Source: Bacillota bacterium
GTDB lineage: Bacteria; Bacillota; Clostridia; Caldicoprobacterales; Xylanivirgaceae
NCBI GenBank assembly: GCA_023621995.1
Contig: JAMOAB010000005.1
Location: forward strand, 1-64,000
Direction: 5' to 3'
Length of the DNA: 64,000 nucleotides
The notes beneath the pieces are model-generated. The model did not search any database, had not been told where the DNA came from, and saw nothing but the letters and a program-made list of their open reading frames with translations. A program made the position numbers and the translations under genes. Positions 1 through 64,000 of the stretch are shown in pieces; the stretch's first letter is position 1, and each line of letters opens with the position of its first letter.

Positions 1-2
1 CT

Positions 3-143
3 GGAGATGTGTTTAGCACCATGGCTGATAACAATATAAATATTAAGATAATAACCACTTCGGAGACAAAAATTTCATTTATAGTCGATGCTATAAATGA
101 AACTAAAGCTGTAGGGGCCATAAAGAATACATTTGCACTGTAG
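3..143 (+). CDS. lysC: Aspartate kinase, C-terminal end (partial)
   Basis: Only the last 46 codons lie in the window; the gene enters from the left edge and ends at TAG 141-143. The peptide reads VFSTMADNNINIKIITTSE, then KISFIVD and a final AIKNTFAL. This is the pattern of the second ACT domain of aspartokinase (family form: F..La...InI.mIstSe.kIs..vd ... Av..lh..F). The enzyme phosphorylates aspartate at the entry to lysine, threonine, methionine and diaminopimelate synthesis, and its ACT domains sense the end-product amino acid. Whether it is a single-domain or fused kinase cannot be seen. It converges on the cobO remnant at 1888-2405, and its terminator hairpin has been split by an insertion sequence. 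Confidence 0.85.
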   Translation, partial: GDVFSTMADNNINIKIITTSETKISFIVDAINETKAVGAIKNTFAL

Positions 144-162
144 AATCTTTTAAATTATTCAA

Positions 163-177
163 AAAAAAGAGCTACCA
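163..177 (+). terminator. Left arm of split bidirectional terminator (lysC side)
   Basis: AAAAAAGAGCTACCA here is an exact inverted copy of TGGTAGCTCTTTTTT at 1875-1889. Joined, the arms make a compact hairpin with A-tract and T-tract, the form of a bidirectional Rho-independent terminator between the convergent lysC and cobO. The IS lies between the two arms, so the hairpin can no longer form as a compact structure. Confidence 0.75.
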
Positions 178-220
178 TGAACTGACCTTTGTCAAGTAGA
201 CAGATAATTTAATTAAAATG

Positions 221-1159
221 TTACGCACTTTTGGATGCATGGTTTCGATATTCTAAAGGAGCCATGCATCCTAGTCTTTTTTGAAATCTTTTTTCGTTGT
301 AAAATTTAATATAATCAACTATTTTTTCTCTCAATTCTTCAAGTGTTTTAAACTTTTTCCCATAAAACATTTCAACTTTCAATGTACCAAAAAATCCTTC
401 CATAGGTCCATTATCTATACATTTACCAACTCTAGACATACTTTGAGTCATTCCAGCTTCTTCAATCTTACTTTTGAAGACATTCCCTGTGTATTGAAAA
501 CCTCTATCACTATGAAATATAGGCTTTGCATCAGGATATTTTTGTATTGCTTTATCAAACATACTAAATACAAGTTGATTATTGCTTTTAAAGGAAAGCG
601 GATATTCAATAATACTATTGTCATAAAGATCCATAATCGGGCTTAAATAAAGCTTTCTACTATCTCCAGGAATTGAAAATTCGGTTACATCTGTTAGCCA
701 TTTTTCATTAGGAACTTTAGTAGTAAAATCTCTTGATAATATATTTTCTTTTGTATACTCTGGCTTTACTCTAATTTGGTTAACTTTCTTTCTTCTAATC
801 CTAGCTGTAATACCTAGGACATTCATAAGCCTATGTATATATCCTTCTGAGAATGACTTATGATTTAGTTTATTAATGAACATGGTCATCCTTCTATACC
901 CTAAAATCTCGTCAAATGTTGAATGGTATTCTTTAATTAACGAACATAGCAATTCATCTTGCTTTTCTTTTTCAGGCTTGACTCTATTTTTATGTTTGTA
1001 GTAGCTACTTCTTGAAATATCTAGAACCTTACATATTTGGGTTACTGGATAGCCTTTATCCTTAAAAAAATCAACTGTTTTATATTCCGTTTTTTGTCTT
1101 ACTTTCGAGAGTAAAGTTTCTTTTCGAATTCCTCTTTTTTTTAAGAACTTCCAGCTCAA
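221..1159 (-). CDS. IS3-family transposase OrfB (DDE integrase domain)
   Basis: 312 residues from the first in-frame ATG, although the product is expected to be made as an OrfAB fusion by -1 frameshifting. An N-terminal HTH_21-type region (about residues 35-125, with DISRSSYYKHK) is followed by an rve integrase core. The catalytic triad is visible: D157 in WLTDVTEF, D218 in FHSDRGFQY and E254 in GPMEGFFGTLK, a DD(35)E arrangement. Family length is about 280-310 residues, so it is complete. It overlaps orfA by 80 bases in the -1 frame. The translation is lysine- and asparagine-rich, like orfA. Confidence 0.93.
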   Translation of the reverse strand: MSWKFLKKRGIRKETLLSKVRQKTEYKTVDFFKDKGYPVTQICKVLDISRSSYYKHKNRVKPEKEKQDELLCSLIKEYHSTFDEILGYRRMTMFINKLNHKSFSEGYIHRLMNVLGITARIRRKKVNQIRVKPEYTKENILSRDFTTKVPNEKWLTDVTEFSIPGDSRKLYLSPIMDLYDNSIIEYPLSFKSNNQLVFSMFDKAIQKYPDAKPIFHSDRGFQYTGNVFKSKIEEAGMTQSMSRVGKCIDNGPMEGFFGTLKVEMFYGKKFKTLEELREKIVDYIKFYNEKRFQKRLGCMAPLEYRNHASKSA

Positions 1160-1817
1160 ATTCTCTTCTTTTTCTTAATGCTTTTTCTTTTTCAAGTTCA
1201 AGTTTTAGTTTTTCAACTTCAGATAGATTGCTTTCATCAATTTCAGACTTTCTTTTTGGTCCACGCTTTTGGTATTGTAGAGCTTCGGGCCCTTTGTCTA
1301 TATATGCTCTTGTCCATTTATATACAAGTGCATAAGTGATTGAATGTTTATCAGCTGCATCTTTGTAGTTCATATTGTTTTCAATAACCCATTTTACTAT
1401 TTCTAATCTCTCTTCAAATGTAGTCTTTCTGGATTTCATGGTATAGACATCTCCTTTAGGATTATAGTCTTTTATTTCTATACCATTATACCATTTATTA
1501 ACCCATTTACTAATTACTCCAGTACTAATATTATATTTTGCACGTAAGTCAGAAAGCGAATATTTACCTGAGGTATATTCTTCCACTACTGACAGCTTAA
1601 ATTCCTTACTATATGAGCGATTTTGGGTTGATGGTTCAAAAGCACTAGGTCCATGCTCCCTATATGTTAGATACCATCTACGAACAACTTCCTTTGTGGT
1701 TCCAATTTCATCAGCAATATTTTTAAAACTAATGTTACCTTTTTCATAATCTTTGCAAGCCTTAACTTTTTCTTCTTTACTATATTTCGCTTTTCTTCCC
1801 ATAAAAAATACCTCCAA
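1080..1817 (-). CDS. IS3-family transposase OrfA (multi-HTH DNA-binding protein)
   Basis: 245 residues, longer than the usual 90-170 of IS3 OrfA. Three successive helix-turn-helix segments can be read: near residues 10-55 (YSKEEKVKACKDYEKG...), 68-110 (YSKEFKLSVVEEY...) and 132-180 (TTFEERLEIVKWVIEN...). A charged leucine-zipper-like coiled coil follows (about 195-230, VEKLKLELEKEKALRKRRE). It recognises the terminal repeats and supplies the N-terminal part of the OrfAB transposase. ATG at 1815-1817 is preceded by GGAGGT. The coil may be followed by a shift into orfB at the A8G run. Confidence 0.9.
   Translation of the reverse strand: MEVFFMGRKAKYSKEEKVKACKDYEKGNISFKNIADEIGTTKEVVRRWYLTYREHGPSAFEPSTQNRSYSKEFKLSVVEEYTSGKYSLSDLRAKYNISTGVISKWVNKWYNGIEIKDYNPKGDVYTMKSRKTTFEERLEIVKWVIENNMNYKDAADKHSITYALVYKWTRAYIDKGPEALQYQKRGPKRKSEIDESNLSEVEKLKLELEKEKALRKRREFELEVLKKKRNSKRNFTLESKTKNGI
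1134..1142 (-). promoter_or_regulatory. Programmed -1 frameshift site of the IS
   Basis: On the minus strand the run CTTAAAAAAAAGAGG contains the slippery heptamer A AAA AAG. The zero frame reads L-K-K-K-R into the end of OrfA, and the -1 frame reads F-L-K-K-R-G into OrfB. This is the classic IS3 arrangement for making OrfAB. No stem-loop was modelled. Confidence 0.75.
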
Positions 1818-1874
1818 GTAGATAATCTAATTTTAATTAATTAGACTGTCTACTTTGGAAGTATCATATCAAAT

Positions 1875-1889
1875 TGGTAGCTCTTTTTT
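1875..1889 (-). terminator. Right arm of split bidirectional terminator (cobO side)
   Basis: TGGTAGCTCTTTTTT is the exact complement partner of 163-177. It directly abuts the ancestral cobO stop codon (TAA at 1888-1890). Confidence 0.75.
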
Positions 1890-2405
1890 AAAACTCTATA
1901 CCTTTTCTTGCCAATATTCCTTTGTCCATATAGTGTTTTATCGGTGTCATGTCTGTAACTAGATCAGCCCTATCTATAATCTCTTGTGGAGCGGCCCTTC
2001 CTGTCAGTCAGGCTTTTTATCTATAATACTGCATATCCTTTCCACAGCTATGAGATTACTGTGTATAAGAGACATTGATTCATCTAGTATGAGTATATTG
2101 CATTCGTTATTAGACATTATTCTTTCTATCTTTTCCAGTCCTTCTTCTATATCTGCTAACAATAGGTTTTGCTCATCTTCAGTCATTTGGTTGAAGAATT
2201 TGTTACTCGAACCATATCTAACTATAGTAAAATCAGGTGCCAATCTCTCTGCTGTCATAAGCTCGCCTGTAGTCATTCCTTTAAAAAACTGTATCATTAT
2301 TACTTTCAGCCCTCTACCAACTGCCCTCATGGCAAGGCCTAAGGCAGCCGTTGTCTTACCCTTTCCGTCACCTGTATATACCTGTACATAACCCTTGTCT
2401 AGCAT
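1888..2405 (-). pseudogene. cobO: Frame-disrupted cob(I)alamin adenosyltransferase (CobO type)
   Basis: CobO adenosylates cob(I)yrinate or cobalamin with ATP. The first 133 codons from ATG 2405 read MLDKGYVQVYTGDGKGKTT (P-loop), then MIQFFKG, and ILDESMS (Walker B region). The frame stops at TGA 2004-2006 after KKPD. One frame over, the normal C-terminus continues at once: LTGRAAPQEIIDRADLVTD, then IKHYMDKGILARKGIEF and TAA at 1888-1890. About five expected residues (like VEVVL) are missing at the junction CCTGACTGACAGG, so a small deletion with a net frame change is the simplest reading. It is the last gene of the purine operon, 4 bases after purD. Sequencing error is less likely because residues are missing as well as the frame changing. 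The N-terminal fragment still carries the nucleotide-binding motif. Confidence 0.8.
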
Positions 2406-2409
2406 ATAT

Positions 2410-3678
2410 CTACTTCACCCTCTTACCTATATCCTTTCTATAGAACATATCCTTAAAGTAAATCTTATCTATGTGGGAATATACATCTTCATAGGCAGTC
2501 TCAAGATCATCTCTAACAGCAGTTACTCCTAAGACCCTACCTCCATTTGTATAATACTTCCCGTTTTCTTTTTTAGTACCTGCATGAAACAGTAATAAAT
2601 CTGTGCCTTCCTCTATCTTATCTATACCTTGTATCTCATAACCCTTTGTATAGTCTCTTGGATATCCTCCTGAAGCTAGGATAACACACAGTGCAGCCTT
2701 ATCGTTCTTCCATGCCACTTCTACCTCGTTTAATCGTTCGTCTATTATTGCTTCGAATATCTCTATTATATCGGTATCTAAAAGGGGAAGTATTACTTGA
2801 GTCTCAGGATCACCGAACCGTGCATTGTATTCAAGTACCTTAGGCCCTTCATCGGTGAGCATTAATCCAAAATATAGTACCCCTTTAAATGTCCTATCTT
2901 CTTTCTTCATGGCCTCTACCGTAGGAATAAATATATTGTTCATACAAAAGTTTGCCACATCATGAGTATAATAGGCACTAGGAGAAAATGCCCCCATTCC
3001 ACCAGTGTTTGGCCCCTCATCTCCATCGTATATCTTTTTGTGATCTTGAGCACTTGGCATGGGAACTATTGTACTCCCGTCGGTGAAACATAGTACTGAC
3101 ACCTCAGGCCCTACCATAAACTCTTCTATGACTATTTTTTCTCCTGCTGTTCCAAAGGTTTTGTTTACTATACAGTCATCTACCGCATCCCTAGCTTTTT
3201 CAAAGGTCTCTGCTATTGTTACTCCTTTACCTAAAGCTAATCCATCGGCCTTTACCACTACTGGATATTTACAAGTTTTAAGGTATGCAATTGCATCTTC
3301 TCTATTGTCAAAAACTTCAAACTGGGCAGTAGGTATATTATATTTTTTCATGAAGTTTTTCGAAAACACCTTGCTACCCTCTATTATGGCTGCTCGTTTG
3401 TTGGGACCAAACGCCCTAATTCCCCTCTCATTTAGTGCATCTACCATACCCATTGAAAGGGGGTCATCTGGAGCAACTACCACTAAATCTATAGATTGTT
3501 TTTGTGCGAAATCCACCATACCATCTATATCAGTAGCCTGTATACTTACAGGTTCTGCTAGATCAGCTATACCACCATTTCCTGGAGCTGAATAAATCTT
3601 AGATATCCTAGGGCTTTGGCTTATTTTCCATACAAGGGCATGTTCCCTGCCACCGCCACCAACTACTAATACCTTCAC
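2410..3678 (-). CDS. purD: Phosphoribosylamine-glycine ligase
   Basis: 422 residues. It joins glycine to phosphoribosylamine with ATP, the second step of IMP synthesis. The start is taken as GTG 3678 because it gives the family N-terminus MKVLVVGGGGREHAL and follows AAAGGATG; an upstream TTG at 3708 overlaps the purH stop and lacks family support. Visible blocks: the N-terminal PurD nucleotide fold (1-100), the ATP-grasp domain with VVKADGLALGKGV and VIEEFMVGPEVS, the GPNTGGMGAFSP loop, and the metal-binding stretch LEYNARFGDPETQ. Full length for the family. Last intact gene of the pur operon, 26 bases after purH. Confidence 0.95.
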   Translation of the reverse strand: MKVLVVGGGGREHALVWKISQSPRISKIYSAPGNGGIADLAEPVSIQATDIDGMVDFAQKQSIDLVVVAPDDPLSMGMVDALNERGIRAFGPNKRAAIIEGSKVFSKNFMKKYNIPTAQFEVFDNREDAIAYLKTCKYPVVVKADGLALGKGVTIAETFEKARDAVDDCIVNKTFGTAGEKIVIEEFMVGPEVSVLCFTDGSTIVPMPSAQDHKKIYDGDEGPNTGGMGAFSPSAYYTHDVANFCMNNIFIPTVEAMKKEDRTFKGVLYFGLMLTDEGPKVLEYNARFGDPETQVILPLLDTDIIEIFEAIIDERLNEVEVAWKNDKAALCVILASGGYPRDYTKGYEIQGIDKIEEGTDLLLFHAGTKKENGKYYTNGGRVLGVTAVRDDLETAYEDVYSHIDKIYFKDMFYRKDIGKRVK

Positions 3679-3704
3679 ATAACCACATCCTTTTTCATCT
3701 AAAA

Positions 3705-5252
3705 TCAATGCTTAAAATGTCTCATAGAAGTAAATACCATAGCTATACCATGTTCATTACATGTATCAATGGATTGATTATCTCTAATCGAGCCCCCTGG
3801 CTGAATTATGGCTGTAATCCCTGCCTTTGCTGCTGCTTCTACACAATCGGGAAATGGAAAAAATGCATCGGAGGCCATTACTGCACCGGCAACATCATCT
3901 CTGCTTCTCTCGATGGCATTTAAAGCTGCCCATATCCTATTCACCTGACCTGGTCCAATTCCTAATGATTTTTTATCCTTAGCAACGACGATTGCATTAG
4001 ATTTAGTATGTTTCACCAGTTTCCAGGCAAATAATAGATCTTCCATCTCTTTCTCTGTAGGCTTCTTTTCTGTGACTACTTTTAGTTCATCCATGGGTGG
4101 AAGTAGTTTTGTATTCCATTCTTGAAGAAGAAGACCACCATATACCCGTTTAAAATCCCATGTCCCTTCAGGTATACTATCAGCTACACTGGCAAGTTTT
4201 AGTATTCTGATATTGGCTTTCTTAGATAATATCTTTAATGCTTCGTCTGTATATGATGGTGCTATCACTATCTCTACAAATATCTTATTTATCTCTTCTG
4301 CAGTTTTTTTATCTATCTCCCTATTTGCAGCAATTATTCCCCCAAATATGGATACAGGATCTGCTTCATAGGCTTGTACATATGCATCATATATATTATC
4401 GGCACTCGCTACTCCGCATGGATTGGCATGCTTTACTGCAACTACTGTCGGCTCGTCAAATTCCTTTAAAAGGTCTATTGCACCATTTGCGTCATTTATA
4501 TTGTTGAAGGAGAGGTCCTTGCCGTGAAGCTGTTCAGCTTCTGTTAAAGCGCCAGTGAAGTTTCCGACTTCTCTATAAAACACTGCACTTTGATGCGGGT
4601 TCTCCCCATAACGCATATCTTGTTCCTTCTCAAATGTAAGGGTCAGAAGTTCTGGGAATTCTTCTACACCCTTTTGTTGTCTTAAATATCTAAATATAAG
4701 AGCATCATAGTGGGCAGTATGTTCAAATACCTTAACTGCTAGCTCAAATTTTGTATCGAGGCTAATATCACCTGTGTCCTCAAGCTCATGTATAATCTTA
4801 CTATAGTCCCTTGGATCTACTATTGCCGTCACGTCTCTATAATTTTTTGCAGCTGCCCTCAACATAGAAGGACCACCTATGTCGATGTTCTCAATTGCGT
4901 CTTGTAAGGTTATACCATTTTTTAGTATTGTCTCCTTAAAGGGATAGAGATTGATTACAACAAAATCTATAGGGGTGATATTGAGCTTTTCTAGCTCCTC
5001 CATATGATCTTCCCTGTCTCTCATAGCTAAAATACCAGCATGTACTTTGGGATGCAGTGTTTTGACCCGACCGTCTAGACATTCAGGAAAACCTGTCATA
5101 TCACCTATACTTGTAACTTTAATATCGGCATCTTCCAACACCTTTGCCGTACCACCTGTAGATATAATTTCAAATCCTAAAGAAGCCAACTTTTCTCCGA
5201 ATTCCACAATTCCCGTCTTGTCAGATACACTCAATATAGCTCGTCTTTTCAT
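3705..5252 (-). CDS. purH: Bifunctional AICAR transformylase / IMP cyclohydrolase
   Basis: 515 residues, full length. It performs the last two steps of IMP synthesis: formylation of AICAR with 10-formyl-THF, then ring closure. The N-terminal MGS-like cyclohydrolase domain (1-145) starts [19 protein letters not shown] and contains [15 protein letters not shown]. The C-terminal transformylase domain contains [12 protein letters not shown] (catalytic Lys-His) and [12 protein letters not shown]. The ATG at 5252 is preferred because GGAGG lies about 11 bases upstream. It follows purN by 27 bases. Confidence 0.95.
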
Positions 5253-5279
5253 ACTAATAACAACCTCCATAAAAGACAA

Positions 5280-5900
5280 TTATTCTAAAATTTTAACTTT
5301 CCTTCCTTCTATAACAAGCTTGTCATCTACGAATAGAGAAACTGCCTTAGGCAATAACTCATGTTCCACCTCTAATACTCGTGCAGAAAGGGTATTGGCA
5401 TCGTCATCTTCATGTACTTCTACTGCCTTTTGTAATATTATAGGGCCTGTATCTGTTCCTTCATCTACAAAATGGACAGTTGCACCAGTTACCTTGACAC
5501 CATAATCTAATGCACACTGATGTACCCTAAGGCCATAATAACCTTTGCCGCAAAAAGAAGGTATTAGGGAGGGATGTACGTTTATTATACGGTTTGGATA
5601 TCTTCTTATTATCTCTGGTGATAGTATATTTAAATAGCCTGCAAGTACTATAAGATCAGTATTATATTCGTCAAGCTTTGCAAGGAGTGCTCTATTAAAC
5701 AACTCTATATCTTCATAATCAGCTTTTGAAATACAGTAAGCAGGTATTCCATGTTTTTTTGCCCTTACAAGTCCGTAGGCATCCTTCCTACTCGATATCA
5801 CGACGCCTATACGGGCCCTTATATGGCCAGCCTCTATATGATCTATGATTGCCTGAAGATTAGAGCCACCCCCTGATATTAAAACAGCTAGCGTCTTCAT
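5280..5900 (-). CDS. purN: Phosphoribosylglycinamide formyltransferase (folate dependent)
   Basis: 206 residues. Transfers the formyl group of 10-formyl-THF to GAR. The fold begins [19 protein letters not shown] (phosphate-binding glycines). The active site Asn-His-Asp can be placed in [12 protein letters not shown] and [11 protein letters not shown]. The typical motif [11 protein letters not shown] is present. Its ATG overlaps the purM stop as ATGA, so translation is probably coupled to purM. Family length is about 190-215 residues. Confidence 0.95.
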
Positions 5901-6928
5901 TGGCGAAATATTACACCACCTTCTCCCTTTTTAACTCTGCCAATTACACTGCTCTCATATCCTTCTCCTGCTAGGGTATTAATTATCCCATCACAACTAC
6001 TCTCAGGACAGGCTATCACCATACCTATACCCATATTAAATGTATTGTACATTTGTCTATCCTCTATACCCGCCCATTCCTGAAGTAGTTTGAATATTGG
6101 ATTTACTTCCCAGCTGCCCAAGATTATCTCTGCACTCATACCTCCTGGCAACATCCTAGGAATGTTTTCAATAAAGCCTCCTCCAGTTATATGGGAGATT
6201 CCATGTACTGTATATTCAGCTAATACTTTCAATATTCCCTTTACATATATATGAGTAGGAATTAACAATTCTTCACCTACGGTATGTCCTAGGAAATCAT
6301 AATACTCATCTATACGGTTTTTCTCCTCAAGCACAAGCCTTCTTACAAGCGAATAACCATTACTATGCACGCCAGAAGATGATATTCCTATGAGAACATC
6401 CTCTTCTGCTATGGATGAACCATCTATTATGTTTTTTTTATCTACCATTCCTACGGCAAATCCAGCTATATCATATTCACCCTCTCTATAGAATCCCGGC
6501 ATTTCGGCAGTTTCACCACCTATTAAAACACAATTTGCCTTCCTGCAACCCTCTGCAACACCCTTGACTATCTCTGCCATTTTCTCTGGTACAAGTTTCC
6601 CTGTTGCTATATAGTCAAGGAAAAAAAGGGGCTTTGCACCTTGACATATTATGTCGTTTACACACATTGCAACACAATCCTGGCCAATAGTATCGTGTTT
6701 ATCCATTATAAAGGCAAGTTTTAGTTTGGTACCCACACCATCTGTACCACCAACTAACACCGGTTCCTTTATACCTTCCATATCTAGTGCATATAACCCA
6801 CTAAAGCTTCCAATATCTCCAATTACGTTCTTGTTATAGGTGCTTTTTACATAATCGCCCATAAGCTTTACCGCCCTATAACCTGCTTCCACATCTACGC
6901 CTGCATCTTTATATGTTATACCATCCAT
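5897..6928 (-). CDS. purM: Phosphoribosylformylglycinamidine cyclo-ligase (AIR synthetase)
   Basis: 343 residues, the normal length. Closes the imidazole ring of FGAM with ATP to give AIR. Recognisable motifs are [12 protein letters not shown] at the N-terminus, [15 protein letters not shown] (ATP and magnesium binding), VCVNDI-like [24 protein letters not shown] and [15 protein letters not shown]. It is 14 bases downstream of purF and overlaps purN by four bases. Confidence 0.95.
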
Positions 6929-6942
6929 ATCTATTCACCCCT

Positions 6943-8319
6943 TCATTCACATTCCATAGGATACTGACGATTAAAACAACCTAGACAGAAACTGCAGCCA
7001 CTTGATTCCACTGTCTTTAAAAGCCCATCTACGCTCAAATAACTTAGAGAATCGGCTCCTATATTTTCACATATTTCCTCCACTGTAGATTGGGCTCCTA
7101 TAAGTTCGTCTCTATCCGGAGTGTCTATCCCAAAATAACATGGATATTTAATTGGCGGTGAGCTAATTCGCATATGAATCTCTTTTGCTCCAGCAAGTCT
7201 AAGTAGCTCCACTATCGCCTTACTCGTAGTACCCCTTACTATAGAATCATCTACCAAAACTATTCGCTTACCCTTCACTATGCGCTCTAAAGCATTTAGT
7301 TTAATTCTTACACTCTGCTCTCTTATGGCCTGGGTTGGCTTTATAAAAGTGCGGCCCACATATCTATTTCTTATGAGGCCCTCTCTATAGGGAATACCTG
7401 ACTCTTCAGCGTAACCCAGTGCAGCAGTGGTGCCTGAATCAGGAACACCTACTACCATATCTGCGTCTACAGGATTTTCCATTGCAAGTATCCTTCCTGC
7501 ATCCCTTCTTGCCGTATATACGCTTATGCCATCAATTATGCTATCGGTTCTGGCAAAATATATAAATTCAAATATACAAAAACAAGATTGTAGGGGCACT
7601 GGTGTCTGTATAGATGTTAATCCTTCATTGGAAATTACTATTATCTCACCTGGCCGTACATCTCGTATATATTCGGCACCAATGGCATCAAATGCACATG
7701 TCTCAGAAGCTAATACATAAGAATTTCCAAGTTTCCCCAATGCTAAAGGTCGTATGCCATGGGGATCTCTTATACCAACTAATTTATCTTCTGTCATAAT
7801 TGTAAGTGCATAGGAACCCTTTATATTTTGCACCATTTTTTCTAATGCATTTTCAAAACCATTATCACTAAAACGGGCTATTAAGTTTGCCATAACTTCA
7901 CTATCAGTAGTCGTCTGAAATATTGCACCACCTTCTTCAAGTTTTTCCCTTAAGGTTGAAGCATTTATAAGGGCCCCATTATGAGCAAATGCCATACTTC
8001 CCTTTTTATACTTAGTCACAAGGGGCTGGGTATTTTGGGGGAGATTGCCTCCCTTTACAGAATGCCTAACATGTCCTATACCAATATTTCCAGTCTTGAG
8101 CTTTTCAAGGTCCCCTTCTGTAAATACTTCAGGCACAAGTCCTACATTTTTATGATAGATTATATCCTGTCCCTCAGAGACTGCTATACCTGCACTCTCT
8201 TGGCCCCTATGTTGAAGGGCATATAGGGCAAAATAGCTAAGTAGTGCTACATCATGGCCATCTTTATCATATATGCCAAACACTCCACATTCATCTTTTA
8301 GCTTATCTAGCAAAGACAT
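6943..8319 (-). CDS. purF: Amidophosphoribosyltransferase
   Basis: 458 residues. Makes phosphoribosylamine from PRPP and glutamine, the committed step of purine synthesis. A short propeptide MSLLDKLKDE precedes the nucleophile C11 in CGVFGIYDKDG, so it is probably processed. Ntn glutaminase domain at about 11-235 with HNGALINAS; PRTase domain after it with the PRPP loop IVLVDDSIVRGTTS. Cysteines near the C-terminus (CSFCLGCFNRQYPMEC) and upstream CFCIFEF suggest the oxygen-sensitive 4Fe-4S type known from Bacillus PurF. The start has GGAGAC just upstream. There is an 81-base gap to purE, where purC often sits in relatives. Confidence 0.95.
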   Translation of the reverse strand: MSLLDKLKDECGVFGIYDKDGHDVALLSYFALYALQHRGQESAGIAVSEGQDIIYHKNVGLVPEVFTEGDLEKLKTGNIGIGHVRHSVKGGNLPQNTQPLVTKYKKGSMAFAHNGALINASTLREKLEEGGAIFQTTTDSEVMANLIARFSDNGFENALEKMVQNIKGSYALTIMTEDKLVGIRDPHGIRPLALGKLGNSYVLASETCAFDAIGAEYIRDVRPGEIIVISNEGLTSIQTPVPLQSCFCIFEFIYFARTDSIIDGISVYTARRDAGRILAMENPVDADMVVGVPDSGTTAALGYAEESGIPYREGLIRNRYVGRTFIKPTQAIREQSVRIKLNALERIVKGKRIVLVDDSIVRGTTSKAIVELLRLAGAKEIHMRISSPPIKYPCYFGIDTPDRDELIGAQSTVEEICENIGADSLSYLSVDGLLKTVESSGCSFCLGCFNRQYPMECE

Positions 8320-8400
8320 TGTCTCCTTCCATTGTTTAATTTTAACATTGTGTGTAACTGTTAAAGCCCTAATTTGAATATTTCAAATTTTATCTACATA

Positions 8401-8889
8401 TTATATCTCTTCCTGTAGCTCCCTATCTTGTCTTTTGACGTTATCTGCCATGGATTTTCTGTACTCCTTAAGTTTGTTTGAAATATGATCGTATTTTATT
8501 GCTAGTATCTCAATTGCCATTAATGCAGCATTTTTCCCTCCATTTATAGCCACTGTAGCAACAGGTATACCCGATGGCATCTGTACAATAGATAATAGGG
8601 AATCCAATCCATCCATTGTAGATGACTTTATAGGCAAACCTATTACGGGGAGTGTAGTATATGCAGCTAAAACTCCTGGAAGATGGGCTGCTTTACCTGC
8701 CGCAGCAATTATAACTTCGAATCCATTATCTCTAGCTTCTCTTGCAAAGATAGCTACTTCGTTCGGTGTACGATGAGCAGACATTACCCTTGCCTCTACT
8801 TCTATTCCAAATTCTTTTAATGTTTCAATTGTCTCTTTAACCACTGGTAAATCTGATTTACTTCCCATTATGACTGCAACTTTTGACAT
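8401..8889 (-). CDS. purE: N5-carboxyaminoimidazole ribonucleotide mutase (class I PurE)
   Basis: 162 residues. Moves the carboxyl group of N5-CAIR to form CAIR. The family signature is clear: VAVIMGSKSDLPV at the N-terminus, VMSAHRTPNEV, IIAAAGKAAHLPGVLAAYTTLPVIG split over 60-85, and STMDGLDSLLSIVQMPSGIPVATVAING. The ATG at 8889 has GGAGG about 10 bases upstream. First biosynthetic gene of the operon, 64 bases after the permease stop. The partner purK is not visible, so the ATP-dependent branch, if used, relies on a distant gene. Confidence 0.94.
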   Translation of the reverse strand: MSKVAVIMGSKSDLPVVKETIETLKEFGIEVEARVMSAHRTPNEVAIFAREARDNGFEVIIAAAGKAAHLPGVLAAYTTLPVIGLPIKSSTMDGLDSLLSIVQMPSGIPVATVAINGGKNAALMAIEILAIKYDHISNKLKEYRKSMADNVKRQDRELQEEI

Positions 8890-8953
8890 ACTAAAAACCT
8901 CCTTAAATGGCAAGCCCAATTAACCCAATAGGGCTAATTGGACCTTAGCTATA

Positions 8954-10369
8954 TTACATAAACTTTGCAAGTAGTATAAACCTCAGTACGAAAAGCCCCA
9001 CAAACACATACATTATAGGATGTACTTCACGAGCTTTACCTTTTACTATTTTAACTAGCGAGTAGAATATAAATCCTCCAGCTATACCATTTGCAATACT
9101 ATAGGAATACGGCATAAGTACCATTGTAACAAATGCAGGAAGTCCTTCTTCAATGTCATCAAAATTTATATTTTTGAGAGAACCCATCATAAGTACTCCT
9201 ACTATTATTAGTGCAGGGGCAGTGGCTGCACTTGGAATGATCCCAGCGATAGGAGCTAGGAATACAGAGAGTAAAAATAGTATACCCACCACAATGGCAG
9301 TGAGGCCTGTCCTTCCCCCCTCACTCACGCCTGCACTACTTTCTACAAAGGTTGTAACTGTAGATGTACCTAATACGGCACCTGCACATGTAGCTATGGC
9401 ATCTGCCAGCATCGCCTCATTACCTCTGGGTAGATTACCCTCTTTATCTAAAAATCCGGCCTTATTGGCTGTGCCAATTAAGGTACCCATAGTATCAAAC
9501 ATGTCCACTATGAAGAAAGAGAGTATAACAGTAATAACTGAGATCAAACTCGTAAATACTCCTTCACCCGTAGATAAGAGGCCTTTAAAATCCATCTTCA
9601 TAAATGTAGGTTTTAATGTGATTTCGCTCAATGAAAAGTTGACATCTAAATTGGTAACCCCCATTGGAATACCTATGATAGTAGTTATAATTATACCTAA
9701 AAATAGGGCACCCTTAACATTTCTGATCATTAAAATAGATGTAACTATGAGTCCAATAACAGCAAGTAATATGGCTGGTGATGCAAAATCTCCAAACTCT
9801 AGAACCTGTGAACCTGCATTGTTAACTGCTTCTATCATGGCACCCTTATCTAGTGTCTCTGCACTATTTATTATATCGATTATTGGTCCTTGATTCACAT
9901 GAATAATACCTGAATTGCTAAATCCTATAAAGGCAATAAACAGACCTATACCAGCACTTATTGCATTCTTAAGAAAAAGAGGTATAGATTCTACAACAGC
10001 CTTTCGGATACCAGTTAAAGTTATTATGAGAAATAATATACCAGATATAAATACTGCTGCTAATGCCTGTTGCCATGTATATCCTAGCCCAAATACAACA
10101 CTAAATGTAAAAAATGCATTTAAACCCATGCCTGGTGCTTGAGCAAAGGGATAGTTTGACATTAGACCAGTTAATATACTACCTATTGCTCCCGCTATAC
10201 AGGTAGCTACCATTACACTATGAAAATCCATACCTGTTTGAGACAGGATATCAGGATTTACAAAAATTATGTATGCCATTGTAAAAAATGTAGTAATACC
10301 TGCAATGATTTCCGTTTTAACGTTTGTACCATTTTCTTCTAGCTTAAAATAACTATCTAGTTTTGACAT
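8954..10369 (-). CDS. AzgA/PbuG-type purine permease (NCS2)
   Basis: 471 residues with about 12-14 hydrophobic segments. It starts MSKLDSYFKLEENGTNVKTE and continues ITTFFTMAYIIFVNPDIL, the hallmark of AzgA-like hypoxanthine/guanine/adenine proton symporters (PbuG, PbuO, AdeP). Other conserved stretches are APGMGLNAFFTFSVV (TM3) and STVTTFVESSAGVSEGGRTG (TM10). Sited directly behind a guanine-class purine riboswitch and ahead of purE, it imports purine bases and is off when guanine or hypoxanthine is plentiful. The precise substrate among hypoxanthine, guanine and adenine cannot be settled from sequence. Confidence 0.92.
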   Translation of the reverse strand: MSKLDSYFKLEENGTNVKTEIIAGITTFFTMAYIIFVNPDILSQTGMDFHSVMVATCIAGAIGSILTGLMSNYPFAQAPGMGLNAFFTFSVVFGLGYTWQQALAAVFISGILFLIITLTGIRKAVVESIPLFLKNAISAGIGLFIAFIGFSNSGIIHVNQGPIIDIINSAETLDKGAMIEAVNNAGSQVLEFGDFASPAILLAVIGLIVTSILMIRNVKGALFLGIIITTIIGIPMGVTNLDVNFSLSEITLKPTFMKMDFKGLLSTGEGVFTSLISVITVILSFFIVDMFDTMGTLIGTANKAGFLDKEGNLPRGNEAMLADAIATCAGAVLGTSTVTTFVESSAGVSEGGRTGLTAIVVGILFLLSVFLAPIAGIIPSAATAPALIIVGVLMMGSLKNINFDDIEEGLPAFVTMVLMPYSYSIANGIAGGFIFYSLVKIVKGKAREVHPIMYVFVGLFVLRFILLAKFM

Positions 10370-10440
10370 TACTATGGTTCCTCCCTCTTCTAATCTATCC
10401 TATATAATGTCCTTTTTTTAAAAAATATTGCCTCCCTTCC

Positions 10441-10486
10441 AAAAATAATAAAACACATGACACCAGTTTGAGTGAACATGTGCTTT
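10441..10486 (-). terminator. Riboswitch-controlled intrinsic terminator
   Basis: Minus-strand AAAGCACATG pairs with CATGTGTTTT around a loop of about 20 bases with partial pairing, followed by TTATTATTTTT. It lies between the purine aptamer and the permease, the position of the expression platform of an OFF switch. Confidence 0.8.
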
Positions 10487-10545
10487 AATTTGAAATACTC
10501 TAATTGAATAATTAAAGTATAAAGGTGCCTTATAAGCAATTATTC

Positions 10546-10614
10546 ACTCATAGTAGGACAGTTTACGGTTGTCCAGTAGAGACTCCCAGACCTTATTACT
10601 GGGAATATATGAGT
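10546..10614 (-). ncRNA. Purine riboswitch aptamer, guanine/hypoxanthine class
   Basis: Read on the minus strand, P1 is ACTCATA...TATGAGT. P2 (CCCAG/CTGGG) carries the loop TAATAAGGT. J2/3 reads GTCTCTAC. P3 (GGACA/TGTCC) carries the loop ACCGTAAAC, and J3/1 is ACTA. The loop motifs match the kissing L2 and L3 of the xpt class. The specificity base at the position of C74 is C (ACTA, not ATTA), which predicts guanine or hypoxanthine rather than adenine. The closing pair of P3 is U-U instead of the usual C-G. A sigma-A promoter lies 20-50 bases upstream and an intrinsic terminator downstream, so ligand should stop transcription of permease and pur genes. Confidence 0.95.
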
Positions 10615-10634
10615 CATGCCTTATTGACACCCTT

Positions 10635-10663
10635 ATACTATCAAATCAATATAAAAAAGTCAA
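10635..10663 (-). promoter_or_regulatory. Sigma-A promoter of the permease-pur operon
   Basis: Minus strand TTGACT (10663-10658), a 17-base spacer, then TAGTAT (10640-10635). The aptamer starts about 20 bases after the -10 box. Confidence 0.85.
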
Positions 10664-10672
10664 TATATTTTT

Positions 10673-10704
10673 GAACGTTTTTTGTGTTTTCCAAGAAAAC
10701 GTTC
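10673..10704. promoter_or_regulatory. Inverted repeat GAACGTTTT...AAAACGTTC, candidate PurR-like operator
   Basis: Two 9-base arms spaced by 14 bases, ending 9 bases upstream of the -35 box of the permease-pur promoter and just past the guaA stop. Bacillus PurBoxes contain an inverted pair of GAAC-centred sites upstream of -35, so this could be an operator. It could also be part of a guaA terminator, but no T-run follows it on the minus strand. Confidence 0.4.
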
Positions 10705-10712
10705 AGGTTTTA

Positions 10713-12251
10713 TCACTCCCATTCAATTGTCGCCGGTGGCTTGTTAGATATATCATATACCACTCTGTTCACATTTGAAACCTCACTTGTTATCCTATAC
10801 GATATGCGCTCTAACACGTCGAATGGAATTTTAGCCCAATTGGCTGTCATACCATCTACACTGTTTACTGCCCTCAAGGCTATTGTATAGTCGTAAGTCC
10901 TACCATCATGGGATACGCCTACACTCTTCATAGATGTTAGTACTGCGAAATATTGCCATATCTTTCTACTCAGCCCTGCAGAGGCAATTTCTTCTCTGTA
11001 TATGGCATCTGCCTCTTTTAATATATGGAGTTTTTCTTCAGTTATGTCTCCAATTATCCTAACTGCTAGCCCGGGCCCTGGGAATGGCTGCCTCCATACC
11101 ACTTCTTCAGGCATTCCAAGCTCTAGTCCAACTTTTCGCACTTCATCTTTAAACAGCTGCCTCAAAGGTTCTATTATCCCTTTAAACTCAATATTATCAG
11201 GAAGTCCACCTACATTATGATGACTCTTTATAGTTCCTGCCCTTCCCACTCCACTCTCTATTACATCAGGATATATAGTACCTTGTACAAGATAGTCTAC
11301 CTTACCTATTTTAAGAGCCTCTTCTTCAAACACTCTTATAAACTCTTCTCCAATTATCTTGCGTTTAGTCTCAGGGTCGGTGATTCCTTCTAGACGGGAT
11401 AAGAACCTATCTTGGGCATCTACCTTTATTATATTTAGATTGAATTTTTCTTTAAAAAATGTAACTACCTCTTCACCTTCATTTTTTCTTAGAAGTCCGT
11501 GATCTACGAATATACACGTAAGCTGATCTCCTATGGCCTTGTGTACTAATACGGCAGCCACAGAGCTATCTACTCCACCCGATAATCCACATAATACCTT
11601 ACCGTCTCCTACCTGCCTCTGTATAGATTCTATAGACCAATTTACAAAATTTTTAGTAGTCCAGTCTTTATTACAATTACATATATTATATATGAAGTTT
11701 TCCAGTATTTTCTCTCCCCATACTGTATGGGTAACCTCTGGATGGAATTGTACCCCATATATCTCCATATTACTATTTTCAAATGCAGCTATGGGACATT
11801 TATCTGTCTGACCTGTTTTCTTAAACCCTTCAGGAAGGGATTTGACATAATCAGCATGGCTCATCCAGCATATGCTCTCTTTATCTATTCCGGCAAACAA
11901 TTTGCTATCTGTATCTAAAGATACTACTGATTTGCCATATTCTTGGTCATCTGGCCTATATACCTCTCCTCCAAGGAGATAACTTATAACTTGTGCACCA
12001 TAACATATACCTAATATAGGCACCCCAAGCTTGAATATCTCTTCTGAACAAAGGGAAGGAGTAAAATTATTACCTTCAATATTTAAATTCCCTATAAGTA
12101 TTATTCCTGCCACTTTTTTATTTCTGATCTCTTCCACAGGTGTATTATAGGGAAGTATCTCACAGTATACATTGAGTGCTCTAATTCTTCTAGCGATAAG
12201 TTGACTATATTGTCCACCAAAGTCAAGTACTAAAATTGTGTGCTGTTTCAT
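10713..12251 (-). CDS. guaA: GMP synthase (glutamine-hydrolysing)
   Basis: 512 residues. Converts XMP to GMP with ATP and glutamine. The class I amidotransferase domain (1-195) has the nucleophile in GICYGAQ and the partner HPEVTHT. The ATP pyrophosphatase domain has the P-loop [11 protein letters not shown] and [13 protein letters not shown]. The dimerisation domain ends KPPATIEWE. The ATG at 12251 follows GGAGG and overlaps the larC2 stop as ATGA, so guaA is translationally coupled to larC2. guaB lies three genes upstream. Confidence 0.96.
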
Positions 12252-12715
12252 CTCGTTCCTCCTTCTTTTTTTAAGTGATATGCCCATATAGCAGAATTAT
12301 ATACATCTAATATAGGTACCTTATGCATAATAGCTGCCTTCCTGCAGTCTTCATATTCAGGTACAGCTTTATAGATATCATTACCTTTTGAGATTTTCAT
12401 AGTTATGATTCCATAGGGGGTTTCAATACTATCAAATTCCCTATTTAAAATCCTTCTAGATAGTATATTAATCCTAACTCCCAAAGTGGTAGTCTCTCTA
12501 AGTAAGACCTCCGATAGTTTATCTACCTGTTCTTTGTATGCCATTACACTTACCTTTATGCCAGGTCTATTCTTTTTCATATATATTGGAGTGTACCATA
12601 CATCTATGGCTCCTTCATCAAACAATCTCTCCATAAGGCTTCCAAATAGTTCACCTGGCATATCGTCTATATTTGTCTCTATTATATGTACCTCCTTAGG
12701 AGTATCTATTTTTTT
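12248..12715 (-). CDS. larC2: LarC C-terminal part (larC2), read by frameshift from larC1
   Basis: About 155 codons in the -1 frame relative to larC1, continuous through [20 protein letters not shown], then [19 protein letters not shown] and YMKKNRPG. These are the core motifs of the C-terminal half of LarC, the CTP-dependent nickel insertase of the pincer-nucleotide cofactor. An independent start exists at ATG 12661, but it would cut off the conserved IETNIDD stretch and has no good ribosome binding site. So the full LarC of about 400 residues is expected from frameshifting in the A9 run. The stop overlaps the guaA start by four bases. Confidence 0.85.
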
Positions 12716-13449
12716 TTAAGCTTACCTGTACACACCCTTAGACAATTGGCAATTTCATAATCGTTAGTTCCAAGCCCATAGCCTATTTTATCTATCACCA
12801 TTTGGGGCATGGTACCAAACTCATTACATAAGGTAGATAGAATTGCTGCCCCAGTAGGTGTAGTTAGTTCTCCCACACCCTTAGAATATATGGGTATACC
12901 CTTTAAAAGTTCTAAAGTTGCCGGTGCAGGAACTGGAAATACACCATGTTGGCATTTTACAAGTCCACTGCCTACATTGACAGGTGATGATATCATCATA
13001 TCAGGCTTTAGTATATCTATACATATTGCCGTACCTACTATATCTATTATAGAGTCTATGGCTCCTACCTCATGGAAGTGTACATCTTCATAGTCTACAT
13101 CATGTACCTTTCCCTCTGCCTTAGCTAGTTTTTCGAATATGGCTACACTCATTTCTTTGGCATTTTCCGATATATCACTATTAAGTATAAGCTCTATTAT
13201 CTCCTTAAAACTGTTATGATGATTATGGCTATCATGATCATAGTCATGATGATCCTCTAGCTCTACTATAAAGTGGGTTCCTGTTATACCACTTTTTATT
13301 CCCTTTTTTATATGTAGCTTGTATCCTTCTATACCTAGTTTATTAAGTTCTTGCATAAGCTCAGCTTCGTCTACCCCTATATCTATAAGTGCACCTATTG
13401 TCATATCTCCACTAATACCTGAGTAACAGTCAAAGTATAAAATTTTCAC
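12706..13449 (-). CDS. larC1: LarC N-terminal part (larC1), nickel-pincer cofactor nickel insertion
   Basis: 247 residues to the zero-frame stop. The start is GTG 13449, giving MKILYFDCYSGISGDMTIG, the invariant LarC N-terminus (also called DUF111); upstream TTG 13470 is less likely. It holds a histidine-rich segment DHHDYDHDSHNHH (about 67-80), suited to hold nickel, followed by DVHFHEVGAIDSIIDIVG and PVPAPATLELLKGIP. It ends CTGKLKKK and stop directly on an A9 run, after which the C-terminal half continues in the -1 frame. LarC with CTP inserts nickel into the dithiolated pyridinium mononucleotide made by LarB and LarE. Confidence 0.9.
   Translation of the reverse strand: MKILYFDCYSGISGDMTIGALIDIGVDEAELMQELNKLGIEGYKLHIKKGIKSGITGTHFIVELEDHHDYDHDSHNHHNSFKEIIELILNSDISENAKEMSVAIFEKLAKAEGKVHDVDYEDVHFHEVGAIDSIIDIVGTAICIDILKPDMMISSPVNVGSGLVKCQHGVFPVPAPATLELLKGIPIYSKGVGELTTPTGAAILSTLCNEFGTMPQMVIDKIGYGLGTNDYEIANCLRVCTGKLKKK
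12709..12719 (-). promoter_or_regulatory. Slippery A9 run for larC1/larC2 -1 frameshift
   Basis: Minus-strand CTT AAA AAA AAA TAG ends larC1. Slippage by -1 on A AAA AAA leads to AAA ATA GAT ACT and the conserved LarC C-terminal half. A larC1/larC2 split with programmed frameshifting is known for Lactobacillus plantarum LarC. Confidence 0.7.
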
Positions 13450-13474
13450 CTTCTCCACCACCTCTCTCAATCAT

Positions 13475-14242
13475 TTAATTAGATTGGGCAAGCTCATTTA
13501 TAGTACTTGCCATATAACCTGCACCGAATCCATTATCAATATTTACCACCGCTACCCCGCTTGCACAACTGTTTAACATAGTTAGTAGAGCAGACAGACC
13601 ATCGAAGTTTGCACCATATCCTACACTGGTGGGAACAGCGATCACTGGCCTATCAACAAGCCCACCTACCACACTGGCAAGGGCCCCTTCCATGCCAGCT
13701 ACAGCTATTATGACATTTGCCTGATTTAACTTTTCGATATTTCCAAGTAGTCTATGGATACCCGCTACTCCAACATCATACAACCTATCCACATTGTTCC
13801 CTAATAAACTTGCCGTTATAGCTGCCTCCTCTGCAACGGGAATATCGGCAGTACCTCCCGATACCACTAGTATAGTACCTTCTTTTTTTTCCATAGGATC
13901 CTCTTCTATTGCCACTATATTTGCAAGATCATAATATGTGGCACTAGGTATGACTTCTACTACCGACTCATAGATTTCTCTATCAGCCCTAGTGGCTAAT
14001 ATATTTTTAGTGCCTCTATTTAGCATCGTTTCAACTATAGTTACTATATGGTCTGTTTTTTTCCCCTGACAGAAAATTACCTCTGGGTAACCATTCCTAA
14101 GACTTCTGTGATGATCGAGTTTGGCAAAACCCAGATCTTCAAAAGGTAAATATTTTAATTCATCTATAACTTGATCTATGGTAACTTTATCAGCTTTAAA
14201 GTCCTCTAGCAATTTGTGCAGGCTGTTTTTATCCACGTTCAT
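13475..14242 (-). CDS. larB: Pyridinium-3,5-biscarboxylic acid mononucleotide synthase
   Basis: 255 residues. LarB carboxylates and hydrolyses nicotinate adenine dinucleotide, the first step to the nickel-pincer cofactor. The C-terminal AIRC (PurE-like) domain (about 120-250) is clear: TILVVSGGTADIPVAEEA, VIIAVAGMEGALASVVGGL and PVIAVPTSVGYG. The catalytic cysteine that binds the pyridinium ring is C226 in SCASGVAVVNIDNG. ATG 14242 follows GGAAGGGG. It lies 25 bases ahead of larC1. larE and larA are not in the window. Confidence 0.93.
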   Translation of the reverse strand: MNVDKNSLHKLLEDFKADKVTIDQVIDELKYLPFEDLGFAKLDHHRSLRNGYPEVIFCQGKKTDHIVTIVETMLNRGTKNILATRADREIYESVVEVIPSATYYDLANIVAIEEDPMEKKEGTILVVSGGTADIPVAEEAAITASLLGNNVDRLYDVGVAGIHRLLGNIEKLNQANVIIAVAGMEGALASVVGGLVDRPVIAVPTSVGYGANFDGLSALLTMLNSCASGVAVVNIDNGFGAGYMASTINELAQSN

Positions 14243-14265
14243 GCCCCTTCCTAGCAAGACATTAT

Positions 14266-14317
14266 AGTAAAAAGGGCTGCACATCCATATCTTCCATATA
14301 TAGTTCGTGCAGCCTTT
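14266..14317 (-). terminator. Terminator between guaB and larB
   Basis: Minus-strand GGCTGCAC pairs with GTGCAGCC, loop about 24 bases, followed by CTTTTTACT. It would end most guaB transcripts and make larB-larC-guaA partly separate. Confidence 0.7.
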
Positions 14318-14327
14318 AACTCTCTGT

Positions 14328-15800
<1,473 letters not shown>

Positions 15801-15949
15801 TCATGTAAAATTTATATTAAGTATATATCATATTTTAATTTTTTAATGCATTAAAGAAAGCAACAAGTTTATGAAAGTTATCCTTCCCTATACATTATTA
15901 GAGAGTATTTTATCAAAAGAGCTGTTTACTGTCAAGAAGCGTAGCTTGT

Positions 15950-16822
15950 TCATTTCCCAATATTGTTTTCCCTTGCATAATAGAATAGATATTGCTGGGC
16001 AAAGCCTGCTAAATCTCCAAACTTCCCCATAGCCAGTCTTTTTAAATCCTTACTATTAATGTCTTCTCCATTAAAATAGAGGTATTCTACAATTCTTCTT
16101 ATCCATACATCTACAGGAAATGCTTCAGATTTGCCGAGGGAAAACAGTAGTACACAATCGGCAACTTTAGGACCCACACCTGGAAATTCTAATAGATACT
16201 CAAAGGCCTCATCGTATGGAAGATTTCTAAGCTCATATAGCCGATTTACATCGGCTGCTACCATGTTTGCAGTGGACAATATATACTTATCTCTATATCC
16301 ACAACCGCATTTTCTTAAAATATCCATATCACCGTTGGCAAGGATTTGTGGAGAAGGAAAGGTATAATAAGCCTTTCCTTGCCATATAAGTTTATCCCCA
16401 TATACCCTGCATATGTTTTCTATAGTCTTTCCTATTCGATCTATATTGTTGTTTGCAGATATTATGAAAGATATTAGGGTTTCCCAAGGATCTTGATTTA
16501 ATATTCGAATTCCATGGCCAAATGAAATAGCTTTCTTCATTATGCTATCACATGTTGCAAGTTGTTTTTTTATTAGAGAATAATCCCTGTCGAGATCGAA
16601 ATATTTCTTCCATATATTGTGGAAATCATCTATATTGCTATTTTCTAGGATTATATCTGTGCCTTCTTCTATAATTCTTATGACCCTATCTTTCACTACA
16701 CCTACATAACCATAACCATCAAAGGACCATCTGAAAGCCTGCCCACACTCAAAAATGTGAAGGGGTTTAAAACTGTCTACATTTTTTAAACGTATAGCAG
16801 TTTGTTCTTTTATTATCTCCAA
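15950..16822 (-). CDS. 8-oxoguanine DNA glycosylase/AP lyase (Ogg type)
   Basis: 290 residues. An N-terminal OGG_N-like domain (1-110) with ECGQAFRW is followed by the HhH-GPD domain. The hairpin FPGVGPKVADCVLLF carries the catalytic Lys219, and FPVDVWIRR carries Asp238, spaced 19 residues as in OGG1. It removes 8-oxoguanine opposite C and nicks the strand. No C-terminal Fe-S cysteines, unlike Nth. The start is TTG 16822 with AGGAGG 10 bases upstream. It lies downstream of gdhA, separated by a terminator. Confidence 0.9.
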   Translation of the reverse strand: MEIIKEQTAIRLKNVDSFKPLHIFECGQAFRWSFDGYGYVGVVKDRVIRIIEEGTDIILENSNIDDFHNIWKKYFDLDRDYSLIKKQLATCDSIMKKAISFGHGIRILNQDPWETLISFIISANNNIDRIGKTIENICRVYGDKLIWQGKAYYTFPSPQILANGDMDILRKCGCGYRDKYILSTANMVAADVNRLYELRNLPYDEAFEYLLEFPGVGPKVADCVLLFSLGKSEAFPVDVWIRRIVEYLYFNGEDINSKDLKRLAMGKFGDLAGFAQQYLFYYARENNIGK

Positions 16823-16857
16823 TTAAGTGAAACCTCCTGTCCTCATTCTTGCTATAT

Positions 16858-16894
16858 AAAAAACTTGAACAAGCACAACGCCCATTCAAGTTTT
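16858..16894 (-). terminator. Terminator of gdhA
   Basis: Minus-strand AAAACTTGAA pairs perfectly with TTCAAGTTTT over a 15-base loop, followed by TT and TATA. Confidence 0.8.
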
Positions 16895-16905
16895 AATAGA
16901 TTATA

Positions 16906-18165
16906 TTAGAATATACCCCGTAGTTTTCTTGCCTCCACAAGCCTGTATAGCGCAACTATATAGGCACCCATACGCATAGACGTATTTTTCTCCAGTGCTG
17001 TATTGTATACTGCTTCAAAACTAGATACCATCTTTCTCTCTAAGTTAACATTTATCTTGCTCTCATCCCATGATAAGTGCTGTAGATTTTGTACCCATTC
17101 AAAATAAGATGCAGTAACGCCGCCGGAATTTGCCAATATATCAGGAACTAATGTTATTCCTCTATCTTCTAAAACCTTATCGGCTTCAAACGTTGTAGGA
17201 CCATTTGCCGCTTCCACTATGATCCGTGCCTTCGTATTCATAGCAATCTCTTTAGTTATCTGATTCTCTAGCGCTGCAGGAATTAAAAAGTCTACATTCA
17301 GTGTAAGGAGCGTAGGATTATCAATTGGTTCTAGTCCGTCCTGATCGTAACCTTCTATCAGATGTTTTGGATGACGATTTACATGAGCGATAAGCGAAGG
17401 TATATCTAGACCATTCTCACAATATATTGCACTTGATACATCACTTACTGCAACTATTTTACACCCCATACTATATAGGGACTCAGCCGTTACACTACCT
17501 ACATTGCCAAACCCTTGTATGGAAACGGTGGCATCTTCAAGGTCAATACCTAGCTGACGGGCAATCTCCCTGACCATGAATGATACTCCTCTACCGGTAG
17601 CTTCTCTACGTCCCAGTGAACCGCCAATGCTCACTGGTTTTCCTGTCACTATACCTGGAGTATTACGCCCTTTATACTTACTATATGAATCCATCATCCA
17701 TGCCATAACCTGCGCATTAGTATTTACATCAGGGGCAGGTATATCCACCTCAGGTCCAATAAGGGGCATTATTCCCGCAGTATATGCCCTTGTAATACGT
17801 TCTATCTCCTTTTGTGATAGTGTAGAGGGATCAAAGGCTATCCCTCCTTTAGCGCCTCCAAAAGGTATATCTGCAACGGCACATTTAAACGTCATCCATG
17901 CAGCTAAAGCCCTTACCTCATCCATATTCACATGGGGATGGAACCTAACCCCTCCCTTATAAGGACCTCTCACACTATTGTGTTGAACTCTATAGCCAGT
18001 AAATATCTCTACCCTTCCGTCATCCATCTCAACTGGAAAGTTTATAGTAAACTCCCTTTCAGGATAGCGAAGTGTAATGTATTCTTCCATGGATAAACCT
18101 GCAATTTGCGCTGCAGCATCTAACTGCTCTAACATATTGTCATATGGATTTTTGTTAAGTGTCAT
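16906..18165 (-). CDS. gdhA: Glutamate dehydrogenase
   Basis: 419 residues, the hexameric bacterial form of about 420. Interconverts glutamate and 2-oxoglutarate plus ammonia. N-terminal ELFV dimerisation domain with GYRVQHNSVRGPYKGGVRF, the catalytic lysine stretch PFGGAKGGI and GPEVDIPAPDVNT. C-terminal Rossmann domain with IQGFGNVGS followed by VAVSDVS (Asp at the end of strand 2, favouring NAD over NADP), and PDILANSGGVTASYFEWVQN. ATG 18165 follows AAAGGGTGAT. A -10-like TATAAT lies at 18224-18229. Its nitrogen role may connect with the apparently ammonia-dependent NadE at 39193. Confidence 0.95.
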   Translation of the reverse strand: MTLNKNPYDNMLEQLDAAAQIAGLSMEEYITLRYPEREFTINFPVEMDDGRVEIFTGYRVQHNSVRGPYKGGVRFHPHVNMDEVRALAAWMTFKCAVADIPFGGAKGGIAFDPSTLSQKEIERITRAYTAGIMPLIGPEVDIPAPDVNTNAQVMAWMMDSYSKYKGRNTPGIVTGKPVSIGGSLGRREATGRGVSFMVREIARQLGIDLEDATVSIQGFGNVGSVTAESLYSMGCKIVAVSDVSSAIYCENGLDIPSLIAHVNRHPKHLIEGYDQDGLEPIDNPTLLTLNVDFLIPAALENQITKEIAMNTKARIIVEAANGPTTFEADKVLEDRGITLVPDILANSGGVTASYFEWVQNLQHLSWDESKINVNLERKMVSSFEAVYNTALEKNTSMRMGAYIVALYRLVEARKLRGIF

Positions 18166-18379
18166 TACATATCACCCTTTACATTAAAATATCTATATTG
18201 TTGAAATATATAGGAATCATTCTATTATAACAATTATCAAGATGATATTATAAATACATTTTATTTTCAACATATCTTCCCTAGCATATGAGTGCATTTT
18301 ATCAAACCATCTTCAGTTTTGCAAGTTTATCTCTCTTATCTTGCATTTTTGAAGTATCAATACTTTCTAGTCTAACCTT

Positions 18380-19195
18380 TTATATAAACTTTATTCCTTT
18401 GACCACTATGTTGACCTGTAATACATTTAATCCTGTAATCCAGTATATATCCCTTGCAATCTTTTTCTGCAACGTATTGAGCATATCATATATAGGAGGT
18501 CCGTATACCACAATAGTATCAAAATATATAAATACACCTTCTGATCTACCCAGTACATCAATATTAAATATTCTATATATATTACCAATACATCTAGCAT
18601 TGTAGGCAATAAGTGATTCAATGGCCAAATCAGATATATAAAATTTGCCCATATAGCTAAACGTAGGTCTCACCACAGTCTTTTCTAAAGCCTCTACCTT
18701 CCTATCTTTGCCATAAAATCTAAATATCTTGAGGGGATCTATAAAATATCCAGAAAAGTCCTTCCTGATTTCAAGTGCAGGAACTGGAATTATATGCTTG
18801 CCCTCTTCCATTCTTTGTTTTCGGGCAAGCTCCATCTCTTCTTTTGTTGCAATATCTTCTATCATTATGATCTTGTCTGGCTTTGGAAGAGATAAGGTTT
18901 CAGCTATCCTTTTTACCATATTGGTGGATGTACCTAATATGAGGATAGATGCGGGATTTAATTCTTCTATTGCTTTCTTTACTTCCAACGCATGGTCTTC
19001 ATCCATGAATATGGCACGTTTTATAGCAGCTATGCTGGTAGGTTCTTTTTTAGCTGACGTTCCGGCAAGGATCTTTCCATCCTTTATAAGAAGTCCATCG
19101 TCTATTATACATTCTATTTTATGGTTATTTGCAAAATCCACTGCCTTATAACTCTTCCCTGTGCCACTAGATCCCACTAATGCATATATCTTCAT
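18380..19195 (-). CDS. P-loop ATPase fused to Asp23/Gls24 domain, function unknown
   Basis: 271 residues. The N-terminus has a Walker A loop ALVGSSGTGKSYKA, then IIDDGLLIKDGKILAG and ASILILGTST, which fit a small P-loop NTPase. From about residue 175 the chain reads TFSYMGKFYISDLAIESLIA, then VFIYFDTIVVYGPPI, and TGLNVLQVNIVVKGI at the end. That is the Asp23/Gls24 alkaline-shock fold (motif ..I.d..i..i...a ... v.v.v.G). Asp23 proteins usually stand alone and bind membrane partners. The gene lies 4 bases after nth and is likely in its operon. No reaction can be assigned. Confidence 0.7.
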   Translation of the reverse strand: MKIYALVGSSGTGKSYKAVDFANNHKIECIIDDGLLIKDGKILAGTSAKKEPTSIAAIKRAIFMDEDHALEVKKAIEELNPASILILGTSTNMVKRIAETLSLPKPDKIIMIEDIATKEEMELARKQRMEEGKHIIPVPALEIRKDFSGYFIDPLKIFRFYGKDRKVEALEKTVVRPTFSYMGKFYISDLAIESLIAYNARCIGNIYRIFNIDVLGRSEGVFIYFDTIVVYGPPIYDMLNTLQKKIARDIYWITGLNVLQVNIVVKGIKFI

Positions 19196-19199
19196 AAAA

Positions 19200-19847
19200 T
19201 CAACCTTCCCTGTCTCTTAAATGTTTCTTGTTATATTGGCAATATGGGGCTAAGAAACATTTAAGACATTTGGGCTTCCGAGCTGTACATACTCTTCTCC
19301 CATGTTGTATAAGCCAGTGATGTGATCTGGACCATTTAGCCTTGGGAACTACATCCATGAGTTGCCTCTCTGTCTCCTCCACATTCTTGGCATCCACCAA
19401 ACCTAGCCTATTAGATACTCTAAATACATGAGTATCTACCGCTATAGCATCTATCCCAAACGCATTACTTGCAACAACATTTGCAGTTTTACGCCCAACT
19501 CCTGGTAATTTCTGGAGCTCATCAATGTCCTGGGGTACCTGGCCTCCATATTCCTCTAGAAGTATTCTGCTAGTCTCGATAATATTCTGGCTCTTGTTCC
19601 TATAAAAACCACAGCTATAGATCCTTTGCTCTAGCTCTTTTCTATCCATATTGGCAAAATCTTGTGGGGTATTATATTCTTTAAATAATCCCTCCGTAAC
19701 CTTATTTACTCTAACATCAGTACATTGGGCAGATAGGATAGTAGCCACCAATAGTTCAAAGGGGGTAGAATATTTAAGCCCTGGCTTCGCATCATAATAT
19801 TCCCTCTCTAGTAACTCTAATATGATCTCTCGCCTATCTTTACTCAT
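19200..19847 (-). CDS. nth: Endonuclease III
   Basis: 215 residues. Excises oxidised pyrimidines and cleaves the abasic site. The helix-hairpin-helix LPGVGRKTANVV carries Lys120, and Asp138 lies in AVDTHVFRVSNRLGL. The 4Fe-4S loop is complete: C187-x6-C194-x2-C197-x5-C203. ATG 19847 is the natural start. Upstream, 19848-20088 holds no gene and separates it from a divergent class V aminotransferase. Confidence 0.96.
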   Translation of the reverse strand: MSKDRREIILELLEREYYDAKPGLKYSTPFELLVATILSAQCTDVRVNKVTEGLFKEYNTPQDFANMDRKELEQRIYSCGFYRNKSQNIIETSRILLEEYGGQVPQDIDELQKLPGVGRKTANVVASNAFGIDAIAVDTHVFRVSNRLGLVDAKNVEETERQLMDVVPKAKWSRSHHWLIQHGRRVCTARKPKCLKCFLAPYCQYNKKHLRDREG

Positions 19848-20088
19848 CTTCTATTTCCTTCCACATAATTTTATCAGTATACATCGTATCTATTATAATA
19901 CTTTTCACATCTTTTTCAAATCTATTTATTTAAAACTGGATATACTCTACATTTTTGTATACTACCTATTGGAGACTAAAATCTTTTATTGACATTTTAT
20001 AAGTACAAGAACGTTCTAATAAAGATCTTATAATAATAATATATAATATGTTTATCTTTAAAGTAGATGATATAAGGAGCTGTGAATA

Positions 20089-21228
20089 ATGATATATATG
20101 GACAATGCTGCCACCTCTTGGCCAAAACCTCTCAGTGTACATAGGGCCGTCTTAGAATATATGGAGAATATTGGTGCCAACCCTGGCCGCTCTGGGCATC
20201 ATAAGGCCATTGAAGCAGGTAACATCGTTTTACATACCCGGGAGCTCATAGCTAATTTCTTTTCTATAGATGATCCGTTCCGTATAATATTCACCTCAAA
20301 TACAACTGAAAGTCTAAACCTTGGTATAAAGGGAGTACTAGAAAGTGGAGATCATGCAATAACCACTTCAATGGAACACAATTCAGTAGTTCGTCCATTG
20401 AAACACCTTGAAAGCATAGGAGTGGAAACTACCATTGTAAAGTGTGATGCAGATGGCATGTTAGATCCGCTACACATCGAAAAGGCTATAAAATCAAATA
20501 CAAAACTAATAATAACTACTCATGCCTCCAATGTCACAGGGGGTATAATGCCCATAGCTGATATTGGAGAAATTGCAAAAAAACATGGTATTATATACCT
20601 AGTAGACGCCGCTCAAACAGCGGGTATAGTGCCCATCGATGTAAATAAATATAATATAGACATGCTTGCATTTCCTGGTCATAAGAGTCTCTTAGGGCCC
20701 CAAGGCACAGGAGGATTGTATATATCTCCTGACATAGAAGTATCTCAATTAAAGGAAGGGGGCACAGGTAGTATGTCACAAAGTATCTGCCAACCTAACT
20801 TTCTTCCTGACAGGTATGAATCGGGAACACTGAATACCCCTGGAATTGCTGGTCTAGGCGCTGGAATAGAATTTCTTCGTCAAACTGAGGACATATATAG
20901 AATAGACAAAATGCAAAAATTAGAAGAATATTTTATAGGTTGCTTGTCTAAAATTGAGGGTATAACTCTGTATGGACCTAAAGATATTAAGAATCGAATA
21001 GGAGTCATATCTATAAATATAGGTGATCGAGATTCTGCAGAGATTGCAAACATATTAGATAAAAAATATAATATAGCAACCAGGGGAGAACTCCACTGTT
21101 CCCCTCTTGCCCATAGAACGTTGGGTACATTGAACCGAGGTACTGTTCGATTCAGCCCAGGAATATTTACCACAATATTTGATATAGATGCATGTGTCAA
21201 GGCCATATACGATCTAGCCAAACAATGA
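20089..21228 (+). CDS. Cysteine desulfurase-type class V aminotransferase
   Basis: 379 residues. A PLP enzyme of the group typified by IscS, SufS and Csd that takes sulfur from cysteine. MIYMDNAATSWPKP is the standard start. PLP contacts include FTSNTTESLN, VDAAQTAG, and the Schiff-base Lys199 in FPGHKSLLGPQGTGG. The persulfide Cys337 is present in RGELHCSPLAH. The short active loop, and the absence of iscU or sufU nearby, match the solo Csd-like group found in Clostridia (TIGR01977-type), whose sulfur acceptor is unclear. RBS AAGGAGC lies upstream. A perfect palindrome just downstream is its terminator. Confidence 0.88.
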   Translation: MIYMDNAATSWPKPLSVHRAVLEYMENIGANPGRSGHHKAIEAGNIVLHTRELIANFFSIDDPFRIIFTSNTTESLNLGIKGVLESGDHAITTSMEHNSVVRPLKHLESIGVETTIVKCDADGMLDPLHIEKAIKSNTKLIITTHASNVTGGIMPIADIGEIAKKHGIIYLVDAAQTAGIVPIDVNKYNIDMLAFPGHKSLLGPQGTGGLYISPDIEVSQLKEGGTGSMSQSICQPNFLPDRYESGTLNTPGIAGLGAGIEFLRQTEDIYRIDKMQKLEEYFIGCLSKIEGITLYGPKDIKNRIGVISINIGDRDSAEIANILDKKYNIATRGELHCSPLAHRTLGTLNRGTVRFSPGIFTTIFDIDACVKAIYDLAKQ

Positions 21229-21235
21229 CTAAAAA

Positions 21236-21278
21236 GCAGTTAACATCATCGAGAATATAAATCGATGATGTTAACTGC
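21236..21278. terminator. Bidirectional terminator, 17-bp perfect stem
   Basis: GCAGTTAACATCATCGA pairs exactly with TCGATGATGTTAACTGC, loop 9 bases. TTTTT follows on the minus strand and CTTCTTATT on the plus strand. It sits between the convergent desulfurase and subtilase genes. Confidence 0.85.
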
Positions 21279-21328
21279 CTTCTTATTGTGTATAACATAT
21301 TGTTAGGGATTTTGATTGAGATAATCCA

Positions 21329-22576
21329 TTATATGCCTATTAAATTCTTTATATCTATAAGACCCCTTCCCTGTTCATATATATCAGCCGATAGGGATCT
21401 TCCACTATCCATAATGAGTTTCTTTACATGATCAGGTGGCAAGTCTGGATTTTTCTCTAACAAAACAGCTACTCCTCCTGCGACAATAGGAGTAGATACT
21501 GACGTCCCAGACATCTTTCTATATTGCTGCCGCAAGGGTAGTGGCCGTGTACCGGACACATAACTCTTATCAGTATTTAATGATATTATATCTACCCCAG
21601 GTGCTACAATGTCTGGTTTTTGTCCACGTATTCCTACAGGGCCTCTGCTTGAGAATTCTGCTATCGTGTCATCTTTAATATCAACTGTCCTCTTATCGTC
21701 AACTGCACCAACCGTAATTATCTTTTCGCTCACACCTGGTGTCGTTATCGTACCACTCTTTGGCCCCGAATTGCCTGCAGCTGCAACTACTGTTATACCC
21801 ATATCCCATACCCTTCCAACAGCCACCGCAAGGGGATCGCTGTAGGCATTCCCTACTGCCTCTGATCCTAGCGATAGAGACATAACCCTTATATTAAATC
21901 TCTTTCTGTTATCTATTACCCATTGCATACCTGCTAGAATGTCAGATGAACTTCCCTGGCCCTTGCCATTCATTACTTTAATGGCAATTAAGTCTGCCAT
22001 AGGAGCAACACCAGTATATTGACCTGTAGATGAATAGCCATTGCCTGCAGCAACTCCTGCAACAAAAGTGCCGTGTCCGTTGTCATCATAGGCACTACGC
22101 TTTTTATTTATAAAATCTTTGAATGCAACTATTCTGCTTCTGGGCATCACTAGATCAGGATGAGGATATACCCCAGTATCTAATACGGCTATACCAATAC
22201 CCTTACCTGTATAACCAGTCTTATTTACAATGTCTGCCCCTACCCCTTGGGTGGCAATGTTTAAAAGGGTACTTATATTCACATCATCTGATATATATTT
22301 TACATGTTCTGATCGTGCCATATTCTCAAGATTATTTGAAGAAATCTCCACGGCACATGCACACATAAATGGAAGTTCATATTTTATAACAGCTCCCAAT
22401 TTTTCTAAATGCTCTTTAAAGCCTTCTAACGTTTGACCAGAACAATATACTATGGCTGATAGTTCACTCGAACCTAGCGTTTGGGTCTTTTTAATAAGTC
22501 TTTGATCTATCTTTTCGTATATTGTATTTCCCCTATTTGAGAAATACATATATTGTCTACCATCACTACTGTTCAA
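21329..22576 (-). CDS. Subtilisin-family serine protease, intracellular type
   Basis: 415 residues. S8 peptidase with the triad D133 in AVLDTGVYPHPDL, H168 in DDNGHGTFVAG and S359 in MSGTSVSTP. The oxyanion Asn lies in VVAAAGNSGP. The N-terminal 100 residues resemble an inhibitor-like prodomain. There is no signal peptide or anchor, so it looks like an AprX-type intracellular protease. The start is TTG 22576, placed 7 bases after GGGGGGAG. No substrate can be inferred. Confidence 0.92.
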   Translation of the reverse strand: MNSSDGRQYMYFSNRGNTIYEKIDQRLIKKTQTLGSSELSAIVYCSGQTLEGFKEHLEKLGAVIKYELPFMCACAVEISSNNLENMARSEHVKYISDDVNISTLLNIATQGVGADIVNKTGYTGKGIGIAVLDTGVYPHPDLVMPRSRIVAFKDFINKKRSAYDDNGHGTFVAGVAAGNGYSSTGQYTGVAPMADLIAIKVMNGKGQGSSSDILAGMQWVIDNRKRFNIRVMSLSLGSEAVGNAYSDPLAVAVGRVWDMGITVVAAAGNSGPKSGTITTPGVSEKIITVGAVDDKRTVDIKDDTIAEFSSRGPVGIRGQKPDIVAPGVDIISLNTDKSYVSGTRPLPLRQQYRKMSGTSVSTPIVAGGVAVLLEKNPDLPPDHVKKLIMDSGRSLSADIYEQGRGLIDIKNLIGI

Positions 22577-22673
22577 AATATACTCCCCCCTTTAACTTAA
22601 GCTATCGTATAGTGGGTGTACTATATCTTATGCCAGTAAGATATAATTTGTTAAAGGGGTCAAGTCTATATTA

Positions 22674-22901
22674 CTAGTATTTTCTAAGCTTGGCAGATAA
22701 CTTTGCTAGTTTTCTTCGTTGTCTAGTGTCTAACATAGGTTCTATAGCTCTTATCATCTCTAGCGTCCTTTCAGGCGTTAAACCTGCCTGACCAGATTTT
22801 ATTAACTTAGCTAGCTCATCTACAACCTCATCCTCGTCCTTACCTTGCATCTTTTTTGCAATCATTTCCATCTTTCTGAGATCTTGACTACTTAAGTTCA
22901 T
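22674..22901 (-). CDS. Small helical protein with AIEPMLD repeat motif, unknown
   Basis: 75 residues from ATG 22901, preceded by AGGTGG. Charged and mainly helical: NLSSQDLRKMEMIAKKMQGK, then a C-terminal TLEMIRAIEPMLDTRQRRKL. No cysteine and no membrane segment. The last part matches a motif that occurs three times in the divergently transcribed protein at 23077, so the two probably work together. No known function is recognised. Confidence 0.65.
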   Translation of the reverse strand: MNLSSQDLRKMEMIAKKMQGKDEDEVVDELAKLIKSGQAGLTPERTLEMIRAIEPMLDTRQRRKLAKLSAKLRKY

Positions 22902-23076
22902 TAGAACCACCTCTCCTAAAATCTCTTCATACTATCTTATTCATCGTATATCCATAATGATACTAGACTGCTTGTGTACTTCTATAAAATTTAAGTAACA
23001 GTTGTTTATATTCAGCATATATTGAAATGAAGGAGATTTATCATTGACGATATATGAAATATGGAGGAGGTAGATT

Positions 23077-23943
23077 ATGGAAGGAATAGCTAGATATGAA
23101 CAACCAAAAAAGCGTGTACCAGATGAATTTGTACCTAAACAGGAGATACCTACTGACATAACGCCTAAGATAATAAAAGGCAACTTACAACGATTGCCAC
23201 ACAGAGATTTTAAGTTGCTAATAATAATTTTAATATTGATATTATTAGGGCAAGTATTTAGAAAAAAGAAATACTCCTTTTCTCTAGATTTCAATAGACT
23301 CATTAGGAGTTCCGAAAGCAGAGAAATTCTAACTGCAATCATACCATATCTAGATACCGATGAACAGCAAAATGTATATACAATTTTAGGTTTACTTGAA
23401 GCTCTAGATATAATATATGGAGTAGCAGATGGTACATATCAGGAAGTGAAAATATCAAATACTCCTATTCTTTTTAGTAGTGAAAAAGAGAGGGTTGTTG
23501 GAATTTTAAAAGCAGTAAAGCCTTATGTATCTGAACCCTCTAAAGAGCTTGTCGATAATGTAATAAAAGCACAGACCATGTCATCTCAACTCGCCCGGAA
23601 TATAAGAATATATAGGAGCAAGAGATTGTCTGGGCAAAGCCTACTAGACAGCCTTGATCCTATATACGATACTTTAGAGGCCCTGCGTCCCATAATTCCT
23701 TCAGATCAATATGAACAAATAGACAAAATAGTAGGTCTATCAAAGCTCTTTGAGGCGGGAGATTTAAAGAGCCCCATGCCTGATAAGAAGAATTATAGTG
23801 AAATTGATAATGTGGAAAACAGCATAACCGACTCCCAAGACGAGGATATAACTATAGATGATAACCCAACGGATAATATTCCAGCAAAAAGACAAGAGGA
23901 TGCAATGGAAGCCCTTATAAAGATGATCAATCTATTTAGTTAA
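23077..23943 (+). CDS. Membrane-anchored protein with three A-x-x-P repeats, unknown
   Basis: 288 residues. A soluble N-terminus of about 45 residues precedes one hydrophobic segment (FKLLIIILILILLGQVF, about 45-61). Then come three similar helical units: ILTAIIPYLDTDEQQNVYTI (84-103), ILKAVKPYVSEPSKELVDNV (143-162) and TLEALRPIIPSDQYEQIDKI (199-218). Each has A/L-x-x-P followed by a hydrophobic pair and a helix of about 15. The acidic tail 235-275 looks disordered. ATG 23077 follows GGAGG. It is divergent from 22674-22901, which has one copy of the same motif. Function unknown. Confidence 0.7.
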   Translation: MEGIARYEQPKKRVPDEFVPKQEIPTDITPKIIKGNLQRLPHRDFKLLIIILILILLGQVFRKKKYSFSLDFNRLIRSSESREILTAIIPYLDTDEQQNVYTILGLLEALDIIYGVADGTYQEVKISNTPILFSSEKERVVGILKAVKPYVSEPSKELVDNVIKAQTMSSQLARNIRIYRSKRLSGQSLLDSLDPIYDTLEALRPIIPSDQYEQIDKIVGLSKLFEAGDLKSPMPDKKNYSEIDNVENSITDSQDEDITIDDNPTDNIPAKRQEDAMEALIKMINLFS

Positions 23944-23962
23944 GCCCCAAAAAACAGATAGC

Positions 23963-24517
23963 TCAGCGAGAAAAAGCCTTATCCAATAGTGGCAATACAG
24001 CAGAAGCTATTATACTTCCTATGGTAGCCGTAACAAGTTGGGGCCAGCTAAACTTAAAAGAAAGCATCTTTGGTACTAGCTGGGCTTTAGGACCTTGCAG
24101 CTGTGGAACTATTAAAGGAAGTGCGACATACACGATTGTAATGTAGAGGCATAAAAATTTAGCTATAATTCCGGCTGCAAAGCTCCCTATTTTATTTTTT
24201 TCATATAATAAGGCAACACATATTACAATTGCAGCATTGCCCAATGACACAAATGGTACCAATATTGGAAAAGCTATCTCACCTTGAAGAAGAGCTATAA
24301 CCGGTGCCAGTATGGAAATAACTATACCTCCACCCGCCCCAACAGTTATTGCAGCTATAATAAGACATGCATTCACAAGGGAACCGATTATATACTGATC
24401 TAAATCCCCCATACCTGGCACTGTTACCTTGGGAATAATAGCCCTAAGGGATTGAAAGGCCAGTGTAAGTGCCAACAATATTGCCGTCCTAGTTATCCAT
24501 CTCGTTGTCTTTTTCAT
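23963..24517 (-). CDS. ECF transporter S component
   Basis: 184 residues with about five to six hydrophobic segments. The N-terminus MKKTTRWITRTAILLALTLA followed by FQSLRAIIP is the usual positively charged lead-in and first helix of S components of energy-coupling factor transporters, with an A-x3-A-like motif for the T partner. It would bind a vitamin or other small molecule and use a shared EcfA-A'-T module encoded elsewhere. The substrate is not predictable here. ATG 24517 follows GGAGG. It lies 22 bases after the PP2C gene. Confidence 0.72.
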   Translation of the reverse strand: MKKTTRWITRTAILLALTLAFQSLRAIIPKVTVPGMGDLDQYIIGSLVNACLIIAAITVGAGGGIVISILAPVIALLQGEIAFPILVPFVSLGNAAIVICVALLYEKNKIGSFAAGIIAKFLCLYITIVYVALPLIVPQLQGPKAQLVPKMLSFKFSWPQLVTATIGSIIASAVLPLLDKAFSR

Positions 24518-24539
24518 TTTAAATTACCTCCATAAAATT

Positions 24540-26108
24540 CTATCTATTTGTTTTCACAACTAATACCGTAACATCATCTAGCATTTCTTGCCTATCTACA
24601 AATGTAAAATAGGCATCTATTATTTCGTTACATATCTCATCAGCATTCATCCCCTTCATACCTTTGACAAATTCAACTAAAAAATTGTCTGGAGAAGAGC
24701 CCGAATTATCTCTATCCATATCTACAAGCCCGTCAGTATAGAAGATCATAGTATCCCCTGGTTTTAATTGTATAGAATAGGTCTCATAATAAGGTTTAAA
24801 ATACTTACCAAACTTACATATGGGAAAGCCTTCTAAGGCTATGGTTCTAACATTCCCATTTGCATCTAATATAATGGGTGATATATTCATACCTGCCGAT
24901 GAATATGATAATTCATGGGTCTTGGTATTATATATGCAATAGAGCATTACAAGATATGCTTCATCAGGAAAAGGCATCTCATTATAGGTATGATATAAGT
25001 TCATTAGAACGCCTCTTGGAGTGAATATCTTATATCGTCCATTGTCATACTCCTTTTTAACGTGGATCTTTTGATTTATGAATACGTTGAGCATAGCAGC
25101 TGACACTCCATGTCCTGCCACATCTCCTATCAATATGCCCACATTTTCACCATCGAGCTTAAATATGTTATAAAAATCTCCTCCTACTTTTTCGCAAGGA
25201 TAGTATCTAGCTGCAAACGCCATGCCTTTTACATTGGGAAATCTGTTTGGAAGCAGGGCTAGTTGTATATTTTTTGCATAATCTAAATCCTGTTCTAGTT
25301 TTTGCTGTGCCTTTTCAATCTCAGACGTCCTCTCTTCCACCATGGATTTTAGGTTGGCTGCATATTCACTTATCTCTGTCTCTGCTTGGTGCAATTCTCT
25401 ATAGGGCTTTTGTACATTTATCACAAATAATGCTCTAAAATACAGATAATACGAAATTATTCTAAAGAGCTGTCCTACAACATAATATTTGTCATATATA
25501 TCTGTATAAAATATAAATGCTCCCTCGCCTATTGTACTACTTATAAGTCCAGCCATGAAAAAGTAACTACTCTTATCTCCTTTTATCTTGTTAGCATTTT
25601 TACTATAAAAAATTATGGCACCTACAAAAAGTACCATAGACATAATTTCAAATATTCTACCACGATTGGCACCAGTGATACTGTGACATAATATATGGAA
25701 GAAGAAGCTTTGCTTCTCTATTAACAAAACTATTAGCCCTATAACAAAGAAAGTTGTTAACAAAAAAAACAACTGAGGTCTATTTCCCCTTTTATTGGGC
25801 TCTATTATGTTTACAGTAAATAGACCTATTGGCATAATAAGTCTGGATAATTTCCAATATATGGCTGACTTTTGAGCCGCTTCACTAGTAAAGCACGGGT
25901 TGATACCCATACAAGATAAAATATGTAGAAAAACAAATAGACTGGTAGATAAAAAAACACACGATATTATTATAGATGTAAGTTTATTTGTCTGTTCATA
26001 TGTATAATAGGTAATGGTAAATATGGAAAATGCCATTACAATACCTATTAATTCAAAAAAAACATGCCAATTTATTACTCCATATACATTAAAAATAGAC
26101 CCCATCAT
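24540..26108 (-). CDS. Membrane sensor with PP2C (SpoIIE-type) phosphatase domain
   Basis: 522 residues. Seven or so N-terminal hydrophobic helices (about 10-235) resemble the MASE3 sensor region. A coiled coil follows (about 235-275, with MVEERTSEIEKAQQKLEQDL), then a SpoIIE/RsbU-type PP2C domain (about 285-520). Metal-binding acids appear in EKVGGDFYN, ILIGDVAGHGVSAAM, FYTDGLVDMD and EMLDDVTVLVV. The usual substrate is a phosphorylated STAS anti-anti-sigma protein; a STAS protein lies at 37680 but is not adjacent. ATG 26108 follows GGGGGATAT. The signal is unknown. Confidence 0.88.
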   Translation of the reverse strand: MMGSIFNVYGVINWHVFFELIGIVMAFSIFTITYYTYEQTNKLTSIIISCVFLSTSLFVFLHILSCMGINPCFTSEAAQKSAIYWKLSRLIMPIGLFTVNIIEPNKRGNRPQLFFLLTTFFVIGLIVLLIEKQSFFFHILCHSITGANRGRIFEIMSMVLFVGAIIFYSKNANKIKGDKSSYFFMAGLISSTIGEGAFIFYTDIYDKYYVVGQLFRIISYYLYFRALFVINVQKPYRELHQAETEISEYAANLKSMVEERTSEIEKAQQKLEQDLDYAKNIQLALLPNRFPNVKGMAFAARYYPCEKVGGDFYNIFKLDGENVGILIGDVAGHGVSAAMLNVFINQKIHVKKEYDNGRYKIFTPRGVLMNLYHTYNEMPFPDEAYLVMLYCIYNTKTHELSYSSAGMNISPIILDANGNVRTIALEGFPICKFGKYFKPYYETYSIQLKPGDTMIFYTDGLVDMDRDNSGSSPDNFLVEFVKGMKGMNADEICNEIIDAYFTFVDRQEMLDDVTVLVVKTNR

Positions 26109-26136
26109 ATATCCCCCAAACTATGACAATTGATGA

Positions 26137-26505
26137 TCAAAGGTATATATCTCTATCAACTATACCTTCCACTTTGCCTAATCCATAACCGAGGGAAAAG
26201 CTTTGCATCATGCTGCCTGCGATTATTAATACTAACATTTCCCGTTCTTCCTGGCCAAGGCCAACATCGGCAGTACCCATAAATTTTCTCATCTTTTCTC
26301 TAGCTACATGAACTATAGCTTGTTTGGTACCTTCATATTGATTCTCTAACTTTTTATTGCCCTCGTATGTGAACTTTTTTATCATCTTATCTACTGGTAA
26401 TTTATCATTAGACTTCTTCTTAGCCACTGCCACAGCTCCCTCTAAAGTTTTTGATCTATCACCAACCTTTCTAAAGGTTACCCTTTTTATAGAAACTTTA
26501 TACAT
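26137..26505 (-). CDS. Small basic protein, unknown
   Basis: 122 residues. Rich in lysine at the N-terminus (MYKVSIKRVTFRKVGDRSKT) and more acidic or hydrophobic at the C-terminus, with EEREMLVLIIAGSMMQSFSLG and a glycine-rich LGYGLGKVEG. No cofactor or catalytic motif is evident. The start overlaps the last codons of dinB (ATG 26505; GTG at 26508 is an alternative), which suggests coupled translation. I do not recognise the family. Confidence 0.6.
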   Translation of the reverse strand: MYKVSIKRVTFRKVGDRSKTLEGAVAVAKKKSNDKLPVDKMIKKFTYEGNKKLENQYEGTKQAIVHVAREKMRKFMGTADVGLGQEEREMLVLIIAGSMMQSFSLGYGLGKVEGIVDRDIYL

Positions 26506-27586
26506 CACCTATAATGTCGGTAAATGTCATCTGTATTGGTTCATATGGATATACAAAATTGGATACCTGCATCCCAATAAGCCTTATGGGCCGATCTATA
26601 GGTACCCTCTGATATAATATATATTTGCCAGTCGAATATAACTCTTCGTAGGAATCTATGGGTTCATTGAGAGTCTTACTTCTAGTTATGAGTTTAAAAT
26701 CATTATATTTTGTCTTTATAGTGACAGTTTTGCATTTTAATCGTTTGCTATATAGGCGATTTGATAGGGATGCAGAAAACGACTTAAGATAGGGCTCAAG
26801 CTCCCTTATATTTTGTGTATCTTGGCTAAGAGTAGTCTCTTCTCCCATACTTTTAACTTCTTGTTTAGTATCTACTACACTATCATCTATACCATGGGCA
26901 AATTTTAGAAGCTCATAGCCCCTCCTACCCCATCGTTCTATCAAAAAATCACGATCATAGTTTAGCAAGTCCCTTACCGTGAATATTCCCAATCTGTTGA
27001 GTTCCTTCTCTGTCTTCTCCCCAACGCCCCACAATTTGCGGACAGGCAAAGTGGGTAGCAATTTGTCTGCAGTTTTGGGCGTTATTACAGTAAAACCATC
27101 TGGCTTTTCCATATCTGAGGCTAACTTTGCAAGAAATTTATTGTATGATACACCGACTGAAGCAGTCAGGTGTAACTCAGTATATATATCCTTCTTTATA
27201 GCTCTGCCTACCTCAACAGCATTGCCTTCTCCTACATCTAAAAAAGCTTCATCTATCGATATGGGCTCTATCAACTTAGTATACCTTCTAAATATATCAT
27301 GTACTTGCTTTGAAACTGATTTATATTTCTTCATATTGGTTGGGATAAAAATGGCGAAAGGACACAACTCCTTTGCCCGCCTAGCCGGCATAGCTGAATG
27401 TATACCAAATTTTCTAGCCTCATAGGAAGCAGTGCTCACAACACCCCTTCCATCTGGCGAGCCACCGACTATTACTGGTTTATTTCTATAATGGATATTG
27501 TCCCTCTGTTCTATAGATGCATAGAAGGCATCCATATCGACATGTATAATAGTAAGGGCATTGCTATCTACACGCACCTTCTCCAT
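26498..27586 (-). CDS. dinB: DNA polymerase IV
   Basis: 362 residues. Y-family translesion polymerase. Palm residues are in IIHVDMDAFYASIEQ and PISIDEAFLDV. The fingers contain VVSTASYEARKFGIHSAMP. The little-finger domain follows with TTLSQDTQ. The TLS HhH region holds LPTLPVRKLWGVGEKTEKEL. ATG 27586 is chosen since GGGAG precedes it; a TTG at 27601 would also be in frame. It overlaps the HPr gene by 23 bases. A C-terminal clamp motif was not firmly identified. Confidence 0.93.
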   Translation of the reverse strand: MEKVRVDSNALTIIHVDMDAFYASIEQRDNIHYRNKPVIVGGSPDGRGVVSTASYEARKFGIHSAMPARRAKELCPFAIFIPTNMKKYKSVSKQVHDIFRRYTKLIEPISIDEAFLDVGEGNAVEVGRAIKKDIYTELHLTASVGVSYNKFLAKLASDMEKPDGFTVITPKTADKLLPTLPVRKLWGVGEKTEKELNRLGIFTVRDLLNYDRDFLIERWGRRGYELLKFAHGIDDSVVDTKQEVKSMGEETTLSQDTQNIRELEPYLKSFSASLSNRLYSKRLKCKTVTIKTKYNDFKLITRSKTLNEPIDSYEELYSTGKYILYQRVPIDRPIRLIGMQVSNFVYPYEPIQMTFTDIIGDV

Positions 27587-27842
27587 CAAAATCTCCCTCA
27601 ATGAGTTTTCTTACTCCACACATTGCCTCTATCTCATCAGGTCCGGTTATCCGAACTTTAAAGCGTGTTCCTTTAAATATACCTAGAGCCAAAATAGATA
27701 AGAGGCTCTTCCCGTTACCCACCTTACTATTTTTGATTATAAGTATTTCTGATTTATACTTATTGGCTACCTGCGTAAGTTTTGCAGCAGGTCTTGCATG
27801 AAGACCCATTTCATTATTGATAACAAATTCCCTCTCTATCAT
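27564..27842 (-). CDS. HPr-family phosphocarrier protein
   Basis: 92 residues. His15 in EMGLHARPAA is the PEP-dependent phosphorylation site, and Ser46 in GNGKSLLSILALG fits the HPr kinase site. So it could serve both PTS transfer and CcpA signalling. It differs from standard HPr by basic changes and a longer C-terminus (GDFDGEGACR). The gene has no ptsI next to it and overlaps dinB. It might be a second HPr in addition to a main ptsH. Confidence 0.88.
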   Translation of the reverse strand: MIEREFVINNEMGLHARPAAKLTQVANKYKSEILIIKNSKVGNGKSLLSILALGIFKGTRFKVRITGPDEIEAMCGVRKLIEGDFDGEGACR

Positions 27843-27954
27843 AGATGTCCCCTTCTTCAGTTTGATTTTAATATCCTTTAAAGGTATTTTACCGTAATTT
27901 CATAATAAACTCAACATATATTTTGTTGACATGACAAACTAAATGAAAATTCAC

Positions 27955-27983
27955 TTGACAAGTAGTCGATTTTTGGTGATAAT
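27955..27983 (+). promoter_or_regulatory. Sigma-A promoter of glyS
   Basis: TTGACA at 27955-27960, a 17-base spacer, GATAAT at 27978-27983. Directly ahead of the T-box leader. Confidence 0.88.
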
Positions 27984-27997
27984 GTTATTGTGCTATG

Positions 27998-28190
27998 AAA
28001 GAAAGTAGTAACTATATCCTCTGCCTATAGAGACCTGGGAATGGTGGAAACCTAGGGGTATGATATAGTGAAGGCAGTCTGGAGCACTTTTCTAAAATTA
28101 AGAGGGCTCTGTATAGGGCCAAAAAGGGTGGAACCGCGAAAGAACAGTCTTTCGTCCCTTTTATGGGATGAAAGGCTTTTTATTTTATCT
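27998..28190 (+). ncRNA. Glycine T-box leader
   Basis: The T-box sequence AGGGTGGAACCGCG is at 28125-28138. Stem I begins near 28002, with AGTA facing GAA of the specifier loop, and the specifier codon reads GGC (28073-28075), glycine. The terminator pairs CTTTCGTCCC (28149-28158) with GGGATGAAAG (28165-28174), followed by GCTTTTTATTTT. Uncharged tRNA-Gly should stabilise the antiterminator and allow glyS expression. The element matches the downstream gene. Confidence 0.95.
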
Positions 28191-28216
28191 TAAACTTTTA
28201 AAGGAGGATGAAGTGC

Positions 28217-29605
28217 ATGTCAAAAGATGTAACAATGGACAAAATAGTAGCCCTATCTAAGGGTAGAGGTTTTGTGTTCCCCGGATCGGAGATATATGGC
28301 GGACTTGCAAACACATGGGATTATGGTCCCTTGGGTATTGAACTTAAAAACAATATAAAGAAGGCATGGTGGAAAAAATTCATACAGGAAAGCCCTTATA
28401 ACGTAGGGATGGATGCGGCTATACTTATGAATCCTAAAACATGGGAAGCTTCAGGACATATAGCAGGCTTTAATGATCCACTTATGGACTGCCGTGCTTG
28501 CAAATCACGATTCAGGGCAGATCATATAATAGAAAATTACCTAAAGGATAAGGGAGAAACAGTTACTGTCGACGGTTGGAGCAACCAAAAGATGGAGAAG
28601 TTTGTAAAGGACAATCAGATACCTTGCCCCGATTGCGGTAAACACGATTTTACCGACATTAGACAGTTCAACCTAATGTTCAAGACTTATCAGGGAGTCA
28701 CAGAAGATTCTCAATCAGAAATATTCCTAAGGCCTGAGACTGCACAAGGTATATTTGTAAACTTTAAAAACGTACAACGTACTACACGTAAAAAATTGCC
28801 TTTTGGAATTGGCCAAATTGGAAAATCCTTTAGAAATGAAATCACTCCTGGGAACTTTATTTTTAGAACCCGCGAATTTGAACAGATGGAACTTGAATTT
28901 TTCTGTAGCCCTGACGAAGATCTTAAGTGGTTTGACTATTGGAGAACCTTCTGCAAAGATTGGATAGTAAACCTAGGCATAGATCCAAACAATTTACGGA
29001 TGAGGGACCATGGCAAAGAAGAATTATCCCACTATAGTAAGGCAACTACAGATATAGAATACAGATATCCATTCGGCTGGGGAGAGTTATGGGGCATTGC
29101 TGACAGAACAGACTATGATTTAAAACAACACGCTGAACACTCAGGGGAAAATTTTAACTACTTAGATCCGACTACCAATGAGCAATATGTCCCCTACTGT
29201 GTAGAACCATCAGTAGGTGTGGATAGACTGTTTTTAATGTTCCTATGTGAGGCTTATACAGAAGAAAAGCTAGAAAATGGTGATATTCGTACTGTATTAA
29301 AATTACACCCTGCTCTTGCGCCATTTAAAGCAGCTATATTGCCTCTTAGCAAAAAACTTAGAGATAAAGCAGATGATGTATATTCAATGCTTAGAAAGAA
29401 CTTCATGGTTGATTATGATGAATCTGGCAGTATTGGTAGGCGCTATAGAAGACAGGATGAAATTGGGACGCCGTTTTGTATAACCATAGATTTTGACACA
29501 TTGGAAGATAATACCGTGACCATAAGATATAGAGACTCCATGGAGCAGATAAGAGTATCTATAGATGAATTGGAGAGTTTTTTGAGTAAAGAAATCGAAT
29601 TTTAG
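28217..29605 (+). CDS. glyS: Glycyl-tRNA synthetase, dimeric type
   Basis: 462 residues, the eukaryote/Gram-positive type homodimer (alpha2), not the alpha2beta2 form. Class II motifs are visible: [20 protein letters not shown] near the N-terminus, [15 protein letters not shown] (motif 2), and [15 protein letters not shown] (motif 3). Zinc-type cysteines occur in CRACKSRF and CPDCGK. The C-terminal anticodon domain contains [18 protein letters not shown]. Start ATG 28217 is chosen because AAGGAGG is 9 bases away; ATG 28208 is too close. Controlled by the glycine T-box just upstream. Confidence 0.96.
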
Positions 29606-29627
29606 TTTGAATCAGCTACACATTATG

Positions 29628-29672
29628 AAAAGGTAGGAAGAGTATGGAAGACTTACTCTCCCTACCTTTTTC
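29628..29672. terminator. Bidirectional terminator of glyS and ferredoxin
   Basis: AAAAGGTAGGAAGAGTA pairs with TACTCTCCCTACCTTTT with one mismatch; TTTCTTT follows on the plus strand. Confidence 0.75.
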
Positions 29673-29673
29673 T

Positions 29674-29862
29674 TTATATCTCTTCTATAGCTTCTGTAGG
29701 ACAACTCTCTATTGCCTCTTTTACATCTTCTTCTAAGTCCTCAGGAACCTCTTCATCTATAGCTTCTGCCTTATCATCATCTCCCCAATGAAATACCTCT
29801 TCACATATACTTATGCATAGACCACAACTTATACAGAGATCTTTATCTACACGTGCCTTCAT
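29674..29862 (-). CDS. 4Fe-4S ferredoxin
   Basis: 62 residues. C10-x2-C13-x2-C16 in CISCGLCISICEEVF, with the closing cysteine in SCPTEAI near the end, giving one 4Fe-4S cluster; C20 is extra. Acidic middle region (DEEVPEDLEEDVKEA) as usual for electron carriers. Small low-potential electron donor in the cytoplasm; the partner is unknown. It follows GGAGG and converges on glyS. Confidence 0.93.
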   Translation of the reverse strand: MKARVDKDLCISCGLCISICEEVFHWGDDDKAEAIDEEVPEDLEEDVKEAIESCPTEAIEEI

Positions 29863-29917
29863 AGTTTTTCCTCCTTATATAAAGAATATATATTATATAT
29901 TGCCCTTAATGTAGTTT

Positions 29918-31177
29918 TTAATCAGTTTTCTTAACTTCTACAGCATATTTTTTATAGCGCATATATGCGATCTCGTCTACTTCTACTCCTAGCTCTACAA
30001 TTTCTTCACCATAATCTTCGTATAATACATTACCTTCATCGTGAAGGGCAGATACTATTTTTATATCTTCATAGGGTATTAAAAATTTCACCTTATAAGT
30101 AGTCTCTGGTAGATTATCCTCAATAGTCTTCAAGAGCTCATCTATACCTATGCCTTTAGTAGCTGATATGAAAGTATAGGGTTTTATACGGGGCAAAAAA
30201 GCTGTATTCTCTAGTCTATCTATCTTGTTATAGACAGTTATAATAGGTTTATTTACCTCCATAGAATGGAGTACTTCTTCTACTATAGTCATCTGTTCCA
30301 TAAAATAGGGAGAACTACTATCTACCACGTGTAGAAGTAAGTCGGCAAACACTACTTCTTCTAATGTGGATTTAAAAGCTTTAACCAAGTCATGGGGCAA
30401 TTTATTGATAAAACCTACTGTATCTATGAGAATTATCTCCTGTCCATTACCTAGTATTATCTTCCGTGATGTAGGATCGAGGGTGGCAAATAGCTTATCT
30501 TCGACCAATACGTTACTATCGGTTAGTAGGTTCATAAGTGTACTCTTTCCTGCATTTGTATAACCTACTAGGGCGACTGTAGGATAGCCTATTTTTCTTC
30601 GCCTCTCCCTAAGTGAATCTCGACGCATTTTTACATCTTCTAATTCCTTTTCAATTTCAAATATCCTCTGTCTAATATGTCTTCTATCAGTCTCTAGTTT
30701 TGTCTCTCCCGGTCCTCTAGTGCCTATACCTCCCCCCAATCGAGACAAGGTCAGACCCATGCCAGTAAGCCGTGGAAGTCGATATCTAAGCTGGGCAAGC
30801 TCTACTTGTAGTTTGCCCTCCTTAGAATTTGCCCTTTTGGCGAATATATCCAATATTAGAGCTGTCCTATCAATTACCCGTATATCTGTAATATCTTCAA
30901 GGTTCCTTATCTGGGCAGCAGATAGTTCATCATCAAATATTATAAGATCAGCATCTAACTCTTTGGCAACATGTTGAATCTCTTCCGCTTTACCCCTACC
31001 TATATATGTGGCACTATCAAAAGTTTGCCTTCTCTGTATTATACGATGTACAACTAGGGCTCCGGCAGTATCGGCCAATCTTTCTAGTTCATCTAATGAG
31101 TGTTCACCCGTACCGTCTGTATCTACAGTTACCAATATGGCACGTTCTTCGCCACTTTGTACTTCATGTAGTTTCAC
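29918..31177 (-). CDS. hflX: Ribosome-associated GTPase HflX
   Basis: 419 residues. The N-terminal HflX domain includes SATYIGRGKAEEI and VIDRTALILDIFAKRA. A coiled linker carries TRGPGETKLETDRRHIR. The GTPase domain has G1 VGYTNAGKST, G3 DTVGFI and G4 YNKIDR. HflX splits stalled or heat-damaged ribosomes. Start GTG 31177 follows GGGGGA. The gene begins one base after the polX stop. Confidence 0.94.
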   Translation of the reverse strand: MKLHEVQSGEERAILVTVDTDGTGEHSLDELERLADTAGALVVHRIIQRRQTFDSATYIGRGKAEEIQHVAKELDADLIIFDDELSAAQIRNLEDITDIRVIDRTALILDIFAKRANSKEGKLQVELAQLRYRLPRLTGMGLTLSRLGGGIGTRGPGETKLETDRRHIRQRIFEIEKELEDVKMRRDSLRERRRKIGYPTVALVGYTNAGKSTLMNLLTDSNVLVEDKLFATLDPTSRKIILGNGQEIILIDTVGFINKLPHDLVKAFKSTLEEVVFADLLLHVVDSSSPYFMEQMTIVEEVLHSMEVNKPIITVYNKIDRLENTAFLPRIKPYTFISATKGIGIDELLKTIEDNLPETTYKVKFLIPYEDIKIVSALHDEGNVLYEDYGEEIVELGVEVDEIAYMRYKKYAVEVKKTD

Positions 31178-31178
31178 A

Positions 31179-32891
31179 TTAGATTCCCCCTTTGTCTACT
31201 TCCCATATCTCACTACAATTTAATATGTCTTCTTTCTCTAACCAGCCCTTTCGTGCTATGTTGACGCCAAGAGATACATACTCAAAACTCTTTAGATCGT
31301 GGGCATCAGGAGATATGACAAACTTAACTCCCATATCTTTTGCTATCTTACACCAGCGCCAATCTAAATCGAGTCTGTAGGGATTTGCGTTTATTTCAAT
31401 GGCTATATCTTTCTCACTAGCCTTTTTGAGTATCTTCTCTATGTCTACCTCATAGCCTTCACGAGAGAGTAACAGCCTTCCCGTCGGATGACCAAGTATT
31501 GTCACATACGGATTATCTAAAGCCTTTAAAATCCGCATTGTCATCTCATCTTTGGTCATGGTAAAGTTTGAGTGAATAGAGGCTATTACAAAGTCAAACA
31601 TGGAAAGAATATTATCATCATAGTCTATAGAGCCATCTTTGAGTATATCAGCTTCAATACCCTTCAATATCTCAAAGTCATCATATCTGCTGTTTATAGA
31701 TTCAATCTCTCTAATCTGTCTATATATATCCTCTTCCGTAAGCCCATTTGCATAGTATGCCGATTTGCTATGATCGGAGACCCCTATATAGTTATATCCT
31801 AGAGAGCGAGCATACTCGGCTAATTCTTCTATTGTATTGACCCCGTCACTATATATGCTGTGTATATGGATCAACCCCTTAACATCAGATTGAGAGACTA
31901 ATTTAGGTAATTTATATGACTTAGCAGCCTCTATCTCACCTCTGTTTTCCCTCAGTTCAGGAGGAATATATTCCATGTCAAATATGGCATATATATCTTT
32001 CTCATCTCTACAAGAAAAAAGATGTCCATCCTTGGTATTAAAAACACCATACTCATTTATCTTAAGCCCCCTCATCTTTGCAATATGCCGCATCAATGTA
32101 TTGTGCTCTTTACTACCAGTAAAATGATTTAATGCGTAAGGGTATTCGTAGGGTTTTACTACCCTTAAATCCACCATCATACCATTTTTTAACCTGACAG
32201 AAGTCTTAGTTTCTCCCCTTGCTATTACTTCTTCTACCAGAGATAGGGAGACAAACAAATCCATAATACCTTCACTTTTATCTGCACTCAGTACAATATC
32301 TACATCGCTTACAACTTCTTTACACCGCCTCAAACTTCCGGCTATATCTACATCTATAGTATCAGTGTGAGAACGTAGCTTGTCCACTATAGCTTGTGCT
32401 TTTTCATATGCCTCTATATAGAGATATTTATCCCTGTATACCTTTAAGTTTTCAATGCCCTTAAGTATATTTTCTTGCATCTTCTGTCCAAAACCAGGCA
32501 GATCCAGCAATCTATTCTCCATACAAGCATATTCTAGTTCTCCTATATTCGTAATATTTAGATTTTCATATAGAGATTTTACTCGCTTAGGCCCCAAACC
32601 AGGTATAGAAAGAAGATCGAACAGAGTGGGAGGGAAACTGCTTTTCAACTCCTCATAATATTCCAATGATCCTGTAGTTACAAGCTCAGTTATATTGTCT
32701 TCTAGAGTTTTGCCGATGCCGTCTACATCTCCTAAAGTTCCTTCTTCTATCATAGTTGTAAGATCAACATCGAGCCTTTCAATGGCTCTAGCACCATTGT
32801 AATATGCTCTAGCCCTAAATGGATTTTCTCCTTTAAGTTCTAGTATCATACCGATATCGTTTAATATAGATGCAACATCTCTCTTGTCCAT
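31179..32891 (-). CDS. polX: DNA polymerase X with PHP domain
   Basis: 570 residues, standard for bacterial PolX. N-terminal HhH/8-kDa-like region (1-85), helix-hairpin-helix SIPGLGPKRVKSL and LPGFGQKMQENI, nucleotidyltransferase core with SLRRCKEVVSDVDIVLS (the catalytic DVD) and VDLRVV. The C-terminal PHP domain (about 340-570) shows GLIHIHSIYSDG, YIGVSDHS, GIEADIL and SPDAHD metal ligands. It fills short gaps and trims 3' ends in repair. ATG 32891. Confidence 0.94.
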   Translation of the reverse strand: MDKRDVASILNDIGMILELKGENPFRARAYYNGARAIERLDVDLTTMIEEGTLGDVDGIGKTLEDNITELVTTGSLEYYEELKSSFPPTLFDLLSIPGLGPKRVKSLYENLNITNIGELEYACMENRLLDLPGFGQKMQENILKGIENLKVYRDKYLYIEAYEKAQAIVDKLRSHTDTIDVDIAGSLRRCKEVVSDVDIVLSADKSEGIMDLFVSLSLVEEVIARGETKTSVRLKNGMMVDLRVVKPYEYPYALNHFTGSKEHNTLMRHIAKMRGLKINEYGVFNTKDGHLFSCRDEKDIYAIFDMEYIPPELRENRGEIEAAKSYKLPKLVSQSDVKGLIHIHSIYSDGVNTIEELAEYARSLGYNYIGVSDHSKSAYYANGLTEEDIYRQIREIESINSRYDDFEILKGIEADILKDGSIDYDDNILSMFDFVIASIHSNFTMTKDEMTMRILKALDNPYVTILGHPTGRLLLSREGYEVDIEKILKKASEKDIAIEINANPYRLDLDWRWCKIAKDMGVKFVISPDAHDLKSFEYVSLGVNIARKGWLEKEDILNCSEIWEVDKGGI

Positions 32892-33055
32892 GCAAATGGC
32901 TCCTTTTCATAAATATCTTTGTAGATATATTATATATCAAGCTCCTAATTTTAGCCAACTAATATGAGCTAGTTTCATAATCCCATCTAGTATGACTTTA
33001 TCCTACTGGCATTATATCAATAACAGATTAAGGCTTCTATAACCAAAATTAATAG

Positions 33056-33083
33056 AGAGCCTGCCATTCAAATGACAAGCTCT
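33056..33083 (-). terminator. Terminator after the L,D-transpeptidase gene
   Basis: AGAGCCTGCCATT pairs with AATGACAAGCTCT with G-T pairs; on the minus strand CTATTAATTTT follows. A moderate hairpin placed 20 bases after the gene. Confidence 0.55.
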
Positions 33084-33103
33084 AATGTATAATTAAGCAT
33101 TTG

Positions 33104-33952
33104 CTAAGGCTGGCTACTATTGTTTAGCGTAGCTTCCACTTTAGCTAATGCCTCATAGGTATTTGGCCCCACAATCCCATCTGCTACCAAGCCATAATCC
33201 CTTTGAAAGGCTATTACGGCATTTCTCGTCCCCTCACCATATATTCCATCTATAAAACCATTATAGTATCCAGCCCTATTTAGAATGCTTTGTACACTCT
33301 GTACATCTGGGCCTCTTTCTATACCTACATATAACAGCCGCCCTGTAGATGCAGTACCTAGTATGATTACCTCAGTGCCTAGGGGAACGATATTATAGAG
33401 TTCTATCACATCTTCATTAGTCAGACGAATACATCCATGACTCACCGCCTTGCCTATAGACAGAGGATCATTGGTACCGTGTATTCCATATCCTCCCCAA
33501 GGAACATTAAGTCTCATCCATCGTGCGCCAAATGGCCCCCCTGGATTTTCAGTCTTCTGTATGATTCGCCAATTTCCTATAGGTGTAGGTGTAGAGGGCT
33601 TCCCCACTGCTACATTATATGTCTTTATTGTATTATTATCTTCTTTAAGTATCAACTGTTTTGTATCTAATAGAACCGTTATAGAATATTGAGAATCAAA
33701 GTATTCCAAACTCTCTGCACTCAGTCCAATGGCATTCCACGTATTAGGACCTACCACGCCATCTGCTAAAAGTCCCATGTCTCTTTGAAAGTTTGCCACT
33801 GCTTCTGCTGTCTCTCTATCATAGATTGAGGTGATCTCTCCTGTATAATATCCCAGCTCTTTTAGCCGTTCTTGTACATTTCGTACGTCTATACCTTCCA
33901 TCAAAGGATCTGCTGTAACCCTTAAATATCTGCTCGCATATATCAAATCCAT
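33104..33952 (-). CDS. L,D-transpeptidase with two peptidoglycan-binding domains
   Basis: 282 residues. PG-binding domain 1 (about 20-75, VQERLKELGYYTGEIT...), YkuD catalytic domain (about 90-200) and a second PG-binding domain (about 215-270). The catalytic motif is intact: GIHGTND and SHGCIRL. It forms 3-3 peptidoglycan crosslinks or anchors proteins. No signal peptide can be seen, as in several spore cortex or coat proteins of this type; with cotJ upstream it may act in the mother cell. Start: ATG 33952; GTG 33955 and TTG 33946 are possible too, and the TTG has better spacing to GGGGG. Confidence 0.88.
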   Translation of the reverse strand: MDLIYASRYLRVTADPLMEGIDVRNVQERLKELGYYTGEITSIYDRETAEAVANFQRDMGLLADGVVGPNTWNAIGLSAESLEYFDSQYSITVLLDTKQLILKEDNNTIKTYNVAVGKPSTPTPIGNWRIIQKTENPGGPFGARWMRLNVPWGGYGIHGTNDPLSIGKAVSHGCIRLTNEDVIELYNIVPLGTEVIILGTASTGRLLYVGIERGPDVQSVQSILNRAGYYNGFIDGIYGEGTRNAVIAFQRDYGLVADGIVGPNTYEALAKVEATLNNSSQP

Positions 33953-33986
33953 CACCCCCTCTATGTCTTCTACAGTTTGATACGTC

Positions 33987-34559
33987 TTAAAAATATTTTT
34001 TTGAATTTAAGTACTCTTCTATCTTTTCAAGTACTTCGCCAAAGCGTTGAAAATGTACAATCTCCCGTGCCCTTAAAAATCTAAGAGGTTCTATTACATC
34101 GGGATCGTCGGCTAACTTTATAAGATTTTCATAGGTTGCACGTGCTTTCTGTTCTGCCGCCAAATTCTCATGCAGATCTGCAATAGGATCACCCTTAGAT
34201 TGAATATATGCAGCAGTAAAAGGTACTCCAGTACCGGTACTAGGATATACTCCACTATCGTGATCGGCAAAATACCCACCTGCATCTGCCTCTTTTATCT
34301 CCTCTACTGAGGCTCCCTTCATAAGTTGATATACCATAGCACCTACCATTTCAAAGTGAGCCAGTTCTTCAGTGCCGATGTCGTTCAATGCTGCTTTGGC
34401 CTCTGGTATGGGCATGTGATATCTTTGAGATAGATATCTTAAAGAGGCAGCAAGTTCACCGTCTGGTCCTCCATATTGTGTGATAATATATTTTGCCATC
34501 TTAGGATTGGGATTTTTGATTCTAACTGGATATTCCAACTTTTTTTCATATATCCACAT
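33987..34559 (-). CDS. cotJC: Spore coat protein CotJC, manganese-catalase-like
   Basis: 190 residues. Ferritin-like helical fold of the manganese catalase family: MWIYEKKLEYPVRI at the start, YGGPDGELAASLRYLSQRY, TEELAHFEMVGAM, and NLAAEQKARATYENL with REIVHFQRFGEVL provide the Glu/His metal ligands. Bacillus CotJC is a spore inner coat component. Start ATG 34559 follows GGAGGAGTG. It is 2 bases after the cotJB stop. Confidence 0.95.
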   Translation of the reverse strand: MWIYEKKLEYPVRIKNPNPKMAKYIITQYGGPDGELAASLRYLSQRYHMPIPEAKAALNDIGTEELAHFEMVGAMVYQLMKGASVEEIKEADAGGYFADHDSGVYPSTGTGVPFTAAYIQSKGDPIADLHENLAAEQKARATYENLIKLADDPDVIEPLRFLRAREIVHFQRFGEVLEKIEEYLNSKKYF

Positions 34560-34561
34560 AT

Positions 34562-34834
34562 TTAACACTCCTCCATCCAATAATCTTGTTCCCAAGGCCA
34601 AGGATCTTCAATCCATCGCCAACTTCTTCCCTGGTTTATAGCAGTTCCAAAGTTCGATAGAGGTCCATATTGCCTTTCATATTGGGATTTCAGTGCCATG
34701 AGCTGTTGTGTATACATGTTATATTCATTAAGAGCCCTCATATCACATGGATGTGTATCTAGATATAGATTCAAATCCACTGTCATAAATTCAATAGCCC
34801 TTATTTGATCTAATAACTCTTGTCTAGCATTCAT
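34562..34834 (-). CDS. cotJB: Spore coat protein CotJB
   Basis: 90 residues. The core RAIEFMTVDLNLYLDTHPCD and YNMYTQQLMALKSQYE, ending GPLSNFG, defines CotJB. No enzyme motif. It is a structural or assembly partner of CotJA and CotJC. It starts within the last codons of cotJA (11-base overlap). Confidence 0.93.
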   Translation of the reverse strand: MNARQELLDQIRAIEFMTVDLNLYLDTHPCDMRALNEYNMYTQQLMALKSQYERQYGPLSNFGTAINQGRSWRWIEDPWPWEQDYWMEEC

Positions 34835-35048
34835 AACAACAATTCCCCCTCTCCCCTCTCCCTTTATATGGTCTTACAAGTTCAGGAAACATGGTACCAT
34901 GCTCTAATGCCTCCATTGGAGAAAAACTTTTGGTATAACGCTGATACGGAATATAAGCTCTTGCAAGCTCCAATCCTCTCTTAGCCATGGGAGGTGTTAT
35001 GTTGTAACAATCTTGCATGTTATAAGGTGTAGAATATCGGTAATGCAT
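34824..35048 (-). CDS. cotJA: Spore coat associated protein CotJA
   Basis: 74 residues. The signature ARAYIPYQRYTKSFSPMEAL with HGTMFPELVRPYKG matches CotJA (YVPxQ...SPxEAL..GTLFPEL..PY). Cysteines at the end (GNCCYEC). First gene of cotJA-B-C, with GAAAGGAGT upstream. A possible sigma-E promoter with a -10 like GAATACAAT is about 60 bases ahead on the minus strand; mother-cell expression is known for Bacillus cotJ. Confidence 0.9.
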   Translation of the reverse strand: MHYRYSTPYNMQDCYNITPPMAKRGLELARAYIPYQRYTKSFSPMEALEHGTMFPELVRPYKGRGERGNCCYEC

Positions 35049-35119
35049 GCACCAGCACTCCTTTCTTAGATGAATATCTTCATACTCATTGTATTCACGA
35101 AAAAAATAAATGTTACAAA

Positions 35120-35180
35120 ATAAAGAAGCATATAAAATGCAAGAACAATAGGATTCTTATCATTTTATATGCTTCTTTAT
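35120..35180. terminator. Hairpin with 20-bp perfect stem
   Basis: ATAAAGAAGCATATAAAATG is repeated exactly inverted at 35161-35180, loop 21 bases. It ends the sigma-like fragment gene (stop 35225) on the minus strand, followed by TTTATTTTG. Confidence 0.75.
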
Positions 35181-35224
35181 AGATTATGAGTTCATACATA
35201 GCTGCCTTACAACATCACATTACC

Positions 35225-35506
35225 TTACTCTCTTCTTAAAAGACTAATTTTAGGCCCCATCAGTTCTCTGCTTTTATCTATGGCAGTGGAATATACTACT
35301 TGACTAAACTTCCTCCCCTCATCCAAATTGTTCATTTCTATAAATACACTATAAAAGGCTTCTTTAGTTATGTGTCTTGCAATTTGCGAATCTAAGGTTA
35401 TTGAATAGACTGCCTTATACACCCGCTCATAATTAATTTCAAATAGAATTTTGAGAGCGGCCTTATATCTTCTATTGTCATTTTCGCTAAAATAGACAAG
35501 TCCCAT
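35225..35506 (-). CDS. Stand-alone sigma-70 region 2-like protein
   Basis: 93 residues. It lines up without gaps with the N-terminal half of the ECF sigma factor at 36926: YKAALKILFEINYERVYKAV against YEAALQALFEEYYDSIYKVA, then SITLDSQIARHITKEAFYSV against SITLDTELAQDATQEAFYKA. Region 4 is absent. Residues important for core and -10 contact have drifted (WLY became VVY). It could be a decaying paralogue, a sigma decoy or a two-part sigma subunit. ATG 35506 follows GGGGAATT. Own terminator downstream. Confidence 0.7.
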   Translation of the reverse strand: MGLVYFSENDNRRYKAALKILFEINYERVYKAVYSITLDSQIARHITKEAFYSVFIEMNNLDEGRKFSQVVYSTAIDKSRELMGPKISLLRRE

Positions 35507-35668
35507 AGCAAATTCCCCTTATTCTATAGGTATATTCATATATATAGACGCCCTAAAAACAAACATAGTAACATGTTTTCTTAAAAAACTTTAAAATTTA
35601 TGTTACTTCTATAGTAGCTTATACGTCTATAAACAAAGATATATTCTAAGATGAAAGGGGATTTTAAT

Positions 35669-36160
35669 ATGAAAAAAATTGCTACAATGATGCTTTTCAC
35701 ATTATTAATGGTTTTGATATTACCACAAACTGCCCTTGCAAATACTTCTAAAGATATGCCTCCAAAACCTACATATGGAGTAGAATCTAGTAAAGCCAAT
35801 TATGGAAGCAGTATATACGGAGATATACCTTCTCTCCAGAGTAGTAAAACACTTCTCATTTATTGGAACTGCGAAATATACAATAATGGAAATACATTAT
35901 ATATAAAAGGTAGAAGTCAAGCCAAATATTTAGTTGATGAGATCAGAATAACTCTATATCTGCAAAAATGGGAAAATTCCAAATGGGTAGATGTAACTAG
36001 TAGAACATTTAGAAAATATGACAGTGCAATAATTATACAAGCTTTTACACATAAATTCGAATCTGGCAATTATTACAGGACAAGAGCAGTACATTATGCA
36101 AAAGATGGTTCAAAAACCGATACTAGAACTTCGACTTCATCCTACATCTATGTCAATTGA
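35669..36160 (+). CDS. Small secreted protein, DUF6147-like
   Basis: 163 residues. A clear signal peptide MKKIATMMLFTLLMVLILPQ ends at TALA-NTS (cleavage near 25). The mature part is beta-rich with LLIYWNCEIYNNGNTLYIKG and RITLYLQKWENSKWVDVTSR. No cysteine pair, no anchor. Similar small secreted clostridial proteins of unknown function exist; that link is from memory and moderate. ATG 35669 follows AAAGGGGA. Its stop codon lies inside a terminator palindrome. Confidence 0.75.
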   Translation: MKKIATMMLFTLLMVLILPQTALANTSKDMPPKPTYGVESSKANYGSSIYGDIPSLQSSKTLLIYWNCEIYNNGNTLYIKGRSQAKYLVDEIRITLYLQKWENSKWVDVTSRTFRKYDSAIIIQAFTHKFESGNYYRTRAVHYAKDGSKTDTRTSTSSYIYVN

Positions 36161-36192
36161 AGTAAGGGTGTACCTAGGTACACCCTTACTTC
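36159..36192. terminator. Perfect 16-bp palindrome, bidirectional terminator
   Basis: GAAGTAAGGGTGTACC pairs exactly with GGTACACCCTTACTTC around TA. The stop codons of both convergent genes (36158-36160 and 36186-36188) lie in or touch it. No long T-run on either side, so terminator strength is uncertain. Confidence 0.65.
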
Positions 36193-36929
36193 ATGGATTT
36201 TGCTATCTCTATTATTTCCTTTTTGCTTATATTGCCATATATACTATAGACAATATCATTCCCATTCCACAACAGCCCTAATACATCTTCATTTTTTATT
36301 AATATATAGTCTATACCGTCTATTTCTATACGCTCAATTTCTGTATTGTCTTCATTGGGCATATTCATTGTGGTCACGTGGTTTTCAATGGGATAGACTT
36401 CTTGAGTAATTACAATAGTTCTTCTACTTTCTTCAATATCTTCGGCATATTGAAATACTACAGTTTCTTGTTCTGGAATACCATTTAACACTTCAATATC
36501 TCTCAATTCAAAATTATCTGGTATGTGTTGCGGTGTAAGCAATTGAAACTCCACACTGTTCTGTGCTTCGGTTATTCTAGGATCACCAGCGTTAATAGCC
36601 TTTATATATTCCTCCTCTCCCGTATGTGGATCTGATTGCCCTATCCTATGAATTTTAAATGTTTCATCTGTGACTTCTACAATGTATCCCCACACCCTGC
36701 TTGTAAAGGCCACCACTGGACTACGGAAAGTCATCATAACTATAATTGCAATGATAGTTGCCACTGATTTAATAAATACAGGCTTCAGATCCTGAAAAAG
36801 CTCTTTTTTCCTGTGTCTTTCCAGTTTTGCTGATATCTCATCCCAAATTTCAGCTGATGGAGGACAAACTATATCTTCATTTTTCTTTTTTACTGCTTTT
36901 TTTATCAGCAAATCCACATTATCAATCAT
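36186..36929 (-). CDS. Anti-sigma factor with DUF4367-like domain
   Basis: 247 residues. A short cytoplasmic N-terminus (CPPSAEIWDEISAKLERHRK, about 22-41) fits an anti-sigma segment. One membrane helix follows (VATIIAIIVMMTF, about 56-68). The outer part has DPRITEAQNSVEFQLLTPQH and IPDNFELRDIEVLNG, typical for DUF4367. Its start overlaps the sigma gene stop as ATGA. It likely holds the ECF sigma factor at the membrane until an unknown signal. No zinc-type HxxxCxxC motif. Confidence 0.8.
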   Translation of the reverse strand: MIDNVDLLIKKAVKKKNEDIVCPPSAEIWDEISAKLERHRKKELFQDLKPVFIKSVATIIAIIVMMTFRSPVVAFTSRVWGYIVEVTDETFKIHRIGQSDPHTGEEEYIKAINAGDPRITEAQNSVEFQLLTPQHIPDNFELRDIEVLNGIPEQETVVFQYAEDIEESRRTIVITQEVYPIENHVTTMNMPNEDNTEIERIEIDGIDYILIKNEDVLGLLWNGNDIVYSIYGNISKKEIIEIAKSMK

Positions 36930-37513
36930 GGCCTATGTACCTCCTTGCACTCGATGATTTCTAATTTCTGTATTATCTTCTTCCTAGCCCTAAATGCCTT
37001 CATCTTGGCTGTGCCTTCTTTTATACCTAAAATCTCTGCTATTTCAGCATATGTAAACTCATGATAATACTTTAAATTGAGTATCTGCTGCTCTTCGATA
37101 GTCAATTCTTCAATACATTCTATTATCTCTTGTATTCGTTCCTGATCTTCATATATATCTTCAGGAGTACATACATTCCCAAGCTCAGGTATGTTATAGT
37201 CTCGCAATTTACCTTCTTCATCATATATCCCAATTGTTCTATTTATGTCTCTACTCCTTAGCCGGAGCATATCCTTACATACATTCACTACAATAGAATA
37301 TAGCCATGGATAGAATTTGCCCTTATCCTTGAGTGTATCTAGTTTTAAAAACGCTTTATAAAACGCCTCCTGGGTAGCATCTTGGGCAAGCTCTGTATCT
37401 AAAGTTATAGATAAGGCAACTTTATATATACTGTCATAGTATTCCTCAAACAAGGCCTGTAGAGCAGCCTCATATCGTTCACCTTCTTCTTTGCTTAAAC
37501 GTATAAACTTCAT
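36926..37513 (-). CDS. ECF-type sigma-70 factor
   Basis: 195 residues. Region 2 (about 20-90) with LFEEYYDSIYKVALS, DATQEAFYKAFLKLD and KFYPWLYSIVVNVCKD. Region 4 (about 130-185) with TIEEQQILNLKYYHEFTYAE and IAEILGIKEGTAKMKAFRARK. ATG 37513. It is coupled to its anti-sigma gene. The promoters it controls are not known; a common arrangement is self-control. Confidence 0.92.
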   Translation of the reverse strand: MKFIRLSKEEGERYEAALQALFEEYYDSIYKVALSITLDTELAQDATQEAFYKAFLKLDTLKDKGKFYPWLYSIVVNVCKDMLRLRSRDINRTIGIYDEEGKLRDYNIPELGNVCTPEDIYEDQERIQEIIECIEELTIEEQQILNLKYYHEFTYAEIAEILGIKEGTAKMKAFRARKKIIQKLEIIECKEVHRP

Positions 37514-37624
37514 ATACTATGCCCCTCTCCCCCTCCCGCTCTATTTAAATTTTAGATATATTACAAATATTAAGTTCTTCAATATGTAGACGTTTTATTT
37601 AGTAAAAGGTAACGTTTTTCCAGA

Positions 37625-37681
37625 AAAATAAAAAAACAAAAGACTACCTCTCAGCCACTTTTAAATGGCCAAGAGATAGTC
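37625..37681 (-). terminator. Terminator of the STAS gene
   Basis: Minus-strand GACTATCTCTTGGCCA pairs with TGGCTGAGAGGTAGTC, loop TTTAAAAG, followed by TTTTGTTTTTTTATTTTT. Strong intrinsic terminator starting at the stop codon. Confidence 0.9.
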
Positions 37682-38021
37682 AGTCATCGAAGTCTCCCCA
37701 ACTTCCTGTGGTAACCTCCGGCGTCTTCTTTATTTCCATGAGCTCATCCAATTTTGTCATCTCAAGGAGCTTTTGAACACCTAACTTTGGATATTCGATT
37801 ATAAGTTTCCCCCCATTAGATTTTATCTTCTTTAGTAGAGAAATTAAAAGCCCAATGCCAGCACTATCCATAAAGTCTACTTTTGATACATTTAAAATGA
37901 GAACCTTGACGTCTGGATCTATGTGCTTAAAAATATGTTTCTTGATTTTATATGTGTTGGTAAACGATAGAGTATCTACTAGTTCAACCCTTACAGTATC
38001 GCCTTCTCTATCTATTTTCAC
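37680..38021 (-). CDS. STAS-domain anti-anti-sigma-type protein
   Basis: 113 residues. STAS fold: VRVELVDTLSFTN, KVLILNVSKVDFMDSAGIGL with the phosphorylatable Ser53, and GKLIIEYPKLGVQKLLEMTK. The C-terminus TGSWGDFDD is unusual. There is no anti-sigma kinase beside it. A PP2C phosphatase that could act on it lies at 24540. Start GTG 38021 follows GAGGAGGGG. Confidence 0.85.
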   Translation of the reverse strand: MKIDREGDTVRVELVDTLSFTNTYKIKKHIFKHIDPDVKVLILNVSKVDFMDSAGIGLLISLLKKIKSNGGKLIIEYPKLGVQKLLEMTKLDELMEIKKTPEVTTGSWGDFDD

Positions 38022-38053
38022 AGAACAACCCCTCCTCTATAGACATATTTATA

Positions 38054-39154
38054 TTATCCATTGTGCTCTATTATAAAGTCTATAATATCCTTGGCACTTG
38101 GTGGACATCCCTTGAGATATACATCAGCACCCCTTGTACAGCTACCAATGCCTATACCTGTCATTTCCATGTTCTTGTAGCCCTGACCAATATAGATGTT
38201 ACTGCCAACTTTATCTAAAAGTCCCATTTCTCTAATACGCTCTAGGGCGTGTATAAGACTTCCATAACAGGCAGAACAGGCATCTTTGGCATTTATATGC
38301 TTTGATAGATACTCTAATTTATCACTACTCATTTCTATATCTATACCCACTTTTCCACGGTTTAACTCAACTACGTTTGCCTTATTTAAATCAGCACTTC
38401 CCACACCAAGCTCCTCTGCTATACATATGTATTGGATGTCATATTTAGAATAACCAATTAACTTAGCAGCGTATGAATCTATGAGTACTGGATCAAAACC
38501 CATTATAATTCTGTCCATAGATACAGGAGTGCCACCTTCTTCGAATGTGAGGTCGCCTACTATTCCGTCTACTATCACTAAATGGCTCTTTAAGAATTTG
38601 TTGAGCCAAGCTATGGGGGCATGGAGCCCCATGGTGTGAAAACGTCTCTTTTCCCTGTCGGGAATACATCCCTTTAAATTTTTCAAAGCACAGGTTAACT
38701 TAGTTTGACAATGGGCCTTTAAAACAGGTATGTTTATAAGAAAATCCACTTTTTTTGCCATATGGCATATGTTTATGAAAGGTTTCTCTCCATACGATGA
38801 ATAGCTGTCGTCTTTCAGATCTATAAGAGGAACATCATATTCCTGTGATATATCTTCATAGCCGCATACTTTATATGCACGCTTAGTATTATCGCCTACC
38901 CAAGAACTCTCTAATATAATTATATTATGGTATCCATGAGATTTTAGATACTCTATAGTAGCACTTACTATTCTGGGATCTGTTGTAGCTCCCAGGTGGG
39001 AGGGTTTTGCCACAACTAAGTTTGGCTTTATACCTATCAGAATATCCCTATCATTTCCCAGGCGGCTTAGTATATCACCCTTCTCAAAGAGGCTAGGTAT
39101 CATAGTATATGGGTCTTCCCCATACATTACCATTATATCGTTTTTATCTGACAT
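38054..39154 (-). CDS. DUF362 domain protein
   Basis: 366 residues. Starts with IGIKPNLVVAKPSHLGATTD, then LESSWVGDNTKRAYKVCGYE and LINIPVLKAHCQTKLTCALK with NLKGCIPD, the DUF362 pattern. The C-terminal part has cysteines in DACSACYGSL, GSCTRGAD and KGCPPSAKD that could bind an Fe-S cluster. Family members often carry ferredoxin domains and have unclear roles. ATG 39154. It follows nadE by 38 bases. Confidence 0.8.
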   Translation of the reverse strand: MSDKNDIMVMYGEDPYTMIPSLFEKGDILSRLGNDRDILIGIKPNLVVAKPSHLGATTDPRIVSATIEYLKSHGYHNIIILESSWVGDNTKRAYKVCGYEDISQEYDVPLIDLKDDSYSSYGEKPFINICHMAKKVDFLINIPVLKAHCQTKLTCALKNLKGCIPDREKRRFHTMGLHAPIAWLNKFLKSHLVIVDGIVGDLTFEEGGTPVSMDRIIMGFDPVLIDSYAAKLIGYSKYDIQYICIAEELGVGSADLNKANVVELNRGKVGIDIEMSSDKLEYLSKHINAKDACSACYGSLIHALERIREMGLLDKVGSNIYIGQGYKNMEMTGIGIGSCTRGADVYLKGCPPSAKDIIDFIIEHNG

Positions 39155-39192
39155 TTACATCATTCCTTTCACAAGGAAGATTAGATTTAAGA

Positions 39193-40785
39193 TTATCTAA
39201 ATCCATGTACAATGGGCATACATCGTGCCCTTTTAAACCATCCCTTTGCAATACGTATGGGAGGAGCTGCTTGATAACGCTTATATTCACTTCGCCTTAC
39301 CATATTGACAATTCTATATACAGTATCCCTATCGTATCCCCTATCTATTATGTCTTCTTCAAAAAGTCCATCCTCTAGATACATATATAATACTTTATCT
39401 AGTATGGAATAGGGTGGTAGACTGTCTTCATCTTTTTGATCTGGGCTAAGCTCCGCCGAAGGTGGCTTAGTTATAATGGAATTAGGTATTATCTCTTCCT
39501 CTCTATTTATAAATCTACAGAGTTCATACACCTGACTTTTATATATATCACTCAAAATTGCCAATCCACCACACATATCTCCATACATGGTTGTATAGCC
39601 TACATATAACTCCGACTTATTACTAGCCGAGATGAGCATCCTACCTTCTCGATTGGATACAAACATCCATATATCTCCCCTTATTCGGGCTTGTATGTTT
39701 TCCTCTGCCACATCACCAATTGGACTATCATTGTCATCATTAAATATGTCTAAATAAGTTTTAAATACGTTATCAATGGGTATGCACCTATACTCTATGC
39801 CAAGATTTTGGGCAAGCCTATAGGCATCATCCCTACTGCTCTTAGATGTATACATTGAAGGGTTCGAAATTGCTAACACGTTATCACTACCTACAGCATC
39901 GGCAACAATACAGGCTGCGAGGGCTGAATCTACTCCACCACTTAGACCTAAGATAATACTATTTAAACCTGATTTATTGCAATAGTCTCTAAGGCCTAGT
40001 ACCAACCCTTTATAGAGATAGGATATATCCTCTTCTCCAACATCTATACTATCTGTATCGTCCATATCCCATACAAATAAGGTCGCTTCAAAGGAAGGTG
40101 CCTTGGCACACACTTCTCCGTCAGCATTTACAACAAGGGACCCCCCATCAAATATAAGCTCATTATTTCCCCCTATCATATTTATAAATACTATAGGCCT
40201 ACCAACTGACCGTGCCAGCTTAGATAACCTCTCTACACGCTCTGTATATCTACCATAATAGTAAGGGATTGAACATATATTTATAAATAGGTCTATTTCA
40301 TCTTCGTCTAATATACTGCCAAATATATCGTGTCCTTCTATTTCCCCTATGAGCATTCCTATTTTAACTCCCCTATAGTCTAACGTGTAGGGCGTAGTAC
40401 TACTGCTTACAAAATATTTTTCTTCATCAAAGTATACATTTTTATCCAGGCTTCTCTTTGGAAATATACCATATATTGAGCTATCTTTTAGAAGTACCAC
40501 ACAATTTATAAGCTTTCCTGATTGACTGTCTGATATGGCTGCTCCTAGAAGAACATCAATTCCATCTGCTTTTTTTGCAATTTGTTCTAATGCATCTTCA
40601 CATTGTCCTATAAATCTAGGATTATATAAAAGATCGCAAGGAGGATATCCAGTAAGTGCAAGCTCAGGAAAGCACACAAGGTCGCATCCTTGCTCTTTGG
40701 CTTTCCCTATATAGTCTATAATGGTGTCCCTATTGTAGACGATGTCACCAATTATTGTATTGATTTGAGCAATAGCAATCTTCAT
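39193..40785 (-). CDS. nadE: NAD synthase, glutaminase-domain type with missing catalytic cysteine
   Basis: 530 residues: nitrilase-like amidotransferase domain (1-270) plus NAD synthase domain (about 270-530). The synthase P-loop [12 protein letters not shown] and ISASNKSELYVGYTTMYGDM are intact. In the amidase domain Glu41 (CFPELALTGYPP) and Lys110 (IFPKRSLDKNVYFDEEKYF) are present. But the position of the nucleophile in the usual IGLxICEDxW is G147: IGMLIGEIEGHD, codon GGG. So glutamine hydrolysis is probably lost and ammonia would be the nitrogen source. Start ATG 40785 gives MKIAIAQINTIIGD and overlaps the thrC stop as ATGA. Confidence 0.9.
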   Translation of the reverse strand: MKIAIAQINTIIGDIVYNRDTIIDYIGKAKEQGCDLVCFPELALTGYPPCDLLYNPRFIGQCEDALEQIAKKADGIDVLLGAAISDSQSGKLINCVVLLKDSSIYGIFPKRSLDKNVYFDEEKYFVSSSTTPYTLDYRGVKIGMLIGEIEGHDIFGSILDEDEIDLFINICSIPYYYGRYTERVERLSKLARSVGRPIVFINMIGGNNELIFDGGSLVVNADGEVCAKAPSFEATLFVWDMDDTDSIDVGEEDISYLYKGLVLGLRDYCNKSGLNSIILGLSGGVDSALAACIVADAVGSDNVLAISNPSMYTSKSSRDDAYRLAQNLGIEYRCIPIDNVFKTYLDIFNDDNDSPIGDVAEENIQARIRGDIWMFVSNREGRMLISASNKSELYVGYTTMYGDMCGGLAILSDIYKSQVYELCRFINREEEIIPNSIITKPPSAELSPDQKDEDSLPPYSILDKVLYMYLEDGLFEEDIIDRGYDRDTVYRIVNMVRRSEYKRYQAAPPIRIAKGWFKRARCMPIVHGFR

Positions 40786-42296
40786 TGTCCCACACCACCT
40801 AAGTCGAATATTTCCGCCACTGCCCTTTCCATGTCTTCCTTTTCCCACCTTTTAGCATGTCGTATTTCTTTATCTTTTAGTTCTTTTAAAGGATTGGGAA
40901 CCCTAGTACCAGATATTGAAGACAATATATCTAGCATCTCAAATTCATCCCTGTCTTTTATTAGATCTTCTCCCTCTATTCCGATTAAGACATCCTCTAC
41001 AAATTTATAGGGACTTGCAGTAGATACAACTAATACATTGTTTGAGGTTCCTATTTTGTTTTTATAATCATAGAGTACCTTCATACCAACTGCAGTATGG
41101 GGATCTAGTACATATCCAAATTCATGGTATATCTTTTTTATAGTATATAATGTCTCAGCGTCGTTGGCATAACCTCCCCAAAAATTTTGCTTAAGCTTTT
41201 TATGCTGACTATCGGTAAGCTCATATCTACCTTCTTCATTTAGGTTATGCATGAGCTCTACAAGTTCTACGTCGTCCCTCTCTAATATCTCATACAATAA
41301 CCTTTCAAGATTGCTAGATACAAGTATATCCATGGAAGGTGATATGGTCTTATAGAATTCTCTATTACAGTCATATACCCCTGTAGATAAGAAGTCGGTC
41401 AATATATTATTCCTATTGGAAGCACATATGAGCCTATCTATTGGAATGCCCATTTGTTTAGCATAGTATGCAGCTAGAATATTTCCAAAATTGCCTGTAG
41501 GTACAACTACATCAAATGGTTCGTGAAAAATCAAGGTTCCAGCTTTAACCATGTCTATATAAGCTGATATATAATATATAATCTGAGGTACTAACCTTCC
41601 CCAATTTATAGAATTTGCCGATGACAGCCTATATCCTGAGCTCTTCATAACTCTATTAAACTCTCTATCTGTAAATATAGCTTTAACACCTGTTTGGGCA
41701 TCATCAAAATTACCAATGACGCCAAGCACATGGACATTTTTTCCCTCTTGAGTTGTCATCTGAAGTTCCTGTATAGGACTTACACCTTCTGCAGGATAGA
41801 ATACAACTATGTGTGTACCATCAACATCTCTAAAGCCCTCTAAAGCCGCCTTTCCCGTATCTCCTGAAGTAGCAACTAGTATGACTATATCTTCTTCTAT
41901 ACCTTTTTTATCCATAGCAGTCCTCATAAGATGAGGAAGAAGCTGAAGTGCCATGTCTTTAAATGCACATGTGGGCCCATGCCACAGTTCAAGTATACTG
42001 ATATCATCGGTCAATGACACAACTGGTGCGATATTTTCAGATGAAAATTTTTGATGAGTGTATGCACTATCCACACATCTGTCAATCTCTTCCTGTGTAT
42101 AATCTGTCAAAAAAAGGGCGAGAATCTTTTTCGCCCTCTCCCTATAGTCCATATCTATCATATCCAGCAGCAAATTAGAATCAATTACAGGGAACGAAGA
42201 AGGCACAAACAATCCACCATCGGTTGATATTCCCTGTATTATGGCATCTGCTGAATATAATTTTTTATTTTTATCTCTTGTGCTCTCATATACCAT
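40782..42296 (-). CDS. thrC: Threonine synthase
   Basis: 504 residues, long type. PLP enzyme making threonine from phosphohomoserine. N-terminal MVYESTRDKNKKLYSADAII and GISTDGGLFVP; PLP lysine in LWHGPTCAFKDMALQLLP; LVATSGDTGKAALEGF; VVVPTGNFGNILAAYYAKQM (phosphate binding); ANSINWGRLVPQ. ATG 42296 gives the family N-terminus; TTG 42317 is an alternative. Coupled to nadE. A promoter-like TTGACC with TATAAT at a long 19-base spacing (42436-42466) lies upstream. Confidence 0.94.
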   Translation of the reverse strand: MVYESTRDKNKKLYSADAIIQGISTDGGLFVPSSFPVIDSNLLLDMIDMDYRERAKKILALFLTDYTQEEIDRCVDSAYTHQKFSSENIAPVVSLTDDISILELWHGPTCAFKDMALQLLPHLMRTAMDKKGIEEDIVILVATSGDTGKAALEGFRDVDGTHIVVFYPAEGVSPIQELQMTTQEGKNVHVLGVIGNFDDAQTGVKAIFTDREFNRVMKSSGYRLSSANSINWGRLVPQIIYYISAYIDMVKAGTLIFHEPFDVVVPTGNFGNILAAYYAKQMGIPIDRLICASNRNNILTDFLSTGVYDCNREFYKTISPSMDILVSSNLERLLYEILERDDVELVELMHNLNEEGRYELTDSQHKKLKQNFWGGYANDAETLYTIKKIYHEFGYVLDPHTAVGMKVLYDYKNKIGTSNNVLVVSTASPYKFVEDVLIGIEGEDLIKDRDEFEMLDILSSISGTRVPNPLKELKDKEIRHAKRWEKEDMERAVAEIFDLGGVGQ

Positions 42297-42388
42297 ATTT
42301 TGATCTACTCCGTTCAATTTTTATTTAGCATAGGGACAACTACTATTAATGTTATAATATTAAAAATAAATTAATAAAGCCATCCATG

Positions 42389-42439
42389 TAATTATTCAAG
42401 CTCAAAGGCAAATGCTTTAGGTTTGAACTTGAATAATTA
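42389..42439. repeat. Inverted repeat upstream of thrC
   Basis: TAATTATTCAAG (42389-42400) is exactly inverted at 42428-42439, with a further TTGA/TCAA pairing inside. The right arm overlaps a -10-like TATAAT (42436-42441). Could be a regulator site or a leader hairpin; no T-box or known riboswitch motif was found. Confidence 0.45.
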
Positions 42440-42480
42440 TATATCATATATAATGGGAGGGGTCAAGCGCAATAAATAAT

Positions 42481-42508
42481 AAAGCCAAGGGTAAATCCCT
42501 CGGCTTTT
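42481..42508 (-). terminator. Terminator of the small P-loop gene
   Basis: Minus-strand AAAGCCGAGGG pairs with CCCTTGGCTTT around ATTTA, followed by ATTATTTATT. Confidence 0.8.
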
Positions 42509-42513
42509 ACCTG

Positions 42514-42924
42514 TCAAAGAATATATTCTTTGAGAAACACAGGTATATTCTCAGGATTACCACTCATAGTCATGTAGAATTTAACATTGAAGTTATTGGT
42601 TAGTTTTTCTAACTCTGTAAAGAAAGTCTCTATAACGCTTTCCTCTTGTCTATACATATCTAAGAGTCCATCTATATAGATTTTGTCTATATCATAATTT
42701 TGCGCTATGACACCGGACAGAAAGCCGTAAAACTCTCGGAGGTCCTTTATATCGTAATCGTTTATGTCTATATAGCGTATCTTTCTGTCTAGGGCAATTG
42801 TATAGCGATTACTACTATCTATGAATACAACATCACCAAGTCCTTCGGCTGCAGCCCCATTAGCCATGCCAATTATTTTTTTAGTCTTACCAGTGCCTTT
42901 GTCTCCAAAGATAACCTTTATCAA
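42514..42924 (-). CDS. Small P-loop protein, unknown
   Basis: 136 residues. MIKVIFGDKGTGKTKKIIGM is a Walker A loop at the very start. KIYIDGLLDMY (about 81-91) is a Walker B-like strand. The size is below most ATPases. Clostridial relatives are usually called twitching motility protein PilT-like by automated annotation, without strong reason. Start TTG 42924 with GGAGG 8 bases away. Own terminator and a neighbour of typA. Confidence 0.7.
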   Translation of the reverse strand: MIKVIFGDKGTGKTKKIIGMANGAAAEGLGDVVFIDSSNRYTIALDRKIRYIDINDYDIKDLREFYGFLSGVIAQNYDIDKIYIDGLLDMYRQEESVIETFFTELEKLTNNFNVKFYMTMSGNPENIPVFLKEYIL

Positions 42925-42998
42925 ATTAACCGCCTCCCATTACAATTATTCTTAAGGTGTTATTTTTATTATAACATACATGGAAGGTTGTGGCTATA

Positions 42999-44834
42999 TT
43001 ATTTACGGGCTTTTTTGCTCTGTATTCTCTTTCGCTCCGCCGCATCTAATGTTGTCTTTCTCAGTCTGATATTCTTCGGTGTAATCTCAACTAGCTCATC
43101 ATCAGCTATGAATTCTAAAGCCTCCTCCAAGGATAGTTTTCTAGGTGGTACAAGTCTCAGAGCCTCATCCGACCCTGCTGCCCTCATATTGGTAACATGT
43201 TTTCTCTTGCATACATTTACATCTATATCACCAGGTCTTGAGCTTTGACCTACTATCATTCCTTTATAGACTTTAGTTCCTGGTTCGATAAATATAACAC
43301 CCCTCTCTTGGGCATTATAGAGCCCATAGGTAACAGCTTCCCCATCTTCAAATGCAACTAATGCGCCCTGTTGTCTGGAAGGTATATCACCCTTGTAGGG
43401 AGTATAGCCATCAAATATGGTATTCAATATTCCTTCACCCTTAGTATCAGTCATAAATTCGGAACGGTATCCAAATAGCCCCCTAGACGGTATTGAAAAT
43501 TCCAGCCTGACACTTCCACCTCTTAATGTGTTCATGCTCACAAGTTCACCCTTGCGCCTGCCTAATTTTTCAATGACTACACCAGAAAACTGTTCTGGCG
43601 TGTCCACTACTACACGTTCCATAGGCTCATGTCTCTTTCCATCAATCTCCTTATATATGACAGTTGGCTTAGATACTTGGAACTCATATCCTTGTCGCCG
43701 CATTGTCTCTATCAATATGGAGAGGTGAAGTTCACCCCTTCCTGATACCTTAAATGTATCTGGAGAATCGGTCTCTTCCACTCTCAGACTTACGTCTGTC
43801 TTAAGCTCGCGGAAAAGCCGTTCCCTTATGTTTCTTGATGTAACATACTTACCTTCTGTGCCTGCAAAGGGACTATCATTTACAGAAAAAAACATAGATA
43901 CAGTAGGTTCTGATATCTGCACAAATGGCAATGGTTGTGGATGATCTATATGACATATGGTATCACCAATGTTTATACCCTCAATACCAGATATTGCTAT
44001 AATATCTCCTACTTCTGCCTTATCAACTGATTTTCTATTTAATCCATTGAATGTATATAGACTGGTTATCACTGCCTCCTGTTCCTGCGATTCATCTTTT
44101 GAATTGCAGAGGACCACATGTTGATTGACTTCTATAGTTCCCCTCTCAATCTTGCCAATACCTATCCTACCTACATAGTCATTGTAATCTATAGTAGATA
44201 TAAGCATCTGAAGTGGTTCATCCATATCTCCCCTTGGAGCAGGAATGTATTTGACGATTGCGTCAAATAGTGGTTCCATTGAAGTTCCAATTTGATCGGC
44301 ATCAACTGAAGCCCAACCGTCTCTAGCTGACGTATAAATATATGGACAATCTAACTGGGCATCATTGGCATCTAGCTCTATGAGAAGATCTAATACCTCA
44401 TCTACTACTTCCATTGGTCTTGCATCAGGCCTGTCCATCTTGTTGACAACTACTATCCCTGGAAGTTCCAAGTCAAGAGCCTTCTTCAATACAAACTTTG
44501 TCTGAGGCATGGGTCCTTCAAAGGCATCTACAAGCAAAAGTACTCCATCTACCATCTTAAGTACCCGCTCTACCTCGCCGCCAAAATCAGCATGACCAGG
44601 AGTATCTATTATATTTATTTTTATATTATTGTGCAGGATAGCAGTATTTTTAGATAGTATAGTTATACCTCGCTCCCTCTCCAATTCATTGGAATCCATA
44701 ACTCTATCTTCTATCTGTTGATTTTCCCTAAATACTCCACCTTGCCTAAGTAACTGATCGACCAAGCTAGTCTTACCATGGTCCACATGGGCAATTATGG
44801 CAATATTTCTTATATCCTCTCGTGTTTTTTCCAT
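42999..44834 (-). CDS. typA: Ribosome-associated GTPase TypA/BipA
   Basis: 611 residues. G1 AHVDHGKTSLVDQLL, G2 RGITI in ERERGITILSKNT, G3 DTPGHADFGGEVER, G4 VVNKMDRPDA, G5 YTSARDG. Domains II, III, V and the BipA-specific C-terminal domain follow (RREGYEFQVSKP-like MRRQGYEFQVSKPTV; CKRKHVTNMRAAGSDEA). It aids 50S assembly under stress. ATG 44834 is preferred over TTG 44843, because GGAAGGG is spaced well. Confidence 0.96.
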   Translation of the reverse strand: MEKTREDIRNIAIIAHVDHGKTSLVDQLLRQGGVFRENQQIEDRVMDSNELERERGITILSKNTAILHNNIKINIIDTPGHADFGGEVERVLKMVDGVLLLVDAFEGPMPQTKFVLKKALDLELPGIVVVNKMDRPDARPMEVVDEVLDLLIELDANDAQLDCPYIYTSARDGWASVDADQIGTSMEPLFDAIVKYIPAPRGDMDEPLQMLISTIDYNDYVGRIGIGKIERGTIEVNQHVVLCNSKDESQEQEAVITSLYTFNGLNRKSVDKAEVGDIIAISGIEGINIGDTICHIDHPQPLPFVQISEPTVSMFFSVNDSPFAGTEGKYVTSRNIRERLFRELKTDVSLRVEETDSPDTFKVSGRGELHLSILIETMRRQGYEFQVSKPTVIYKEIDGKRHEPMERVVVDTPEQFSGVVIEKLGRRKGELVSMNTLRGGSVRLEFSIPSRGLFGYRSEFMTDTKGEGILNTIFDGYTPYKGDIPSRQQGALVAFEDGEAVTYGLYNAQERGVIFIEPGTKVYKGMIVGQSSRPGDIDVNVCKRKHVTNMRAAGSDEALRLVPPRKLSLEEALEFIADDELVEITPKNIRLRKTTLDAAERKRIQSKKARK

Positions 44835-44972
44835 ATATAACAACCCTTCCTAAAGTATATATCTCACACCTATTATTCCACAAAAATATATTCTATCATC
44901 TTTAAAACTCATTGGCAATAAAAAACTTTAATTCTAAAATAAACTTTTACTTTCTCTACTCTACATAAGACA

Positions 44973-45001
44973 ACATGCACCCTAATCTTTTGGGTGCATG
45001 T
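44973..45001. terminator. Hairpin after the ferritin-like gene
   Basis: ACATGCACCC pairs exactly with GGGTGCATGT, loop 9 bases. On the minus strand TGTCTTATG follows; only a weak T-tract. Confidence 0.6.
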
Positions 45002-45006
45002 CAAAT

Positions 45007-45486
45007 TTATTTTTCCTCTTCCTCCATAAGTAATGGGATTCGCATTGCATGCTTCCCCTCATCTGTCCTTATCATAAAAAACAGATCTTTTAAACACGGA
45101 TTTTTAAGTTTTAGATATTGTTCTCCATATTCCTTATAATCGGATGTCTCTGCAATTATTCTATCCTTCAGTGCTTCTTCATATTCGGGCACATCTACCT
45201 TTTCTATTGCTGGAGGACGATATATTGTTCCAGTCAGCATATAGTATACATTCATAAAATTCTCTGCATGCATACACTCATCTCTACTAAACTCCATTAG
45301 AATATCTTTTGCTCGCTTAGTAGGTGCTTTGTTTGCTAGTATGGCATAGTATTTGCTGGCCTCCAATTCATCGTGAATATAAAGTTTCAATTTTTTTATA
45401 AATTCAAAGTCTATATAATTATTGTAACTATCACAGTACTTAGTATCATAATTCATCCACCCATCGCCATATTTTTGATAATACAA
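45007..45486 (-). CDS. Ferritin-like domain protein
   Basis: 159 residues. Four-helix metal-binding pattern: LYIHDELEASKYYAILANKA (Glu), SRDECMHAENFMNVYYML (Glu-x2-His), RIIAETSDYKEYGEQYL (Glu) and IRTDEGKHAMRIPLLM (Glu-x2-His). This matches rubrerythrin/DUF2383-like ferritin superfamily proteins. No rubredoxin cysteines. May store iron or reduce peroxide. Start taken as TTG 45486, 7 bases after AGGAGG; GTG 45504 would place the ribosome site inside the gene. Confidence 0.82.
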   Translation of the reverse strand: MYYQKYGDGWMNYDTKYCDSYNNYIDFEFIKKLKLYIHDELEASKYYAILANKAPTKRAKDILMEFSRDECMHAENFMNVYYMLTGTIYRPPAIEKVDVPEYEEALKDRIIAETSDYKEYGEQYLKLKNPCLKDLFFMIRTDEGKHAMRIPLLMEEEEK

Positions 45487-45672
45487 ATAAATTCCTCCTC
45501 TCACTAGAATATGCTATACTATAATATTAAAATATGTATTTTTCATATAAATGTGAAAATATTTGCTAAAAAAACATACACTATAATGGATGGTCAATAT
45601 AAGCATTAAAATGAAATTAATTAGCTTCATTGTGCCGTAATTCTAATATATCAAAATAGAGGAGGAAAACAG

Positions 45673-46749
45673 GTGGCAAAGGTAAAAAGAATGTTTTTAG
45701 GCAGCAATAGTAGTAAGGGGTTTTATTCCCTATTTGAACAGATAAGATCTGAAAATTTAGATCGATATTTTATAATAAAAGGGGGGCCAGGTACAGGTAA
45801 ATCGGTGTTTATGAAACGAATAGGTGAGCATGTGGAAAGTATGGACCTCAATATCGAATACTATCACTGTTCATCTGATTGCAACTCTCTTGATGGAGTA
45901 TTTGTGCCAGAGCTAAAAGTAGCTCTAGTAGATGGAACTGCCCCCCATGTAGTAGAACCTAAATATCCTGTTTTAATAGATGAGATATTGGATTTTGCTC
46001 AATTTTTAGATAGAGACAAACTCCTTCCCTATAGAGATGACATATTCAACATTAGTCAGGAGGCATCACTGTATTTTAAAAGGGCATACCTATATCTTAA
46101 ACAGGCAGCCATCGTCTTTGAAGAATGCAAAATAAGTGCTAGTTGGAAATATGGTAGCCTTACTAATAAAAGGATAACTACGGAAGTTATAGAAGAAATA
46201 CTCAAAGAAGTTAATATGGGAAATGATACACCTAAGATAAGAAACTTTTTTGCATCAGGCATTACTCCCCAGGGTATCTGTCAATACTATGATACCCTTT
46301 TAACAGGCGATACAAAGGTATATTGCCTAGAAGGATACCTAGGAATAGGTGCTAAAAAAATAATGGCTAAGATCGTGGATACCGCCTATAGTTTGGGGCT
46401 TGATATGGAAATTTATCACTGCCCTTTCATGCCAGATACAATTGATATGCTTATAATGCCTACAATAAACGTAGCTGTTATCAATACAGCATATCCCTAC
46501 CACTCTGATATACTAAAAAAGGCTTACAATAGCCATACCATAGAAATTGACAATTACCAAAATGAGTGGGAAATAGGAGTTGATCAAATAACTAACCTTA
46601 TAGATAAAGCAATAGATGATATAGGCAAGGCCAAATCAGCCCACGATGCACTAGAGAACATATATATGGAGGCAATGGACTTTGAAAGGATAGACACCTT
46701 ATACGAAAATATACTAGATATAATACAAAGAAAGAATGTTAAAGAATAA
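45673..46749 (+). CDS. PRK06851-type ATPase with two P-loop-like halves
   Basis: 358 residues. First half has RYFIIKGGPGTGKSVFMKRI, a Walker A. The second has VYCLEGYLGIGAKKIMAKIV at the same place in a repeat of the fold, with the GxxGxGK lysine moved. Both halves repeat the pattern of strands (IEYYHCSSDCNSLDGVFVPE against MEIYHCPFMPDTIDMLIMPT). So it is a tandem duplication with a degenerate second site. The family is common in spore-forming Firmicutes and lacks a function. GTG 45673 follows GGAGG. An ordinary promoter was not clear; CATACACTATAATGG upstream (about 45577) may be one. Confidence 0.78.
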   Translation: MAKVKRMFLGSNSSKGFYSLFEQIRSENLDRYFIIKGGPGTGKSVFMKRIGEHVESMDLNIEYYHCSSDCNSLDGVFVPELKVALVDGTAPHVVEPKYPVLIDEILDFAQFLDRDKLLPYRDDIFNISQEASLYFKRAYLYLKQAAIVFEECKISASWKYGSLTNKRITTEVIEEILKEVNMGNDTPKIRNFFASGITPQGICQYYDTLLTGDTKVYCLEGYLGIGAKKIMAKIVDTAYSLGLDMEIYHCPFMPDTIDMLIMPTINVAVINTAYPYHSDILKKAYNSHTIEIDNYQNEWEIGVDQITNLIDKAIDDIGKAKSAHDALENIYMEAMDFERIDTLYENILDIIQRKNVKE

Positions 46750-46776
46750 ACTCTCCCATGGGAGAGTTTATTCTTT
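46741..46776. terminator. Perfect 18-bp palindrome between convergent genes
   Basis: AAAGAATAAACTCTCCCA is followed directly by its exact complement TGGGAGAGTTTATTCTTT. The stop of the ATPase gene and the stop of the GerMN gene are both inside the palindrome. Confidence 0.8.
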
Positions 46777-48306
46777 AATCAACGCAGGGTTCCTCACAAA
46801 AGGATCGGATATGACCATATCATTGTAATGATCTACCCTCTTACCATCCATGAGAAATAACACTTGGTCAATATTATCTGTATTGATTGGATCGGTCAAA
46901 GAATTTACAATTGCATATAGCGATATAAGGCCTTTGTTGTTCTTTGATTGTATTTGGTAAAATTCGTATGGAAGATCCACAACGACCATACGACCATTCA
47001 TCCATACTCTTATTTTATCTGTAGATACTTCGTTGGGAATTACCTTTCGACAATCTGTTTCGCCTATAGGACCTTCTGCCAACTCCTGTATTATCTTTCT
47101 CGCAATTCCCAACTCCTTTTTATTGATTGCCCTATACTGGGGTTTGAGACTCGTCATATCTTCATCAGCAAAATAGATTTTAATTCTTTTTCCTAATAAA
47201 TCACCAAAATCTTCTTTTACTAGCCTATTGGACAAAGTCATATTACCTATGGGAGCATCAATATATTCTCCTCTATCATCCTGATAATATATCTTTATCC
47301 AACCTATGTTAGGAAGCCCTGTTAAGCTATAGACTAGCGACCCTAAAGTCGTCAACTCCTGCGCCGATCCTGCTCCTACATTTTGAAATTCCTTAGAAAA
47401 ATATAATTCTAAACCATCTTTTTCTGCGTCCGATTCTTCTATAAGTTTTATATCAAGCAGTCTTAGTCCCTTCGGGAAGACAGGATATAAGCCTTTACTA
47501 TCATCTGACGGTCCCTTTAAAAGTTCCTCTACTATAGCTCTAGCATATTGATTATTTACTACTGTTATCTTTCTAACTTCTGGTAGCAGATATGCCCTTT
47601 GACAATCTACAAAGAATAGTTCACAATCAACTTCTCTTAATTCAGATTGTTGCTTCATCTTAGAATCTAGAGCTACTATCTCATCTAGATTGTTAGGATA
47701 TTTTGACAGAAGTCCCAAAGCCATTCCATCCTTCTGACCATCTGCTGTAAGTTCTGTTCCTTCTACATAGATCCTTACATACTTAACCCCTTCCAAATCT
47801 GTGAGGGTATTTACCAAAGCTGCCCTTGCCAATAGCAAATTGTCTGACTCTAAAAAATCAGATGAAAGATCTACTGTTATTATATCTTCGCTCTTTCCAA
47901 TCTCCCTGATCACTGTCTCGCTGGGTATAACTGGTTCTAGTGATTGGGATTTAGGACCTTCAATGAGCTCATTCACAATGGATAATGATTCTAATTCATC
48001 TCCCATTATATCTACTTGCCGTTCTTCGGGTATAAGTTCATTTTTATCTCTATCATAAAAGTACAGATTTATATCTATTGTCTTTATATTTGATTGATCT
48101 AAGAGTTCTTCCTCCAGCTCCTCAGATCGCTTATCTGCCGTTGACTTATCAGATTTCTTAGCTTTTATACTAAAGCTATTATCTTGAGTGCTTAAATCCT
48201 TTCCTTGCTGCCCCTCATTTTTATGTGTAATACGATAGTTGTTATATGACAATGATACTATTATGACTATAATAATCGTTACCACTATTATAAGCAGCTT
48301 TTTCAT
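46768..48306 (-). CDS. Membrane-anchored protein with three GerMN domains
   Basis: 512 residues. One N-terminal helix (KLLIIVVTIIIVIIVSLSY, 3-21) with no lipobox, then a basic and acidic linker. Three GerMN units follow, about 76-185 (INLYFYDRDKNELIPEERQV), 225-345 (CELFFVDCQRAYLLPEVRKI) and 370-490 (KIYFADEDMTSLKPQYRAIN), each with a central GP and a ...LV/I..LT... helix (VNTLTDLEGVKYV, VYSLTGLPNIGWI, VNSLTDPINTDNI). GerM-type proteins act in sporulation or cell-wall assembly outside the membrane. It follows another GerMN gene by 40 bases. Three copies in one chain are uncommon. Confidence 0.85.
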   Translation of the reverse strand: MKKLLIIVVTIIIVIIVSLSYNNYRITHKNEGQQGKDLSTQDNSFSIKAKKSDKSTADKRSEELEEELLDQSNIKTIDINLYFYDRDKNELIPEERQVDIMGDELESLSIVNELIEGPKSQSLEPVIPSETVIREIGKSEDIITVDLSSDFLESDNLLLARAALVNTLTDLEGVKYVRIYVEGTELTADGQKDGMALGLLSKYPNNLDEIVALDSKMKQQSELREVDCELFFVDCQRAYLLPEVRKITVVNNQYARAIVEELLKGPSDDSKGLYPVFPKGLRLLDIKLIEESDAEKDGLELYFSKEFQNVGAGSAQELTTLGSLVYSLTGLPNIGWIKIYYQDDRGEYIDAPIGNMTLSNRLVKEDFGDLLGKRIKIYFADEDMTSLKPQYRAINKKELGIARKIIQELAEGPIGETDCRKVIPNEVSTDKIRVWMNGRMVVVDLPYEFYQIQSKNNKGLISLYAIVNSLTDPINTDNIDQVLFLMDGKRVDHYNDMVISDPFVRNPALIKE

Positions 48307-48345
48307 AGCACTCTACCTCCCTTAACTCTCTATACTTAATTATCA

Positions 48346-49368
48346 TTAGCTCCTTATTTTACTAAATATATCAGGCAATATTACTTTCCATACTCCATTT
48401 TCCCTTATGACGGTGAAAACGTCCTTTTCTCTAATCTCTTTTTTACCATCACTATGCTTGATAGCATAGTGGACTGTTACATATGCCGTATTTCCGTCTG
48501 GCTTTATCTCCTCTTCATCTATAGGATCATCATCTGTCTCTAATACCATATCCACAGCAGCCATAACCCTTTTGAATTCTTCAACGGATGGAAGACTACT
48601 ACCGTCTGCAGCTTTACTTGCTAAAAACTTATATACAATATCATAATTAGGCTTTCCTGTCATTCCTTTTAATACATATTCTACTGATCTACTTGGACTT
48701 AGTATGAAATCTTTGTCCCGATCTATGGCAATCATTGGTGTATCAGAGTCTATCTTTCCATTGTTTTCGATCAAGAGCTGTGCCCCTAACTCCTCATAGG
48801 TTAATTGCCTATTGTCTACTAAGAGCTTTACCTGTAACCCTCCTTCAAGATCGGTAATTGAGTTCACTATAGAATATATTGCTAGCATCTTCATCTCTGC
48901 CAACACAGCTTCTCTATCTTCATCGGGTATATTCTGTTTGCCTGGTATGGTGTTCAAGTCTACTTCATTTTTGAATTCGCCACTTAGGTTGACAAATACA
49001 GTATTCCCCTTCCTTGTAACATCTATAACACTCACATCTGGTGGCATTACCATAACTTTACCAAAGGTCTGGGGGCCTTTTAAAAGTTCTTCCACGACTA
49101 ACTGTTCTAATGATTGTTTGTCTTTGTACACCTTTCGTTGTTCTGGTACTAAAAAATCTGCAACCTCATGTTTATAATAGAGTGTTATATTTACCTCTGT
49201 TGGCTGGGGATCAGCATCTATATATATCTTGTCTTCGTCTTCTGTCAGTTCCTCCTGAACATGCCTTTCTCTTTCAGTATTGACATCGTCTTTAGTGTCT
49301 ACAGCACATCCAGTAATAGTAATAGTTAAAACCAAAGATATTAATATGTTAATTAACCTTTTTTTCAT
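48346..49368 (-). CDS. GerMN-domain lipoprotein
   Basis: 340 residues from ATG 49368, with AGGTGA before it. A lipoprotein signal ends ITITGCAVD, so the cysteine near 21 is lipidated. One GerMN domain (about 60-190, ITLYYKHEVADFLVPEQRKV to IVNSITDLEGGLQVKLL). The C-terminal half (about 215-340) is different and ends with a NTF2-like VFTVIRENGVWKVILPDIF. Together with the triple-GerMN gene and the downstream two-component genes it suggests an envelope system. Confidence 0.85.
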   Translation of the reverse strand: MKKRLINILISLVLTITITGCAVDTKDDVNTERERHVQEELTEDEDKIYIDADPQPTEVNITLYYKHEVADFLVPEQRKVYKDKQSLEQLVVEELLKGPQTFGKVMVMPPDVSVIDVTRKGNTVFVNLSGEFKNEVDLNTIPGKQNIPDEDREAVLAEMKMLAIYSIVNSITDLEGGLQVKLLVDNRQLTYEELGAQLLIENNGKIDSDTPMIAIDRDKDFILSPSRSVEYVLKGMTGKPNYDIVYKFLASKAADGSSLPSVEEFKRVMAAVDMVLETDDDPIDEEEIKPDGNTAYVTVHYAIKHSDGKKEIREKDVFTVIRENGVWKVILPDIFSKIRS

Positions 49369-49498
49369 ACTATAATTCACCTATATCTAATAATGTTAAT
49401 AGAGCCAACTTTTTTATATTCAAGATACAAGTATACCTTAAGAATTTTACAAATCCATTAAGTAAGCATAACATTTCTAATAAAATTCCTATGTATAC

Positions 49499-50971
49499 TC
49501 ATTCTTTTAAAGGTAATTCTATATAAAAAGTTGTACCTTTGCCTTCTTTACTAGTCACATGTATATTGCCATCATGTAATAAGACAATTCTATGGGCAAT
49601 TGAAAGACCTAACCCCGTCCCGCCAGTAGCTCTTGATCTTGCCTTATCCACTCTAAAAAATCTGTCAAATATCTTGGGTATATCTTCTTTGGGTATGCCA
49701 ACTCCTGTATCAGTTACCTTTATTATAGCACTGTTAAGACCCTTGTATGCTTCTACCCATACCTTACCGCCATCTGGAGTATATTTAATGGCATTATCCA
49801 CTATATTTATTATCACCTGCTGAAGCTTCATCTCATCACCATATATTGTAAGATCCTCCTCATCAAATGTAGTGGTAAGCTCTATATTTCTTTTTTCCGC
49901 CAGAATTTGTAAGCCCTTTATACTCTTCAATATTAATTCCTTCACCGCCACATCATCTTTTTGAATATATACACCACCATCATCCATATGGACAAGAGCA
50001 AGAAGATCAGTAATTATGGCATTTAATCTATCTATTTCATGATCTATATCCGTTAAAAAATCATTATATATGGCAGGATCATCTACTTCCATATGAAGCA
50101 AAGACTCGGTTAAGATCTTCATAGAGCTAAGTGGGGTCTTTAATTCATGGGAAGCATTAGATACAAATTCATTACGTGCTTTATCTAAATTCTCCAATTT
50201 CTCACTCATTATGTTAAAAGCTTGACCTAATTGTCTAAGCTCTTCGCTCCCGCTTATATTAACTCTCTGGTCTAAATGACCCTGGCTCATCTTCTGTATA
50301 CCTTCTGTCAGTTCATTTATGGGCTGGGTTATAAAACTAGAGATTACAAAGCTGATGATTATAATGGATATACTTATGATTGCCGAGTATAAATTGAGCA
50401 TATTCCGCGTACGCGAAAGGAGTTTTTCAATACTAGACAGGGATGATGATATAATGACAGCACCTATTATACCCTCTTCATCATGGGTTATAGGTGCATA
50501 TGCATACATTACTCTTTTAAATGAATTAGACTCTCTGTCGGGTATATATATATCTTTAGCATCTATTTGATAGCCCTTGAGCACATCCTGAATCTCTGGT
50601 ACATCACGAATTAAATTCCTCTTTAAAAGACTACCTGGACCTACTACGTTATAGGAGTCATAATCGACTACGCCTTTATTGTTTAGTACTAGAATTCTGG
50701 TAAACTCTCCTTCTTTGCGTGCTATATCATCGCCTAAATCCTGAATTTCAAATATAACGTCTGGATTGTCATCATTGTACATATTGGAAATCGTTTGAGC
50801 TACCTCGATAGAATACTTTTGTAATGCCATCTTTTTACCTTTTATCATGTCTTTTTCGAATATTTCCATTATCGATATATTGATTATTAGAAACCCTAGC
50901 CCAATTACTACTAGATATGCTAATGCAATCTTCCAGCGGAGAGTGGAGAAAAACCTCCTATTTATCTGCAA
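49499..50971 (-). CDS. Sensor histidine kinase (WalK/PhoR-like)
   Basis: 490 residues. TM1 (about 14-34), extracellular sensing domain of about 150 residues (43-190), TM2 (about 193-213), HAMP (215-267), HisKA with the phospho-His275 in FVSNASHELKTPLSSMK, HATPase with VINIVDNAIKYTPDGG (N-box), VTDTGVGIPKEDIPKIFDRF (G1, F) and GGTGLGLSIAHRIV (G2). No PAS domain is evident, unlike WalK. Start TTG 50971 overlaps the response regulator stop region by 14 bases. Confidence 0.93.
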   Translation of the reverse strand: MQINRRFFSTLRWKIALAYLVVIGLGFLIINISIMEIFEKDMIKGKKMALQKYSIEVAQTISNMYNDDNPDVIFEIQDLGDDIARKEGEFTRILVLNNKGVVDYDSYNVVGPGSLLKRNLIRDVPEIQDVLKGYQIDAKDIYIPDRESNSFKRVMYAYAPITHDEEGIIGAVIISSSLSSIEKLLSRTRNMLNLYSAIISISIIIISFVISSFITQPINELTEGIQKMSQGHLDQRVNISGSEELRQLGQAFNIMSEKLENLDKARNEFVSNASHELKTPLSSMKILTESLLHMEVDDPAIYNDFLTDIDHEIDRLNAIITDLLALVHMDDGGVYIQKDDVAVKELILKSIKGLQILAEKRNIELTTTFDEEDLTIYGDEMKLQQVIINIVDNAIKYTPDGGKVWVEAYKGLNSAIIKVTDTGVGIPKEDIPKIFDRFFRVDKARSRATGGTGLGLSIAHRIVLLHDGNIHVTSKEGKGTTFYIELPLKE

Positions 50972-51647
50972 AGTAGTACCCCACTCCCCATTTGGTAAAT
51001 ATAAATTCTGGCTGGCTAGGATTTTCTTCGATTTTCTCCCTTAACCTTCTTATGTGGACATCTACTGTTCTGAGGTCACCTAGATAGTCATATTTCCACA
51101 CGTTTTCAAGTAAGTTCTCTCTGCTAAATACCTTCCCAGGATTGGTGACAAAAAGCTGAAGTAAATCAAATTCCTTTGCAGTTAAGTTTACCTCTACTCC
51201 ATCTATAAACACACTACGATTTTCAAGGTTTACTACCATATTTCGTATCTTTATTTCTGTTTGATCCTGCTTGTCTGCCACATTCGATGCTCTCCTGAAA
51301 ATGGCTTTGACACGGGCTTTGAGTTCTAGTATGTTAAAAGGCTTTGTTAGATAGTCATCGGCACCATATTCAAGCCCTAGAATTTTGTCCATATCCTCTC
51401 CCTTTGCTGTAAGCATTATAACTGGGATATCGGATTTCTCCCTTACCTTCTGTAGCACCATAAGTCCATTCATTTTAGGAAGCATAACATCCAATATGAT
51501 CAAATCATATTGGTTATTGGTAAATTTTTCGATGGCCTCTTCACCATCATATGCCGCATCTATTATATAGCCGTCCTGTCCTAGGCTAAATTTAAGCCCC
51601 TTTACGATTGCCGGCTCATCATCTACAACAAGGATCCTTTTTTGCAC
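50958..51647 (-). CDS. OmpR-family response regulator
   Basis: 229 residues. Receiver domain with acidic DD at 9-10, phospho-Asp53 in LIILDVMLPKMNG, Thr and Lys in VIMLTAKGE and YLTKPF. Winged-helix domain from about 130 with NLTAKEFDLLQLFVTNPGKV and GDLRTVDVHIRRLREK. The start is GTG 51647 (after AGGTGG), giving MQKRILVVDDEPAIVKG. Upstream partner of the kinase; the pair may control wall genes next to it, but no site was searched. Confidence 0.94.
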   Translation of the reverse strand: MQKRILVVDDEPAIVKGLKFSLGQDGYIIDAAYDGEEAIEKFTNNQYDLIILDVMLPKMNGLMVLQKVREKSDIPVIMLTAKGEDMDKILGLEYGADDYLTKPFNILELKARVKAIFRRASNVADKQDQTEIKIRNMVVNLENRSVFIDGVEVNLTAKEFDLLQLFVTNPGKVFSRENLLENVWKYDYLGDLRTVDVHIRRLREKIEENPSQPEFIFTKWGVGYYFADK

Positions 51648-51742
51648 ACTTACCACCTACGCCTTTCGAATTCATAATCTTTTGCTTACTATATTGTACC
51701 ATATGTATTATTCATTATCAATTTAACCTTTAGGGCAAACTT

Positions 51743-52375
51743 TCATTTTATAGTTATAGAATCTTGCAGTTTCTCAAAGGTCTTCTCTCCAATTCCTGAT
51801 ACATTCTTGATCTCATCTATTGCCTTAAATGGACCGTGTTTTTCCCTGTAATCAATTATTGCCTTAGCCTTTGCTGGACCTATACCATGAAGAGTTTCTA
51901 ATTCTTCTGCCGTTGCCCTATTTATATTGACCTTTCCTCCAGATTGCCCCGTATCCACCATGCCTTGATTTAACTCTCCATCTATCTCTTCTCCTATCCT
52001 AGGTATTATATACATACCTTCATCTTGAACTTTAAGGGCAAGATTGATCTTTTTCATATCCGCATCATCTAACAACCCACCTGCCAATTCTATGGCATCT
52101 ATAAGCCTGCTCCCCTCTTCAACTTCTATTACTCCTGGTTTTTTTACTTGTCCAGTTATATATATTTTTATCATCTCGGTTACTTCTTCTGCAGCTTCTG
52201 TAGTGTTCTTGTCATCTTCGGAGAGGTGAAAATTGTTGTTATCTTCTGTTCCGTTTTCAACAAGTTGTATAGATGTACTATTGTTATTATTTGTAAATAA
52301 AATACCTGTGAGAACTATTATAATGGATATCAATATTAAAAATACGCTGGTTTGCTGCCTATCTAAGTTGAGCAC
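51743..52375 (-). CDS. comEA: ComEA-like DNA-binding protein
   Basis: 210 residues from GTG 52375, chosen since AAGGGGTGG lies 6 bases before; ATG 52417 is possible. One membrane helix (about 10-28, FLILISIIIVLTGILF), an SLBB domain (about 70-130, IKIYITGQVKKPGVIEVEEG), and a C-terminal double helix-hairpin-helix (GGKVNINRATAEELETLHGI, then IGPAKAKAIIDYREKHGPFK). It binds DNA outside the cell in competence. comEB and comEC are not beside it, so its role in uptake here is open. Confidence 0.9.
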   Translation of the reverse strand: MLNLDRQQTSVFLILISIIIVLTGILFTNNNNSTSIQLVENGTEDNNNFHLSEDDKNTTEAAEEVTEMIKIYITGQVKKPGVIEVEEGSRLIDAIELAGGLLDDADMKKINLALKVQDEGMYIIPRIGEEIDGELNQGMVDTGQSGGKVNINRATAEELETLHGIGPAKAKAIIDYREKHGPFKAIDEIKNVSGIGEKTFEKLQDSITIK

Positions 52376-52615
52376 ACCAAACCACCCCTTATTTATACCA
52401 TTATTTTCCCAATGCATATGTTACTTTATATTCTACATAGAGCTCTTTTTCCCTCTTTATAATAGTATTTTTGTTTGTATAATATAATAATACATCATTT
52501 TTTCCTATGTACAAAGTATACTATATTCTGCTATACTTAATATAGTACAGTTATATGGATAGTAATGACCATCTATAACTGGCAAAAAACAATCTATATT
52601 TAAGGAGACTAGCCG

Positions 52616-54058
52616 ATGAAACCCAATAAAAATGCTATTGTTATACTATTATTATTTTTTTTATCTATAAATGTTTCAATTACATATGCCAATCCTACAT
52701 CGTCATCACAATCTCTACCTGATAATAATGCTATAGAAGAGGTATCTTCCTTGCCTGACCACTGTCCGTCTGATACAGAAGAGAAAGATAAAATCCTTCC
52801 CGAACTGGAAGCGGAAGGGGCCATACTTATAGATAGAGACACTGGAAAAGTGTTATATGCCCATAATATAGATCAGCCTTTTTATCCAGCAAGCACCACA
52901 AAAATATTAACCGCATTATTAGCCATTGAAAATGGTAATATGGAAGACGTAGTTACAGTATCAAACGAAGCCAATCTGGTGGAGAGGGATGGTACCATAG
53001 CAGGGTTAGACCTTGGTGAAGAGATAGATCTTGAAAAACTTATATATGGTCTTATGTTGCCTTCTGGAAATGATGCAGCCTATACCATTGCCGTATACAT
53101 AGCACGTAAAGTGACAAATAATCCCGATATGCCTATGAATGAGGCTATTGACTATTTCTGTGATATGATGAATCAGAGGGCAAGGGCTGCGGGAGCTAAA
53201 AATTCACATTTTTCCAATCCCCACGGCTACCACAGAGATGACCACTTTACTACACCTTATGATATAGCCATGATCGCACGTGAGGCTATGAAATATGAGT
53301 TTTTCCAAAAGGTTGTAGCCACTCCCATGTATACCATGGAAGATTGGAATGGCATGGATAAAGAAGATCCTACAAAAAAAGAAATTAGATATTGGAAAAA
53401 CACCAATCTTTTAATAGACAAAAATAATAAAAAATACTATTACCCCTACGCAACAGGTATTAAGACAGGTTATACCTCATATGCCGGTCAATGTCTAGTC
53501 TCATCTGCTAAAAAGGATAATCTTAACCTAATTGCTGTCGTATTTAAAAGCACAAAGGATGGTAAATGGACTGATTCTATAAATCTATTTGAATATGGTT
53601 TCAACAACTTTGTACCTTATCAGTTTGTCAAAGATGGAGAAGTACTTGGTACAACTGAAGTTTTAAATTGTGAAGATGGGAACAAAGGCATTGTCAATTT
53701 AATTGCTAGAAAAGGTTACATAGACATTATGAGAAAAGATGAGATAAGAAAAATAGAGAAAAAAATAAGTATACAACCAAATATAGAGGCACCAGTTAGA
53801 AAAGGTCAAATAATAGGGCAAGTTTCATACTATTTAGATAGCAACTTGTTATTTTGTACTGACCTCATTGCCGATAGAGATATTGAGAAAAAGACATTGC
53901 TCAACATAAAGTCTCCTGAGACTACAGAAGCAAATTTAAACAGTGGCTGGAGCAAGGGTGGATTGATTATATTGACTGTACTTATCATATGCTTAGCTTT
54001 TATAGTTTCTATTGCTAAAAAGAAGAGAAAAAGGCGACATATTTTTTATAAGAGATAA
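52616..54058 (+). CDS. D-alanyl-D-alanine carboxypeptidase (DacF/PBP5 type)
   Basis: 480 residues. Signal peptide 1-25 (ending SITYA-NPT). The S11 peptidase triad is visible: S93-T-T-K96 in YPASTTKILTA, S150-G-N in LPSGNDAAYT and KTG in ATGIKTGYTSYAG. A beta-rich domain follows, then a C-terminal membrane helix (about 452-470, LIILTVLIICLAFIVSI) with a KKKRKRR end. It trims pentapeptides; the DacF type acts in spore cortex in Bacillus. ATG 52616 follows AAGGAGA. The 240-base gap before it holds a probable promoter (TTAATATAG) only. Confidence 0.92.
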   Translation: MKPNKNAIVILLLFFLSINVSITYANPTSSSQSLPDNNAIEEVSSLPDHCPSDTEEKDKILPELEAEGAILIDRDTGKVLYAHNIDQPFYPASTTKILTALLAIENGNMEDVVTVSNEANLVERDGTIAGLDLGEEIDLEKLIYGLMLPSGNDAAYTIAVYIARKVTNNPDMPMNEAIDYFCDMMNQRARAAGAKNSHFSNPHGYHRDDHFTTPYDIAMIAREAMKYEFFQKVVATPMYTMEDWNGMDKEDPTKKEIRYWKNTNLLIDKNNKKYYYPYATGIKTGYTSYAGQCLVSSAKKDNLNLIAVVFKSTKDGKWTDSINLFEYGFNNFVPYQFVKDGEVLGTTEVLNCEDGNKGIVNLIARKGYIDIMRKDEIRKIEKKISIQPNIEAPVRKGQIIGQVSYYLDSNLLFCTDLIADRDIEKKTLLNIKSPETTEANLNSGWSKGGLIILTVLIICLAFIVSIAKKKRKRRHIFYKR

Positions 54059-54112
54059 TACGTGTGAAATATTACGCTGAAAATTAAATCAACCGATTAT
54101 TAAAGTTCAAAA

Positions 54113-54153
54113 CAGGAATGGATAACAGCCAACTATCCATTTCTCCATTCCTG
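54113..54153. terminator. Hairpin between carboxypeptidase and kdgK
   Basis: CAGGAATGGA pairs with TCCATTCCTG around a loop that includes a nested TATCC/GGATA. No long T-tract; a likely terminator of the two convergent genes. Confidence 0.5.
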
Positions 54154-54173
54154 TAAGAACCCGTAAGAACTAG

Positions 54174-55199
54174 TTATCTAGCAACTTGACCCTGTCTATC
54201 AGACTCCAAGAGCTCGATAACCTCACCTACACCTACATGATTAAAGTCCCCTTCTATTGTATGCTTAAGAGCACAACATGCTGCACCAAAATCCACAGCA
54301 AATTGAAGATCTCTATTACATAGAAGTGCATATATAAGTCCTCCGGCAAAGGCATCTCCACTACCTATTCTATCGATTATATCTAATAGATATTCCTTCG
54401 ATATATGTATATTCTCTCCATCATATAATGTTGCCCACCATCTATTCACATTTGCTGATATTGTACGCCTATATGTTATAGCTACTTTTTTAAGAGGAAA
54501 TTTTTCCATCATCCCTCTAGAAATGTAAGTGCCAATATCACTATTAAAAGCGTCCCTGTCTATCTCTTTAGAATGTGGTCTTATACCAAATAATTCTCCT
54601 GCATGCTCTTCATTTATGATACACACATCCACATATTTGAGTAGTTCTCCAAGTTTTGTGCTTGCAGTTTTCCTATCCCATAGTTTTGTTCTAAAGTTTA
54701 CATCACAGCTGACTACAAGCCCTTTTTCTTTGCCTATCTTACAAGCAGCTAGGGTAGCATTAAAAAGTTCATCGCTTAAAGCAGGTGTAATGCCAGTAAA
54801 GTGGAACCAATTGGCATCTTTGAAAATCTTTTCCCAATCAAATTCTAGATGTGAGGCATTGGCTATTGCCGAATTTGCCCTATCGTACAAGACATGCGAA
54901 CCCCTGATCGAGGCTCCCCTTTCTAGGTAATATACCCCTAGCCTCTCTCCTCCCCTCACTACGTGATTAATATCTACACCATGGGATCTAAGCTCTTGCA
55001 GGGCTCTATCTCCTAAAGGATTTTTAGGAAGCTTGGTAACATAAGATACATCCATACCCAGTCTGGCAAGAGCTACGGCCACATTGGCTTCTGCCCCTCC
55101 ATATGTCACTTCTAAACTATTAGCTTGGGCTAATCTTTCATATCCTGGAGGAGTTAGCCTTAACATTATTTCTCCAAATGAAACTACTCTGTTTGACAT
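54174..55199 (-). CDS. kdgK: PfkB-family sugar kinase, 2-keto-3-deoxygluconate kinase type
   Basis: 341 residues. MSNRVVSFGEIMLRLTPPGY with YGGAEANVAVALARLGMD is the N-terminal PfkB signature, and the KDG-kinase-like start FGEIMLRL(T/S)PP is distinct. The catalytic base is in the anion hole motif DRIGSGDAFAGGL, and VDVCIINEEHAG precedes it. It would phosphorylate 2-keto-3-deoxygluconate or a related acid to the 6-phosphate for aldolase cleavage. No eda-like aldolase is in the window. ATG 55199 follows GGGGG. Last gene of the LacI-controlled operon. Confidence 0.85.
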   Translation of the reverse strand: MSNRVVSFGEIMLRLTPPGYERLAQANSLEVTYGGAEANVAVALARLGMDVSYVTKLPKNPLGDRALQELRSHGVDINHVVRGGERLGVYYLERGASIRGSHVLYDRANSAIANASHLEFDWEKIFKDANWFHFTGITPALSDELFNATLAACKIGKEKGLVVSCDVNFRTKLWDRKTASTKLGELLKYVDVCIINEEHAGELFGIRPHSKEIDRDAFNSDIGTYISRGMMEKFPLKKVAITYRRTISANVNRWWATLYDGENIHISKEYLLDIIDRIGSGDAFAGGLIYALLCNRDLQFAVDFGAACCALKHTIEGDFNHVGVGEVIELLESDRQGQVAR

Positions 55200-55215
55200 A
55201 TTATAACCCCCAAAT

Positions 55216-56427
55216 CTATTTGAACAGATTGAACTCACCATACCCATCTAGAGAAAAGGACTCTGTCTTAGTCGCCCATTCTACTGAACATTCAGAAAAT
55301 AACTTCCAGCTCTGTGATGCCGAGCTAATTATTTTTTCAATATCTTTTACATACGTGGCTACCGTATCGTCCTCTTCTTGCCTTATAATATGATCATCTG
55401 GAATCTCCATAGTACCTTTACATGACTCAAATGCACCATTTGATGCTAGAACAAAACTTCTACAATCTTCAATTGAAGAAAAGAGATTTTGTTCTTTCCC
55501 TGTGATAACATCTATTAAGTTATAATACATATTTTCTATTAAGGGTTCACTTTCATATGAAAACTTCTCCTCATTACCGTCTTTATACTGTATTTCAAGA
55601 TCATTCTCGTAAGTCCATACAGCATGCCCTTTATCTCCATATACAATTATATACGGAGTGGCATTTTTTATATTACATAGCGTAGCATAAAAGAGAACCT
55701 CTACATCGTTTTGAGTATGTATCCTCACACAGGTTGTATCTTCTCCTTCAATCTTGTGCCCTCTATATAATTCTGCTTGAACCTCCTTAGGCTCTGCTAA
55801 CTTAGCCTCTCCCTTCCCCGCAATTATTAGACAGTTATTCAATAGATGGGCAAAGGGATTATTTATAGTCCCATCTAATACATAGTCTCCATTATGGATA
55901 AGCTTTCCAGCCCAAGGCGTTCGCTCATAATAATCATCTGTACGCTTCCACATACCAACTCCCACTACTCTATATATGTCTCCAAGTTTTCCCTCTCTTA
56001 TAATATCATTTAACTTTATAAATGATTTATGCGAAGTGTTTTGGAAATTTACGGCACATAGCTTACCTGTAGCCTTACTCTTGTCTATTATCTCATCTAT
56101 ATCCTGTATGGTCACTGCTGGTGGTTTTTCTAAAAGCACATTAAAACCTTTCTCAAGGGCATCAACTGCCATAGGTTTATGTAAAGCAATAGGTGTTGAA
56201 ATCACAACAAAATTTAAATCTTCATTCTTGTATAACATATCCTGATAATTTTTATAATATTTTGCTCCATTTTTTATTAGTTTATTGTATATGTAGTTGT
56301 CGGGGTCTACCTTTATATCGGCAAAAGCACTACATTGGATCGCGCCTTTTTTAGTAAGTTGCAGTATTGTCCTTCCGTGGTTTTGACCAAAGCCATTTAT
56401 GCCTATAAGCCCTACCTTAGGGATCAT
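55216..56427 (-). CDS. Gfo/Idh/MocA-family oxidoreductase
   Basis: 403 residues. N-terminal Rossmann fold with KVGLIGINGFGQNHGRT, VVISTPIALHKPMA and LEKGFNVLLEKPPAVT (the EKP motif). The C-terminal domain has WAGKLIHNGDYVLDGTINNP and FAHLLNN (GHxxD-like His). It oxidises or reduces a sugar or glycoside with NAD(P). The N-terminal glycine motif is GxNGFG, a little unlike GxGxxG. ATG 56427 follows GGGAGAGG. It lies between the flavoprotein and kdgK genes. Confidence 0.87.
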   Translation of the reverse strand: MIPKVGLIGINGFGQNHGRTILQLTKKGAIQCSAFADIKVDPDNYIYNKLIKNGAKYYKNYQDMLYKNEDLNFVVISTPIALHKPMAVDALEKGFNVLLEKPPAVTIQDIDEIIDKSKATGKLCAVNFQNTSHKSFIKLNDIIREGKLGDIYRVVGVGMWKRTDDYYERTPWAGKLIHNGDYVLDGTINNPFAHLLNNCLIIAGKGEAKLAEPKEVQAELYRGHKIEGEDTTCVRIHTQNDVEVLFYATLCNIKNATPYIIVYGDKGHAVWTYENDLEIQYKDGNEEKFSYESEPLIENMYYNLIDVITGKEQNLFSSIEDCRSFVLASNGAFESCKGTMEIPDDHIIRQEEDDTVATYVKDIEKIISSASQSWKLFSECSVEWATKTESFSLDGYGEFNLFK

Positions 56428-56490
56428 ATAATCCTCTCCCTTCATTAAGATAAAGTAAGTTGTAAAGGGCAAATATTTGCCCTCTATAGC

Positions 56491-58491
56491 TTACTTTATG
56501 ATTTTATTATTACGGTATGCGTTCCATATATTCTCAAACCAATTATCTTCTATGGGTATTGGTCTGACCGGTTTCCACTCTGTACTACACAACAACTCAC
56601 CGTCATTTATACATAGCTCTATCTCTCCTACTTTATTATTGAGTGAACCGTCATCTAACGCATACCTAAACTCTTCCGGTAATCCATCTATTGGAAGGAC
56701 ACCCTCATCATCGTGTACAAGATATGAGCCTCTGCTCCTACCCCCCTCTTTTATATATGCCTCAATGGCATTTAAGTATACATATTGGGTGATAAGTATA
56801 TCTCTGTTTCTAAAAGCTTCTGGAAGTTCGGTTATTGAAGAAAGCCTAGTGTCAACTGTCAGACGACTCCATTCACTCTGGCAATTTTTTATTGCTTTTT
56901 GACACTCGGTCAACGACCTTATATGGGCACCTGCCCTTGTCATCGACCTTTGCATATTCTCTCGCTTACTAAATACAGTAGACTCATTGCCTATATTGTC
57001 TCTAAAAGCTCTTGCTATTTGAACTTTCTCCATCACTTGATCGGTTGCAATATTTAGAAAATCCTCAATAGATAGGGGTGATCTCCTATAGTTTGTAGCA
57101 ATATATTGAGCAGCTCTAAAGCTTCCTACTTGGGTCGAATTTAAAGCACTACCACCTGGTCTATATATGCCAAAGGTTCCATTTACCTCCCCAACAGGGA
57201 AAAAGTGCTTTAAATTACTTTCGTACCATATATTGCCTAATAAACCTCCATTATTATGTTGAGCGCACACGTCAATTTCTAGATATTCACTCGTTAAATC
57301 TATTCCATTTGACTTATACAGCTCGATGGCTGGCATATTCATCTTGGCTAATCTCTCTATAGGAGTGCCAAATAGGGCATGGGAATTTTTAAGATATTCA
57401 TAACTTTCATCACCGAGGAGAGAAAAGTCAAGCTCTCCATCCTTACTGCCCCAGCTAGGATTTTGTGTAAAGTCTAGAAATACCCTTCTACCTTTTATTT
57501 GGGTCTCATTATATACAAGGATATCTATAAGGGATGAACCATAATTATCGATCTTACGGGGATCAAACGGCCATTGATAACCCTTTAAGAATATGGCGTC
57601 TAACATTTTCCCTGGTTCAGGAAAATAGTCTTCTAGAAACTCCCTCTCATCATTTCCATCTGCATCTGTAGATACATAGCGTGGGATTACCTGTTGGTAT
57701 GTGCCAGAGAGGTTCCATCTAAACTTAGTCGATGCTATACCATATTGGGATTCAGTTAGATTGATCCCTCTAGCTCCTGCTTCATAGGCTATACCTGAAG
57801 CACCCGTCTGGCTTTCAGGATATACAGACGTATAGTATATTCCTGCTGGTCCCCCTGTTGCGTATATGATATTAGTGCAATTAAACAAGGTTATACCCAT
57901 ATTAGGACTATCTAGATTATCCATATCAAGGGCAATCAACCCTATGCTCTTGTTCCTGTCTTCTGTCAATATTCCTATAACTAAATACCCATCAAATATG
58001 TGTATTCCCCTAGCCCTTACCTGATCTTCCAGTTTCTCTGTCATATACTTAGATGTAAGTGGACCACAAGAAGTTGCTCTCTGTCTAGGATCGTGATCTG
58101 TCTTATAGCCTACATATTCGCCATAGCTATTATGAGGAAAGGGGACTCCTATATTTACTAGTTTATAAAAAGATTGTGCAGAGAGAGCTGCCTCTACGAG
58201 GGCAATATCTCCGTGCATAGATCCACCATCATATAGAGTTTCTGCCATAGCTACTATGGAATCGGGCTCATCACCTGCAAGTGTCAGTTTGTAATATGTC
58301 TGTTTGTCTGAACCAGTATTTCTAGATGTGCCCATATTGATACCTTCTGTTACTATGGCAATGTCCTTCTGACCTAATGAATAGAGACTATCAGCTGCAT
58401 TAAAACCTGCTGCACCAGTTCCTACCACTATGGTGTTAAGTGAATAAATATCAAAATCCATACCCTTGAGATTTATTATCCTCTTATCCAT
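56491..58491 (-). CDS. Fumarate reductase/APS-reductase-like FAD oxidoreductase
   Basis: 666 residues. IVVGTGAAGFNAADSLYSLG is the FAD dinucleotide site. TEGINMGTSRNTGSDKQTYY and YATGGPAGIYYTS match the fumarate reductase flavoprotein family. The C-terminal region AQHNNGGLLGNIWYESNLKH with FFPVGEVNGTFGIYRPGGSA is the FAD/substrate cap return, and TQVGSFRAAQYI follows. No signal peptide or heme domain. It needs an electron partner, which could be the OYE-type Fe-S flavoprotein encoded first in the operon. Substrate unknown. ATG 58491 directly follows the SDR stop. Confidence 0.82.
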   Translation of the reverse strand: MDKRIINLKGMDFDIYSLNTIVVGTGAAGFNAADSLYSLGQKDIAIVTEGINMGTSRNTGSDKQTYYKLTLAGDEPDSIVAMAETLYDGGSMHGDIALVEAALSAQSFYKLVNIGVPFPHNSYGEYVGYKTDHDPRQRATSCGPLTSKYMTEKLEDQVRARGIHIFDGYLVIGILTEDRNKSIGLIALDMDNLDSPNMGITLFNCTNIIYATGGPAGIYYTSVYPESQTGASGIAYEAGARGINLTESQYGIASTKFRWNLSGTYQQVIPRYVSTDADGNDEREFLEDYFPEPGKMLDAIFLKGYQWPFDPRKIDNYGSSLIDILVYNETQIKGRRVFLDFTQNPSWGSKDGELDFSLLGDESYEYLKNSHALFGTPIERLAKMNMPAIELYKSNGIDLTSEYLEIDVCAQHNNGGLLGNIWYESNLKHFFPVGEVNGTFGIYRPGGSALNSTQVGSFRAAQYIATNYRRSPLSIEDFLNIATDQVMEKVQIARAFRDNIGNESTVFSKRENMQRSMTRAGAHIRSLTECQKAIKNCQSEWSRLTVDTRLSSITELPEAFRNRDILITQYVYLNAIEAYIKEGGRSRGSYLVHDDEGVLPIDGLPEEFRYALDDGSLNNKVGEIELCINDGELLCSTEWKPVRPIPIEDNWFENIWNAYRNNKIIK

Positions 58492-58492
58492 T

Positions 58493-59269
58493 TTACAACC
58501 TCCTTATGTGAAACCCACCGTCTACATTTATAACCTCTGCCGTTGAAAATTCTAGTTTATCAGAACAGAATAATGATACTGCATTTGCTATATCCTGGGG
58601 ATATCCCCATCTCCTTATGGGAGTTAGTCCTTCTCCTATTAACTTGTCATACTTATCCTTCACTACCTTTGTCATATCAGTATATATAATGCCTGGTCTT
58701 ACTTCATATACATTTATTCCATGCTCTGCCAGACGATCGGCAAATAGCAAGGTTATCATACTTACACCTGCCTTGGATATACAATACTCTCCCCGGGAAG
58801 GGCTGGATGTATATGCCGACATTGACGATATATTTATAATCTTAGGCTTTATACCTGGAATTCTATCTAGCTCTTCTATCATAATATTTGCAACCAATTG
58901 TGTGAAGAAAAAAGTGCCTTTGATATTTACTCCAAGTACAAAGTCTAAGCTCTCCTCAGTAGTCTCCAATATGTCCATACGTACCTTGGGTGCAACTCCT
59001 GCATTATTTACAAGCACGTCTATCCTTCCCAATTGGTCCATAATCTTCTTGCTAAAATCTTCTCTATCTTCTGCGTCGGTTATATCTCCCTTAAAGTATA
59101 TAAAGGGTGTTCCATGCTTCTGTACATTGTCTAAATTCTCACGAATATCGTTTTCATCCAATACATCCAGTATAGCCGTAGCATACCCTTCACTTGCAAG
59201 TTGGGCTGCTATAGCATTACCTATTCCACGACCAGCACCTGTTATCACTGCCACTTTATTGTCAACCAT
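58493..59269 (-). CDS. Short-chain dehydrogenase/reductase
   Basis: 258 residues. Classical SDR: TGAGRGIGNAIA (cofactor), NNAGVAP, catalytic Ser in NISSMSAY and Tyr-x3-Lys in YCISKAG. IDVDGGFHIRRL-like C-terminus. Oxidises or reduces a secondary alcohol, probably on the pathway's sugar. ATG 59269. It follows lacI by 29 bases. Confidence 0.92.
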   Translation of the reverse strand: MVDNKVAVITGAGRGIGNAIAAQLASEGYATAILDVLDENDIRENLDNVQKHGTPFIYFKGDITDAEDREDFSKKIMDQLGRIDVLVNNAGVAPKVRMDILETTEESLDFVLGVNIKGTFFFTQLVANIMIEELDRIPGIKPKIINISSMSAYTSSPSRGEYCISKAGVSMITLLFADRLAEHGINVYEVRPGIIYTDMTKVVKDKYDKLIGEGLTPIRRWGYPQDIANAVSLFCSDKLEFSTAEVINVDGGFHIRRL

Positions 59270-59298
59270 TTAAATCGCTCCTTTTAAAAATATTTTAT

Positions 59299-60297
59299 CT
59301 ATTCATTTCTCTTCGTAGAATCTCGCTTTACAATATGGGCATCGAATGTATCCACCTTGGGCTTTACATCTTTGCCCTCTATTAATTCTATCAGTCTTAA
59401 CATGGCTGCAGTGCCCATTTTGTAGCAAGGCTGAGATATAGATGTTAAGGAGGGATTCATATACTTACTTGTGTCTAGATCATCAAACCCCATCAAAGCT
59501 ATGTCATTAGGAATGTTAATATTTTTATCTCTCAACGCACCCATAGCCCCATATGCTTTAGGATCGCTGGCTGCGAATATAGCATCAGGCATGATACCTC
59601 CATCTAACAAGGCAGAGGTGACATTATAGGCCTCTTCCATCTTTTCTACGTTTTGCACTATAAGTCGATCATCGATTGGAATATTGTTTTCCTTTAAAGC
59701 ACTTTTATATCCGGCAAGGCGTTCTCTATACAAGGAGAGCTCAGGATTACCGTTTATAAAAGCTATACTCTTGTATCCCAACTCTATTAGATAGCAAGTT
59801 CCCTCATAGGCTGCCTTAAAATTGTCAATTATTACTGCATCTACCTTGTTATCTATATTCCTTACAAGTAACACTACTGGAACTCCCTCGTCTTTTAGAT
59901 CTAATATGTGCGTAGCATCTCTGACAGCAGTAGCAAATATAAAACCATCTACCCATCGATTCTTTAACTTGTTAATATAGTCCAATTCTATATCTTTGCT
60001 TTCATCTGTATTGCAGAGTATCACCGTATAACCATTTTGCCTAGCTACATCTTCTACTCCCCTTGCCACATATGGAAATATTGGATTCTGTATGTTGGGA
60101 AGTACAAGTCCTATAGTATTTGTTCTTCCCTCCTTTAGCCCTTTGGCCAACACGTTTGGTTTGTAATTTAAGGCTTCTACTGCTTCCATGACCTTTTTCT
60201 TGGTCTCCCCATCAACTGGGACTTTTCCACTTAGTGCACGTGAAACAGTGCTAGGTGATACACCTGCTAATTTTGCCACATCCTTTATTGTAACCAT
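59299..60297 (-). CDS. LacI-family transcriptional regulator
   Basis: 332 residues. HTH MVTIKDVAKLAGVSPSTVSR and the hinge helix KPNVLAKGLKEGR; periplasmic-binding-type sensor domain (about 60-330) with GLVLPNIQNPIFPYVARGVE. The ligand is likely a sugar of the operon. Three sites like TGCAAACGTTTG lie upstream of the first gene and fit the LacI/GalR operator class. It is the second gene of the operon, so it controls itself. ATG 60297 follows GGAAGGAT. Confidence 0.93.
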   Translation of the reverse strand: MVTIKDVAKLAGVSPSTVSRALSGKVPVDGETKKKVMEAVEALNYKPNVLAKGLKEGRTNTIGLVLPNIQNPIFPYVARGVEDVARQNGYTVILCNTDESKDIELDYINKLKNRWVDGFIFATAVRDATHILDLKDEGVPVVLLVRNIDNKVDAVIIDNFKAAYEGTCYLIELGYKSIAFINGNPELSLYRERLAGYKSALKENNIPIDDRLIVQNVEKMEEAYNVTSALLDGGIMPDAIFAASDPKAYGAMGALRDKNINIPNDIALMGFDDLDTSKYMNPSLTSISQPCYKMGTAAMLRLIELIEGKDVKPKVDTFDAHIVKRDSTKRNE

Positions 60298-60317
60298 ATC
60301 CTATCCTTCCTTTAATC

Positions 60318-61676
60318 TTATATATGATCTGCTATTTTGTCGCTTTGAAGCGATGGCTTCCCCTTACTTGCTTCCCTATATATAGGAGCGTATACTTCTC
60401 TATCCCTAATTACACAACCTGTTCTACCATCATAGCGCATTATCTCGGTACATTTACTACATGCAATACAGCATTTCTTCTCGTCCATACTTTCCTTTTC
60501 CAATATATCTTTTGCAAAGTCAGGATATGCAAATGCCTGTCTTCCAAAGCCTGCCATCTTGAACCAACCTTTTTCTATCCCACCGGCTGCCACATAAGGA
60601 GCTAAATGTCTTAGCCAACTATAACCTGTAGATATGACTATTAGCTGAGGGACTGCCATCTGCACTTCCTTTACCACATTTAACATCCTAGAGATACCTT
60701 CTAAAGGATGCTCAGTAGGTATATAAGGACCTAAATCGTAAGGTCTGTTCACATGGGGATTATAGTAAGGGTTACCTGTAGTTATATTTACAAGCTTGAC
60801 ACCTTTATCACTAAGTAATCGCAATAGACGTATTGGTTCCTCAAGATCGGGTATCTGCACATCGTCTTTGCTAACACCAAAACCATATGGATATGGGATG
60901 GCGTCATATGCATTGAGGCGAACCGCAACCTCTATACTGTCGCCTAATCTATCTTTTATCTTGTCTACTATATTGGCTAAAAATCTGATCCTGTTTTCAA
61001 AACTACCTCCATATTCGCCTTCCCTAGTAAAAGATGACAAAAGTTCGGATATGAGGTACCTATGGCAGCTCTTTATGTCCACCGCATCAAACCCTATCTC
61101 CTTAGCAAGTACTGCACCTTCCACAAATTTATCTTCTAACTTTTTTAACTCATCATCTGTTATAATTTTGTATTTTGAATGTAAAAATTTGTCTAAATAG
61201 GGATTAGAGGTAGCAATTATTGGAGCAGGCTCAGCATCTGGCCTACTATATCTTCCTGAATGGGTAAGTTGAAGTACTGTATAAGGTTTTCGTCCAAATT
61301 CATCTTCGGCAGATCTATGTATATGTTCAAGAAGTTTTTTAAACTCACCCTTGTTATCCTCACATATATATAGCTGCCTTGGATTTGCCCTACCTTCATG
61401 GGTTACGGCACTTGCTTCTATCCACAAAAGTCCAGCCCCGCCTCTAGCAAACCTCTCATATCTACGAAATGTCAATTCGCTAGGCTTGCCATCGGCTGTA
61501 CCGTCAGCACCTTCCATAGGATGTATGGCAAGTGCATTTGGGATCGTTTCACCTCCTATATCGATGGTGTTATCTAGTATTTTCATATTCTCAGAGAGGG
61601 GTATGTCAATATCTAATCTGTCAATTTCTTTTTTAAAATCATCTAAAGATACATATTTGAATTTTTTATGTCCCAC
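60318..61676 (-). CDS. Old Yellow Enzyme-like flavoprotein with 4Fe-4S cluster
   Basis: 452 residues. FMN TIM barrel: LAIHPMEGADGTADGKPSEL, TVLQLTHSGRYSRPD and FDAVDIKSCHRYLISELLSS (in place of the usual HGAHGYL), RIRFLANIVDKIKD. Cluster-type cysteines C402/C403-C406-C409-x11-C421 in CCIACSKCTEIMRYDGRTGC, as in 2,4-dienoyl-CoA reductase. But the C-terminal FAD/NADPH domain of that family is missing, so electrons must come from another protein, perhaps the flavoprotein at 56491 or a ferredoxin. GTG 61676 follows GGAGG. First gene of the LacI operon. Confidence 0.87.
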   Translation of the reverse strand: MGHKKFKYVSLDDFKKEIDRLDIDIPLSENMKILDNTIDIGGETIPNALAIHPMEGADGTADGKPSELTFRRYERFARGGAGLLWIEASAVTHEGRANPRQLYICEDNKGEFKKLLEHIHRSAEDEFGRKPYTVLQLTHSGRYSRPDAEPAPIIATSNPYLDKFLHSKYKIITDDELKKLEDKFVEGAVLAKEIGFDAVDIKSCHRYLISELLSSFTREGEYGGSFENRIRFLANIVDKIKDRLGDSIEVAVRLNAYDAIPYPYGFGVSKDDVQIPDLEEPIRLLRLLSDKGVKLVNITTGNPYYNPHVNRPYDLGPYIPTEHPLEGISRMLNVVKEVQMAVPQLIVISTGYSWLRHLAPYVAAGGIEKGWFKMAGFGRQAFAYPDFAKDILEKESMDEKKCCIACSKCTEIMRYDGRTGCVIRDREVYAPIYREASKGKPSLQSDKIADHI

Positions 61677-61705
61677 TATCCTAACCTCCTTTTGATGAAA
61701 GCGTA

Positions 61706-61719
61706 TGCGAACATTTGCA
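61706..61719. promoter_or_regulatory. LacI-type operator O3 (downstream of promoter)
   Basis: TGCGAACATTTGCA differs from the perfect palindrome TGCAAACGTTTGCA at two bases. It lies about 40 bases after the -10 box TATAAT (complement at 61753-61758). Confidence 0.65.
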
Positions 61720-61752
61720 TTTTAAATTGTATTTTTATGGATTGCTTTGAGT

Positions 61753-61758
61753 ATTATA
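61753..61758 (-). promoter_or_regulatory. -10 box of the catabolic operon
   Basis: Minus strand TATAAT, preceded by a weak -35 (TTAAAG, spacing 19). The operators flank it. Confidence 0.5.
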
Positions 61759-61792
61759 GAACTGCTTTTATGTTTATCTTTAATAAAAGCTT

Positions 61793-61818
61793 TGCAAACG
61801 TTTGTGCAAACGTTTGTT
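61793..61818. promoter_or_regulatory. Tandem LacI-type operators O1 and O2
   Basis: TGCAAACGTTTG occurs at 61793-61804 and again at 61805-61816, each a near-perfect palindrome around ACGT with a period of 12 bases. The shape AAACGTTT with TGC flanks is typical of LacI/GalR sites. The cis neighbour is a LacI regulator encoded in the operon. Confidence 0.8.
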
Positions 61819-61935
61819 TCTAATTCATATTATATACCATTAATAGGTTTTTTACAAGTGAAAAAGTTTGTTATTTATATAGAACGATTTTGTAGGATTA
61901 TATTGTCCATACGTATCTTTTATATGTAAATAGTA

Positions 61936-63060
61936 TTAGATGATTCTGTTTGAAAATATTGTAGCCATTTGATATAACCTAGGAGTGGCATATTCAAAAA
62001 ACTCCATGTACGATGGACAAAAATAGTTTAGCACTGGCTTATCATCGACAAACGGCTCCCTATTTCTCCTACAGCCACCCCTACATAAGTTAATCCATTT
62101 ACATTCCCTGCATTTTGGATCTATATATCTCGATACCTCTATAAATTCTTTAGCTACTTCCGATTGTACAATTTCCTCAACGCCTTTTTCTTTAATGTTG
62201 CCAAGATACCATTTATCAATTACATAAAAATCGCATGGATAGACCCCTCCATCGGCCTCCACAACAAATTGGCATTGACATATACCAGACATTCCACAAT
62301 TTTCAGGTGGATAACCCATGAGCATACTAACTAAATTGTCAAAATATCTTATGCTTATCATATCGCCTTTTATGATATCTTCATACCATGCATCAAACAG
62401 TGTCTTCAAAAAAACGGTAAACCGCTCTGGTGTTAAAGAATATAAGTTGCCTCCCGGCTCTTCGTCTAAAGGATCTAAGCAAGGTATAAATTGTATATAT
62501 TTAAAATTATTCTTCTTAAAAAAGTTATATATTTTTATAGGATGTCTTGCTACCATAGAGTTAACTACAAATAAAATATTATACTCAACCCTATATTCAT
62601 TAAATATATCTACCGTCTTCATTACCTTGGTAAACGTACCCTTATTAAGGGCATCAACTCTGTTCATATCATGTATGGCTTTTGTTCCATCCAGCGATAA
62701 ACCAACTAGAAAGTTGTTATCATGCAGATACTTGGCCCATCTATCATCAATTAGCATGCCATTAGTCTGTAGGACATTGTTTATATTGATGTTCTTTTTA
62801 TTATATTTTTCTTGAAACTCTATCAACCTTTCAAAAAAATCTAATCCTACTAATGTTGGCTCTCCTCCTTGAAATGCAAAGGTACAAGCAGTGTCTGCAT
62901 ACTCCAAAGCTTTTTTGACTAATATTTCTAGAGTATCTATATCCATGATACCATAGGATTTGGTATCCCTATGATCGGCTATAGAATGATAAAAACAATA
63001 TTTGCACCTTAGATTACAATTGCTAGATGCAGGCTTTATAAGTAAACTTATTACTGGCAT
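61936..63060 (-). CDS. Radical SAM/SPASM protein, anaerobic sulfatase maturase type
   Basis: 374 residues. SAM cluster motif C15-x3-C19-x2-C22 in SNCNLRCKYCFYHS; AFQGGEPTLVGLDFF; SPASM cysteines in ENCGMSGICQCQF, VYPCDFYVID, DPKCRECKWINLCRGGCRRN and NYFCPSY. This matches anSME enzymes, which turn an active-site Cys or Ser of sulfatases into formylglycine. No sulfatase gene lies in the window, so a RiPP- or other peptide-modifying role is also possible. ATG 63060 is better spaced from AGGTGG than ATG 63066. Confidence 0.85.
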   Translation of the reverse strand: MPVISLLIKPASSNCNLRCKYCFYHSIADHRDTKSYGIMDIDTLEILVKKALEYADTACTFAFQGGEPTLVGLDFFERLIEFQEKYNKKNININNVLQTNGMLIDDRWAKYLHDNNFLVGLSLDGTKAIHDMNRVDALNKGTFTKVMKTVDIFNEYRVEYNILFVVNSMVARHPIKIYNFFKKNNFKYIQFIPCLDPLDEEPGGNLYSLTPERFTVFLKTLFDAWYEDIIKGDMISIRYFDNLVSMLMGYPPENCGMSGICQCQFVVEADGGVYPCDFYVIDKWYLGNIKEKGVEEIVQSEVAKEFIEVSRYIDPKCRECKWINLCRGGCRRNREPFVDDKPVLNYFCPSYMEFFEYATPRLYQMATIFSNRII

Positions 63061-63066
63061 ATCCAT

Positions 63067-63366
63067 CCCACCTCTATACTATTTCATAACTATTTTTCAT
63101 TAAAAAAAGGTTCTTCTAACTTTATGATGGTATAAAATAATGTTATAAAGGATTAATATATAAATCTTGCGAAATTATCCCTCTTCCATAAAATTAGAAG
63201 TGCTTAAAAAATATACCGTCTAAGTCATTATATCATGCATCTACTATACAATTACATTCTCTGCAGATCTATAAACAAGTATATATTCTATATCCCTATC
63301 AATCCCATGTATTTATTATAAGCACCTATAAAATTATGACATACACACCCCTTAATAATACTCACT
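63067..63366. other. Gene-free AT-rich region
   Basis: About 300 bases, very AT-rich, between leuS and the radical SAM gene. I found no reading frame, RNA motif or repeat apart from scattered AT-rich runs that could hold a promoter for the radical SAM gene. The leuS terminator lies at its right edge. Confidence 0.6.
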
Positions 63367-63402
63367 AAAAAAGGGCCAGTAGTATATACTCCTGGCCCTT
63401 TT
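63367..63402 (-). terminator. Terminator of leuS
   Basis: Minus-strand AAAAGGGCCAG pairs with CTGGCCCTTTT, loop GAGTATATACTA, followed by TTAG. Confidence 0.85.
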
Positions 63403-63407
63403 CTAAT

Positions 63408-64000
63408 CTATTTTACAACAATATTTACTAGCCTCTTTGGCACCACTATAGTCTTCACCACTGTCTTACCCTCTATTTCATTTACTATCTTATCTAATGT
63501 AAATACAGCCTCTTCTACCTCGTCTTTTGTTGCATTGGTAGGAACAGTTAATCTATCTCTAACCTTGCCATTTACCTGTACCGCAATCTCTATTTCGTCC
63601 TTGACAAGGGCGGCCTTATCGTATGTGGGCCATTTTTGATCGTGAATACTGCCCTTATGACCTGTCATATGCCACAATTCTTCTGCCATATGTGGTGCAA
63701 ACGGAGCCAACATGAGCATCAGTGTATCCAATGCTTCAACCAATACCCAGTTTGTATAATCTTCTTTGGCTACCTCATCTTTATAGCTATACATGGCATT
63801 TACCAGTTCCATTATAGCACTGATGGCAGTATTGAAGTTAAACCTCTCTTCTATATCTATTGTTATTCGTCTTATGGTGTTATGGATATTATACCTAAGT
63901 TTCTTGTCTTGTGGTGAAAGCTGCGAGTCTTTTCTGTCTTCCACATTATCATAGGCATCTTTTAGGTCCACCACAAGTCTCCACACCCTATTTAAAAAGC
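63408..64000 (-). CDS. leuS: Leucyl-tRNA synthetase, C-terminal part (partial)
   Basis: 197 codons; the 5' end is beyond the right edge. The anticodon-binding and C-terminal domains are visible: FLNRVWRLVVDLKDAY, LRYNIHNTIRRITIDIE, NFNTAISAIMELVNAMY, LMLMLAPFAPHMAEELWHM, then VQVNGKVRDRLTVPTNATKD and KTIVVPKRLVNIVVK at the end. It charges tRNA-Leu. A terminator follows after about 6 bases. Confidence 0.93.
   Translation of the reverse strand, partial: FLNRVWRLVVDLKDAYDNVEDRKDSQLSPQDKKLRYNIHNTIRRITIDIEERFNFNTAISAIMELVNAMYSYKDEVAKEDYTNWVLVEALDTLMLMLAPFAPHMAEELWHMTGHKGSIHDQKWPTYDKAALVKDEIEIAVQVNGKVRDRLTVPTNATKDEVEEAVFTLDKIVNEIEGKTVVKTIVVPKRLVNIVVK

Follow-up and report, generated by a model that had tools for sequence, protein, structure and literature searches.

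The nadE gene of the 64,000-nucleotide stretch of DNA analyzed here (the window), which belongs to a clostridial order including Caldicoprobacter oshimai, very likely encodes a fused NAD+ synthetase whose N-terminal glutaminase domain has been inactivated, leaving the enzyme dependent on ammonia (Table 1). In the published view there are two NadE classes, with or without a glutaminase domain, and the domain is equated with the use of glutamine (PMC7196632, PMC3376133). All previously characterized fused NadEs use glutamine (PMC3376133), and the mosaic of NadE forms has been attributed to transfer and gene loss, with no decay in place (PMC7196632, PMC3376133). No earlier report of a NadE with a dead glutaminase was found in searches of open-access literature.

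Table 1. Features of the nadE locus, with positions in the window.
Feature	Position	Strand	Evidence
thrC (threonine synthase), upstream of nadE and overlapping its start	40782..42317	(-)	Pfam, synteny
nadE, two-domain NAD+ synthetase, 530 aa, predicted glutaminase-dead	39193..40785	(-)	translation; NF010588 572 bits; 5kha E=9e-122; AF2 pLDDT 90.7
N-terminal nitrilase-fold (former glutaminase) domain, residues 1-245	40051..40785	(-)	PF00795 at 2-242, E=4e-19; raised rate and dN/dS
NAD synthase domain, residues 252-530, intact	39196..40032	(-)	PF02540 E=1e-70; motifs invariant
Codon 147 GGG (Gly) for the nucleophilic Cys	40345..40347	(-)	Cys in 134/134 active homologues
Glu41, catalytic Glu, kept	40663..40665	(-)	in 92/92 active enzymes and 14/16 dead ones from the order
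Lys110, catalytic Lys, kept	40456..40458	(-)	in 92/92 active enzymes and 11/16 dead ones from the order
Residues 116-121, NVYFDE, equivalent to the YRE loop (YDxFDE in the consensus of active enzymes)	40423..40440	(-)	mapped from tbNadE 127-132
Ile173 for Ser of the SASPY motif	40267..40269	(-)	Ser in 134/134 active homologues

The reading frame opens with an ATG overlapping the thrC stop and runs for 530 codons to its own stop. The product has the fused (type F) architecture, a nitrilase-fold N domain (PF00795) joined to a synthase domain (PF02540 at residues 259-505, 238 bits), and its NF010588 score lies above the cut-off of 479. The initial annotation had called the synthase domain complete, and indeed the P-loop SGGVDS and the other synthase motifs are invariant, which identifies the protein as an NAD+ synthetase by its motifs. 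A further mark of the fused type is an extended C-terminal loop with the alpha18 signature; in the window protein, a C-terminal extension that finishes in PIVHGFR can be aligned as far as the last residues of two-domain enzymes. Over most of the N domain the AF2 model is of high confidence, and its top PDB matches are two-domain NadEs. The protein resembles the dimeric NadE2-Gln (NF010588/PRK13981; 5kha, 4f4h) in its two domains, its length class, its fold and its synthase motifs, but the nucleophilic Cys is missing along with most of the glutamine pocket, and the protein is predicted not to use glutamine.

Replacement of the nucleophile by Gly, proposed in the initial annotation, is borne out by alignment: Gly147, in the context IGMLIGEIEGH, corresponds to the Cys of the solved two-domain NadEs 5kha, 4f4h and 3n05. 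(The last of these PDB entries, 3N05, is titled NH3-dependent NAD+ synthetase although the protein has two domains, a deposited name at odds with the architecture.) A sequencing or assembly error was considered and rejected, since the same-genus orthologue (73% identical) also carries Gly (GGG) and independent genomes carry GGA, GGC and GGT, so that the residue recurs under four different Gly codons. The E-K-C triad is complete in all 134 Cys-bearing homologues; in the window protein, Glu41 and Lys110 remain, as the annotation had stated, and the triad is broken at position 147. By the triad criterion this would be a NAD+ synthetase of fused architecture that is not glutamine-dependent.

The damage extends further than initially described. 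We chose 15 near-invariant active-site positions, each conserved in at least 120 of the 134 Cys-bearing two-domain NadEs; every one of these 134 enzymes keeps at least 14 of them, while the window protein keeps six, the altered residues including Pro114, Tyr116, Asp117, Arg123, Asp149, Trp151 and Ser173. Also deleted is a segment near the active site, after residue 156, that 90 of 92 active enzymes possess. In the YRE loop, which was located by its offset from the catalytic Lys with tbNadE residues 127-132 as the reference and whose Tyr touches glutamine in tbNadE (PMC6946656), Tyr116 and Asp117 are lost and Phe119 and Glu121 are kept. Scaffold residues, among them Q7, N9, G13, N18, G46, N202, G205, G214, S216, G223 and F232, have been retained throughout the 16 dead orthologues from this order.

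These 16 orthologues, representing all distinct full-length nadE genes of three families (f1, f2 and f4), lack the Cys without exception, which answers the suggestion that orthologues be checked for the same change, whereas the site is complete in all six distinct nadE genes of a fourth family (f3). In all four families nadE adjoins thrC and is the positional orthologue, live and dead genes alike. The Cys being absent from every full-length gene found in three families and the surrounding site being eroded, the change of nitrogen donor appears to be old and finished in this lineage; the annotation's wording of a switch in progress does not hold here. In the synthase-domain tree, f1 is the sister of the live family f3, and grouping the dead genes in one clade is rejected, though weakly (AU p=0.04); the RpoB tree has the same branching (90/89), but there a single dead clade is not rejected (AU p=0.13). 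Two or three losses of the Cys inside the order, rather than one, are therefore favored, though not proven. That f3 regained an intact nadE by transfer was considered unlikely, as its gene lies in the same setting as the dead genes and its synthase domain groups with that of f1.

The block typA-orf-thrC-nadE-STAS (window 37680-44843) is conserved across families of the order, although no TypA match at E 1e-100 was found in the Caldicoprobacter family (f2). The ORF between typA and thrC (136 aa, window 42514-42924) is likewise conserved in the order and has a P-loop-like motif, GDKGTGKT, at its start; it has no Pfam match. In one genome of the Caldicoprobacter family (G004:C5, locus L030, 1011-2532) the dead nadE is split into three frames, the synthase domain being a separate 271-aa ORF; the frame breaks may be an assembly error, since the other NadE gene of this genome is broken too.

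To characterize selection on the two domains, we compared their rates on a fixed tree and in pairwise alignments. Dead branches give a ratio of N-domain to C-domain rate of 2.24, as against 1.51 for live branches and 1.03 for the live family f3 (Mann-Whitney p=0.0014). With dS near saturation in some pairs, pairwise dN/dS is 0.13-0.25 for dead N domains; the synthase domains encoded by these genes give 0.05-0.11, and the N domains of live genes 0.04-0.09. The dead N domain thus evolves faster and under relaxed constraint, yet it remains under purifying selection. It would be kept as a structural part that supports the fold and the dimer, perhaps with allosteric control by NAD+ or PII. That such control is the main reason for keeping the domain, whatever the nitrogen donor, is a tentative reading: NAD+ inhibits dimeric NadE2 and PII lifts this inhibition (PMC7196632), and the continuing purifying selection fits, but a structural need (folding, dimerization) accounts for the same data. 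This reading is compatible with ammonia dependence and bears only on why the domain persists.

The gene content of related genomes speaks to the nitrogen donor itself. The dead two-domain protein is the sole clear NadE in eight genomes (G002, G012, G016, G021, G022, G025, G026 and G027), and all except G027 have no other CN_hydrolase match; the MAGs are incomplete, and these absences are not absolute. NadD scores above its family cut-off in all eight, so that NaAD can be made there, and NAD synthesis in these genomes must draw on ammonia or on a glutaminase of another class. At least four genomes that are more than 90% complete have no NAD synthetase and no nitrilase-family protein besides the dead NadE, which makes it very probable that the enzyme uses free ammonia. 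The synthase domain would adenylate NaAD with ATP and then amidate it with free NH3, and the nitrilase-fold domain would no longer be able to form the gamma-glutamyl thioester. Two-domain enzymes accept free NH3 in vitro, as seen for human NadE (kcat 20 per s, Km 42 mM for NH3; PMC6946656). The initial proposal that the enzyme is probably ammonia-dependent is strongly supported by the combination of a broken triad, an eroded pocket, no replacement Cys and, in several genomes, no other NadE or nitrilase-family protein. Two observations count against it: Glu41 and Lys110 are kept in the window protein, which is unexpected after very long neutrality, and the window genome carries another NadE-like gene, with a single domain, which weakens the case for that genome's own dependence on the dead enzyme.

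Ammonia might instead be supplied in trans by a separate glutaminase, as in the two-subunit amidotransferase of Thermus. Two-subunit NadE does exist (PMC3376133) and the window genome has other CN_hydrolase genes, but the seven genomes in which a sole dead NadE occurs without any other CN_hydrolase speak against this, a test that covers nitrilase-class glutaminases only, and the domain retained in cis would fill the docking site; we regard such a supply as improbable. It is still less probable that the N domain continues to hydrolyze glutamine by means of another nucleophile, either Cys171 or an activated water held by the remaining Glu41 and Lys110. Both the window protein and the protein closest to it have Cys171 (INICSIPYY), but only three of the 16 dead orthologues do, no Cys specific to dead proteins is conserved among the 16, and the pocket residues Tyr116, Asp149, Trp151 and Ser173 have gone as well.

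The second NadE-like gene of the window genome (G000 C116:20403-21314, minus strand; L002:1462-2373) encodes 303 aa and scores above the TIGR00552 cut-off and below the single-domain equivalog cut-offs; G001 has such a gene too, as do several more genomes in the order. That this paralogue makes the NAD+ and that nadE is a decaying redundant copy is the least credible reading, as the synthase domain shows full conservation (dN/dS of about 0.06 for the pair G000 and G001), the frame is open in 16 orthologues, and eight genomes have no second clear NadE.

Further Cys-less two-domain NadEs were found elsewhere in Bacillota. Among the 87 phylum-sampled genomes examined that have a complete N domain, the Cys is missing in 16 (18%). 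In a tree of 168 distinct two-domain NadEs, 34 Cys-less and 134 Cys-bearing, the former make up about 12 clades if regain is excluded, while unrestricted parsimony gives 11 changes, these counts being approximate given a quick tree search and some weak branches. The Cys-less proteins grade from 14 to none of the 15 site residues (L282, 14/15; L242, 13/15; L085, 0/15). In seven of them from other Bacillota families (L282, L242, L147, L271, L272, L274 and L276) the Cys is replaced by Gly and the site is otherwise largely intact, and these appear to be early-stage losses; L282 and L242, with little beyond the Cys to Gly change, suggest that early stages of the switch do exist, in lineages other than that of the window.

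Gly is present in 10 of the 12 Cys-less clades; in some of the eroded proteins (L025, L053, L246, L262 and L270) the nucleophile position cannot be aligned with certainty. A single change in TGY can have seven missense outcomes, of which Gly is one, so this excess is unlikely to arise by mutation alone (about 2e-7 by a hand calculation that ignores mutation bias and uncertain ancestral states). The catalytic Cys of the nitrilase superfamily is held in a strained turn, and Gly may be favored through release of strain at this turn or through easier entry of ammonia via the old pocket.

Compared with the single-domain NadE-NH3, the window protein has the same predicted donor, free ammonia, but it still has a nitrilase domain, in folded form, as well as the C-terminal extension, and is nested among fused enzymes in the phylogeny. 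The closest analogy, and no more than an analogy, is offered by mammalian carbamoyl phosphate synthetase I (CPS1), where a fused or associated glutaminase domain has likewise been inactivated by loss of the Cys and external ammonia is taken. Human CPS1 has Ser294 in place of the glutaminase Cys (PMC4655335), as against Gly in NadE, and its class I glutaminase and its synthase are both unrelated to those of NadE. The C176A mutant of Mycobacterium tuberculosis NadE (3sez, 3seq, 3szg, 3sdb) is a folded two-domain enzyme with the nucleophile removed at the corresponding position; it differs in being an engineered single change in an enzyme of another size class, while in the natural window protein the pocket is eroded as well.

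On balance, we favor a scenario in which fused NadEs in Bacillota went back from glutamine to ammonia on some ten or more separate occasions, with the change of Cys to Gly coming early, graded erosion of the pocket following, and selection preserving the domain for a structural or regulatory role. All dead members examined exceed the NF010588 cut-off, even one that has none of the 15 site residues, so that annotation based on architecture would misstate their nitrogen donor. To the two published NadE states a third would be added, together with a third route to the present mosaic, decay in place. If the scenario is true, domain architecture is no predictor of the nitrogen donor, and these lineages provide a natural series of stages in the inactivation of an amidotransferase, in which close pairs of live and dead enzymes (f3 and f1; L150 and L241; L243 and L147) are suited to asking why the dead domain persists, why Gly is favored and whether ammonium-rich habitats drive the loss.
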